Of a stretch of DNA of 64,000 bases, positions 1 to 64,000 are shown piece by piece (the stretch's first letter is position 1; the number at the start of each line of letters is the position of its first letter). Below the pieces are notes generated by a model. The model was not told where the DNA came from. It ran no database searches and worked only from the letters and a program-made list of their open reading frames with translations. The DNA is from Thuidium tamariscinum. Taxonomy: Eukaryota; Streptophyta; Bryopsida; Hypnales; Thuidiaceae. The stretch is taken from assembly GCA_947034885.2 (NCBI GenBank), contig OX344753.2:3720001-3784000 (forward strand), in the 5' to 3' direction. A program made the position numbers and the translations under genes.

Positions 1-43
1 TTGCAAACACCAAATTTTGGTGCCTTGGGCATTTAGGGGTTAA
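1..43. mobile_element. Right end of a TTAA-flanked miniature element
   Basis: The window opens inside an element whose right terminus reads ccttgggcatttaggggTTAA. This matches the end of the copy finishing at 61525 (ccttgggtatttagaggTTAA). Confidence 0.6.
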
Positions 44-3000
44 ATTGAGCCTCTTATGTATATTTTGGAAATTAGGTTAATTCCAATGAAGTAGTGATTC
101 AATGATTTTGAAATTTTCCACTAAATTTTTATAATAGGTTGTGATGATTACGCTCAATTTGTAAAACTTCATTTCATGTCATTCCAATAATTTTTATTAA
201 TTTATTAATTTTTATGAAAATTTCCATCATGTGGCAAACAACTCAAAATGTTTAGTTTTAAAGATTTAATTTATATTATTTTTGATATCTAAAGAAAAGA
301 TTGATGAGAAGAAAATTTTGAATAGCCTCATTTTGTTGGCAATCAAGGGGAAAATACCATGTGAAGTTGTTTTTTAAGTAAATTTTCAAAATAAAACAGA
401 AACCAAGGACATGTGTTGCTTACCAAAACATTCAATTTATATGATTGAAAGTGGAGTTTCTCAATTTTGTGTCAAAGTCATTCACACTTACAATTTTTTT
501 CATAATGTACCTCCCACATTCTTTAAATGATAAATAATAAATGTGAGACTTTCTGATCATTATTTAATGCATTATTAGTTTATTTTCCAACATGTTATGT
601 AAAGTGTGCAAGTTGTGTAATACACACATATTTACACAACAAGGATAAAAGAACTTCACCTTCAAGTGGACCAGATAAAAATTATTTACACTCTAGAAAA
701 AAATACTGGCAATACATAAAATTCAACTTTAAAGAAGATTGCAAGTTCTCAAACTTTAGGGAATGAGGGAACTGCATAGTAGTAGCAGTATGACGTGGCT
801 GAGCTTTAGCTACGTCATTTAAAATTTTTTTTTTTTGGTGATTACTAGCCTAGCAACAACTAGATGTTTTTTTTTGTTTTAGGTTTAGGCCTAAACAAAA
901 AAGGAGAATAGGCCTAAAACGACCTTCCCTTGCCTCAAATTCCTTTAATGTTTTTACTTTAAAAATTTAAGGGAATGAGCTCAAGCAAGTTCTTTTTAAA
1001 AACTTTGCAATCATGATCATTGATTAATGAATAAAATAAAATGATTAATACTCGGATTTGGGAAAGAGTATTTGAAGATATTTGGTGTGTCAAACACCAC
1101 TAAAACTTGAAGGATTAAGCCCTATTTTTTGAAAAAGATGATTAAAAAATGCACAAGTCCAAAAACTTGTACACATTTTTTCAAAGTACTTAGATAGTTG
1201 ACAATACATTAAAAAAATAGCTCACAAGGACTAGATGTTCAATCTTGAAAATCATAATTGGAAAAAAAATAATATCATATTCAATTGATTGCACTATATA
1301 GTTATTCACATTTAAATAGAATTGAAAAATATCAATTCCAATTTAAGTAAAGTTTGAATAAACAATCTACACTATATGATGATTGTTATTATTTTGAACA
1401 TAATAAAAATTTAATACAAAAATTATTTTTTATTTTTTATTTTTGAAAAGAGATTCGATATTTTCATTTCATCAATTGATAAATAATGATTCAGAGCTTT
1501 CGATAGACATGTAACTCTAGGATTCCAATTAAAATGAAATGATGACATCCCCCAAAAGATTAAACCCATACTTCCATAGGTTTCAATTTTAAAGCAAGAC
1601 AGTGCAACTTGCCATTGATAGCAATTTAAATAATTATATAGCACAAAGCATTATTCTATTGAAATCTTTAAATTGAAAGACTATATTTTGACAAATATCC
1701 AGTTGATGTCCATAATTTGTCAAAAGTGATCAGTTATTTTTTTAAATGAATAGGATTATTAAAACATCCTTAATCAAATTTGTAAATCAACTCTCCAATT
1801 TCATTTCTAACTTCTAACTTGTATTTAATTAGAACTTGAAATTTCCTTCATTAAAAGCATATCCAAAAGCTTTTGAGTGGATATTAAAAAAAAATTCAAA
1901 TTTAGACACTTAATGATGAAAATAAACCACTTTAAGAGCTAACTGAAAGACAAAAATTATAGAGGTCTTAGCAAATTATGGTCATTAATATGTTTTGGAT
2001 TTCTTTTTAACTCATAAAGATCTAGGGCTTCTTTTTACCATCAAAAAACACTCAAGCCACTATCATTTCTATTGCAAGGTGCAAAGTTTCTTAAACTTTG
2101 TTTCTTTTCACATGTCTAACTATATAATCTTGCACTAGAATAATATAAAAAACATGTAGAAGAAATTGAAAAAACCTTAACCACATAGATTGTAAGATAT
2201 ATGCACTTGAAGTAATGAAAACAACTTTTTTTGCACCTCCTATGACCAAATTTTTTGCTTTAAATCTCATTAATTGAAATATTATTGCACTATAGATTTT
2301 GAATTAAGATCTTTTGTACTGTAAAATTAAGTTGGGGTTTGGATTTTTTTTTCAAAATAGTTACATTTTATTCCTTAAAAAATTATTGTATAGAAGTGGC
2401 AACAAGATAGAAGGAAAAACTAAATTTTTAATTGTTATGAGATGGAATTGAAACACACTAATTGCAATGGTGGGATTGTTCTACAACCAAACCAAACCAT
2501 TTAGAACTCTTGTTTTGAAAATTGTGAAAACGAAGTTAAGTAATGACTCTTGTTAGTTAATTTTTGAAGAAAATGCTTGGATTGCACCAAAAAAGGAGTT
2601 TCTAGAACTTTCTCACCACTAGTCCAAATAGAATGAATAAAATCTTTCCATGTAGGCAAAAGTATTTTCCACAAGAGACTAAGTGTTAAAAATTTCATTT
2701 GAGTTTTTGTGATTTTTTTGTATTGCCCAATGAGCTATTGTTTGAATATAGTGTAGCATAATTTTTGCTCCTAGATACCAATTGGAATAAAAGCTACTAT
2801 ATATTTTTTATAATCTTCATAAACAAATTTAGAAAACTATAAATCTCCGATTTGTCACATGGGACTCATTATTATTATTATTATTCAAATTTCATGCAGA
2901 ATTAAATAGTAAAGACATACAAAAAGCCCTTAAAAGAATAAAGAATTAAAATAGACATGTTGCATGCCAATATAGTATTTGGTCTAGATTATAGTATTGT

Positions 3001-6000
3001 ACATAGAATCAATCCAAATCCACTTATAAATAAGTTAAAAACTGGGAATTGGTGGGAAATTAGAATATTTGAGTGATTGGGCTTGCATGCAAGTAAGTCT
3101 AGCTAAATTCATTTAAGAGAGACCTAGAGAGGTCTTTAGATAGAGTTATAAGGAGAGGTTTGAATTTCTCTATAGTATTGACAAAATAGGAATATCCCAA
3201 TTGTTGGCATGTAGATGTTACTAACACAAAATTAATAATTAGAGAGTGTTCAAGAACGGTGATCTAAGGTTAGAGTCAAACTAAAGTACAAGTAGCAAAG
3301 TCAATTGTCTAAGATTCCCTTTGGTAGAAAATATTCCTCAAGTACCAATGCCTATTGAGGGGATCATAATTTAATCGTCTTTATTTGAAGGTATAAGGCA
3401 ATGATGTAAGCCTACACCTATTTTTTGGGAATCCATGAGAGGTCCTATAAAAAGTCTCAAAATTTTCTAATAGTCAAAAAATGCATTTGAAGAGTTTTGA
3501 AGGCATTGAAAGACTAGGGGTCCTTAGATTGCGGGAACACAGAAACGTAGTGAGATGATGTGGTCAAGAGAATGCCAACTTTTTTTTTGCATTTTAAGAT
3601 CCCCAAATTTTTTTAGTAATTGTCTGATAATTGCGGGCTTGATAGTGGCTAGCAATTTTGGGAACTATTTTGGAAACAACCCTAAGACAATCTTCCAATG
3701 CCCTCAAAACTCTTTTAATGTCTTTCTCGACGATCAACCATTAAAACTTTTGGCGAGAAATTCCTAGAACTTCTCCTTGGTGCAATAAAATCTCACTAAA
3801 AATTATACTAGGTTCTTTTATGTTAATAAGACACTCCAAAAAGTTTTAGTACATTCTGATAGTGATAGTTAGAGATACCTGATGAGATTCTTTAACAATT
3901 AGATTTAGGTGGTAACCCATGGATTGGGATGGTAATCTATAGATTGTGATGAAAATCAAAGATTTAGATAGAAATTTAAGATTTCTACATAGGAATAAAG
4001 GGAGGAGATGAGTGGCCCAAGCAAGTATAAAATGATGCTTCTCCTCCTCTCAAACTCTCTCTTTTTATCTCACTTTTATGTATAGGTCTGTTCAATACAA
4101 TTAACATTGGAACTCTTGGCATTTTAAGCAAAGAAACCTCTGACAATATTTTTAGGGCCTATGTTGTCCTTTTGGTTGTGGTCATTTCACGTTGTGGAGG
4201 TTTGAAAATCCTTTTCATGTGTGTCCATCTATGTTTTTGGTTATAACCATTTGTATGAGGTGTTGGAGACTTTTGATGCTTTTATTAACCTTGTTGAGTC
4301 ATGTGGAGTCTTGAGCCAAGTTCTATTGAGATCCTTCTTTTATTTGGTATTGTTTACTAACCATGTGAAGTTACTCTAAGTCAAAATCCTATTGAGGGCT
4401 TACTTTGTAGCTTCTTTCACTAATCTTAAGACTCTAAGTATCTTGCAGGGGGTCTGAGGTCTCTCTCTCTTGTATACTAACCCTATGGACATTCTCCACA
4501 TGTCTTGACAATGTTGCTTTGGGAAGTTCAAATTGAACTTTGAGTCCCATCTATATGTCTTGTAGTCTTTAGTGTATCATGTCACCTAGCCTTGTTCTAA
4601 ATATTTGTGTGTCGAGTCTCACTCTGATGACAAAGATTTGAACTCTCTAAGGATCAAAGGTCTTAGTAGTGTGTCAAAATTATAACCTACACAAAAGCTT
4701 TGAACCCCGTCGAGAAATAAAAGTCTTAGTTGGGTGTCAAATTAAAGCCTATCGTAAACTATTGACTATTTGTAGTGTTCATATTCAAAGTTTAGTTTCC
4801 AAAATGTCTTGAAAAGTATTTTGTATCCAAAGTTTAGCCTCCAAAAGTAGTGTGTTACACTAGAAGTTAGGATAGAAAATAGGAAGAGATTAGAGCACCT
4901 TACAACTAATATTGCTTGCATTCTACCTACATCCTATCCCTCCATTACATCCCTAATTCCGATGTCTCCTCCTTTGTTCTTTTGTATGTATCTTTCCTTC
5001 TTTTTTATGTATGCAATGAAAAACCTAGAAATCAACATCTAGAACCCCAATACCCCAACATCCCACACCTCTAATACCCCTCCAACCAGGGCCAAGTGTC
5101 ATAGGGCAAATAAGGGTTGTTGGACAGGATTTTGGGCTCATAGGTGTAGGGCCGAGGTTGTTGGCTAGGGTCGTAGCAAAGTAATGAGCTTGTAATTAGG
5201 GTTGGGTTGCAGTTGGGTAATGAGTTGACATAGAGGGTTGGAATTACAACCAAGTTTTAAGCTCACAGGGCACAAGGCTAGGCCACAAGCCACGAATCAG
5301 AATTATAAAGAGTACACTAGGGCAAAGACTAGCCCCATGCCAACCCAAAAAATTGGAACACAAACATATCGGATAGAACTTTAAGCAAGGCTAAAAGAGG
5401 GATTAGAGCTAGTACAAATAAAAATAAAGAATAAGATAGAATAGGAGGGAAAGGGCGTAAGAAATTGTGAGAAAGTAGGAGTAAAATGACATGAGCCAAT
5501 AGTGCCTAAAAGTTCTCTCTTACGCCAACAACATTCCATCGTCAAGTAGAAACCCAAAAGAATGAAGAGGGAAAGTTATAGCTAGCAACTAGCCATTTGG
5601 TGGAAATAAGGCTCAGATCTTCACGAGTCAATTTGGACCCTTAGATTAGTAAAGGGGGTAGAACTAGGTAGTTCACTCAACTGGGTAGAGTATGAGTCAT
5701 TCATAGACTCTTACAAGGTAGAGGTACTTGGAGACTTCCAAGTAGAAAATTATGTACACCATTAGAATCTCACTTAGGAAGTTGAAGTGTAACAAATTTG
5801 GATGGCCAACTACGTACATTGGTCAAAACTGTAAAAGAAAAGTCAAGAAAGAGAAGGTGGAAAGAAAAGAAAAGGGAAAGAAGGATAGAGGCCAATTGGG
5901 GGTAAGAGTAGATATTCAAGGCTATAAAGTGATTTCAAATCAAGAATGGTGTACAAGTAAGGGAGTCTTGTTGTCCTACTTAGGGACATCTAAGCTACAG

Positions 6001-6929
6001 AATCATCAATAATGGCACTTGAGGAGTTAGAAGTGGAAGCCACAACCATTGCAATAGGGGAGGTATGCCATAATCTCACTAATCCTCACACTTTGGGAAT
6101 TTAGATTAGAAATAGAAATAGAATTAGAATAGAAAATCAAGTAGGAATTAGGGGAGAAGATCAAGTAGAATTAGATTAGAAAGCTAAGGTAGAATTGAAA
6201 TAAAGACAAAATAGGGAGGAATTAGGAGGTCAAAGTAGACTTAAGGCATGCTTAGAAGTTTAAAAAGTCTAACAAGAAAGTGATTGGAGAATTGGAATTA
6301 GGGTAGAATAACCTTGCTCAAATTTTAAGATAGGACTTATACTAAAGATCCATTACTTGAAAGGTGCTCTTGGATTTCATGTATAGACATTAATAGGTTA
6401 GAACAACCCATAGAATCTAATTGTGTTCATTCAATTCCAAGGGTGAGAATCAAGCGCCCACAGAAACCAAGTAAAAAATTGAGATCATATATAGGAACCC
6501 AAGGTTGACAGGTTGTCCAGACATCTAGATTCACATTTGAATGCCCAACATCTACATTTACTACCCCCTGGAATCCTTCGATGCTTTGTAATATTGAACT
6601 TGGCTATCTAATGATTGAGCAATTAGACGGGGGCAGTTAGACGGTTCAGTGGATTGGCAATTGGACGAGTAGGAGGATGGGCAAGCAAATGCATGATGAG
6701 ATGGATGGGTAGATGAGGTAGTATAGGGAACAAGATAAAATGGATAAATATTTCAAGAAATTATTTCAAAAAATGGACAAGTAAACTTCTACAAAGGATA
6801 TTTTTAACATCAATAAACAAATTTATATTTCAATGAAAAATCCTTGACTAGAAATTCAAAAAAGATTTTTTACATTGTGACTAATGTAACTAATGTTCCT
6901 TTTAGGCACTAGTCATATTAATCACAATT
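44..6929. other. A+T-rich intergenic DNA, no gene recognised
   Basis: Only scattered short frames are present. About 5,400-6,320 is strongly purine-rich on the plus strand, with degenerate agaattagaa-type repetition near 6,100-6,200. The region from 3,030 to 4,900 is less A+T-rich, but no transposase, Gag or Pol motif was found in it. Confidence 0.5.
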
Positions 6930-8585
6930 GGGTCATTGCAAGAAATGCCGGTCCTATTCTCCATCACAATTAGAGTGATGTCGTTCTTTTCTACTATAAC
7001 TTTTGAATCTAAAGATCTAATAATATGAAATAATTATTGGACCTCTCTAACTTGATGGTTTTCACATACCTTATTTTTCAGAAATAAAAATAATAATTTT
7101 ATATTTAAAAATAATTTTTCTTAATTTGTCACAAATTGAGGTTTAGGGGGTTTTACTACGTTTAGAGTCCCCTAATTTAACCCCTAAAGGACTAAAGTCC
7201 CCTCAGGAAACACTTGGAATTTTGGGCAGGCTTGTGTGACCTGAATTTTTGCTATGATTTTTTGAAACTTTTTTTAAAGATAGGAAATCAGGTTAGCTTT
7301 CCAAAAATATAATTCTTATTTCAATTGGTGCTTGGAAGCAAAAGTCATGCCATTCTAAGTCCAAAAAGCAGTTCGCCGAGCAGAAAAAAAAACACAAAAA
7401 AAATTATTTTTTTATTTTTTATTTTTTTTCTCAAAGATTATGTTTTGTTCTACATCTGAATCTTTGGTTCACGTTATTTGGACAAATAATGAGAAAGTTA
7501 TGGACAATCTTGTATTTTGGGCAATCTAAGCACCTTCTTCAACAAATAACTTATAGAATTCATTTTTGAATGCAATTTTTCAAATTTTTCAAATTTTCTT
7601 TTTTGATAGGGCTTAGGATGTTTGCAAGAACAAACTCACCTTTGGGATCATGGTTTTTCAATTACATCTTAAAGTTATTAACAACTTAGTGTTTTGTTCA
7701 ATCTTGGACCTACTTCTACTTAACAATTTTTTAGTGAATGAAAATCAAGTAGTTTTTTTTGGAATTTTTTCCCCCTAATTCTCAACTCAAATGTTCAACA
7801 TAAAAAAATTTAACTTCATGGTCCATAGTGCAAAAAAATTCAAAAAATGGCAGTCAAAGTCATCTGAAATTGCAAGTCAGAGTTCAGAAAAACTTTTATT
7901 TCCAACTTTGAATGCTAATATCTTCCAATCCGTACGGTCAAACTTCATGAAATTTTTACCACATGATTTCAGACAAGTAATTTACAAGATCCTATGGTTA
8001 GATTTTAAGAAAATTGTTTTCTTTTGTTTTTTTGGAAAGAAGTAGCAAACATGACAGTTTTGAGTGGTTTTCAAGCCAAAAAATGCCTCAGTCCTTTAGG
8101 GGTTAATGATCTAAAGCTGAAATTTTCATGGTGAATTTGTATAGTAGGAAAGCATATTCCTACCAAAGGAAATCTAGAAATACATTATTTTATGTCCTCC
8201 ACATGTGTGCAAACAACACTCCCATTGCATGCAATTTCTGAACATTGATGATGGTACTAAGATAAATTTTTTGGTAAAATCTCATTACTATCAACTCTAA
8301 TCAAATAGACAATTTTTAGATTTAATAAAAATAACTTTTCCTATTTTTTACAAATTAAAATCTAAATATGCCCATTGTCATGAGTTTTGGCACTTTTCTA
8401 ATTCTCCCACTTAAAGAATTTTCCAAAGCTTTTCCTTTATAGGGTACCTTCTTCTTTAAGGTATATGCATTTTACATATTTTTCATGTTTTTTAAAATTG
8501 TTTTTCTAATTAAATAGTACTCCCGAAAAAAAAAGCGTCCAAATCCAAAATGCTACAAAAATGGACACCCTTTCTTGCAATGACC
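6930..8585. mobile_element. GGGT..TGCAAGAAA-ended element interrupted by a TTAA element
   Basis: The termini are inverted: GGTCATTGCAAGAAA at left and TTTCTTGCAATGACC at right, flanked on both sides by CAATTG. Removing the inner element at 7177-8106 leaves about 726 bp, the size of the related copies at 9172-9909 and 42901-43607. No transposase is seen, so it is non-autonomous. Confidence 0.65.
7177..8106. mobile_element. TTAA-flanked inverted-terminal element, nested copy (930 bp)
   Basis: The left end is TTAACCCCTAAAGGACT and the right end AGTCCTTTAGGGGTTAA, a perfect inversion. It is inserted in an older element. The interior shares the aaaagttatg and gccgagca words of its relatives. The largest interior frame (84 codons) is not a transposase. 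Confidence 0.75.
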
Positions 8586-9171
8586 CAATTGAACAAATCT
8601 CCCACAATTCTACCTTTTAATTCAAGAAAGTACATATGACATTTACAAAAGTTGCAATAAATGCTAAACAAACATATTAACATATGAAATTGTAGAAGTC
8701 AACTCCAATTTTATTTAATTTTGGAAGTTAAAACAATAAAAAGTTTGCAAAATATTCTAAAAGCGTCCAATACTCTCACACATTAGAGGGGATTTGGGGG
8801 CTCTAAGGGGCTATTTCGGGATTGTTCCCAAAACTGTTCCGAAAACGGCTGGCTGTTGTTAGGCCAACATTTCCCAAAAAAATAAAAATTGGGGGGGTCC
8901 TGAAATATGAAAAAAATCCCAAAAAATTTCCAAAAAAATAAAATTTAATAACATGGCACTCTCTCGACCACGTAGGATTCCTTCAAAACTGTGTTCTTGC
9001 AGCAGTTTCCACGTTTTCAAACTATGGGAACTTGTAGGCTGCTAGAGCCTTCAAATCTCCCCTATTGAATTTGCAAGTAGGTATTGTATATAGTGTAGAG
9101 GATATATAGAAAGTTTAAGAAAGTTTCACTTGCCCCCACAAAAATTATGGATATAGAAATTTGTCCCCCAG

Positions 9172-9909
9172 AATAGGAATTTGTAAGAAACACCTGTACT
9201 ATTTGTTGCATTTTGCAATGATATTCATGACTTTTTTTTGGAGTAATTTAAAATTAGAAATCTATTTTTTTTAAAATTTTAAGAATATGACTTATGTATA
9301 CATCTTTAAGACAAAGGTATCCACAAAAGGAATTGCATAGAAAAATTCTCTAAGTAGGAGAACTTGAAAAGTGCCAAACCTCAAGAAAATACATACCTTC
9401 ATGTTTTAATTAGGAAAAAATAGTAAAAATAAGTAAATACAAAAAATAAAAAGTAGACATTTGCAAAAACTCTATGGAGATGATCATTCACCAAAGAACT
9501 CACCAAAATAATATTTCATATGTTTCAAAATACAAGCAAAAAGAAACTCACTTTGTAGACTTCCACATCATATAAAATTAACTATTTTCTTAAATCCTTT
9601 TTTGGAAAGCTAGAAGTCTACTAGAAGACCATCTCATCCAAATTTTATCTCAAAATCATTAAGAAAAAGGTACTCCTTAGTACTAAAAAATCCTAAACTA
9701 CAAAGTGTGACATTCAATTGGGGTCTATTTTTGGATAGTAAATTATTTTTGAAAATTATAAAAAATTTAGGGAATGTGTATGGTAGTAATGAGAATCTTT
9801 TCTATAAATCTTGAGTCATTTGAAGCCAAAATAAAAAATGTATGGCCAAAAAACAAATCAGTAGACACCTTGTGACATAAAATAGGACAAGTGTTTCTTG
9901 CAATCACCC
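9172..9909. mobile_element. TGCAAGAAACAC-ended element (copy)
   Basis: The left end is degenerate (gaatttgtaagaaacacctgt). The right end is acaagtgtttcttgcaatcaccc. The interior is collinear with the copies at 19984-20676 and 42901-43607. Confidence 0.6.
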
Positions 9910-9911
9910 AA

Positions 9912-10425
9912 ATACATATTTCAACATTTTAATTTGTTGAAAATAGTAAAAATAATTTTCAACAAAAATAAAAATTTCTCATTAGGAAAGACTTCTTGGT
10001 GATAAAATTTGACCAAAAAAATGAGGTCAAAACCATTTCTAATTTTGGAATTGCATAGGCAAGAGAGGCCTATTTGCATAAATGTGGAGATTTAAAATAA
10101 TGTATTTTTAGATGTTCTTTGTTAGGGACATGTATATCTACTAGGGGAATACATTATAGAAAATTTAGCTAAAATTATTAAATTAAACTACTCAATAGTA
10201 TAAAGAACCTGCCTATGTCAAAGTGTGACAAATTAACAAAATTGGATTTTAAATATAAAATTATTTAAAAAAATTTATAAAAAATAAGGGTCACAATTTT
10301 ATTCAGGAAATCTAGAAATAGATTTTTTGTTTTTGGCATTGAATTCATCATTCAAAAGTTTTAGCGCTCCCAAACCAAAACTCAACCAAATTGCCAAGTG
10401 TTTTTTGCAATCACCTATATAGTAA
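9912..10425. mobile_element. Partial element of the TGCAAGAAACAC group
   Basis: It shares the interior of the copy at about 39590-40310 (the ttggtgataaaatttgacc region) and ends with aagtgttttttgcaatcacc. The left part is missing and it abuts the preceding copy directly. Confidence 0.4.
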
Positions 10426-11022
10426 TTACACCTAAAATTGCATGCTTCTTAAAATTTCATACTACAAATCCATGCCTAATATATACTCCCACTATTCATG
10501 AGAGTCTATGATTGATTCTTGAAACACTTTTTTTTTCAACACTTTTTTTTAACACTTTGAAAATTCTTGGTTTATTTATATAGTGTCTAAGAAATGTGTT
10601 CTAAGAGGATCTAAATCCCTTTTGACTACCAGCATGACTTGAGAATTTTTTTTAATATAATAATGAGAACCATACCGTGTGATATTATCATTGTACAATA
10701 TTAGGTGTAGTTACCTTATGGAATGATCTCCATGTGAAATATGGATCAATGAAGACTACATGTTGCTACTGGAGAATTCTGGAAATGTAAAACAAAAGTA
10801 AAACTGATTAGCATGTTTATTTCATTTGGTGGGTAGGAGGAGATTAATCTGTTTTCCTGAATTATTGAACAATGCAGTTCTAGTGATGAGGTGCAATCTT
10901 ATTAGCCCTGCATAAATGTTTAGAAGAAATTGCCAATAACACTGGGAAATTACTAATAGATCGCCCCTTCTATAATAAAATGGATCTTCGCAGAGGAGTG
11001 TTCTCCATTGTGAACTTATGTA

Positions 11023-11244
11023 AGGGAGAGGCACCCAATGGCGCACCTGTACCCAATGCTGTCCGTTTCTACAACACACAACATTTCAGGCTATAAATGT
11101 AAGTAGGCACTACATGGCTTATTTCTTTTGACCTATTAAAACAATAAGCAGTCTACAGTCCCGCTACATTTTTGTTCTAGAATGAATGACTGACTTAGAA
11201 ATGGATGGCATTGGGTGTAGGTGCGCCATTGGGTGCCTCTACCG
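11023..11244. mobile_element. 222-bp TA-flanked inverted-repeat element
   Basis: The arms are inverted: gagaggcacccaatggcgca at left and gcgccattgggtgcctct at right, bounded by TA on each side. The ends are distantly like those of the 273-bp family (acacccaaaagcgcc). Confidence 0.6.
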
Positions 11245-11395
11245 TATGTGTCATGCCAAATTTCACTGTTCCAGTGAATTGAAGAAGTGAGAGAAAGCAA
11301 CATTTGTAGGATCTAAATTTTAATCTTACTACGCAGGGGTGTAAAAAATCTTTTTTTTCAATCTTCTTGATAGAGAAATTGGTAGCTGAATGTCT

Positions 11396-11713
11396 TGATG
11401 GCGAATTTCAAAAAAATGGCGATATTCACTATGCCATTTTTTGGACCACGCAGTCCGAACTAAAAGCTAATTAACATCTAGGATAGGTATATATGTTCAG
11501 ACATCTAACACATATGTAGATTTACAAAATCTATGATGTTTTTAAAGTTTGGGCAATAAGGTCCAAAACATCTTGGAGTAGTGTAGATTTCAGTCATCTA
11601 CAACACGTATAGATTTCAAAAATGTATGACAGGTGTAGATTTTGGACCTTACGGTCCAAACTATAAAAACTGCCAAATTAATGGCATATCGCCGTTTCAA
11701 TGAAATTCGGCAT
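11396..11713. mobile_element. Element with TGGCGAATTTCA-like inverted ends
   Basis: The left end is gatggcgaatttca and the right end tgaaattcggcatc. The interior agacatct and atatagatttc words recur in the fragment at about 35728-35942. Confidence 0.45.
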
Positions 11714-11879
11714 CTTGATAGATGAAAAAAAAGAAGTCAATGGTCAAAAACGACTGTATTCAAGCAACAACGTGCAGAATATCACTTATAAAAACGTGAA
11801 AAATGTACTTTAAATAAGCATGAAAGTGGTTGAAGTTTTTACTAGAAAACACCCCGGCAGGTCCACCATATATTTAGTG

Positions 11880-12930
11880 TAAAAACTTGGGTTTGGACCA
11901 GTGAGTGTTTGAGAAGAATTTCACTTGCTACTTCATCCGTTTTTTCACCCAACATCTCTGTGTGTTAAAGAAGCCAGTGCCAAATTGATCGAGGTACGAT
12001 TCTAGCAAACTGACTTGCCCCAAACACAACAGCTTGGCTGCTTCGCCTGGAGCACTTCGCTGAGTTGCCAGATCGAGAGCGCGAAGGCCCTTAATTTTCA
12101 ATCACTGAAACTTCTGAATTAACTTTCGTCGAACTTCCCATGCCAGAGCAGAAATTAATTAATGTACGTCGTCGTCGGGTTTGATCGATCGGAGTGCTAC
12201 GAACCCAAGTGCCACTGAATCCACACCAGATGATCGAGAGATCGAACAATTCATCAACGTGCATGCACACCTGCCTGCCAAGGTACGTTCAAGCGCGCAA
12301 CCTCGATCCATCGATCGATCTGCACTAGCTAGTACGTACTGTCACTGCAAGCGCACAATATATGCAATTCAGATAATTACTTTCAATCTAGCTCGTCGTC
12401 GTCAATCCCGGATTCCCGGCCCTGCATGTGGCAATTAAGTCAGCAGCACGTACCCAGTCGTCGATCACGCAGGTTCTGCGCGCACTGTCTGTAAGTTGAG
12501 CTACTGAAGTTGGAATGGTCTGTCCATGTCTGAGCAGACCGGCCTCTGCGCGCTGCAATGCAAGCCGGCCAAGCATCTTCAGTCCAGTCCAGTCCTCCGG
12601 CCAGTCTCGATCCATTGCGATATATGTGTGCATGCAATGTATATAGTTCTAGGCGAAATCTAGCTTGTAGCTGAGCTCCTGCCCTGGCCTGCCTAACTAC
12701 CTGCCGTTCCTAGCTTAACGTGCAAGGCCAGGTGAAGGTTCTAGATTTCGATGTCATCACAATTGTCTGACGGAGGACTGCAACCGAATCGATGCGCATT
12801 CTACTCTACTGTACAATACGGCGAAAGTGGACTGAAGAGAACTCTCGTCTACCGGTAGTGCGTTTTCGCAAGTCATTCCCGGGAATTCCTCAATCCTCAT
12901 GCATACAGTAACGTAGCAGGTTGAAAAACT
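11880..12930. other. G+C-raised island without a recognisable gene
   Basis: The island is rich in CpG and in GATCGATC, TGCATGCA and CGTCGTCG words, and stands out sharply from the A+T-rich flanks. Reading frames are all short (the longest about 85 codons) and match no family. It could be an orphan promoter, a non-coding RNA gene or a recent insertion of foreign composition. A MIR319-like word lies at 12827-12846. Confidence 0.4.
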
Positions 12931-13862
12931 GCTCTAAAATGGGCCACATTTTAAATGTACGCTGTTTGTACATGTTTTTTTTTTCATAGCCTTCAACAAT
13001 GTACAAACATTGTATAGCCCTAAGTCATTTCAATTTCAAAATTTTATAGCAAATTCGACAAAGCTTATGAAAAAAGAAAATGAACCAACTAGGATAGATG
13101 TCGATTCTACTTGTCTTTCAAGAAAAATTTACTAAAAAAATATCTTAAGATGTTTCACCACCCTAAAATTGAGTTCTAGCCTATAAATGGTCCATTTATG
13201 AACTTGTTACTCTAGAACCTCTCTAACTCGACCTTTGTAAAGTCAATAAACTTTTGTAACCCAATGTGCTAGTTTGGTCTTGGACTAGGCCAAATTACAA
13301 AGGTTGTGTCTAATCTAACCTTCTTTGAGTCAAATAAACTTTTGTAACTTTTGCATAAAATATTCAAATGTTGCATTCTTTTGTGCATTGAAAGAACCTC
13401 CTTCCACTTGCCAAGAAGAAAGTACACGTCGCATAAACATGGCCAATTGAATAACACTAATTAGGCACAATATCAAAAAGTGGTAATCATATAATTATTT
13501 ATTAGGATTGGATGTACTCCCTACCCCATACCAAGAGGCAAGATATCTTGTCATTGTCAAATGTTGAAAATTCAACCAACAAGTCAAATTTACTAGAAAA
13601 ATTGTGATTGAGAAATGAGAACTTGATACAAAGGATTAAAATGCCAATCAAGCTTCATTGCTGGATAAATTTGACTATCATCATCAAGAATATCATTTGG
13701 TAGTATAGTAGTGTATGCACTTGTAGAAAAGAGGTCTTCGGCATCAACTCTTCCAATGGTCTAGGACCTCATTTCTACACTACTAGGGTTAGGCTATTAG
13801 AGTAGAACTTGTAATTGCCAATCTCCTACTTTACATAACAATATTCACCCTCTTTGCTTGTG
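12931..13862. other. Intergenic DNA, nothing recognised
   Basis: A+T-rich sequence with one 62-codon minus-strand frame and no motif. No structure is seen beyond short homopolymer runs. Confidence 0.4.
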
Positions 13863-14946
13863 GATGAATGCAAGAAACACTTAAAGCCTTTTGTCACACC
13901 TTAGTTTTTTATTTTATTTTTTGCCATAATTTTTGTGTTTTAGCTCCAAATGACTCAAAATTTGTAGGAAAGCTACTCATAGCTATTATGTATCTATAAT
14001 GAATTTTGGATATTTTTCAAAAATAATTTATTATTTTAAAATAGCCCCAAATATTTCTCACAATACTCAATTTAGGGGGTTTCAGCACAATTTATCTCCA
14101 AAAAAACGAATTTTGACCTAAAATTTGGAGAAAATGGTCCCTTAGTAGACTTATACCTATTGTCCAAAGGAATTCTAAAAATACTCATTTTTAAGTGTTG
14201 CAGAAGTCTACAAAGAGAGCTTCATTTTGTATTTTTTTCTAAAGGTATAAAACATTATTTTGGTGAGCTTTTTAGTCAAATCTCGTCACCAAAAAGTTTT
14301 TTTAAGTTTTTTATTTTTATTTATTTTAAAAAAATTCCTAGTTTTTACAAATTAAAATGTCACAAGTTGTATTTTCTTCACCGGAATTCTATGAGAATTC
14401 TATGTCCAAAGTTCCGGTGAAGAAAATACAACTTGTGACATTTTAATTTGTAAAAAATAGGATTTTTTTTTAAAAATACATAAAAATATGAAAGTTGAAA
14501 AAACTTTTTGGTGATGAGATTTGACTAAAAAACTCACCAAAATAATGTTTTAAACCTTTGGAAAAAATGTAGAATGAAGCTCTCTTTGTGGACTTCTACA
14601 ACACTTAAAAATAAGTATTTTTGGAATTCCTTTGTACAGCAGGTACAAGTCTACTAAGAAACCATCCTCTCCAAATTTTAGGTCAAAATTTGTTTTTTTG
14701 GAAATAAATGGTGCTAAAAAACCCTAAATTGAGTATTGTGAGAAATTTTCAAGGCTACTTAAAAATAATAAATTATTTTTGAAAAATCTCCAAAATTCAT
14801 TATAGATACATAATAGCTATGAATATCTCCCATATAAATTTTGAGTCATTTGGAACTAAAACACAAAAGTTATGGCTAAAAGAAAAATCAAAAACTAGGG
14901 GGTGACGAAATGCAACAAATAGTACAAGTGTTTCTTGCATTCACCC
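13863..14946. mobile_element. 1.08-kb foldback element with TGAATGCAAGAAACAC ends
   Basis: The two halves are inverted copies meeting near 14385-14410. There, accggaattc and gttccggt words flank a short loop, and tgtcacaagttgtattttct recurs inverted. The outer ends are gatgaatgcaagaaacac and gtgtttcttgcattcacc, with CTTG on both flanks as a possible target duplication. If transcribed it would form a very long hairpin. Confidence 0.7.
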
Positions 14947-15422
14947 TTGTTTGTTTATCACTCTCTATCTATAGTATATATTTTAACTCACATGTACATA
15001 TAGTAATGACAAAGTAATACAAATAATCATATGGCACAATCGGGACTCCTACCTTATATATTGCTATGTAGTCTTGCACATGTGAATGTGAATATGTTTG
15101 CATTGTACTACGAGATTGCACTACGCACTCTTCATGTTCAGTCAAGTACTCAAGTATAATTAAATACAAAACATTGAAGTAACCCTAGAATTTACACTTC
15201 CAGATGCTTCACAAATTCAAATTTATGTTCTCACCTTTCAATACTCATGCAAGTTGGATTTTTTACCCATCCCAAATCCCAATTCTTCTTCTCATAAATT
15301 ATGACAAACATTTGTTCAAAATGATGAGAGATTTCAAAATGACTTTGTGTAAATTGTTTTTCCTACCTGACTGGTAGTATGGCATGTCCCAAAGCATGCA
15401 TATTTCCATGACTATCCATGTA

Positions 15423-15695
15423 AGGTAGGTACACCCAAAAGCGCCACTTATTCATACTGAGCCTAGTTCCTGCTATTAGTTAGTTCAAATTTTTATGTAG
15501 TCTTGTTGGCAAGTGAAAGCATGTTCCAACGCACCAAAGAACGCAGGATTTGGATACCGTATGCAAAAGTTATTAACAGTCAAAGTCTGTTTCTGAAAGC
15601 GCCATCTACAGTTTGTGAACATGACTGATTTCGGAAATGTATGTGCACTATAGATGGCGCTTTTAGGAACAGGGTGCTTTTGGGTGTACCTACCT
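15423..15695. mobile_element. 273-bp TA-flanked miniature element, copy 1
   Basis: Inverted ends AGGTAGGTACACCCAAAAGC and CTTTTGGGTGTACCTACCT are bounded by TA at 15421-15422 and 15696-15697. A second internal inversion pairs gcgccatctacag with ctatagatggcgc. There is no coding capacity. Near-identical copies lie at 27322, 36812 and 44878. Confidence 0.85.
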
Positions 15696-15796
15696 TACTA
15701 TCCATGTTCTTAGAACTGTGACTCTTTCAAAATAGTGAAATAAAATAATAAATTTGCAAGGAAAAGCCAACACTCATTCAGGACCACAGTACCTTA

Positions 15797-16753
15797 GTTA
15801 TCCCCTAAAGCCCTAAACTGCATTTTTTTTTGCAACATAGCAATTTCGGGCAACTCACTACGAATGGAGTTATTATTTTTATTTTTTGAAATTTTCACAC
15901 AACATGTGTCCAAGGAGTAGCTTCAAGGCCCAACAATTTTCATAACTTTCAACCACACGGTTAAAAAGTTATGGCATGATATGTTGTTTTGTTTGAATTG
16001 CGGGCAGCCTGGGCAGCAAAAAAAAATTCTTTAAAAATTAATTTTTTTTAATAAAAAATTTAATTTGGTTTATTAGATTTTTATCTATGTAGAAAGCTTT
16101 GATTCATTCCATTTCGATATGTGAGTCGAAAGTTATGAGGAATTTTAGTTTGTGGTAGTTTGTGGGTAGTTATAGAATCTTTACTCTACAAAAAAGTTTG
16201 AAATTTTGTATTTAATTCAATTTTTAATATTTTTGAAAAAAAACTAAAAAAATTGGGTGAAGATTGTTTATTACAATATTTTAACCATTGGGATTGACAT
16301 TTTTAATTTTTATAAATAAATTGTTCACAATTTAGTATTTTCAAGCATTTTCTACTTCTTTCTACTAACTATTTTTTTCCTAGATGTTATACAATTCCAA
16401 ATGATTTGAAATTTTTTGAGCATATATCCAACTTGAATTGTAAAATGAATTCAAAGAGTAACCATCATTTTGAGTATTTTTTTAATACAAATGTTACCTT
16501 GTGAAGAGCAGCTGCCCGGATTTTTGCAGGGTTAAAAAAAGGATTTTTGGTAGTTCAAAGGTTAATATCTTGCAATCTACACGGTGGAAATTTCTGAAAT
16601 TTTTCCCACACCTTTTCAAAACACCCAACTACAAAATCCTACAGTTAAATATGTCAAAAAATGTTTTTTTTCAAAAAAATTGCACTTGTATTAGAAATCA
16701 CAATTTTGGAGTGATTTTGGTGGAAACATAGTCAAAAACCTTTAGGGGTTATT
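15797..16753. mobile_element. TTAT-flanked element of the TTAACCC group
   Basis: The left flank and end read TTATCCCCTAAAG, and the right end and flank read CTTTAGGGGTTAT. The direct 4-base flank TTAT on both sides indicates a 4-bp target duplication. The interior shares ggcagctcactacgaatgga and cgggcagcctgggcagc with other copies. Confidence 0.7.
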
Positions 16754-17370
16754 TTATTTTATTTTAGAAGTTTTCAAAACTTTTTAGGTACATTCACACA
16801 TGGAGTTAGGAGTGATCTTTGCAATGTGAATTTGGTCCAAAAAGAAGTCTAAATTTGTTCTTAAGACCCTCACTAACAACACATTTTACCATCAAGTGTG
16901 AACATACATTAAGTTGAGTTAACTAAGGCCATTGAGGTACCAATAATTAGCCATGTCCAACACCCAAACTTTCCAACCAAGGCTAGAATAAATTTTCAAC
17001 CTAAACTTGAATTGCATTCTTTTGGTCCTTTTTGAGGCTGAGATTAATAAAGTTAAGACACATGTCACAAATTAATGAGCATAGGAAGTAGAAAGTAGTG
17101 CGAGGAAAAGTAATTTTTGAATGATTGGAATTAGAAGACTCTAAACATTAGCTATAGGTCAAGAGAATTTTTCTGGTTCCCAAAAATTCACAGTAATTTC
17201 AATATGGGGGATAAAAATCTGAAAGTTTCTCTATCTCTACATTATTTTCCTATCTTTCTACGTGGGGAAAATTTTCACCATCTCAAACTATGCACGATCT
17301 GCTCCGAGAATACTTAAATGATCAGTTATTGCCTTAAGCTTAACTCCCATTGTCACCATAGATGACTTAC

Positions 17371-17513
17371 GGGTGTTTCACACTATCATTATGGCCGTCC
17401 AAGTCAAGAGGCCGTCGATTCCACCAATCAGATGTTAGAAACCATGATTTTCACCAATCGGATTTGAGAAAACCATGGCCTCTCGACTTGGACAGCCATA
17501 GTGTGAAACACCC
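17371..17513. mobile_element. 143-bp inverted-repeat element with 5-bp target duplication
   Basis: The ends GGGTGTTTCACACTAT and ATAGTGTGAAACACCC are inverted, and the gtccaagtc/gacttggac words pair further in. CTTAC lies directly on both sides (17366-17370, 17514-17518). Confidence 0.75.
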
Positions 17514-19983
17514 CTTACTTCATGGACACCGTACAGTACAAATGGACAAATTATGACTGGTGGTAAGGCTGCCACAGAACAGGCTTGCAAAGCAGAATTG
17601 ATAACTTTGAAAATAAGAGAAGGACTTAGTTCTCTTTTTGTTTCCATTGCTGCATGAACAAGCTATTGTCTCTTTTGTTTGTCACCCAGCCACTCTCAAT
17701 CAGCCAGTGTTTGATTATTTCAAGGGCATTATAACTTACCAGCCAGCTTTCATCTTTACAGGCAAGAAATGGCCTCAGGCAATTCATGTCCGAACAACAG
17801 CTACAAATTGTCCACATACTGTTAAATGTACTGTTTGTTTACTATGCCTATGCGCTGAAAAGATGGTACCACCTCTGGAAAATCCCCACCCGCAAACCCC
17901 ACCCCCCAAAAAATCACAGGTCGTTGATTTATTTTTAAATTTTTTTTTTAAATGCTCCTCTTCCAAAATATCGTCAATTTCTCAAAAAATCACAAGCCAT
18001 TAATTTTTGTGAGATTTGATCTGAGCCATCTAAATACAAGTAGAAGGTGGGGGGAGGGGAGGGGGGAAAATTTGAAGTTTATTGGCAATTTCATCCAAAA
18101 TTTCATTGTTTATTTTCTATATGCTCGGTACAAGGCTAAAAAATTTGGTGCAATTTTCAACCAAATTGCGAGAAAAAAACACTAATATAGATTGCTAATT
18201 TGTCCAAAAAATTTTACCTTTGACTAAATGAATCACTTGTTATTGCTTCACTTAATGCATAATGAAATTTCTACTAAATTCATAACAATATTTATTTGTT
18301 TTTAAACATATGGCCCTTCTAGGGTTGCAACTAGATTGACATGACACAACAACTAAGGCAACCTAGGGGAATAGCTCCAAAATTACACACCTTGTGTATC
18401 CCCATTAGGAACAAGTGGACAAACAAACCCCCTCCTCATGCACAAGTACAAAGAATCCCCATGCAAGCAATGTCAACATGGGGAGTTGAATTGGGAACCT
18501 CATGGATTCCAACAGAAGTTCCTATCACGTGCCCCATCAACTAGGGTAGTTTTAGGTCATTAGAGACCCAAATCAATAAGTTTTTCAATTGCCAAATTTG
18601 AGATACTTAATTGAGTTTTCATTTGATAACCAACACAATTAAGTTAAATCCCTAGAGGCTCGATCAAAGTCTTCAAATAAGGATTTCAAGAAGGTTTCTA
18701 TGATTTCAAATTTTTCTCTAGATTTCTTTTTCCAACTTTATTTGAAGGTAAGGGAATGTACATGAAGCTTTTTGAAAATTCATAAGCACAAAATGTTTGA
18801 GTGTGGGCAATAGGGAAACAAATGCAAAACTCAATTGAAAGTTAATCTCAAGAAGTTAACCTATTCACACCCACACTTGTACATCCTATAGTATATTTAT
18901 GTTATAGAAAGCTCTAATTCATTCCATTTAGTGATTTAGATGAGTGATGTTAAAGTTATGAAGAGTTCATTTTCAAGCAATCATGGCATCTTTTTGAAAT
19001 ATCTTTGTATTAGATTAGTTTCTAAAGTCTAAACTCAATTTTAACAATTTATCAAAACAAAAATGTTGATAGAATTTAAATGACTTGCTATACAACAATC
19101 TCACTATTAGAATTGACATGTTTCAATTTTATTCCTAGAACTATTTACAATTTAATTCTTCTTGCATCTTGTACCTACTTCCAAAGTTGTCAACCTAGAT
19201 ATCTTTTGACAAAATTATGTTCAAAAGATAAAATTAGTCTATCAATGGAAAATGGATTTTATACTTTACAAACAAATGACTTGTGGCGGATGGAAATTAT
19301 CTTTCACCTACATGAAATAATTTATGGCATACAAGGTAAACAAATTTTCGTGGACAAGTAGACAAGAGGATTGGAAATGACTTTTGGCAGATGGATAGAT
19401 GGAAAGATATAATTGAATATAGACAAGCAAATGCCATAATTATGAAAAATATGGTTAGGCAAAATGTGATTTTGTCTTAGTATATTACACAAGTTTATCA
19501 CATGATACCAAGATGGTCACATTCATGTCTAAAATTTTTACATTCACATTTAAATAAGCCTAGATCCTAGAACTAGCACATCCAAGATAAAAATCAAAAC
19601 ACAAACATGCAAAGAACCAAAGGGAGGATATATTTTTAACAAGATAACAACATTAACTATAACAATGAAAATTCTCTTATTTACATGACAAATGCTATGC
19701 TTACTCTCTAGACAACAACTTTGCCCTTCAATGATGCTTTGCCATCAATCCTTATGAATTTCTTAGAAATTGAAGCCTTTCTCTAAATAACTTGGCTATA
19801 TACAAGTAATGAACATCTTGGTCACTTCAACAAGAACTTGAGATGCAATTTGTTTCTCTATACTACAAAATAATAGCTCATCACCCACTAGTCAACGTCA
19901 AATGCATTAAGAGCATAGAGTTAACATCAACCCATAAGTGTTATATAATCCAACATGTACTTCTACAATAAAAAAATAATAAG

Positions 19984-20676
19984 GGGGATGAATGCAAGAA
20001 ACACTTGTATTATTTATTGCATTTGCATTATTTTTTTGGGTGTACTTTAAAATTAAAAAAATATGACTAATATATACACCTTTAAGATGAAGAAAACCAC
20101 CAAAGGAAATTTGTTAAGAAAATTTTAACTAGGAGAACTAGAAAAGTGCTAAACCTCAAAAAAATACATACTTTGATGTTTTAATTAGGAAAAAATAGGA
20201 AAAAAGAAATTTAATAATGTTTTTTCATTTGCAATAACTTCATGGAGATGGTCATTTACAAAAAAAACTCACCAAAATCATTTTTTACATGTTTCAAAAT
20301 GCACGCATAAGGAGGCTCACTCTGTAGACTTCTATACGATATAAAAACAATTATTTTTAAAATTCCGGCATCCATTAGCTACAAGTCCATTAGAAGACCA
20401 TCTTGTCCAAATTTTAGCTTAAAATTAGTTTTTTTGGGTGCTAAATAGTAGTAAAAAATTTCAAATTAGCAAGTGTGACATTCAATTGGGTCTATTTTTA
20501 AATAGTTAACTATTAAAAAAAATTGAAAAAATTAGGCAAGGTGTAATTAATTGTCATGAGTACCTTTTCTATAAATCTTGAGTCATTTAAAGTCAAAATA
20601 CAAAAGTGATGGCCAAAATATAAATCAATACATGTTGTGAGATACAAAATAGTACAAGTGTTTCTTGCATTCACCC
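19984..20676. mobile_element. TGAATGCAAGAAACACTTGTA-ended element, 0.69 kb
   Basis: The inverted ends gatgaatgcaagaaacactt and aagtgtttcttgcattcacc are clear, with AAG on both flanks. No transposase is present. Confidence 0.7.
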
Positions 20677-21024
20677 AAGGACAATGCCTCTACTATAACA
20701 TGTGGGGATCTAAGAGGTCACTATAGGTTGACCAAAGCAAAGTTGTTGACCTAAACATCTATTGTTAAGATTGACCCCTACTAGACTCGATTTACCCTTC
20801 ACAAACAATTCAAGAAAGCTAAAATGTCTATTATAAACAATGAATGATGAACAATGAAAAAAAATTCTACTTTTCCAAAGATGTGACCTATGTTGCTACA
20901 AATTTAGGATGGATTTATGTCACCTAGAGTACATCATATATCTATTTCTTGAGCTATTTCCATGATTGAATTGTCCACATCTTTACAAAATATTTTAGGA
21001 TTGTAAGATAAAGAATATGATACA

Positions 21025-21976
21025 TTAACCCCTAAACCCCCGGACAGCGTTTTTTGAGATTATAGATTTTTTGGGCAGCTCACTACGGATGGAGTTTCTA
21101 TTTTATTCTTTGAAATTTTGATACAATGTGTGTCCGAGGAGTAGCTTGAAGGCCTAACAATTTTCATAACTTTTGACTTTGTGGATAAAAAGTTATGGCA
21201 TGATATGTCACTTTGTTTGCTCGGCGGGCAGCCCGGGCAGCTGAAAAAACTTTTTCAAAAAAACTTTTTTTTGAAAAGTGAAATTTCAAATTGATTCTTT
21301 AGGTTTATACAAACATGGAAAGCTTTGAATCAATCCATTCCGATCAATGAGTCAAAAGTTATGAAGATTTTGAGTTTGGGGTAGTTTGCGGCCAGTTACA
21401 GAATCTCCACAGTACAAAAAAAGTTTGAAATTCTTCATTTAATTCAATTTTTCATATTTTTGGAAAAAAATAAAAACAAAAGGTGTAGATTGTTTATTTC
21501 AACATTTTAACCATTGGGATTGAAAATTTTCAATTCCATGAATAAAATGTTCACAATTTAGTATTTTGGCTCATTTTTTACTTCTTTCTACTTACTTATT
21601 TTTTCCTATATGTTGTACAATTCCAAATGGTTTGAATTTTTTTGAGAATGTAGCCAACTTGCATTAAAGTATGAATTCAAAGAGTAACCACCATTTTGAA
21701 TTTTTTTTCACACAAATGTGACCTTGTGAAGTGCAGCTGCCCGGATTTTCGCAGGGATAAAAAAACAGTTTTTGTCAATTCAAATGCTTATATCTTGCAA
21801 TCTACATGGTGGAAATTTCTGAAATTTTTTGCACATGTTTACAAACCACCTTACTACAAGATCCTACGGTTACATGAGTCAAAAATGTGTTCTAAAAAAA
21901 ATTGCTCTTATATTAGAAATGGCAGTTTTGGAGCATTTTTTTTGGTGAAAACGCTGTCCGGGGGTTTAGGGGTTAA
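21025..21976. mobile_element. TTAA-flanked element with the longest intact ends (952 bp)
   Basis: The ends TTAACCCCTAAACCCCCGGA and TCCGGGGGTTTAGGGGTTAA are perfect inversions that extend to about 29 bp. This is the best reference copy of the group. It contains gggcagctcactacggatgg near the left end and gcagctgcccggattttcgc near the right. No transposase frame is present. Confidence 0.8.
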
Positions 21977-22065
21977 ATAGTGCTAAAAAAGTCAAATTAT
22001 ATTAAATCAAGTTAAATAATTTCATGTGGATGAATGTAGATAAATGAATTACATAATCATCCATT

Positions 22066-23229
22066 TTAACCTCTAAATGCCTAAATTACATTTTTTTTGG
22101 CAATATAACAATTTTGGATAGCTCACTATGAATGAAGTTTTGATTTCTTTTCTTTGAAATATTCACATGTGATTAAAGATTACTTGTAAGGTCCAACAAT
22201 TTTCATAATTTTTGATTATATGATTCAAAGGTTATTGTATAATACATTATTTTCATTCCTCAATGGGCAATCCAAGCAACTCAAAATTTTTCTTAAAAAA
22301 TCACTTTTTTGAAAAATAAAAATTTGAAATTATTTTTTCAAATTTATATATACATGGAAAGCTTTTAATCATTCTATATTGATTAATGAGATGATAATTA
22401 TGAGGAATATTAGTTTTCAGATAGTTATAGAGTTTTCTACTCTAAAATAAACTTTGAATATTTTAATTCAATTTATTTAATTCAATTTAGAATATTTTTG
22501 AAAGAAATAAAAACATTGGGTGTACGTTCTTTTTATTTAAACATTACAACCGTTGGGATTACCATTTTTCAATTTCATAACTAAATTCCTAACAATTTAG
22601 TATTTTAGAGTCATTTTTTACTTCTTTCTACTTTGTATTTTTTCCTATAATTATGTTGTACAATTCCAAAGGATCTGAATATTTTCAAGCATGTAACCAA
22701 ATTGCCTTTAAGATGGAATCTAATGAAGCACCAACAACATGAACATTTCTTTTGTACAAATGAGACCTTGTGCAATGCAACTACCCTATTTTGGGTAGGT
22801 CTAAAAAAAGATTTTGGTCAATTCAAATGCTAATATCTTGCAATCTACTCAGTAGAAATTTCTGAAATTTTTGTAACCTTTTCTCAAACCAACATACTAC
22901 AAGATCTTATACTTACATGTGTCCAAATTTGTTTTTTCTTCTAAAATTTGGTATTTGTACTAGAAATGGAATTTTGAAGCATTTTTGGTGAAAAAATAGC
23001 CAATACATTTAATGGTCAATTTCGTTAAAATGGCGGTATTTGAATAAAATGGCATGACATTCCATAAAAATGGCACATTTTCTTCCTCTACCTCAAGGCC
23101 TCTATGTCAAAATGGTACACAAAATATGTCAAAATGGCACTTGAAATTTATCAAAGTGGCACAGGGAATATGTCAAAATGGCACTTAGAATACCCCCATT
23201 TTAACGAAATTGACCATTTTAGGGGTTAA
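22066..23229. mobile_element. TTAA-flanked element, diverged, carrying a nested insertion
   Basis: The left end TTAACctctaaatg and the right end tttaggggTTAA bracket a diverged copy of the 952-bp element. A smaller element at 23011-23218 sits just inside the right end. Confidence 0.65.
23011..23218. mobile_element. 208-bp nested element with aatggtcaatttcgttaaaa ends
   Basis: The 23-bp ends are exact inversions (AATGGTCAATTTCGTT and AACGAAATTGACCATT). The interior is four to five imperfect units of atgtcaaaatggcac. Confidence 0.7.
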
Positions 23230-24157
23230 TGGATGAAATTGACCTACAAATAGATGTTGAAATGGTTAACATTTGACATAAGGACAAAAAACACTATTAG
23301 AAGCTTTTTTAGTTGAGTTTTGTGAGACATTTGACAAAGGTTCTTGTCAAAGAAGATTGATATATCTAATTATGCAATAATTTAAGAAACCTCCTTTAGG
23401 ACATAAATGAAATGCATTATAGGAATACAAATGAAATAAATAAACAAATATATACATTTATAGACAAATAATAATTGGTGAAATAAGATGAAACTTAAAA
23501 TGTACTTGCCCTTTTGGTTTTACACTATAAAATCAAAAGCATTTGAATTAATTGTTTCAAAGTCCTAATTATAGAATCAATATGGCAGTAAATGTCATTA
23601 GGATCTTAAAGGGCCTTTTAGATCTATAGGATCTAGAATTTCCATGCCAAAGATTTCAACTAACAAGAATTTTAGAGAGTGTTCAATAGTCTATACTGTT
23701 TAAGGGGATCTATGCTAATTAATCAACATTTCACACAAATTAAATTTCTATCTTTGATGAATATCAATATTGAAGTATGAGGGGTTGTATATTGTGTTTC
23801 AAACATCTGAATTATTTTAGGATAAGTCCCTTTAATTTTTTGGTCCCATTAAAAATCCTAATCAATGTAAAATTCTTTGGCTTGTATTGAAAGATTGAAA
23901 GAACCTTTCAAGAAATTCAAGAAATTCATACTAGGTCTATACTAGTTCACATTCTTCTCCTACTTATTAAGATAAAACAACCCATGATAGAAAAATCTTC
24001 CAAATCAAACTCCTAGAAAATGACCCATTTCAATCTTACACCAATCCATGACAAAAATTTTGCAATAAATGAAATTGAGGGTTGTTTAAGGGTTGTTTAA
24101 CAATGCATGCATGAAAAGTGTAATGGAAAAGTACATGAGTAGTGAGTTTATAGAAGT

Positions 24158-24714
24158 ATAACCCTTTAGGGCCTAGCATGCCAATTTTGGTTCTTTTAAA
24201 TTGAATTTTGGGAATTGGAACACTCTCTTGGCCTTAATTGCTCTTGAGGTATGAATGAGATGTGAGGGCACGGGTATTCCACTTCCAATGAGCCATTGGC
24301 CATCAAATTTGGAGCAATGATGATTTGTCTATGGCAATTTGAAGTTGGGAATTTTAGAATTTCAAATGCACTGTGGAACATGTTTCTCTATTGAATTTAT
24401 TTGTGTATAATTAAAGAAAGCATGCCAACTTCACCATAATGTTCAATATAATGAACTCTATTTTCAATAAAAATTTAATGGTAAAGTGAGTTTTTTTGTA
24501 ATTACTATAATTTTTCAAAGACATAAACTTTAAAAAATCATATAAATTTCAATTTTTTTCCAAAAATAATTAAAAATTACATTAGATAGAAGATATGAAT
24601 TTTTATTTGTAGAAAAATAATAAATTAAATTAAATTATAAAATTTTAATATAAAAATTAGATTCTAAAAGAATTCAAGAGGTTGCTTGGGGCTCCTTAGG
24701 TCCTAAAGGGATAA
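24158..24714. mobile_element. ATAA-flanked element, ACCCTTTAGGGCC type, copy 1
   Basis: The ends CCCTTTAGGGCCTA and cttaggtcctaaaggg are inverted. ATAA lies directly on both sides, again a 4-bp duplication. It is collinear with 45285-45842. It includes a 61-codon minus-strand frame with no known motif. Confidence 0.7.
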
Positions 24715-25253
24715 TATCACCTTTGTTGGTAATAAAACAACAAGTTTAAAAGACTCCCTGAATATAGCATGTGAGAAGAAAATTGTTGAAATAATAAATT
24801 TAAAAGACCCCAAATTGAAGCTAAGATAGTGATTTGGATGAATGTACATGGATGGTTTTTATTGCTTACTAAAAGAATTTTGGAATGCAAGATCTCAAAT
24901 TGAAATGTGAATATTTCACATTAAAATTTTAGTATCATATGCTATAATGTATAAATCACTTGTAAACTATATTCAATGCTAATATGTTGATTCCTACATT
25001 CCAAAAGCCCCTTTTTACATTGATTCTATTTTATAGTTTAATTATTTGAATATTCAATATAATTACTTTTAGAAAAATTAAATTAAATTATATTATATAT
25101 ATATATATGATCACTTATTGCTTATAGCTCATTGCTTCACATTCTAGAGTCATTAGTAGATGGACAACTTTTGGTAGATGGGAATTATCTCTGGTAGGGC
25201 AAATGGATGTCCATTAGCAAAATTGTGGGGAATTTCAGACTTCACTTTTTATG

Positions 25254-25839
25254 TTAAACCCTAAAGACTTTTTACTATGCTTTAATAAGTACCAAATAAT
25301 ATAAAAGAAAAACATTTTTGAAAGCATGTTTACTTTAGGATCTTGTGGTATGCTAGTCTGAAAAGATGTGGAAAAAATTTCAGAATTTTTTAGCATGTAG
25401 ATTGCAAGATATTAGTGTTTGAATTGACCAAAATAAATTTCTTAGGCCCTCTTAAAACCTATGTAGTTGCACTTTACAAGGCCACATTTGTAAGAAAAAA
25501 TGTCTAAAATGGTGGTGCCTCTTTGGATTTATTCTTCAAGGCAAGTTCGCTACATGCTTGAAAATTTTGAGATCCTTTGGAATTGTACAATATATAGGAA
25601 ATTAATAGTAAGTAGAAAGAAGTAGAGAATGATCCAAAACACTAAATTGTTAAGAATTTAGTTATAAAATTGAATAATGAAAATCCCAATGATTGTAGTG
25701 TTGAAATAAACAATCTATATTCTATGATTTTATTTTATTTCCAAAATATTGAAATTGAGTTAAATAAAGGACTTTAAATTTTATTTTAGAGTAGAAAATC
25801 CTACCACCCGAAAATATCATTTGGTCCTTTAAGGGCTAA
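25254..25839. mobile_element. Truncated member of the TTAACCC group
   Basis: The left end is TTAAaccctaaag and the right end ctttaaggg followed by CTAA. The interior is in opposite orientation to 21025-21976 and lacks about one third of it. Confidence 0.5.
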
Positions 25840-25978
25840 ATGTATACTTTGATAGTTGTAATAAAAAAAACATCTACATTTAGTTGTTAACTAAGTAGAA
25901 CAACCCATTTCTATTCATTGCCAGATTCTACCATCCTACATTGGAAATAACCCCCTTCCTTTCCCTCTTTTGAAATAA

Positions 25979-26550
25979 GGTAAGAGGCTCATAAACTGCT
26001 CATTTAAAAGTTGGTCTATCTTTTCCATGTATTTTCTGAGATGAGAATATTTTTAGCATATTTTTTCAGTCAAAGAAAAATAGATGAAGAATCTAACACA
26101 AGTCATTTTATATTTTTTGAAGCATTATTGAATTAGTTATGAATTTTCACATACAGTCTGGCATAGGGCCCTATTTGTCATTAGTAGGCCTTGCAAATTC
26201 ATACATGCGCAATTTGAAAAAAAAAATTGGCTTGGTTTAAAAACTAGCATTGCAATATGTAAAAAATAATAGAATTTGTTTCTAAATGTAGCCCTTTCTA
26301 AAACTGAAATGAATGCTTGAATAAATCATTATTTCAGATTTTTTTTAACACTTGAAAGAAGATAGTTCAACAATCAATTCTTATTTTGAATATAATCAGT
26401 AGACACCTATCTACTTAGTTAAAAATGAAACCATTAAGACTTTGAAACCATCCATTCAATTAGTAAAAAACAAATCTTAGCATCCATTTCAAAGCCTCCT
26501 AGTGGACAAGTGCAAAAGCCTAAGTGGTTTATGAGCCCTCTCCTATATAG
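25979..26550. repeat. Dispersed repeat with AGAGGGCTCATAAA-like ends, copy 1
   Basis: The left end is ggtaagaggctcataaa and the right end tttatgagccctctcctata. An inverted second copy lies at 32531-33141. The shared core includes gtagacacctat and gcctcctagtggacaagtgc. Confidence 0.6.
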
Positions 26551-26651
26551 TTTCAATGGATATTCAATGTAATAATGAAATTATATTGTTGTAGTATGAC
26601 AAATAATATACATTCAATACAATATCATATACCCATTGAAACTACGCTACA

Positions 26652-27073
26652 ATAACCCCTAAAGCCCTGAGCTACATTTTTTTGGCAACATAGTGATTTT
26701 GGGCAGCTCACTACGAATGGAGTTTTTACTTTTTTTCTTTGAAATTTTGATACAACATGTGTCCAAGGAGTAGCTTCAAGGCCCAACAATTTTCATAACT
26801 TTTGATTACATGGTTTAGAAGTTATGGCATGATATGTTGTTTTGTTTGAACGTCGGGCAGCTTGGGCAGCTGAAAAAACTTCTTTAAAAAAAACTTTTTT
26901 TTCAAAAGTGAAATTTCAAATTGATTCTCTAGGTTTTTACAGATATTAGAAGCTTTGAATCATTCCATTTGGATTCAAAAGTCAAAAGTTATGAGGAATT
27001 TTAGTTTGCTGGTAGATATGGTTTTCAAAGAAACCATACCTACCTGCAAACTAAAATTCCTCATAACTTTTGA
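26652..27073. mobile_element. 5' part of a TTAACCC-group element with an internal inversion
   Basis: It begins ATAACCCCTAAAGCCC and keeps the gggcagctcactacgaatgg and aaagttatggcatgatatg blocks. After gttttcaaag the sequence turns back (aaaccatacctacctgcaaac). Another small element at 27074-27294 follows and the right end is missing. Confidence 0.5.
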
Positions 27074-27294
27074 TCATCAAAGGTGGGTCCATTAGTGTAG
27101 ATTTACCTAGGGAGAAAACATAGGAATTTTTTTAATTTTTTGCAACTTCTCAATTTGTATAATTTGCAATCAAAGACCTAAACTTAGGTGGAGAGGTCTA
27201 GAACATACCCCAGACACAACACAAAAATAAGGGATTTTTTTTACTTTTATCCCAGATAATTCAAAATTTACCCTGTTGGGCCCACCTTCAATGG
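27074..27294. mobile_element. Small element with CAAAGGTGGGTCC-like inverted ends
   Basis: The left end atcaaaggtgggtcc and the right end gggcccaccttcaatgg are imperfect inversions about 220 bp apart. It interrupts the preceding element. Confidence 0.4.
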
Positions 27295-27321
27295 TAGGAT
27301 AGAATGTCCTGCTTGGATATA

Positions 27322-27596
27322 AGGTAGGTACACCCAAAAGCGTCAGTTTCTTATACTGTGCCTAGTTCCTGTTATTATAATGTTCAGATTTTTTTTTACA
27401 GTCTTGTTGGTGAGTGAAAGCATGTTCCAATGCACCAAAGAACAGCGGATTTGGAAACCGTATGCAAAAGTTATTAACAGTCAAAGTGTGTTTCTGAAAG
27501 CGCCATCTACAGTCTGGGTACATAACTGATTTTGAAAATCTATGCACGTTGTACAGAACGCTCTAAGGTCAGGTGCCATTTTGGGTGTACCTACCT
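27322..27596. mobile_element. 273-bp-family TA-flanked element, copy 2
   Basis: It has the same ends and interior as the other three copies and is flanked by TA (27320-27321, 27597-27598). It is the most diverged of the four, notably gtcag for gccac near the left end and a disrupted inner inversion. Confidence 0.82.
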
Positions 27597-27749
27597 TATA
27601 GGAAAATACTTATGGATTGTTAATAGACCCTCATGAATTGTTTATAGAATGTTCATGACTTCACTCTATGAATGGTTTTGTAATTTCAAGGCAAATTACT
27701 TCATACATTCACAGAAATTACAATTTTCATCAGAAAACTAGAATTCCAC

Positions 27750-29800
27750 TTGGGTTTGATTGATTGATTTGTGACGCAAGTGCCCACCTCAGCCAAATAT
27801 GTGCCGTTCAAGCAGTTGGCCCCCAGATATTCAGATTGTCTCCTGTAGGTTGCATGACAATAAGTTAAGTATTGTCTACAGTCTTAAGGTCCATGCACGC
27901 CACTGGAAAGCAAAAGACTTTGACATGATCAGTGGTTACGTACACTCACTGCAGGAGCTGGAATGGGGAATGCCATGCAGTGGGCAATGTATGATTGAGT
28001 GAATGGAGATTCTCCAGACAAGTTGCCTTTGAAGAGGTGTTATTAGTAACATTTGCTTGAAAAGACTTTGCCCACTGGACCCGTGTTTTTTTGGGTTTAA
28101 AAAAAATTAAAAATTAAAAATTAAAAAATTAAAAAATTATTGTTTTTACACAAATGACACTGTACCCATTTTGGAAGACTGGAATACTGGTGGTAAATGG
28201 AAGTCTGTAGGTGATGGAAGCTTTTATTGGTCATTCTTTGTTTGTATAAATTTTTTTCACAGTAGTACAATGCAGAGTTTCAACTTGAAGAATGAAGACC
28301 TTTGAACCATTACTCTCCAGGAACTTCAAGGCATGTGAATATGGTGCATTGAAATGTAATAAAGTTATTTTGGTGCCAACCTCTATATCAACCCAGTATA
28401 GATAAGATGACTCTAAAATGACGTACATTGTCAAGAACGTGGCCTTTGGTGTCAAAATGGCACCAAAACAATCTCACCTAGCTTTTCTGTTGAATTGCCA
28501 ATCAAGGTGGATCAACACATAGTCTATCTTTTTCAGCCCGTAGCATGGGGAGTTCAGTTGTTGCAAGAAGCACTTGTAATTTTCTCAGTGGAGATAGTTT
28601 TGGGAGTCCTACAAGGTTTGGAACAGTAGAAATAGAAAAATGATGGTGATGGAAAACTTTAACACCATTATTGCTAGTAGAAACATGGGCTTCGTAGGAG
28701 GGTTGCTGTTATGTGAGTCTAAAAGCATGAGCCAATGAGCCTAAAAGACTATATATCTATATTATAGATGTTAATATTATAGAAATCATTCATGATTACA
28801 ATGTAACTATATTATAGATACCTATAAATATAGGTATTTTCATTATAATCACCTTCAATGGTGGTAGGATATTTATTTGTACGTATGTTCAAGGTGCACA
28901 TGCTCACATTTTCATGCTCAAATTTTCACATTGTTGGATACATAGAGTGTCCAGAAGAAAGACCCACAAGAAGAGCCCGTATGACAAACTTGACTAGTTG
29001 TTGGCATGTGAGGGCATGTTTTTCTATACCACGCGGCCCATTTTTCTACTAGTGTACAAATAATGTAGTCCACAAAAAATCTAGTATGAAGAAAAAACCT
29101 CCTAATGTTATGCTAGTACAAACAATGTTTATTTTGAAATTTCAAGAAGCCAGATATTTTGATGGTTGTAATTTTGAAAATGATAAAATATTATTGAAAA
29201 AAAAATTGTTCTTATAAGTGTAGAAAAACGGTTGGGAAATAACAAAAAATTAAATGTCCAAGTTTATATTCGGACCCAAAAAAAACACTTTGTAAATATC
29301 TAAAACATAGGAATGATCTATATTTAAATAAACTACTAATGGAAAGTTGTAAGTTGAACATCAATATTTCAACTTCAAATTCTTTAACTTCAATTAATCT
29401 ACAAATCACAACTATGTAGTTAGATCTACTATTGAACCAACCAATGTTTATCATTAAAAAATTTAACCCAAGATAAATAATTCCTTCAAAAATTGATTGG
29501 GGATTGACTTTAAATGATTTTTTAAATTTTAAAAAAAAATCTTGTAATATTAAAATGGAATCATGGTGACTTTTGAATATTTCTATCCTTTTTTAATAAT
29601 ATGAAAATCTATACTAGTCTAAATAGTTTTCAATAATTTATTATGAATCTTGGGCTTATTATAGCTACAATACAAAATTTATGACTAGAAAACCACCTAT
29701 TTTGTACAATTGGAACTAAATAAAGTATTTCATCTTCCAAACTTGTTGGAATTAGTAGGACCACCTTCAATAATTTCTTCATTCATAGTAATCTATAGAT
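27750..29800. other. Intergenic DNA, no gene recognised
   Basis: Moderate base composition near 27,780-28,050 leaves a 67-codon plus-strand frame with no known motif. The rest is A+T-rich and featureless to my reading. Confidence 0.35.
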
Positions 29801-29817
29801 TTGGATTTTTTTATTCT

Positions 29818-30033
29818 CACTAGTAGAAACCCCTATTTAATGTGACAAGGCCTAATTTTTCTTGATAGATTTTGTTAAGCATTAAAAGTAACAACCCGTG
29901 TTTTTATGTCAATATTGATGTTGTGTTGAACGTTTTTGTTGACATAAAAACACGGGTTGTTACCTTTGATGCCTAGCAAAATCCATCAAGAAAAATTAGG
30001 CCTTGTCACATTAAACAGGGGGTTCTACTAGTG
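29818..30033. mobile_element. 216-bp foldback element with CACTAGTAGAA termini
   Basis: The ends CACTAGTAGAAACCCC and ggggttctactagtg are inverted, and the pairing runs almost to the centre (gtaacaacccgtgtttttat against its reverse complement). CACTA-type termini suggest a miniature En/Spm-related element. A transcript would form a hairpin with arms of about 90 bp. Confidence 0.7.
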
Positions 30034-30152
30034 TTTAATTCTTATTGAGTAAGTAGATTGATGGAATTAGATAATTGCCTTCTAAAAAATTGACTTCCAA
30101 TTTTGCTTTTGGAGGTCAAGTGTCGTGCTTTACGCTATTCAATATATTCCCC

Positions 30153-30904
30153 TTAACCCCTAAAGCCTTAAGCTGCATTTTTGGGCAATATAAGTTTTTT
30201 GGGCAGCTCACTATGAATGGAGTTTGTATTTTTTTTCTTTGAAATTTTTACATAAGATGTGCCTAAGAAGTAGATTTAAGGCCCAACAATTTTCATAACT
30301 TTTCACTTTGTGGTTAAAAAGTTATGGCATCATATGTTGTTCTCTTTTTCTCGGAGGGTAGCCCAGGTAGTTGAAAAAACTTCTTTAAGAAAACTTTTCT
30401 TTAAAAAGTGAAATTTCAAATTGATTGTTTATTTTTTACAGACATGGAAAGCTTTATTTCATTCCATTTGGATTAAGGAGTCAAAAGTTATGAAGAATTT
30501 TAGTTTACGGGTACATATGGTTTTCAAAGACTCTTTACCTACCTACAAATTAAAATTCCTCATGACTTTTGACTCCTTAATCCAAATTGAATGAAACAAA
30601 GCTTTCCATGTATGTAAAAGCATAAATAATCAATTTAAAATTTCACTTTTCAAAAAACAATTTTTTTAAAGAAGTTTTTTCAGTTGCCCGGGTTGCCCTC
30701 CGAGAAATAGAGAACAACATATGATGCCATAACTTTTTAACCACAAAGTCAAAAGTTATGAAAATTGTTGGGCATTAAAGCTACTCCTTGGGCACATCTT
30801 GTGTAAAAGTTTCAAAGAAAAAAAAATACAAACTCCATTTGTAGTGAGCTATCCAAAAAACTTATGTTGCCAAAAAACACAGCTTAGGGCTTTAGGGGTT
30901 ATTT
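30153..30904. mobile_element. 752-bp foldback made of two inverted half-elements
   Basis: The left arm TTAACCCCTAAAGCC...gggcagctcactatgaatgg returns inverted on the right arm, ending gggctttaggggTTAT. The turn is near 30510-30550 (gttttcaaagac). The arms are about 350 bp and agree at roughly 85-90% by eye. It derives from the left half of the TTAACCC group. Confidence 0.75.
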
Positions 30905-32530
30905 CTTGAGAAACATTGCAAGTGCAAGGAGCATTTTGAAAGTCAAACTTCAATTATCATAAAGTTTTTGGTCTAAAATGTGGCTTTCAAATATAACTTT
31001 GAAAGTATTGTTTCAATAATCTAATTTTTAATTTCATATATTGATTTTTTTTTAATTCTTAGAATTGTAATTTTTGTAACACTTTGAAAGTAGCATCTTT
31101 GAAGCTTAAAATACACCACTTCTATCTATTTCCATTGTGTTTTTCTTAATTTGACCTCAAGGAATAAACCAATTTCTAGACTATGGAAATTTTGGGAATA
31201 GTGCCATATCAATAGTATGATATGGCTGAGATTGTGCCATATTAGATATTAATTTAATTAATTAATTAATTATCTTAAAACTAATTTTTACATTCAATTT
31301 CCATTTTCTTAATACTTTTTGAAATTTTTGAAAAATAAAACAAAACACTTTTTTATTTCCTCAAAAATTTAGAGAATTGGGTTATCTAAGTTGGTTTATA
31401 GTTCTTGGACAATATAATGAATTGCCAAGGGAACAACTTTGAAATTGTCTCTTCTTACCCTCAAATTTTATCTAATGATGAATTGTGATACATTATTATT
31501 TTTGTACTATCATAATCATTAATTTCCTTTGAATTGTAAAGTACCTATTGAAGAAGGATAATGACTAAAGTAGCAATTATCCTATTAGCATAATAAGTTT
31601 GTTCCAAAGGAGATGGTCAAGTAGGAAATTTTTATGCTAATAGGTTCAATATCTAAATTTGAAATATCTTGACTCAAGTTCAATAATCCAATTCGGAATT
31701 CCTTAGCCAAAAACATTACTACAACAACATTGCTCTCTTGTTTCTTAATTAATTAATTAATTTTTTTAATTTTACTATTTTATTATTTTTATATTATATT
31801 TAAAAAAAATTATATCCACACTCAAGTTTAATGTTCTTAATTTTTATCTCTAGATTATATCTTTCACAATTGGTTATCTCACTTCAAATTACACACTCCA
31901 AGCATTGCAATCTTACAACAAATTGGCAATCAACATAGTCATACCATCATTTATACTAGCTTCATATTCAACTGGGATCATATTCTAGTCCAATTAAATC
32001 ACATAGACACATCAATTATACACCACAATTGACGCACATTTCAAGATCCAAATCATATAGATTTCATTAATTCCAATTGTCTTACATACAAGCACACACT
32101 TTAAAACTCCTGAACTCTAATCCTACACTAAAATTTACTTCCTTCTTCCAAGAAATTAAAAGAGCTCCAACATCATCCACATAGAAAAACTAAAACCAAA
32201 TTCGTTACCTTCCAATTCATATAGCCAACTAATTGGTTGAAACAATTCCACTATTCACTTCACACCCATTAGTACCTCAACTATCTATTAGTCAATGTTT
32301 TTTGATTACATACCACCGTATTCACAATATATTGTATGGCTGCAAAAGGCTTTCAAGCCCTTCTAAAATTAAACAATGTTAAAGAACAAAGAGGCAACAA
32401 ATTGTTCAATGCAAGCAGATGTATACTTTTTGTTGGCCAAAGGAATAAGAATGAAGAGAGACACACAATGCAATGGGTCATTAGAAAGGTGGTGACATTG
32501 CAGTTACAGTACCTTATCATTGCATTCATT
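30905..32530. other. A+T-rich intergenic DNA
   Basis: No gene is recognised. There are short attaatta runs at about 31252-31272 and 31746-31762. Confidence 0.4.
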
Positions 32531-33141
32531 TATAGGAGAGGGCTCATAAATGGCTCAGGCTTTTGCACTTATCCACTAGGAGGCTCTGAAATGGATAGTT
32601 GATTGTGAAAAAATGAATTGTGGATTACATTGAAATAAGCCAAGATTTGGTTTTTACTAATTGAATGGATGGTTTCAAGTCTCAATGGATTCATTCTTAA
32701 CTAAGTGGATAGGTGTCTACTAATTATATTCAAAATAAAAATTGGTTGTTGAACTACCTTCTTTCAAGTGTTAAAAAAATCTGAAATAATGATTTATTTA
32801 AACATTCATTTCAATTTTAGAGAGGGACACATTTAGAAACAAATTCTATTATTTTTTACATGTTGCAATGTTAATTTTTGAACCAAGCCAACTTTTTTTT
32901 CAAATTGTGTATATATGGGTTTGCAAGGCCTATTGATCACAAATAGGGCCCTATGCTAGACTACATTTGAAAATTCATAACTAATTCAATAATGCTTCAA
33001 AAAAATATGAAACAACTTATGTTAGATTCCTTGTTTATTTCTCTTTCACTGAAAAATGAGTAAAAATATTACCATCCAAACAAATACATGAAAAAGGCGG
33101 ACCAGCCCTTAGATGAGCAATTTATGAGCCTCTTACCTTAC
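32531..33141. repeat. Dispersed repeat with AGAGGGCTCATAAA-like ends, copy 2 (inverted)
   Basis: This is the reverse complement of 25979-26550 at about 85-90% identity by eye. It begins tataggagagggctcataaa and ends tttatgagcctcttacc. Confidence 0.6.
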
Positions 33142-33347
33142 ATTGGTGTAGTTTAAAAAATTGGAGCATTTAGAGAAGGGCTCTCAAGTCTCTCAACTAA
33201 GGCCAAGAATTAAAATCAAGATGTTTGGCTTTGAGACATTTTACATCCCAGATCAATATCAGTCCCAGATTTTAGAAGTAGGCTCTGAACTAGGAACCAT
33301 AGCAATTTGAGAGTTGTTTTAGACATTCTGACAGTCATTTGTAATCT

Positions 33348-33749
33348 TAGAGCATCTTCACGCCTGCTCTGGGCAAATGGCCCAGCCAAGGAGCACTTGG
33401 CGTGCCATCAATGAAGCCTAGGCTTGGCCAAATAAATTTGTCCCATGCCAAGCCCACCAACAAGTCCGGCAAATAATCACTTCCAGATTCCAAGGTGCCA
33501 CATCATGATTGCTGATAAGAATAAACTTTTTTCAACTCCAAAAGTGCTTCAAATTGAGGAATAAAATACAAATGCTCACTGAGCCCAACCACTGACACAC
33601 TTGCCATTTGGCCATTTCATTATCCAATTTGGCTAGGCCCAAATTTCTTTTTGGCTTTGGTGTACGTGTTGTGGGGCAATTAATTTGGCCAGGCCAGGCC
33701 ACTTGTCCAGTTTGTACCATATTATGCGTGGCCATAGGAATGCTCTTAA
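33348..33749. mobile_element. About 400-bp element with TTAGAGCATC-type inverted ends
   Basis: The left end is ttagagcatcttcacgcc and the right end tggccataggaatgctcttaa. GAGCATC-ended miniature elements are common in plants. The overlapping 84- and 68-codon frames on opposite strands are composition effects. Confidence 0.5.
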
Positions 33750-34127
33750 GGCTATATAGGAGAGGGCTTGAAAATAGTTTGGCCATTAAGAATCGCCCCT
33801 ATAGAGACATCTAAAATCATGCACAACGTTCTTAATATGGAAACATGTGTAAATGGTGGTAATTGATGGTTATGTGTGCATGGTTTAATAATTCCCAGGA
33901 AGTGAAAGATGAGACTGTATCCTCCCATCTTATATCATCAATAATTTTTTGAATTATTATGAGAGAATGATTGCACGAAAAAGAGTGTGATAAGTTTTAT
34001 TACCAACAACCAATGAATGCATATTGTACTTCATTTTAAAGAATTTAGTGAGCACTTTTGTACAGTTTGCTTCTTGAAAAGTAGCACTCTTTGTAGTAAT
34101 TCAATAGATAGTAATTCAAGGATTACT

Positions 34128-34203
34128 ATGGATTGGCAGCTACTGCCACTTTTTGGTATATTGTATGAACAATGTACCAAAAAGTGGCAATAACTACCAA
34201 TTC
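34128..34203. repeat. Perfect 14-bp hairpin in a short inverted repeat
   Basis: GCCACTTTTTGGTA and TACCAAAAAGTGGC are separated by 16 nt, with weaker pairing outside. It may be the core of a decayed miniature element. Confidence 0.55.
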
Positions 34204-34351
34204 TAAAAAACTTAAAATTTTAATTTTGATTTAGTATACTTGGCATGTTCTTACAGGCCAAAGAATTTAAAATTTAAAAATTTTAATTTTTTTTGGGTGC
34301 ACAATCACTGTGCATCCAAAAAAAATTTAACTTTTAAACTTTTAAATGTTC

Positions 34352-34750
34352 ATTTCCCTCCCCCTCCCTCTCCTCTTATAATTTCTTGAAACCAACTTGA
34401 TGGACAAACATTATGGGACATGTGTTCATGTATATGTGTTCATGTATATGTATTCATATATGTATTTGTATTTGTATTTGTACCTGAATCTGTATTCATA
34501 TCTGGACTATATCTGGACCAAAATTATATAATCCGTATAATACATGTAGAGTATCCGTATTTATATTCGTATCTGAATGGTTCAAATTATATCTTACATG
34601 ATCAATGGCTTGAGAATTTTTAAGAAATCAACGGTGATTACAAAGGTAAGTTTTTTTCTTAAATCAATGGCTTGTAAATTTTTTGAGAGAGGAGGGGGGG
34701 GGCTAATTAATTGACTTGGGTGGTACGCCACTTTTCGTCACATTGTTAAC
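34352..34750. repeat. Dispersed repeat with degenerate GTATNTGTAT array, copy 1
   Basis: A pyrimidine tract (ccctccccctccctc) is followed by about 160 bp of gtatttgtatttgtac-like units and then by cttttcgtcacattgttaa. A related copy lies at about 40870-41310. Confidence 0.5.
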
Positions 34751-36811
34751 CATGTGCATGGGTCATTTTTTAATTCACAATCATGCTCATTCTACATAAC
34801 TTCCAGCATTTCTAGCATCATTGTCATTGTTAAACATTTCTTGCACTGACTTGTTTGGTTTAAAGGCTTCTGATGTGCCATTACTGATGCAGCTTTGCCT
34901 CCATATTGCATTCTCACTTTAGAAAATAATTAGTAATTGAAACCACAACATAACATTCTGGAAAAAAAGTCCTACAGTTTGTCATTTGCCTTCCTCTGAA
35001 AATTATTCTCATATTTTTTCACTCCTTACACTTTTGTACATACCTTCATTTCTTCTTAAATGCTCCATTTCTGAGCCTTTACTTTAGTGATCCTACATTT
35101 CAAAGCTATGAGGTTTCCACTCGTTGGAACTCAAAACCCATCTTGATGGGCCTTTGAAAATTATAGTTTTCAGAACCTAGAATGTCACATTTCAAAACAC
35201 TGAAAGCTGCAAATATGCCTAATATAGATTAGATAATGCTTGGAGCCAGGATGTGTGAATGAGACCATTATGGGACATAATATCAAGTCTAATAACTCAT
35301 CACAAACATCCATATACATACTTTTTGCACATCTAACTGAAGGGAGTAGAAAGAGGGGGTGCAATTTGAATTATAATACTTTTTTGACTATCCAATGGAG
35401 TGATGAGAAATCTGCCTTGAAAACCAGATTGATATTATGACAACCCAATCTTCCCTCCTGCAGTTGAGCTTCTTTGTTGTCTGTAGCTAAAACAGAAATT
35501 CCATTGCTGCACAGTGGGATGAAACTGTGAATTTCCAAAATGCACTGCCTTACTAAGTTAGTACAAATTGAGACTTACAAGTCAATTTTAACATCACAAT
35601 TTGTTTCATTGGTGTAATTCGGAGCACCACAATTGAGACAAGTATTCAACTTCTGAAGCTCTATGCCTATTACTAGGACAGATTTGAAGTTCATCTTCAA
35701 AATGCCATTGTCGCAACACATACAACAATGGCAAATTTTATAAAAGTGGTGGTAGTCCATATGCCAATTTTCAGAGTGTGCAATGTGAACTAAAAATTGA
35801 CATCTGAGACCAGTATAGATTTTTAGACATCTAGGACTCATATAGATTTCAAAAATCCAAAATAGGTTTAGACTACCACTCTGAATTGTAAAAAGTGTCA
35901 AAGTAATGAAACCTTGCCATTTTAATGAAATTAGCCAAAACAGCATGCATGCATGCCACAAGACTTGCATGTACCCTAATGGATCAACAAACACAAGAAG
36001 TATTTCAAATTGGTGGAAATTCGTGCTGTTGGGCCTTTTGAGGCACACTTTTGAAGCAAAATCTATACCCATCATTGGGCAGTGATACAAAATTTGGTTC
36101 TCATCACAATTGAATTAGTAGTTGAATTGTGTGGTTAATGTTTGTTTTTTGGATCTTTGCAGTAAATAGCTGGTTTACTCTATACCTATTCAAATTTTTA
36201 TAGCTTTTGAAATTGAGTGTCACAATTTGAGCTCCACCTGAATGACACCAATACAATGAACAAAATCAACCTCTGCTCAAACTGAAGCTCTACAAACTAG
36301 GACTGGCATAGATCCGATGGCTTCAACAAGCACCTGGAAAAGCGCCAATTTCTTGAGACTTTACCATAATTCCAACATTATATCTGATGTTTTTTTGTTG
36401 TCCTCACCTCCCACTCTGCAAAAATACATTTGCTGGCACACACCCCGTTCTGCAAAAAGCTTCTGAAGTTGAGAAATGATATTTGCAAATGTAAGCTAAA
36501 CTCTTTGCATTGTAGGCTATGGAGGAGACATTTGGAAGGAGCAACCTGCAGAGCAGAAAAAGGATCATCTCTCTGAGGCAACGTACGAGTTCTTTTTCAT
36601 GCCTTTCCAATGCCATGAACACCAAGGTGCAGGTCTGTCCCTGGTTTCTTACAGGAATTTCTACAAGTCGTCTTCATTCAAACACCACCAAATTCAGCTT
36701 TTAAAGCTTACCCACAGGGCCACTGACATATATCATAAATGTGTTCCATTGACCCGGACCTCCAACATTGGCATGTTCATTGTCAACACTCACCCTGTGA
36801 TATCAAAACTA
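34751..36811. other. Intergenic DNA, no assignable gene
   Basis: The 171-codon minus-strand frame (36090-35575) is the longest in the region. However, it runs through a transposon-like piece (about 35728-35942, atatagatttc repeat) and shows no domain, so I do not call it. The region 36,400-36,800 is somewhat less A+T-rich, with short frames on both strands. Confidence 0.35.
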
Positions 36812-37084
36812 AGGTAGGTACACCCAAAAGCGCCACTTATTCATACTGAGCCTAGTTCCTGCTATTAATTAGTTCAAATTTTGATGTACTCTTGTTGGCA
36901 AGTGAAAGCATGTTCCAACGCACCAAAGAATGCAGGATTTGGATACCGTATGCAAAAGTTATTCACAGTCAAAGTCTGTTTCTGAAAGCGCCATCTACAG
37001 TCTGTGAACATGACTGATTTCGAAAATGTATGTGCACTGTAGATGGCGCTTTTAGGAACAGGGCGCTTTTGGGTGTACCCACCT
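36812..37084. mobile_element. 273-bp TA-flanked miniature element, copy 3
   Basis: By eye it differs from copy 1 at only about a dozen positions. It is flanked by TA (36810-36811, 37085-37086). Confidence 0.85.
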
Positions 37085-37760
37085 TAGCTAAATTTCACTC
37101 AGTTGCTACTTCATTTTTTCATACCATCAATGTAAATCTTCAAAAAAATCTTCAAAAAATGAGCATTTGGCTGAAAACCTTGAACCCCTTTTGAGAGTGC
37201 TGCCCTCAACCCAATTGCATCCGTATTTATAGTTGTATGACATCTCTAATAGTTTGACATTTTAGTCCAACAAATGTTGGGCTAATGTAGGTAGGGACGC
37301 AATTGGGTTGAGGGTCAACAATGGCTATGCATACCTTCTAGTGAAGGCTGGACTTTGAATAATTCCATGTAACTATGATGTGTGTGTTTTTCCGGCCCTG
37401 TAGTTTTGACCCCATTGTTTCATCTTTGTATTTGATATTTTATCTCTTGCTATCTAACCCCAAGAAGAAAGATGAATACATAGTGCAAGTTATATGTCCT
37501 AATCTATGGTGCCAAAGATGTATCCTCGCAATCTTACTTTGAGCCAAGTTGTTGTATCATTGAAATTTAAAGTTGAAAGTTGATACAACCCATTTTTCTT
37601 ATTGTATAAAGCTTCAATTGTAATTTTCTTGTTTTTACAATTGTGAAGAAGTGTTTCTAATCATCAAAGCATGCTACAATTTCCTTATCAAGTAATGAAT
37701 TGATGGACAACAAATATTTTCTCAAGTTAGGTACGTGCGTACAAAACACCAAAAATGTCT

Positions 37761-37967
37761 TTATTTCATAAGATGGTGTGGTAAAATACACATATCCTTT
37801 TTTGGTTTTAGTGGCTTTGTCCGTTGGAAGTTAATACTACCACTACATTGATCATAATAAGAGAAATTGTTGCAATGACCATTAATATGGTATGTTGTTC
37901 TTAAATCAAGATACCATTTGGAATCCAAATTGTGAATATCAAGAAAAGAGGTGGTTGCCTCGAACAT
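37761..37967 (-). pseudogene. Ty1/copia protease-region remnant
   Basis: The minus-strand frame contains SKWYLDLRTTYHINGHCNNF. This aligns with the copia aspartic-protease start W.LDSGAT.H(V/M), with the catalytic Asp kept but SGA replaced by LRT. It is a short decayed piece with no integrase or reverse transcriptase nearby. Confidence 0.6.
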
Positions 37968-38367
37968 TTCATATTATTTGTCATTGTATTCTACATTGTC
38001 ACATAGCAAATTTGCACACTATGTAAACAATGCATTTATATATTATTTGGTGAAAATTGATTATTATAATAGAAATGACATCATTTGAAGTGGCTTCAAG
38101 GTGAAGCTTTTCTATGATTATAAAAGAGAGCAAACTACCTCTAAGCTTTGTTAAATTGATGTATTTTCTTAAAGTCTTGTTTTGAATTTCAATATGTCAA
38201 GTTCGGGGGGGGAGTCTTAGAATGATGACCCTCAACTTAAAGCTAAATTTGAGTTGTCTTTATCACAAGCGGCGGATCAATCAATTATGCTATTCAATTT
38301 AAAATAAAAGGATATATAAGTTGGTAGGTAAGTTAAAAAGGATAGCAAAGTTTAAGGTCCGTGTGAC

Positions 38368-39318
38368 TTAACCCCTAAATGTATTTGACTATGTTTTGCC
38401 AAAAACACTCCAAAACTGCCACTTCTAGTACAACACCAAAATCTTTTTTAAAAACATCTTAAGACAAATGAAACCGTAGGATTTTATAGTAAACTAGTTT
38501 GAGAATATGTGGAAAAAATTTCAGAAATTTCCACCGTATAGATTGCAAGATAATAGTGTTTGAATTGTCAAAAATGCATTTTTTGTCCCTGCGAAAATCC
38601 GGGCAGCTGCACTTCAGTAGCTCACTTTTGTATGAAAAAAAGTCCAAAATGATTGTTACTCTTTCGATTCATTCTTTTAGTCAAGTTAGCTACATGCCTA
38701 AAAAATTTCAAATCATTTGGAGTTGTACAACATGTAGAAAACAATTAGTAAGTAGAAAGAGGTAGAAAATGAATCAAAATATTAAAATAGTAATAAATAA
38801 TTTTTGAAATTGAAAATTTCCAATCCCAATGGTTGTAATGTTGTAATAGACAATCTTCACCTAATGTGTTTTGTTTTTTTCAAAAATATTAAAAATTGAG
38901 TAAAATAATGGACTTCAAAGTTTATTTTGGAGTAGAGATTCCATAACTTCCCACAAACTACCTTCAAACTAAAACTCTCATAACTTTCATTTCACAAATC
39001 AAAATGGAATAATTAAAAGCTTTCCGATTAGATAAAAATCTAAAGAACGAATTTCAAATTTCAAATTTTAGAAAAAGTCATTTTTGAAGAAGTTTTTTCA
39101 GCTGCCCGGGCTGCCCGCCGAGCAAAAGAAATCACATATCATGCAATAACTTTTTATTCATGTTGTCAAAAGTTATGAAAATTGTTGGGCCTTAAAGCTA
39201 CTCCTTGGACACACATTGTGTGAAAATTTCAAAGAAAATAAAATAAAAACTCTATTTGTAGTGAGCTGCCAAAATTGCTATGTTGCCAAAAAACGCAGTT
39301 TGGGCGTTTAGGGGTTAA
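38368..39318. mobile_element. TTAA-flanked element (951 bp), reverse orientation
   Basis: The left end is TTAACCCCTAAATG and the right end cgtttaggggTTAA. The interior is the reverse complement of 21025-21976 (cgaaaatccgggcagctgca, cagctgcccgggctgcccgc). Confidence 0.78.
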
Positions 39319-39589
39319 GTATGGATTGATGTGACACCTTTAGGGTTTGAAGAGAGTTTTTGTAATGTGTATTGTCAATTTTTGTATGAAAATTTGAAAA
39401 AATATTTTCCTTGTAATCCTAAAAAGCTATGATTTATTCCATTTAGTATTTTTATGAAAAAGTTATGCTAGTGTGAGTGAATAGAGGCCTATTGCCTCTT
39501 AATTTTGAAAGCCAAATATTTGAGGGCTTGTAGATGTTTGATTAGAAAATTTTTTACTTCAAATTTTAGATGAATTGTATATAGAGTTA

Positions 39590-40310
39590 TTGGGCTGTTG
39601 AAAGAAAGACCAACTTTTTTTTGTAGTGTTTTCTATAGTACTCATGATTTTTTCCAAAGTACTTAAAATTTTAAGAAAATAGTTTTAAGAAAAATATTAA
39701 ATGTATACACCTTTAAAAAAAAGGTACCCTTAGAAGGAAAAGCATAGGAAAATTTCCTAACTAGGTGAACTAGAAAGTACAAAATTTCATGAAAATTGGT
39801 ATTTTGGTGTTTTAGTTTGTAAAAAATAGGGAATTTTTTTCAAAGGAACTAAAAATTGGAAATTTTAGAAGACTTTTTGCAAGAGAGATCTCACCAAAAA
39901 AATGATCTTGAAATCATTTTCAATGTTTAGAATTGTGTATGCTAAAAGTTGTGTTTGCATGAACATTGAGGACAAAAAATAATGTTTAAAATTTCTTTTT
40001 TGGTAGGCACATGCCTTTCTACTGTGGGAATAGCCAACACAAATTTCAAGTCTACATCATAAATTTAAGGTGATCCACACTACTAAAAAACCCTAAACTC
40101 CAAAGTGTGACAAATTAGCCAAATTGAAATTTAATTAGAAAATGTTTTTTAGATATTTCCAATAAAATAAGGTATCTCATTACTATCAAGTTGGTCATCT
40201 TCAATGAAAATTTCAAGTCAATTGGCTTCATGCTCCAAAAATTGTAGCTGATAACAACTTCAACATTCCAATTGTGATGCCAAATAGGACTAGTCTTTCT
40301 TGCAATTACT
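39590..40310. mobile_element. Degenerate TGCAAGAAA-type element
   Basis: The interior matches 9912-10425 and the right end reads agtctttcttgcaatta. The left end is poorly preserved. Confidence 0.4.
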
Positions 40311-40869
40311 GTATTAGATTTCTTAAAAATTATAGCACTTTTAGATTCGTGTTTTTATGAAGAAGTTATGAGGGTGAAAGTGAAGTAAGTGTAGTTTTGT
40401 TTTCAAAACCTAAACTTGGAGAAACGATTTGACTTTGACCTAGTATTGGAAGCAAGATTTTTATGTTTTTAAGGTAAGATTTTGGGAGAATGTATATTAC
40501 AAATTTATTGTTTTAAAGAGATGTGTCTTGAATCATTTAGAGCTCTTATAAGGTTAAAGTACTTTTTGGAGTAGATGTATGTATTACTGCCATTGAATTT
40601 GAGGGTATAAATTTCAACAAGCTATAGATCTTTGGCAATTATTTTGTTTCTTTTGAAATGTAGAGACATTGTAATAGATTTTGTCAGATTTTTATGAAGC
40701 TAGAGCACTTGAGATTTAGAGCTATGAAATGACTACGGCGCTCACTTGAAATCTCATTACAATTTCAAGTGATATTGTTATGAGGTAGTAACTGCCTCTT
40801 TTGAGCTTACTATCATTGTGACTAATTGTGTCACAATGAGCTCAAAAACTATAAAAATTTTAAATTTTA

Positions 40870-41310
40870 ATTACCCCCCCTCCCTTCCCTCCTACTTTGA
40901 TTTAAATATTAAAATTTTTAACTTTTTTAACTTTTGAACCCCCCCCTCCCTTGTTATAATTCTCACAGGATGGACTTAGATACAATGGATATGGAATAAA
41001 TGGTATTATAATCGTATATTGTATCCATATTTAGTATCCATATTTGTTTCCATATCAATATCTAGTATGAATATGTGTATTCAATATTAGTATTAGTATT
41101 TGTATTTGGTATCAATATCCGTATTTAGTATCCATATTCAATATTTGTATCTAGTATCCGTATTTGTATTCGACAGTTGTTGATTTTTCTTGGAGGGTGG
41201 ATGGGATTTTTTTAAATTCAAATCCAATGGCTGTCAATTTTTTTGATGATGGAGGGTCAAGAAAATCAATCAAACATGTTATGTTGTCTCTTTTTGTCAC
41301 ATTGTTAAGA
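40870..41310. repeat. Dispersed repeat with degenerate GTATCNATATT array, copy 2
   Basis: It has the same order as the copy at 34352: pyrimidine tracts, about 190 bp of atatccgtatttagtatcc-like units, then ctttttgtcacattgttaa. Confidence 0.5.
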
Positions 41311-42900
41311 ATTCTAGCTTTGTATATGATGTACACAAGTTTTATATAATCTTTATAGTATTTATAATTACATATATACAATTATATGTACAATAATTTT
41401 ATATGTATTAATATTAATATTTGTATTTGTACTTATATTTGTATCCATATGATACTTGTACATTATATCTATATATAAAATCTACAAATATAAATATTTT
41501 TTATTCTTACGTATCATTTTAAATAGTTGATACATTGTATTTATAAATTTTAGGTGTAAATTTTTATGAGTTCATATATGAAAGTTGTTTTACTTCTTGT
41601 ATGATGAGATTTTGTGTATACAATGATTCTTTGTTTTATTTAGAAGCAATTCAATATATTGCTTATATCTTCGTTGTCATGCCCCATCTCCTTGGGGTGT
41701 CCAAAGTGCCTTAGTGAGCAAGGGAGGATCTTGGAGGTGACTTCCTAAGCCTTCAAATGGGAGGAATAAGAGACTCGTGATCAAATAGGGCACAATAGTG
41801 CTTTGGATATGAAGAATTTGGGTATGTGTCATACATTCTTGAAAAGATCTTGAATATATTCATTCAACCATTTAAATAACACGTGATTTGAACTTGTAGG
41901 CTAAAAGTTATGGCCATTCAAAGTTGACTTTGTCTCAGTGGTGCCGAGACACTTGAAGGCTAGGAGGTAGGGGTTTTCAATGAATACTTTAAGGAAGTAT
42001 AGCATGTAGAATATCATTGGAAAGATATAAATATAAGGAACCTAGAATGACAAGAATTATGAGGTTCTAAGCTATGAGCTAAAAGTCATGGCCAAAAGAT
42101 GAGCCATGGTGAAGGTGCGATGCCTCTCATAGTGAGCCTGAATCTTTGAAGGTCCATAACTTTATGAGAACTTCTTCAAATGGAAAAAGTGAGCAGTCCA
42201 TAGGCATCTAATCTTTATATAGATGTCTAAAATGGGATCACATATAGGATTTGGAGTTTTGAGTGCAAAGATACATTGTTTGGAAGCTTGGGAGTCCAAA
42301 TGGTGTGGTAACTTGGCGTTTTGGATTGAAAATAGGTGGTCTTCCAAAATCCAAGGGGGTTTGGGGTATTCCTTTACTATACAAGGAGAAGGGGATCTGC
42401 CTAAGACTACAAACAAAATTATAGTAGGAATTGATCTCACTCCTTTCTCCCTCTTGGAACCTTGGTGAATCCCAGTAACCTAAGGTTGGTGATGCAACTT
42501 CATCATTGCTCTAAGGCACCAAGGGACAATGGTGTGGGTGTTCCATGGTATCGGTTGGATGGAGTTCCGCTCCTTGCTTGGCCTTCTATATAGTGTCCTA
42601 AGTTGGCGATGAGTCCTGATTAGCATTGGAAGGAAAGTAACAAACACTAAAATGATTAACATAGAGTGGGGTGACACTCAAGGGCGGTTAGGACCGTAGT
42701 GAGTAGTGCCACCATAAGTCATTGCACAATGAGATGAAAGTTCTACTTCACATCACCATGTTATATACTTGGTGTTACGAAGGAAGTGCGTGCTAGTAGT
42801 CTTGATGACTGAGACTTAACAAAATGAATTGGAAATGTAGACTAATGTTGTATGTACTTGGCATATGTAGTGTTAAGCAATCGGTGGCCGTAGTGATGTT
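41311..42900. other. Intergenic DNA, possible decayed retroelement
   Basis: From about 41,680 base composition is less A+T-rich. Short frames on both strands show no Pol motif. Its position left of a copia Gag remnant makes a decayed retrotransposon plausible but unproven. Confidence 0.3.
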
Positions 42901-43607
42901 GGGTGATTGCAAGAAACACTTGTACTATTTGTTGCATTTTCATGATTTTTTTGAGAATGCTTTAAAATTAAAAAATTAATTTTTTTTAAATTGAAAAATA
43001 TAATTTATGTATACACCTTTTAGACGAAGGTATCCAAAGAAGGAATTGCATAGAAAAATTCTCTAAGTAGGAAAACTTAAAAAGTGTCAAACCTCAAGAA
43101 AAGATATACCTTCATGTTTTAATTAGGAAAAAATAGTAAAAATAAGTATTTACAGAAAATAAAAAGTGGAAATTTGCAACAATTCTATGGAGATGGTCAT
43201 TCACCAAAAACCCACAAAAATAATATTTTATATGTTTCGAAATACAAGCAGACAGGAACTCACTTTGGAGACCTCTACACTACATAAAATTAACTATTTA
43301 AAAAAATCTTTCCCTAAAGAGCTAGAAGTCTACTAGAAGACCATCTCATCTAAATTTCATCTCAAAATCATTAAAGAAAAGGTACTCCTTAGTACTAAAA
43401 CCCCCTAAACTACAAAATGTGACATTCAATCAGGGTCTATTTTTGGATAGGAAATTATTAAAATATTAGGGAAGGTTTATGATAATTATGAGTATCGCCC
43501 TATAAATCTTGAGTCAATTGGAGCCAAAACACAAAAGTTATCGCCAAAAAACAGATCAACATGTAACGTGTGACACAAAATAGTACAAGTGTTTCTTGCA
43601 ATCACCC
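42901..43607. mobile_element. GGGTGATTGCAAGAAACACTT-ended element, 0.7 kb
   Basis: The inverted ends gtgattgcaagaaacacttg and caagtgtttcttgcaatcac are sharp. It lies beside, and perhaps within, a copia remnant whose reading frame runs into it at 43607. Confidence 0.7.
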
Positions 43608-43900
43608 TATTGTAGTGGGTTGTAGTGAATCCACTGAGTTGTTTGGTACAATAAGGCATTAGTTGGTTTGCGACATTTATATTGTTAGTGACATTGTAAA
43701 TTTTTGGGTTTGTATATGATACTTCTACTTGTACAATATTTGTCATTAGCTATTTGATTCCAAGCTTGGCCTTTCTATCAACTTCTAGTTCGTAGATATC
43801 TACCACATGCTCTTGACATATATCTTTTAGATGTCCAAAATGATTGCAATAAAAGCATTTGATTTGTTGATTTTGAATATTTTTCAAAGTGTTTGATTTT
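43608..43900 (-). pseudogene. Copia Gag remnant with zinc knuckle
   Basis: On the minus strand, 43857-43816 encodes CFYCNHFGHLKDIC, an exact CX2CX4HX4C nucleocapsid knuckle. The frame stops about 20 codons later and can be followed in another frame to 43607, where the inserted miniature element begins. Only a short decayed part remains. Confidence 0.65.
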
Positions 43901-44036
43901 AGGGGAAATCCATGCAATCAACTAATTTCACTACTACAAATCTTGCCACTTTTCATTCTCTAAAATAGTGATAAAAAGTGAGGGGTGAGTGGAAATAGTC
44001 ACAAAGGACAAAACATGAGGCAAATTTTGCTACTAT

Positions 44037-44343
44037 CACTAGAAGAAAACCACGTTGGACTACCCAAAATCTGCGTTTAATTCCTCCAAAACTGCGTTAG
44101 ATTCAACAAAAAACGTCATATGGTTTTTGTTGAAAACCATGTTGAAAACACAGTGAAAACCAAGAGAAACATAGATATCGTAGAATCCAACATATATTTT
44201 GCATTTCCCTATGTTGTAACAGAATTCTTTGCATTTTCAACATGGTTTTCAACAAAAACCATATGACATTTTTTGTTGAATCTAACGCAGTTTTGGAGGA
44301 ATTAAACGCAGATTTTGGGCATTCCAACGTGGTTTTCTTCTAA
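44037..44343. mobile_element. About 307-bp foldback element with CACTAGAAGAAAACC end
   Basis: The left end cactagaagaaaaccacgtt and the right end aacgtggttttcttctaatg are inverted. The arms (about 110 bp, with aaaccatatgac-type words) pair almost throughout. The termini resemble CACTA-type elements, with the right end mutated to AATG. Confidence 0.65.
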
Positions 44344-44344
44344 T

Positions 44345-44877
44345 GTATCAATAGTTCATTTTCAATGAGAAGCAACAAAGTTTTCCTCAGCTCTAGAATG
44401 AAAAGTGACAAGGTTCAAGGACACTCTCAAAGCCTCCTTGCCCCAAGCCTCCTTGCCCCAAAGTTTGAATTGCTTGCTTTGGGGTCAAAGTTCTTTATTG
44501 CACAACAAAATCCAATTCCTTGCTAATGAACTTGTGCGGATTGAGGTATGTTGTATAGGTGAATTTGGGACCTGCATCCATACCTCCAACGGGAAGACTT
44601 TGGAGAGTCAGTGCTGTGTACATGGCTGCCATGGCTATGAGCTAGTGACACGATCACCAGTGAGATCTGAATGGATGCCATGGCCAACTAACCTGACTTT
44701 GAATGCATGAAAGTGGAAAAAATTTAGGGGGAGCAGTGATAAGGATGGATGGCAAGTGAGCAAGGCACTCATTGGGGGAAGTGTGGGTGAGGTGGAAGAA
44801 ATCGTTGCCCTCAACTACAAACTTCAATTCTAGCAATCAAATGCATTTGAAAAGGCAAGCTGTGAAACGGCAATGTA
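44345..44877. other. Intergenic stretch with a 101-codon frame of unknown standing
   Basis: The plus-strand frame 44405-44710 includes a 16-bp direct duplication (gcctccttgccccaa, twice). It contains several cysteines but no recognisable domain. I see no splice-linked partner exon. Confidence 0.2.
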
Positions 44878-45150
44878 AGGTAGGTACACCCAAAAGCGCC
44901 AGTTTTTCATACTGTGCCTAGTTCCTGTTATTATCTAGTTCAGATTTTTATACAGTCTTGTGGCCAAGTGAAAGCATGTTCCAACGCACCAAAGAACGCA
45001 GGATTTGGACACCATATGCAAAAGTTATTCACAGTCAAAGTCTGTTTCTGAAACCGCCATCTACAGCCTGTGAACATGACTGATTTTGAAAATGTATGTG
45101 CACTGTAGATGGCAGTTTAAGAAACAGGGCGCTTTTGGGTGTACCTACCT
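44878..45150. mobile_element. 273-bp TA-flanked miniature element, copy 4
   Basis: Ends and interior match copies 1 and 3. It is flanked by TA (44876-44877, 45151-45152). Confidence 0.85.
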
Positions 45151-45284
45151 TATATACAGTATGGTTGAAGTGAAGCCAAAAGTATGTACATGTGTTCATT
45201 GGACCCCATGAGAGATATTGACTTGATGTCAATGGAGCAAAGTTTCACTGATGTGTTTGTATTGACTGGTTGAGGGGAGGCAGA

Positions 45285-45842
45285 TTAACCCTTTAGGGCC
45301 TAGCAAACCAATTTTGGTTCTTTTAAATTGAAATTTGGGAATTGGAACACTCTCTTGGCCTTAGTTCCTCTTGGGGTATGAACAAGATGTGGGGCACGGG
45401 TATTCCGCTTCCAATGAGCCATTGACCATCAAATTAGGAGCAATGATGATTTGTCTATTGCAATTTGAAGTTGGGAATTTTAGAGTTTTGAAATGCACTA
45501 TGGAACATATTTCTCTGTTGAATTTATTTGTGTATAACTAAAGAGAGCATGCCAACTTCACCATAGTATTCAATATAATTAATTCTATTTTCAATAAAAA
45601 TTTCATGAGAAATTGAGCTTTTTTGTAATTACTATGATTTTTCAAAGGCATAAACTTTAAAAAATCATATAAATTTCATTTTTTTTCCAAAAATAAATTA
45701 AAAATCACATTAGATAGAAGATATGAATCCTTATTTGTAGAAAAATAATAATTTAAATTTAATTATAAAATTTTAATATGAAAATTTGACTATAAAAGAA
45801 TTCAAGAGGTTGCTTGGGGCTCCTTAGGCCCTAAAGGGTTAA
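45285..45842. mobile_element. TTAA-flanked element, CCCTTTAGGGCC type, copy 2
   Basis: The ends TTAACCCTTTAGGGCCTA and TTAGGCCCTAAAGGGTTAA are inverted. About 90% of the interior agrees by eye with the copy at 24158-24714. Confidence 0.78.
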
Positions 45843-46199
45843 GACCGACAGTGCTCAGTGCTTGCCTTGTGCTGATTTTCAACAAGGTGGGTGTGAAGTA
45901 TAGATTTCATCACTCCAGTGTTGAGAGAAACCTCTTCTCCTATCAATTGGTATTAACTTAGTGTGTGCAAATCCACATAACATAATCTAAATATAAGAGG
46001 GTTTTACCATTGTGGCTGGCCTGTTTTGATTGGTTAGGCAACCACAGAAGTCAAATTGCTCAACTCTCCTACATTGACATTAATATCCAATAATTGCAAA
46101 GGAGGCCAAGTTATCAAAAATAATCACCAGTTAGGGCTTACCAGTTAGGACCCAGAGCAGAGTAGATCCTAATCAACAACTAATTTTGATAACTTGGCA

Positions 46200-47210
46200 A
46201 TTACCTAGTCCAATTTGATCGACTCAAGGAGTAGTAAGGTGTCCCTGCAATCTCATGAAATAAGCTTATACCAATGCATTGTTGGTCCCGGACGCTCTTT
46301 GTCGCTTCAGAGGACAGTAGAGTTGGCCAATGTCCGGCCGTCCGCTGTGCCAACATTTCGACTCTGCAGTGAGGCATCATAATCAATCCACAATTGCAAC
46401 GGCCACAAGCTAACCCAACTCGTGGAATTCAATTCAAGCAATTAACGTCGATTACGATGTGAAACCCACACTCCGTCCGGGTCCGAGAACTGGGTGCTCT
46501 TCACGAAGTCCAAATCGATGCATTCGGCCGGGTGGGGAAGCATGGCGCAGGGGCATCCTTCCAGAACGTTCCGTGCGGATACTCCATAACCAAGCTAGCT
46601 GACTTGCATTGGAACCCATGATGCGATAATATCGAGTCAGTGCAGTCGATCTTCGGAGAAAATCATTTTATTGAAGGAAGGTCGGCCAAACGTCTCAGCA
46701 GCTCAGGCAACAGAGTTGGTGCTCCGTATCTTGCAACACAGCAGCAACTTACGACTCACCTGCTGGAAGATGAACCAGAACTCGAAATGCTTGAATTCCA
46801 TTTGGTACGAAGATGAGAGCTCATATACGTACCTCTGTACTCAAGTGGCAATGCAAGCCTTCTGAATCATAGCATCCACGTTAGTTTCCGCTCTGAAGTC
46901 TTCATTGTCTATGTTCTTTCTTCAGCGAGGGACGAGAACGCAAATCTAGTAACTATTGGCAACTTGTTCTGTGTTTTTAAGAATTTGCAAGCAATTGATT
47001 TTGCATCTGCAGAAAAGAAAGCTTCCGCTCTGCATCCTGTTAGTCGGGATTCTGCCCTAGGTCTTACTCGAGCTCTTAGAGCCCCTCGCGTTCATATTCA
47101 GGCTCAGGAAGTTCAAGCCGCCACTAATCTGGGTCTCTGGGACCCAACCACTGTCGGTATGAAATCAAATCCTCCAAATTTCATACTGGCCTGCAAGTGC
47201 TAATTTCAAA
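46200..47210. other. Unassigned coding-like island, possibly a gene remnant
   Basis: G+C rises well above the flanks. On the plus strand, an open stretch from 46642 (after a GTGCAG) contains GRSAKRLSSSGNRVGAPYL and LLEDEPELEMLEFHL and ends at a possible donor near 46805. A second stretch after ATCTGCAG (about 47021-47158) reads EKKASALHPVSRDSALGL onward. The two do not join in phase. On the minus strand, about 46590-46450 reads RNVLEGCPCAMLPHPAECID and continues to a stop. I recognise no family on either strand. It could be a decayed gene, a long non-coding transcript, or the distal 3' region of the CFAP20 transcript. Confidence 0.25.
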
Positions 47211-48280
47211 GTTGATCGACTGAATGGTGGGATCCCCCTAGTTGAAATCTCAAAAGTTGCGCAGCCAGGGCCTACATTCTAGTACACCTATTGAGTACTG
47301 TCTTGAGCCATGAAATGTGAGATGGACACAGGTGGGACAGAAGGCAACTCACTATCTGTGACACTATTTCAAAACCGACACCTAGAGATTCTAGCCTGTC
47401 TAGTACACCATTTGAACAAAGGTATACGCGTGATCAACACTTGAAACCTCATTTAGTGCACAAAAAACACTATAAAGTCATCTTTGGATGGCCAACTAGA
47501 CTCAATAAAGCTACAACATACTACTAGAACCATGCTCATATGTTTATTCATAAGCCCAGCCATTTGCCTTGATGCATTGACGATGCTACCCAATTTGTTT
47601 GAGTCGGTTTTGAGCCATCCTACCTTAGGTGTCTCACACACCAATTATTGATCTCTGCAGTTGGCAATACAAGCCAAGCCAGGTTGCAAGGGCCATATCG
47701 GCTCCTCATATCAGGGTATATCCAAGATGATTCTTGTGCCACATCAGGCAATTCAAGTACCCTTCGATAACCTTGTTTACAACCATGCCACATCCTAAAT
47801 ACACGCACATCACCGGAATCTACAACGGACTTGAATTCACGATATCCACTATTTTTTGACAAATAAAGCAATAAGTCACTAAAGTTAGAAGTCACGAGTA
47901 CCGGTAGTATACAAGATCAAGACATTTCTGTCAAGGCGCAACGAAAGCACAACAAAAAACATTCTGCAAGAACATGTAAGATACAGATAAGCAATGCATC
48001 ATGCAACATGGCAGCTGTTAGTGACGACTTTCCTAGTTCTAAAAATAAAAATAAAAACCGTCGGACCACTAGCAGCGACTCATCAAATGATTTACAAGAC
48101 TTATCTGCAGTTGGCAACACTTAGGAGTAGCCTCAAGTGTCAAAAAAAAGGGCATGTCTCTCCAAACTCTCCTAGAACTTGTCCACTCTGTTCTAGCTCG
48201 ATATGCACTGGATATTGGACAAGATCCCCAATAGTACAGGCCAAAAATGAGTTGTGCCAAAGCATTCCTTAATGGTATCT
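47211..48280 (-). other. Region downstream of CFAP20, 3' UTR and beyond
   Basis: The CFAP20 stop is at 48281, so the first few hundred bases below it should be 3' UTR. No canonical AATAAA signal was picked with confidence. Minus-strand frames of 60-90 codons exist here (for example 47895-47620), but they match nothing I know and lack splice-consistent partners. Confidence 0.35.
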
Positions 48281-49660
48281 TCAGCTCTTCTGCACAAGCA
48301 AAACCCAGTGCACATGACAATGCTTAGAGAAGGACACAAAAAGCGTGAAATTTTTCGTATATCAAAATTTCACCCATATCTTTCAATAACTGGATCAAAG
48401 TCTCATGAATCCTCAAATTCCTGCACTTACTTGGATAGGTAAGAAGATTTTAAATTCTGGGGGCAGCTCTTCTTCCGAGTACAGCCGATCAGCAAAGTAG
48501 ATACGTCGGACACGACAGTTGGCATGCACTTGCACCCGCAAAGTTTCCACATAATTGGTACCATAGGCCCTTCTTGTGAAGTCTGCGAGGTTAAGTTGAA
48601 TCTGGTTCCAACCCTCGTCCAGTCTCATGGGCATGGTGCAGATGTAGGGCTTCACTCGTGTAATTGACTGCAAGAATATAACCACTGGAAATGAACAAGT
48701 CTATTCGTGGTCTCAATATAAACTAGTTCAATGTCTTCAATCGCAGAATCATCAGGAACATTCTCAAGCAAGAAATAAACCAAAAAACACCTGGTTAATT
48801 TAGACAAGTAATTAGCACAGTAGGTAATCTGCATAAAGAAGTCAGATGTCATAGAACCCTAATAAGAGAAAAGATCCACAATCCATAATCCTTGATTTAC
48901 CTGGTAGTTTGATACGCGAAATCGGCGACGGACATTCTTGTCATCGAGAACCTGCACTTCAAACGTGAAGTACTTCTTCATGTTCTTGATAATCATCACA
49001 AATATAGGCAGCTTGATCCCAAGCGTCAACCGTGGATCAGCTGGGCAGGTTATATAGTTGCTACTCACATTTGTGCCCATTATCTCCAACACACTTGACT
49101 GGATGTCCTCGTCGGCACACCTTGTAACAAGTCCATTTTGAGCTGCACAAGTATCACATAATTATACATATCCTGAAGTAGATCGCAGACAATCCTCTCA
49201 CTAGTGCTCGCCAGTACTTCAGGCTATAAGCAGGCCACAACAATCTCAATTGGTCACCATGAAGAATCAGTTACATTTAAACTAAAAGAAAATAAGAAAA
49301 AAGGGAAAAGAAATCAACCTAATGACACAACCATCAAAATCTGGTAGGGCACTACAGAGTGAAATATAAGACAGTTACCTTCTGTGCCCCAGATCTGCAG
49401 TGGTTTACTCCTGATCAAAAACCCAGAATTAGTTAAGGGATTGTACAGACAAACATGCAACCATAAATCATTACCCAAAGACATGCAGGGATACAAACCC
49501 TATACACAATAGACATTAGTTCAAATGCAGCAGTTCAATAAATCCAGCGAGATTTTAGATTTCAGACTTACAATAGTGAAAAAACAAACAGGAATACTTA
49601 AACTCACCCAAGGCTGTAAAAAATCGAAAGAAACCCCGACTGAAATGTATTCTTGAACAT
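48281..49660 (-). CDS. CFAP20: CFAP20 / BUG22 family protein, complete, 5 exons, 190 aa
   Basis: Exons on the minus strand are 49660-49608, 49410-49379, 49142-48901, 48667-48431 and 48289-48281. They sum to 573 nt (190 residues plus TGA). All four introns are GT-AG (donors GTGAGT, GTAACT, GTAAAT, GTAAGT) and short (197, 236, 233 and 141 nt). The product starts [14 protein letters not shown] and carries the family hallmarks [57 protein letters not shown] and [13 protein letters not shown]. It ends PIQKS, so it spans the whole CFAP20 domain at the usual family length. Known role: a protein of ciliary and basal-body microtubule inner structure, conserved even in plants without cilia, where its function is less clear. 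The last exon encodes only Lys-Ser-stop; it was chosen because a strong GTAAGT donor follows the PIQ codons and the acceptor GTGCAG gives a short tail of the kind I recall for plant homologues. Reading through that donor would instead end in VSAGI. The ATG lies 7 nt after the stop of the small upstream frame, in the same exon. Confidence 0.96.
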
Positions 49661-49667
49661 AGTGTCC

Positions 49668-49712
49668 TCAGTAAAGTCGATCTTGCTCTTCAAACCGCTT
49701 TTGAAACAACAT
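49668..49712 (-). promoter_or_regulatory. Short frame directly before the CFAP20 start (C-terminal part of the 71-aa cistron, or a uORF)
   Basis: An ATG at 49712 opens 14 codons in the same frame as exon 2 of the small membrane protein. It stops at TGA 49670-49668, 7 nt before the CFAP20 ATG at 49660. In any CFAP20 transcript that begins upstream of 49712, ribosomes must pass or translate this frame, so it should limit CFAP20 translation or require reinitiation. Confidence 0.7.
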
Positions 49713-50864
49713 TTGATTGTATTCGGGTCTGGCAGTCTATTGAACACAAAAATTATGAAACAAATTATTACGACTCACAACGATCATCTCCAAATTATAA
49801 ATAATTGTATGAGGATTCTCTAAAATTACGTCTTTAAGTCCTTGATATTATAGACCGAGTCAAAACTACACAACTTCTGTGCTAGTTACACTCGACGAGG
49901 CTCAACTTCAAAAATTTGCAGTAAAAGTAGTGAATTGCCATGTAATAAGTTAACTAGTAACATAGGATTCTACAATAACGCTCAAGTGTGAGAATACAGT
50001 CTCAGTCCATATAAACTGCATGACGATCGAATAAGCGATCAAAGACAACAGAAAACGATGGGTGTAGGCATTAGCAATGTGGCAGAAATTGCTAAGCGCC
50101 AAGTCACTAAGCTGCAGTACGTACGAAAGAGCTCAATACATTAAACCTGTAGTACCTAAGCACTCGATACAGTGTTAGTGATAACTAAATACGACACCAA
50201 CTTTCACATCAGCTATATGTGCCCTGACGTTAAGAATCAATAACAATGAAACAACGATCCAACACATGTGACACAGCCAAGCAACCATACAATATAACAG
50301 CTCGGACAACGAATGCACGCTAAGCACACCAAAAGAATGTATCATCGAATCAACTATATGGAAGTAGTGCTAAGCACTAAGCAATTAAGCTGCAGTACCA
50401 AAAACAGTGCAATTAGTGTCGGAACTGTCAGTACCAACAGTTCTTTATAATATCAGGAACAAGTGATGACGACATAAAATCTCACATCAACTATATGAGG
50501 AGACGGTCCTGCCAAAGGCCGCCACTAATCACATCAAAAGTTATGAAAGACAATAGAACATTTGTATCAAGTACATGTGACACAGCCAGACAACGAAACT
50601 TGATACCCTAAAACCTTGTCGAAGCACAAGAGCACAATCTTAAGCCCACCACACCAGAGGACAGCCATCAATGAAAGCAAACGAGGCGAGAGAGGGCGAA
50701 AGTGCGTCGTTGTTTACCAAGTCCTTGAAGAGCAAATACGCGAGGAGAAAGAAGCAGATGAAGAGAATTTCAAACTCCGCCACGCGCACCAGCTTGAAGA
50801 CCGATCCGACCGCCCGGGTAAACAACGACGACGGTGTTTCCGCCACCGGCTGCCGTCTCCGCAT
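49668..50864 (-). CDS. 71-residue single-span membrane protein, two exons, upstream cistron of CFAP20
   Basis: Exon 1 is 50864-50718 (49 codons) and exon 2 is 49736-49668 (22 codons plus TGA). They are joined by a 981-nt phase-0 GT-AG intron (donor TTG/GTAAAC, acceptor TTCAATAG). The predicted protein has an Arg-rich start (MRRRQ), then a hydrophobic span at about residues 30-46 (FEILFICFFLLAYLLF). A conserved-looking junction FKDL-TARPEYNQ crosses the splice site, and the tail is charged, ending EEQDRLY. I do not know a named family with certainty, though the FKDL..RPEYNQ wording resembles small plant membrane proteins I recall. Start choice: the ATG at 50864 is the nearest to the conserved-looking part. 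In-frame ATGs at 50993 and 51071 would add 43 or 69 low-complexity residues. The 50864 ATG has a poor context (T at -3, C at +4). The stop is 7 nt before the CFAP20 ATG. If exon 2 were instead only leader sequence of CFAP20, the frame from the ATG at 49712 would be a 14-codon upstream ORF. Confidence 0.75.
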
Positions 50865-51350
50865 TGAACCTCGCCTTACGACCTCCGCCCGTCGTTCCCC
50901 TGCTGCTGCAACTGCTGTGTCCTTCGTTTCTCTCACATCCACCTCTTGTTTTTGCCGGGTTTCCAAGCTCCCTGACCTCTCCCTGACATTCATAGAACCA
51001 CAAACGGACAAAACGAGCAGCAGAGAGGATTGCCAAAGCAGACAAGCGCAACTGATCAATCGATACTTCAAGCTTCAAACCCTCGCACTTCCCTGAGCTT
51101 CAAACAAACACTCAAAAACAACAACCCTTGGGAGACACTCTAAGCACGATGGCCTAAAGCTTCGTCCAGCGGTCGAACACGCCCCGTCTTTCGGTCGCCG
51201 ACAATGTCTGCACTGAAGATTGTGGTGGGAATCCAACGGTCGGACGTAGTACGATCCGAATCTTGGCGCCGGGTTTCAGCCGTCCATTGGTCGCTCGCCC
51301 CGTTGATTGAAACCGTACTGGTACTTGAGGTAGTCAGTGAGGGCACTCTT
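50865..51350 (-). promoter_or_regulatory. G+C-rich promoter and leader region of the small-protein/CFAP20 locus
   Basis: This is a sharp rise in G+C and CpG against the A+T-rich surroundings, immediately upstream of the first cistron. In gene orientation it contains a CCAAT box (51290-51286) and a TTGGCGCC palindrome near 51264 that resembles an E2F site. No TATA box is evident. Long frames are open on both strands here, as expected from base composition. I do not call them genes. Confidence 0.5.
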
Positions 51351-53988
51351 TAGGCTTTGAAATTGAGCGGAAAAACATTTGAAGAAAAAAAGAAAATCGA
51401 AACTTATTTATATTATAATTTGAATTTGATAAGGGAGTCTCTCCCCTTGGTATTCTTATGTTATATGATTAAAAACATTCAAAATATCATATGTTCTCAA
51501 ATTAAAGCAGGATATTAATTCAAATATATTGTGTGGATTTTGAATTTTTGATTTATTTAAATTAATCAAAACAAAACTTATTATACAATTCAAAGCTTGA
51601 ATTGGTAATTGAATTAATATAAATCAAATACATTTCATAAAAATTTTGGCATGTAAATATTTTATTTTATTTTATTTTATTAGAGAAAATTGACTATTAT
51701 AAGGTCATTCGGAACCTTTATTTGATGATTTTAACTATTTTTTCTATTTACAAAAATACTTTTACAAATTACTGAATATAAAATGAATCAATATTAAAGT
51801 CTCCTTATATTGGAAGGTACCTATTATTAATGAAAAAACAAAACATTTTACACTTCAATCAACTTGTGTGTACAATTTGTATCAATCAATATATTAACAT
51901 CTACTCCGTATAATAATTTATGTAATAAAGTAAATATTTTTATTTTAAATCAAATAGCTATAAAATTCACTAAGATGTTTTTGATACCATTAGAAAGTGT
52001 AATTTGAAAATTCTACAGAATCTAAAATTATATAGAAGAATATGTCAAATCTTATAATATTTATATTCTAAAATATTATAAAGAATAAAAATAGATATTT
52101 AAAAATAGATTGTAATACAAAAATTGGATTTTATTGAATTCAAAAAATATATAAACCATTCTATGTATTCTTTGGGAAATTTTATTTTTATTTGTTTTTT
52201 CATTTATTTCATTGTCATCATACCATGAATCTCTTTAAAATTATACGTACCACAGGTTTGTTTATAGTCATGACTTGAAGTGTTTTTCAAAAGAGATGTG
52301 AACATTGAAGCTTTTACAAACAAATATAGCATATTCATTTGGTGCTTTGGGAATCATCTTTTCATTGAATGATTATTTTTCATGAAATTGTTTCATTCTT
52401 TTTAATCTATTGGCTTTTGAGTTATATCAAGATTTCAATTTTCTTCTTCCAACTAAAATATCGATACCTTAAGTCAAGACTTTTTGTTTGTTTGTTTTGT
52501 TTTATTTGTTACAATGACATCTTCTAAATCATATATCATCTAGTTATAATTCTAGTATTGTAGAAAAGCCATCAACGAGTAGGGATGCTCAAGCTTTGTT
52601 TCTATAGCATTTGGACCTATAGTATGAAGGTTATGGATTTTTGAGTTATTTTTTTATCTTAAATTATGCCAAATTATGTATCTTTCGGACCATGTGTCCC
52701 CTAGTTGTGTTCTTTGTACTATTAAAAAGTATTGCAAGGAGGAGTGCATGGGTTTGATTTTGTATTGTTTTGTATTTAGAGTGTACAAATTCTTGAATTA
52801 TAGAGTTTTTATGAATTAAAGTACATTCCCAAAGAAGTTCCTAGCAAGGAATCCACCAAAGATCCCCATTAGAAGAACATAAGTGTCTCAAGATGGGGTT
52901 CATGAAAATTACTTCCACTTTTTTGGTTGTAGCAATTGTACATGACACATTGGCAACATATAAAGTATTACTAAGTGGAATTTGATGTCTTTTTTGATGT
53001 CTCATTTAATGTAAAAGTTTCATTTGGAATAGTAAACACATACTATAGTTATGTTGAAAAAATTAATACTTAGAACTTCTCAAAATTAAATAATCTTAAA
53101 TTGCACATAAATGATTAAATTAAATTTATAGAATATAATATAAAAAATTGATGGTGAAATGTGCTTATTCTAGATTGTAAATTAAATTTCCAAATTGTAC
53201 ATTGAACTTTAAAATTGTACATTGAATTTGACAAATTAATATGCAAATTAAGTTAAAATGCCAAGAAACTTATTGTATACAAATTGTTACATAGCTACTT
53301 TTGCTAAAAGATCGTGATGTTTTTTTCAAATTCTTAAAGATGACACATAACTAATTTGAACAATCATTTATAATGCATCCATTTATTGAATAACATATTT
53401 TCTTCTTATAGTTATTATGGATTCTACACTATACAACTTACTTAAGTTCTATTTCAATAGAATATCATTTTTTTCAATTATACACTTTTTAAAGTCCAAT
53501 TATATTGACTTTTTGTAAAAAATTCCTCAATAAATAGATAAGCAATTTGTTATTGGATTATGATTTCAAAAATGAACTAGTTTCCTATGAAAAAAACTAA
53601 ATTGACACTAGTATACATGCATATATTGGATAAAAACATTCCTCTTTACATATGATTACACTTGTTTACAAAGGAAAAATGTTTTTACCTATTATATGTA
53701 TACTAGTGCTATTCATGTTGATAAGTCATCACAAATATCATTGATAAATATATTTATCCCTCATAAAAAGCTATGACCATGTGTACAATAAGTTGATTTT
53801 GTAATACAACATAGTAGGACAAATCAGTGTAGCAAGAGCTTTTATTGGCTTAGAGGTTAGATGAATGGAGGAATATTATGTTATGGGTTCTCATTAAAAT
53901 AATTTGAAAAATAACTTTGATTTGAATTACTCAACCTTTGTAAAGGATTAAGCTGATAGTAAGGATATGACTTTGGAGTTCTTACAGC
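51350..53988. other. A+T-rich intergenic DNA
   Basis: There is no frame of note. A TTTTA microsatellite lies at about 51660-51680. Confidence 0.45.
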
Positions 53989-55119
53989 TTAAACCCTAAA
54001 TGCCCCAAGGAACCAAAAGTGTCTTCACACGGTCAAAGTCCAATTTGAAATGCTGTAATTTTTGCATCTTATGTTTGAATTCAATAAAACTTAGTGGTAA
54101 ATTTATGCTTTTTCTTCTAGTTTGTGTAGTATAGTTTCCATATTCATCCAAGATGTATTGATTTTTTGGGAGCCAATCAAAGTTCACAGATCAATTTAGA
54201 TTTACCAAATTGCATTTGATGGCTACAACTTTAGGGGCTTGTATCTCCTTCATTCAATGTTCGTTTCCAATAAAATTTGTTGGGTTATATTCCGCTTCAA
54301 GTCTAATAGTTGCAATACAATTTTCATGCCAATCTATGTTGTTTCATCCAATGTTTGTTTCCAATAAAACTTGTTGGGTTATGTTTTGCTTTAAGTCTAG
54401 TAGTCACAATATAATTTTCATGTCAATCTGTGTTGTTTCATCCAATGTTTGTCTCCAATAAAATTTATTGGATTGTATTCTACTTCAAGTCTAGTAGTTG
54501 CAATACAATTTTTATGCCAATCTATCTCGTTCTAAATGTTTGGGATCAAAAACTAGACATTTATGGATTACAATGAACATGAATGGCTTATTTCCTCTTC
54601 ATTTAGCATTTGTTTGAATGATTTTAAAAAAAAGATACACAAACTAGTCTAGTTTGTAACAATAAAATTTTATATCAATCCAAGAATTTGTGAGTGATTG
54701 AGAAGCAATTTAGTAGGAGGTAAAGCCATAGATGTTTTTTTTGCATCTATTTTTTGACATTTCAATCCATTTTGCAAACACTATGATTCAAATGAATGTT
54801 ATTTTCTTTACCAATGTGCTCATATGTTGATTTCGAAGTACTTCAAAGTTTAACTTTTCTCACTAGAGATCTAAAAATCAAATTTGACCTCCAAATGTGT
54901 TTTTAGGAAACTTTCAGCATCCTTTTTCAACACTAAAATATTAAAATCTTGCAATTTTTGTGGCCAAATGACTCTAAATTCAATTGATGTTCTCTACAAC
55001 ACATACACTACAAAATTGTATGGTTGAGATTTCTATACCTTAGCAACATTTGGACCTAGAACACTTGAAAAGCAATGATGTTTTAAAACCCGAAAAGCCC
55101 TTGGGCCTTTCGGGGTTAA
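53989..55119. mobile_element. TTAA-flanked element (1.13 kb) with internal tandem repeat
   Basis: The left end TTAAaccctaaatgccccaa and the right end ttgggcctttcggggTTAA are imperfect inversions. A three-unit 94-bp array lies at 54250-54531. No transposase is present. Confidence 0.6.
54250..54531. repeat. Three tandem copies of a 94-bp unit
   Basis: Units start near 54250, 54344 and 54438, each with tccaatgtttgtttccaata, gttgggttat and aagtctagtagt words. Agreement between units is about 85-90% by eye. Confidence 0.8.
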
Positions 55120-55992
55120 CTTGCGCTCAGGGCGGTTGTTCCACAGGTCATGGTTTTGTTCCACAAAATTGAACAACTCAGTATGAGACTTTCTTGTAGG
55201 CAAGCTGGACAATATTCGTAACATTCACAGGAAACTGAGGAAAGAGACTGGAAGGAGATCACTGCCACAAACGTGCTCTCGAGACTCTAATCTCAAAAAT
55301 AAATGTGAAAAACTACTACATTGCACCTAGAAAACGAATAAATATACCGAGATTAAATACAGCTCAAAGTCATTAAAACTGAATCCATTAGCACACCCTT
55401 GTTAACGCTCCAACAAACGTTACCTAGAGCTCACTACAAACAACTATCTCCTGACAGGTAGTGCCTGCACATGCAAACCAACTTACGAACCATGATGCTA
55501 TCTCCTTCGACAGAGAATATATTGTCCCTCCTGAAAAGAGGACCACTTGTCGGAATGAAGCGGTTTCGATGTCCTAACACCCTCGAATACATAAAGTTGT
55601 TTGCAGGGGGTAAGTTCACTTCTGTAGTCCATTCAAGCCGGATTACTATTCTGTGAATCTCGGCAGACAAAATTTCCAAACGAACATACTAGTCCGATGT
55701 GACCTGAGAGAGTTGCAAAGCATGGCATAGTAATTGAATTGAATCGTGAAACCTGAATTATGGATTGCTGAACCATAAAACGAAGGCGTTGCGTTCCTGC
55801 CACGAAGGCGGCAATCATATCTGCAAGGCAAAATAGCTGATGTACTTAATTCCTGTCACGTAACGAAAATTACTTAATAGTTGAACAAACATTGTTTACA
55901 CCAGTTCACTGACTTGAATACTTCCACATTACATGGCATAGAATGAAGCACAGACCTGCAAAATCCCCCCCAACGAGCAGAGCAAGTCACCT
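55120..55992 (-). other. Downstream region of NCBP2, likely 3' UTR in part
   Basis: Base composition stays closer to genic than to intergenic until about 55,120, where a transposon ends. Minus-strand frames (for example 55679-55434) have no known domain. A possible 3' UTR intron acceptor (ttttgcag) occurs near 55957. Confidence 0.35.
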
Positions 55993-58960
55993 CTAACTCT
56001 TTCCTCCATCCCCTCCATCCTCTTCATCTGAGTCACCCTTTTCTCGAAACCTGGGATTCTTTTCCTGCAACAAATTTCTGTTAGAATCGACCAAGTCCCT
56101 GAAAAATGTAGAGCAGAATGCTACGCATACTTAAATTCGCAATGAAACTGACCCATCATTTCAGCATAGAAGCGATTTAATAATCAAGACAAGACAACGA
56201 TAGCATTGCATATTGAAGCTCTTCGTGAATTTCCACCAACTTACAATTTTCTGCTCTTTATCTTGTCTCTTCACACCATCTGCAGGTGGAGCATCTTCAT
56301 CTCTATACCTCTTTCTTCCCTCTGCACCAACAAATCAACCATCAGTCCTTTCCAGGGAAATACTTCTCCGACTGACAAAATCTCTGGGATACTGTTCAGA
56401 GGCAAGGATAAAGAGGAAGAACACCAAATGCAGAATAAGACAACAGGTCATACAGGAGCAACTAAATTATACAATGGATTCAGAAAATAGTAAGCACGGC
56501 GTTCACAGGAGGTGCATGACAACTCACCTCTGTTTCGGTTACCTCCATGACCATGGCGATCTCTTCCACCTGCCAATTTTCCAGAAATTTTAAGTCCATA
56601 ACATTTAGTTATTCGCCTTCAAATGTTGGTTCTCAATCTAATCGATTTCAATTCAAGATGAACAACCGAAAGTCCTGACTCACGTTCTGCCCAAATATCA
56701 AATTGGTCAGCGTATGTTAACAAATGCAAGTGTATATAACTCCCCTCTCTGAAAATTACTACGGAGTAATATCCTATTGTGCAATTTGTAAGGGTCCTTA
56801 CGCCTAAACTCATTTCCTCCACCACCACCACCTCCATCTCCCAAGCCAGGATATTGAACTCCTCCCATGCCAACGGGCTGTTCATATTCCACCAGCTGCC
56901 GACGTACTTCTAATTCCTTCTGTACCAACTTTCCATAGCCTCCTCTCCGTGCAATCATTTCAAATTAAGGGAAAAAAACTCAATTGTAAGCATAGAGCAG
57001 AGATTTTCAGTCTTGCACGCATGCACTGACCGACAAATCCACGAAGACAGCTTTGCAAGAAACAGCAGAATGTAAAATGGCATAGCAGGAGAGGATATCT
57101 GGATCATAATCTGTTCGGTACTCATCACGCACCTGCCATTATAAACAAATCATCACCATCCATGTGAAGAAATGTCAGACACGAGACAGAAAACGAATCG
57201 TGAATACGGTGGAAAAGCACTTTCAAAGTAAGGAATATAACCTGGCCCCCGCTCCTTCCGCGACCCCATTGCCGACCCTCTTGGAAACCCCAATCGAAGT
57301 CCACACGAATAGGGCGATCGTCCAAAATGGTCCCACTAATATATTTGACAGCATCCTCAGTATCCTCCCTTGTGTAGAATCTAACCAGGAAACCTAAATT
57401 AGAAAAAGCACGAATATTTTTCCGTACTTCCTTACAAAATCACAATCTGCTACACGGATATGAGCTTGCAGGACATCTACTTCTGAAGATAGTTGAATCG
57501 GGAGTAAACTTTCAGAAATTTGCTAACCCCATGTTGATAGAGCCCTTGGGAGCACACTCCTGCGTCATCTACTCCAAACCACATTCACATAACCCTTGGT
57601 AGAAAGATGCACAAAGACTTCGCTGTCTAAAACTCTAAGCTCCGATGCTCTCTTTGCACATAAACCTACTTGATTGAGGACTCCAAAGCACATAGAATTA
57701 CAAAAGTATAGAATTCTCAAGCATGAGATGGTCGAGCTAAGGTTACAGAGACATACAGGACAAAGCAGAATCCGCAAGGCGTTTTAGTGTTCTTGTCGAG
57801 ACCCATAGTGATCTTCTTCAGCTCCCCAGTACGAGAAAAGACCTCATAAATCTGTTCCTCTGTGGTATAGAACGAAAGATTTCCGACATACACAGTGGTC
57901 GAGGTGCGAAGAGCATGTTCAAATTCATCTTGCGATCCCAGAAACCTACGATCCCTGTACGCTGACAGCTGATCCGGATTCTGCAATCAACCAGTAAACC
58001 ATTGAGAGATTCAAAATGCAATACGTTGATTTCCCCAAAAATTCAACACAGCATTTCGCTCGTCCCAGGCGTACAAAGATAGTGAGTGTTCAATAATCTA
58101 AAAGAACGCCCAGGTAGCAAAGATTAAGGTAATCCCTTGCACATTTCCAATAAATAAGAAATGAAGGCAACTATCACAGGAACAGCTCCAGGATGCGACA
58201 GAGACAAAGCCAGGATAACCAGAAACAGAATCATCCGTGTTATTTCAGCATAAATTACGTTTTCAATTGCCTTAGATTGTGTCCTCTACCATTCTGTTTT
58301 TAAATATTCCGTCCATGAGCTGTAATTAAACTTGCAAAGATTGTAAAACTTTTATTAATAAAACGTTCAAATAATTACTGAATTAGAAATCCGGGAACGG
58401 AATAAAAACAGTTTTATTCCGATTTCTACTAACCTGGTTACAAGCATCATGCACAATCCGAGTGACAAGTAATGCGCATTCAGTTTCCTTCCATGGCGTT
58501 ATCCACGTGAGTAGATATCGCTGTATAATGAACCTCATCTCCCGTTGTTTACATACTAGTATTAACCTACTGATGCCCTAACCAATGCCATCAGAAAAAG
58601 AAACGTCGGAAAGTGGAGCTAGCTCTACCGCATTATTCCATGCTCGTCAGTGCTTCAAAACTACCGTTCGCAACTAATCCTCCACCAACTGCCAGATTTC
58701 AAACAAACGAAGGAGAGCAGACGACGCAATACTAAACCCATTAACAACCAATCCGCTTTCTAACGGCCAAAGCGCACAAGTTGCACATTCACTATCCAGC
58801 ATACCGAACATGAAAAAATTATGATCCTTCCACAACAGATTCAGAATTATCAGATGAGTTCCAATCAATTAGCGCCGAACCTAGAATAGGCCTAACGAAA
58901 ATTCGACAGCAGGGTTTAACCACACACAGGTTCGATTGTCACCTTGAAAAGACGAGCCAT
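55993..58960 (-). CDS. NCBP2: Nuclear cap-binding protein subunit 2 (CBP20), complete, 8 exons, 250 aa
   Basis: Exons are 58960-58943, 57980-57757, 57380-57242, 57132-57099, 56948-56802, 56569-56528, 56321-56245 and 56064-55993, totalling 753 nt (250 residues plus TAG). The protein starts [19 protein letters not shown]. An RRM occupies about residues 35-110, with RNP2 VYVGNL (36-41) and RNP1 GFCFVLFY (76-83). Tyr14 and Tyr37 correspond to the two tyrosines that stack on the m7G cap in human CBP20. The conserved [20 protein letters not shown] and RTDYDPGRGGYGKL segments follow. Then come a Gly-rich stretch, an Arg/Gly/His segment ([15 protein letters not shown], from residue 188) and an acidic tail GDSDEEDGG, as in plant CBP20. 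Known role: with CBP80 it binds capped RNA in the nucleus and acts in splicing, microRNA processing and export. The fourth intron is U12-type AT-AC; the others are GT-AG. The exon 3 acceptor was set at TTCCTGGTTAG, because the earlier TTTAG would bring in a stop. The length is close to the usual plant size. Confidence 0.97.
56949..57098 (-). other. U12-type AT-AC intron (intron 4 of NCBP2)
   Basis: The intron begins ATATCCTC (consensus ATATCCTT, 7 of 8) and ends TTGCAC. A CCCTTAAT branch site (consensus TCCTTAAC, 6 of 8) lies with its adenosine 16 nt before the intron end, in the range needed by the minor spliceosome. No GT-AG alternative preserves the DYDP-GRGGYGK reading frame. As I recall, Arabidopsis CBP20 carries a U12 intron, which makes positional conservation plausible. 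Confidence 0.93.
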
Positions 58961-59000
58961 CTGGTCAAACTTTCCGATGCAAGTGGTGCTCGAATCCTCC

Positions 59001-59063
59001 CTACAACGCCTTCCCCGACCACATCCTCCAGCGACGTGAACTGGCCTGGTCCCTCCTCGGCAT
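59001..59063 (-). promoter_or_regulatory. Candidate upstream ORF in the NCBP2 leader
   Basis: An ATG at 59063 opens 20 codons, with a second in-frame ATG at codon 14, and stops at TAG 59003-59001. That stop is 40 nt before the NCBP2 start. It matters only if transcription begins upstream of 59063, which the telo-box position suggests but does not prove. Confidence 0.4.
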
Positions 59064-59104
59064 TGTCGCTGGCTATGGCGAAGAGCACAACAAGAGGGAC
59101 AGAA

Positions 59105-59113
59105 TTAGGGTTT
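59105..59113 (-). promoter_or_regulatory. Telo-box (AAACCCTAA) in the NCBP2 promoter or leader
   Basis: In gene orientation the sequence reads GAAACCCTAATTC. Telo-boxes are common near transcription starts of plant genes for translation and RNA metabolism. It lies about 145 nt before the NCBP2 ATG in a locally G+C-rich stretch (about 58,960-59,190). Confidence 0.55.
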
Positions 59114-59219
59114 CAGGAAAAAGCTGCGTTCACACAGCGGTCCCTGCTCCACAGGGTCAATGCAAGCCCAGCGGGGTGAGGCCTGTATCGTGGTCACTCA
59201 TCCACAAAATTCTAAGTAT

Positions 59220-60883
59220 TTTGAATTTCTGTGGAGTGAGGTTGACAACAATCCATCATGTTGCCATTTTGGATAGAATTTGCCATATTAGTGCTTCATG
59301 TATTCAATTTTTCACTTTTTCATGATTTCAACTATTTTTAATGATTGGCATCCACCATTTGGCAACAAATATTTAGATTTTTTTAATGAAAAATTAATTT
59401 TATAAAAAACTTCTTAGGCTTTTGCTCCTAAGATAGAAAACTTATGCAAATTAACAACACTCTCAACCCCTTCAATGACTTGGAACACATGAAATTTATA
59501 AGTCTTTTTGCAAGTAGAAGATGTCTAATTAGATGTGTACACATTGTACAAATTCTCAAGAAGATATGTACAATTAGAAACAATTTAATCCTTCATTACA
59601 AGGCATTGCAAGCCCGACAAGCATTTTGAAAGTCAAAGTCTATTTTCATATAGTTCTTGATTATAAATATTTTTTAAGCTTAACTATGAAAATGTAGCTC
59701 TAATAATCTACTTTTTACTTCATATGAATTTTATTTTAAAATAGATAAAATTATAATTATTGTCCAACCTTGAAGATTGTTTCTTGAAAGCTTGAAATAC
59801 ACCATTGTTGAATCTTTTCTATCAAATTTCTCTTCACAAGAGCTCAAGAAGTATATCAATTATATCATGATGTTTATAACTTTTATTTTTATTTTTAAAT
59901 TTTATTCTATTTCAAGCATTTTTGTAGTTATTATGATTTTTATTAAAAGAAAATGAAATTCATATGAAATTCAGTTCGGTTATTTTATTATCAAGACATG
60001 ATATCAAATTTTAGAAATGTATTATTAGATGTGAAAAATATCAAGTTTTTGAATTGTATCTTCAATGTTGAAATCTAATGTCAAAGTTTGACCTATCAAA
60101 GACATCAAAATTGTCCTTTAAGGATTCATATGCAAAGATTATATAGAGATTATATATTTTGTATCAAAAATATAATTTATATATGACTTTATGTAATTAT
60201 TACGAAGATAATTCTACTTAGAATTTAAAGGTTTAGTTTATATTTTATTTTAATTAAAAAATAAAACTAACCATCATCCAATAAATTTTTTTTTTCACAT
60301 CTCTATTTGGTCTTATACATGGGTGTACTTTCAACAACTTTTGGACTAGTGTCAAGTATAAGCAAGCTCATGGTAAAATATTCAAATAATATACATTTAG
60401 TCCTTAAGTTTTTATATTTTTATATTTTTAATGTTTTGTTAATATCCTCTACAATTGCCATTTCTACATGTTTAGACCTAAATTTTAGAAAGAACATGTT
60501 TTTTGAAGTATTCAACCATACATTATGATTGAAATCTACTACTTAGTTAACTAAATTAAAAGCCCCTATATGCACCATGTGACTATTTGCACTAGTAGGT
60601 ATCAATGGTGCAACATGAATAGTGTACATTTGAAACTTTCAAATATATATTTTTAATATATAATGGTGCAAATTGGGGTGCTTAGCTTATGTGAAGAATT
60701 AAATTTTGCAACTTTATTAAAATAGATTATAATCTTAATAATAGTGTTTTGAAATTTTCGAATTCGTTTTGGAGCCTGGCTAAGGGTTATTGCAAAACTA
60801 TAATTTACAATAAATGACAATGTTGAAAATACAATAGAATAGGATTTAATACAACATGTCAAATGACCCATTGTATAGTTGGA
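59220..60883. other. A+T-rich intergenic DNA
   Basis: Only short frames are present. No repeat termini or RNA gene were recognised. Confidence 0.4.
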
Positions 60884-61525
60884 TTAACCCCTAAAGGCCT
60901 GAGACACCCAAAATCTAGTGTTTGCAAAACTTTGAAGTTAAATAAAATCCAATCTACTTTTTATAGTAGTTTGTATTTTTCAAGAACTCTATTTGAAGTC
61001 TACTTTAAGCATCAAGAAACCAATTTTGAAAATGATTGATTATGATTCTTCTATTCAAGATTTTGTACAAGGGTACCCATTGCAATCTTAACTTTCCCTA
61101 GTGTTGAGGGCTTTTGGAAATGAGCCTCAAATCTACACTAGATCTTGGAGAAAAAATCACATTAGAAATTCATTTAAAAAAAGTGTAAAGTAGATTTTGA
61201 AAAGCTATAAATTGATTGGGGTTATGCATATTAAACACTTTCACCTCATACTTTTTTGGTCACCAATTTTTTAGATTTGACTTGTGAAAAGAGGTTTGAA
61301 AGACTTCACATCACTTTTGCAATTTTAATACCCTCATGATCTCTTTCAATCCATAAGTGATATTGATGTGTTTTCTTTTCCAAAGTGATCTCTAACATGT
61401 CTAGTTTGAAATTGTATGGTTGCATTAAATTTTTTGTTGATAAAGCTCATCATAAAGTTGACTTTTTGTTCACTTTAGAGCAAATTCCTAGAAGCTTAAA
61501 AAGGCCTTGGGTATTTAGAGGTTAA
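60884..61525. mobile_element. TTAA-flanked element, ACCCCTAAAGGCC type (642 bp)
   Basis: The left end TTAACCCCTAAAGGCCTGAG and the right end ggccttgggtatttagaggTTAA are imperfect inversions. The right end matches the fragment at 1-43. Confidence 0.65.
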
Positions 61526-63359
61526 GAAAGAAACATCAAATAAAACATAGCAAAAATGATCCAAAATTTGTCTTGGAAAAATCAAGATTTCTTTCTTCTT
61601 GTATTTAGTGTATACTATTAATATATATTGAAGGTATTGCATAGAAATTTACAATCTTCTTGGAGAAGCTCTAAGAAATCTTAACAATTATTAGGAGGCT
61701 TTTAGACTAAAATTGCATATATAAGTTAGAAGAGTTACTTAAAGACTTGAAGTTCAATACTATACAAAATATTATTGAAATTACCATAGATACTAGGTAG
61801 ACATAATTAACCTTCAAAAAAGGTTTGATTTCTTCCAACTACTATATGTTATACAAATGCTCTAGAAGTTATCTAAAGTGAAGTAAAGTGTATATCCATG
61901 ACATTGAGATTGAAATTTGTGAACTACATAAACTTGAAAATTTATGAAATTGTGTATTTTATCAAGTTCAGTACATAATTATATATAGGCTAAGTTTGAT
62001 AATTATAGCTTATTCCAACTTTTTGTACAATGTTCCAATTCTATAGGTATTACATTCCAATAAATTTATAAAAAGTTCGAAAAACTCATATTCAATATAA
62101 ATGTTATAGTCATAAGAGGAATTTTGGATGTTGTAGAAGACCGCAAGCTTCTGGACTATAGGAACTCGATGAATTCTACCACATAAGTGTGTTGACATGG
62201 CCAAGTAAGTGCCATGTTAGATAATAATATTTATTTTATTTTTTATTTTTTATTTTAAAAAAATACATTTTAATTTTTTTGAACTCATTATTATTATTTT
62301 TAATCTGACTTGTAGTAATTGGTTCACAAATTGGGGAATAGGATTCAAAAAGCCTCTTAATGCATTGAAATCTCTTCTTATGATCTATATAAGAGGTATT
62401 GTCTCTTGCTATTTATCACTATCTTTCTTCCTTTGTCATTGTTGTATATAAACCTTATTTTGGACCATTATAAATTTCCATTTACTACAAAAATCTAAAA
62501 ACCACACAACAAATCTTTCTAATTACTAAACACTAACCACACAATTCATCTACCAATTCAATTATGTTGTAAACAAAATTTTGTATCATGATCACTTGAT
62601 GAGTTAATGATGTATGGTGAAGGGATGCAAAGAATTTTCAACTAAATTTCAGCTTCATCACCTTCAAATTGCAATAAAATTTATAGGAAAAATTACTTTT
62701 TCACTTTGTCTTTTTGAAGGTGAATCTTAACATGACATTTTATAATCATGCCAAAATTCAAAACATGCAAGTCTTGATATTGAAATGGAAAAAAAATTTG
62801 AATTTTGTCTGTGCCGTGATTGGCTCTGCAACAAATTTACAAGACACATGCTAGCGCATACCAAGATGTAGCATAACATTTAGTAGCAGCATGTCACATT
62901 GCCTCCCAGCGGATGAAATGGTGTGGAATATCCCACACCATTCCATCCAGCAGATGAAATGGTGTGAAATATTCCACACCATTCAGTAACTAAAGTTGCA
63001 AACTTCAAGAAATGTCAGATGAAATTAGGTGATGGGGAATTCAGAAAGGGAAAGGCAGTCCTTCTATGGGCTACTGAATGTTATGAGTCAAGAGCTTTGA
63101 GGAGGGGTATCAGAAAGGGCCTGCTAAAGTGATGAACAAAAAATCTCAACAGGAATCTGTATTTGGTATCAAGGAAACAACAAACGAGGAATTCACAAGG
63201 CCGTCTGTTATCGGATGTTTGTACAAGGAATTTTGAAGATCACAAGCTGACATATTTGGAACCTTGTGCAATGCTCCGATGAGGCTGATTGAGGTATGCA
63301 TAAGCTCACCTATTATCATTACTAATTCCAATTGACATAGTTACCATTATTATACATGG
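61526..63359. other. Intergenic DNA with one local hairpin repeat
   Basis: No gene is recognised. At 62911-62986 a unit (agatgaaatggtgtg followed by its inversion cacaccatt) is duplicated in tandem. Confidence 0.4.
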
Positions 63360-64000
63360 ATTATTATAATTGGATCATGTGGGCAACTAAAAGAGGATTC
63401 CAACATATTGTAGCGTGCGGTATTTGACGCTGTATGAATTTGTTATGAATTTCATATTAGCATCTGAAGAAGGAATATGAAGAGTAAATTGAGATTAGAG
63501 AACGACTTGGCTGTTGTAAAGTTTTTCGAGTGTTTGCCGAGATAATAGCATCGTGGCTAAGTTCTAGTGATGGCGATAGAGTTCGTCAGGCATAGCCGTT
63601 TTGATTCTTCTTCCAAAGCAGATTGGTGAAGACCTTCACCCTAAGATCTTCATTGCAATACATCATTTGTGCAAATCTACTAGTTTTCGTCCTAGGCTAG
63701 ACTTCCCAGAGAGTATTTTACAGTGTTTTACAGAACCACTTTGTTTGCTAAGTTGCAGAAAGGCTAAGCTGTTTCAATTTGTTTGCACATTGCAGGGCTT
63801 CCGACCCCAACGGAAGAACTAGCAAACTGACTAGGGCCGCCTCCTGCCACGAACAAATCAAAGAAGACCACAAAGAAAATAAAGAGGACCACGAAGATAT
63901 CAGAAAGGCTCGCTGTGGTGCGAACAGTAAACGGCTCGAGCCCTAATCTCTCGTTTTGGTGAATTCTCTTCCGATTTAGTTCTAAGGTTTAGGGCTTAGG
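63360..64000 (+). promoter_or_regulatory. Probable promoter and 5' leader of a gene beyond the right edge
   Basis: Base composition rises from the A+T-rich intergenic level. The end carries gagccctaatctctcg and taaggtttagggcttagg, motifs typical of plant leaders and telo-box promoters. A 73-codon frame at 63601-63822 has no recognised domain and may be chance. No coding start could be chosen inside the window. Confidence 0.4.

Follow-up and report, generated by a model that had tools for sequence, protein, structure and literature searches.

The stretch of DNA under study, a window of 64,000 nt (C5:3720001-3784000) belonging to an assembly of 363 Mb in 19 contigs, carries on its minus strand two colinear open reading frames separated by 7 nt (49661..49667) inside one exon—the geometry of a bicistron. 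The downstream frame is CFAP20 (BUG22), which encodes 190 amino acids in five exons (48281..49660; exons at 49660-49608, 49410-49379, 49142-48901, 48667-48431 and 48289-48281) and starts in the context GACACTATGT, with A at position -3. The upstream frame comprises a first exon of 49 codons (50718..50864), which starts in the weak context GGTTCAATGC and includes the transmembrane segment VAEFEILFICFFLLAYLLF; a predicted intron of 981 nt (49737..50717) with a weak GTAAAC donor and an AATAG acceptor; and a second exon of 22 codons plus TGA (49668..49736; TARPEYNQMLFQKRFEEQDRLY). Read directly, exon 1 ends in AAG GAC TTG/GTAAAC at 50718 and the acceptor is TTCAATAG/ACTGCC at 49736, so that the predicted spliced frame amounts to 71 codons, with its TGA at 49670-49668 and the CFAP20 ATG at 49660. 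Upstream of both frames lies a G+C-rich and CpG-rich 5' region (50865..51412) that would hold the promoter and the leader. The sequence-only reading had placed the TGA of the second small-frame exon (49736-49668) 7 nt before the CFAP20 ATG within one exon; these coordinates are right and the geometry is real. Elsewhere in the assembly, SAM_LFY domains were matched six times (best E 1.6e-27), vs none in 14 prokaryote controls; as LEAFY is not known outside streptophytes, this indicates a streptophyte host, and genome size, base composition and the possession of CFAP20 suggest a land plant, perhaps a moss.

The two frames stand in different phases and do not, therefore, make up one protein. We considered a fusion of the small protein with CFAP20 through the alternative acceptors at 49687, 49681 and 49666, each of which would link the frames with no intervening stop; the first two have no pyrimidine tract and the third has a moderate one as judged by eye, and a fusion via 49666 was ranked low because CFAP20 keeps its conserved start. 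An antisense frame (50644-51093) was likewise discarded, as it lacks a Pfam match and its codon score is below zero in each of the four pieces examined.

The identity of the downstream gene is clear. CFAP20 aligned with the Pfam family PF05018 (CFA20_dom) at E 1.4e-89 over domain positions 1-184 of 185, and with eight distinct CFAP20 sequences in the PDB (best E 3.5e-107) in alignments that begin at residue 1, which places it in the CFAP20 (BUG22) family with a conserved N-terminus. CFAP20 is a cilium protein kept also by non-ciliated plants (PMC3268115), and the same source describes a BUG22 duplication at the base of land plants and four copies in Physcomitrella (Hodges 2011, PMC3268115). 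A second, diverged CFAP20-like gene was found on C3 (within C3:16424501-16434500; minus strand, exons near 6293-6243, 4636-4412 and 4164-3940 of that 10-kb stretch), with 53-65% identity by exon and very A+T-rich surroundings. Neither tblastn over these 10 kb nor reading of the DNA upstream of the gene revealed the small frame before it, the best tblastn match of the small protein (E 0.046) lying elsewhere.

Several properties indicate that the small frame probably encodes a real protein, as judged from its sequence. Its length is unremarkable: among 2000 dinucleotide-shuffled leaders, 682 held an ATG frame no shorter than 71 codons, 105 matched the observed 114-codon frame that opens at the AUG at 50993 and 160 matched the observed stop-to-stop frame of 141 codons. 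Its codon usage, by contrast with the shuffles, is distinctive. With a score trained exclusively on 30 protein-kinase stretches of the same genome (8027 codons), the small frame reached 0.113 per codon vs -0.21 for the shuffles (SD 0.106), none of which attained this value (0/2000); nor did any of 68 further non-gene frames of 71 codons without a stop taken from the window (mean -0.198, maximum 0.045). Among 95 known coding pieces, which average 0.028, this score ranks at the 79th percentile, and CFAP20 itself scored 0.026. Both frames thus appear coding against these controls, as in nuclear bicistrons, in a statistical sense that is distinct from protein evidence. Exon 2 taken by itself does not mark out its own frame, as this stretch scores 0.062 when read in the CFAP20 phase. 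The 25-codon extension that would follow exon 1 if the intron were kept scored -0.143 vs 0.018 for exon 2, which mildly favors splicing. The G+C content by codon position in exon 1 (0.53/0.37/0.80) shows a strong periodicity. Immediately before 50864 this open frame shows none (0.56/0.50/0.51), which makes 50864 a likelier start than 50993. Finally, the best 19-residue hydropathy of the small protein was 2.32, a value reached by none of 1000 shuffles, and one strong transmembrane segment is predicted.

Searches for relatives of the small protein returned nothing convincing. The Pfam search found none, the SPT6 HTH_44 family having been rejected at E 0.088 and 13.7 bits against a cut-off of 35; the PDB search gave no match at E 10, and the viral contigs scanned gave none either. 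The prokaryote contigs scanned held no true relative: one match of 22 residues had an E of 4e-6, a value relative to the candidates only, and was set aside as a chance similarity to a bacterial frame. That frame, presumably TruA, adjoins a thioredoxin-like one. The string RPEYNQ occurred zero times in the open-licence PMC paper texts. Plants may have short proteins in which a comparable motif follows a membrane-spanning stretch, but nothing here rests on them.

Within the assembly, exon 1 was matched at C10:4805333 (62% of residues) and C1:14218215 (53%), in the loci C10:4803833-4806967 and C1:14216715-14219849, with two and four in-frame stops, respectively. These copies share only 50550-50859 of the small-gene locus (part of exon 1 and 168 nt of the intron) and sit in a repeat of about 1.1-1.5 kb common to C10 and C1, which are 89% identical over 1134 columns and 95% over 360. 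Of their mismatches to the window, 50/74 (C10) and 52/75 (C1) are G-to-A or C-to-T changes vs six in the reverse direction in each; none of the 23 CpGs on the window side survives in either copy, and decay has affected all three codon positions equally. We therefore rejected them as paralogues: the in-frame stops, the repeat setting and the CpG decay make them look most like degraded pieces of the locus that a mobile repeat has picked up, and they say nothing on the selection of the small frame. The converse possibility, that a mobile element brought the small frame to the locus, is disfavored because the repeat flanks were not found beside it; two short flank pieces (71 nt and 49 nt) have their matches at other places in the window.

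The start contexts differ between the two frames. In a spliced leader beginning at 51400, seven AUGs precede CFAP20, with C, C, T, T, T, T and C at -3; five of them lie before the first frame, all with a pyrimidine at this position, and among all eight AUGs a purine stands there only in that of CFAP20. The bases at -3/+4 are T/C for the first frame and A/T for CFAP20—a weak first and a stronger second start, as judged from these two positions. Shuffled leaders rarely lacked every purine-at--3 AUG (55/4000 from 51384, 62/4000 from 51300); for a short leader from 50900 the same property occurred in 1211/4000 shuffles and was not significant. We found no depletion of AUGs, either between the two starts (one vs a mean of 1.86, with 815/2000 shuffles as low) or in the leader (six vs 7.0, with 808/2000 as low).

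The suggestion that weak contexts of the first-cistron AUGs favor leaky scanning is therefore upheld by the contexts of all seven upstream AUGs and of CFAP20. The sequence-only reading had offered leaky scanning or reinitiation as routes to the second frame; the start contexts fit the former, and reinitiation appears less likely because the first frame has 71 codons, the gap is 7 nt and the second frames of most Arabidopsis readthrough mRNAs examined are rarely translated. The small-frame stop is followed by four exon junctions, the first of them 60 nt away, and a stop placed in this way generally makes for a decay-prone mRNA unless ribosomes also translate CFAP20. In the Arabidopsis work, as far as the part available to us goes, second frames were rarely translated in 7/8 readthrough mRNAs expressed in Nicotiana leaves (Kurihara 2022, PMC9768141), and the first stop of such dicistronic mRNAs was associated with decay (PMC9768141). 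For algal bicistrons, mutation tests support leaky scanning with a weak first and a better second start (PMC11892635).

The transcript structure was approached through base composition and splice signals. G+C content is 0.48-0.59 over 50,800-51,399, at and upstream of the first frame, with a TATA-like TATAAATA just above this region (51412-51405), and a further stretch above 0.5 lies at about 46,300-46,700, beyond the end of CFAP20. The earlier view that promoter-like G+C-rich DNA occurs only upstream of the first cistron holds within the locus, but CpG-rich DNA continues through the intron, with an observed/expected ratio of 0.66-1.12 down to 49,600, so that composition does not exclude a promoter there. 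As the 7-nt gap provides no room for a 3' end between the frames, any small-frame mRNA would continue into CFAP20. The donor after 50718 fits 5/9 consensus positions—a crude measure of strength—and is the weakest of the five at the locus, the four CFAP20 donors having 7-8. Donors of 6/9 occur four times in the leader (50988, 50977, 50943 and 50937) and nine times in the intron, and none of at least 7/9 was found in either; from these sequences, the 6/9 donors could give a CFAP20 leader without the small frame.

Taken together, these observations lead us to favor, with a probability of about 0.52 that is limited by the weak donor, a main mRNA of this streptophyte (probably land plant) nuclear gene that would be dicistronic, spliced and leaky-scanned. 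Transcription would start in the G+C-rich DNA above 50,864, and removal of the 981-nt intron would leave one mature mRNA encoding a 71-residue single-pass membrane protein, then 7 nt, then CFAP20. Some scanning ribosomes would start at the weak first-frame AUG, and those passing both this AUG and the single weak in-frame AUG at 49712 would start at that of CFAP20. Retention of the weakly defined intron would add AUGs that silence CFAP20, and termination at the first stop would make the mRNA a target of nonsense-mediated decay; splicing and leakiness together may thus set the ratio of both proteins. Against this reading stand the weak donor, the 6/9 donors that could bypass the small frame, the lack of significant AUG depletion, the absence of the small frame from the DNA examined before the C3 gene and the failure to find a homologue of the small protein in the collections searched.

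The alternative that survives best, although we regard it as rather unlikely, keeps one promoter and has two spliced mRNAs, one of them joining a leader donor (50988, 50977, 50943 or 50937) to 49736. This form would skip the small frame and supply most CFAP20, and the longer form, mostly non-productive, would supply the small protein. All four leader donors exceed the donor after 50718 in consensus positions (6/9 vs 5/9), and the Arabidopsis precedent of dicistronic readthrough mRNAs that undergo decay and whose second frames are poorly translated (PMC9768141) points in the same direction; however, a nine-position count discriminates crudely, the donors at 50988 and 50977 have C at +3, and the coding signature of exon 1 argues that the small frame is itself kept.

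A still less probable arrangement is that of two overlapping genes, with a CFAP20 transcription start inside the 981-nt intron and a small-protein mRNA polyadenylated in a CFAP20 intron. The CpG-rich DNA through the intron and a TATA-like TATAAAGA at 50449 are compatible with such a start, and any of the nine 6/9 intron donors could define a first exon. Unspliced intronic leaders, however, would be crowded with AUGs: 12 from 50420 and 18 from 50700 (the exon 2 AUG at 49712 included), two of them in each case with a purine at -3. Moreover, a search of 49660-49143 for five polyadenylation-like hexamers found no instance, a result that weighs little because plant polyadenylation signals are loose.

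Upstream open reading frames are common in plants, and the small frame, with its position, its weak start and a stop 7 nt before the main frame, could be taken for a peptide uORF that tunes CFAP20 translation by stalling or decay and has no job of its own. We consider this improbable, given that a frame of 71 codons with a complete transmembrane segment and ordinary codon usage looks like a protein and that a uORF peptide would not need such codon bias. Plant conserved-peptide uORFs (PMC2075485) resemble the small frame in lying in the leader of a main frame and differ from it in the transmembrane segment and the coding signature found here. An accidental origin, with the small frame open merely by chance in a G+C-rich leader, is very improbable: the ease with which shuffled leaders reach its length and the failure to find a homologue in the Pfam, PDB, prokaryote and viral collections speak for it, but its codon score and hydropathy exceed all controls and the coding signature switches on at the ATG.

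The favored reading, a dicistronic and leaky-scanned mRNA, has its closest counterparts in green algae. The exclusively bicistronic loci described in Chlamydomonas and Auxenochlorella (Duenas 2025, PMC11892635) resemble the present locus in that a short first frame with a weak start is separated by a short gap from a second frame with a better one. They differ in several respects: the host here is a streptophyte with LEAFY-type domains and the case is a prediction from sequence; its first frame is interrupted by a predicted intron; its leader would probably be long, about 500 nt from the TATA-like box and with further AUGs, vs algal medians of 83 and 54 nt (PMC11892635); and its AUG depletion is not significant. 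The main text of the algal study, as far as available, does not name CFAP20/FAP20 (PMC11892635).

Among land plants, the CDC26-TTM3 bicistron (Lorenzo-Orts 2019, seen via citing papers) likewise places two different proteins on one nuclear mRNA; unlike there, neither frame here matches CDC26 or the CYTH family in Pfam. The single TTM3-like gene that we found in the genome (C9:180169-181523, within C9:178001-188000) has a CYTH domain and starts MEVEVKIRL, and none of nine frames scanned around it encodes CDC26, two being CYTH itself and seven having no Pfam match. The CDC26-TTM3 bicistron may thus be absent or split in this genome, and it was unusable as a positive control. Arabidopsis readthrough transcripts (Kurihara 2022, PMC9768141) also have a pair of frames that splicing has brought together on a single nuclear mRNA; in the portion of that study available to us, they are reported to stem from two separate genes and failed termination, whereas the 7 nt between the present frames would leave no space for termination.

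No recognizable report of a CFAP20 bicistron was found in the open-licence PMC literature, and the locus would add to the known nuclear bicistrons, its arrangement appearing unusual for nuclear genes. Few nuclear bicistrons of plants seem to yield two functional proteins, and the case cited in the sources available to us is CDC26-TTM3. If the favored reading is true, this second plant case, with frames only 7 nt apart, would suggest that land plants share the leaky-scanning bicistrons that are established in green algae, and CFAP20 would gain a testable partner protein. A bolder proposal, which we hold only tentatively and judge distinctly less probable than the favored reading, is that of an obligate, conserved plant bicistron in which an unrecognized single-pass membrane protein and CFAP20 share a function and are made in a fixed ratio, with the intron as a switch—both proteins when spliced, the membrane protein only when retained. 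A conserved pair would raise the importance of the small-frame/CFAP20 bicistron.

Some further features of the genome and of the window emerged along the way. Among the best 30 protein-kinase matches, 20 are closely similar CDPK-like stretches (50 residues compared) that are dispersed over chromosomes (L020, L022, L024-L034, L036, L037 and L039-L043), three of them with an internal stop; a CDPK-like kinase gene has probably, we infer, been spread by retrocopying or a mobile element. The window itself holds five copies of a dispersed repeat (16080-16732, 21314-21940, 22342-22999, 25336-25801 and 38399-39024), in both orientations and 71-76% identical to part of the C1 locus that bears an exon 1 copy. 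Lastly, a minus-strand frame at 57128-57439 of the window, which has no Pfam match, presumably resembles the end of the cap-binding protein CBP20.
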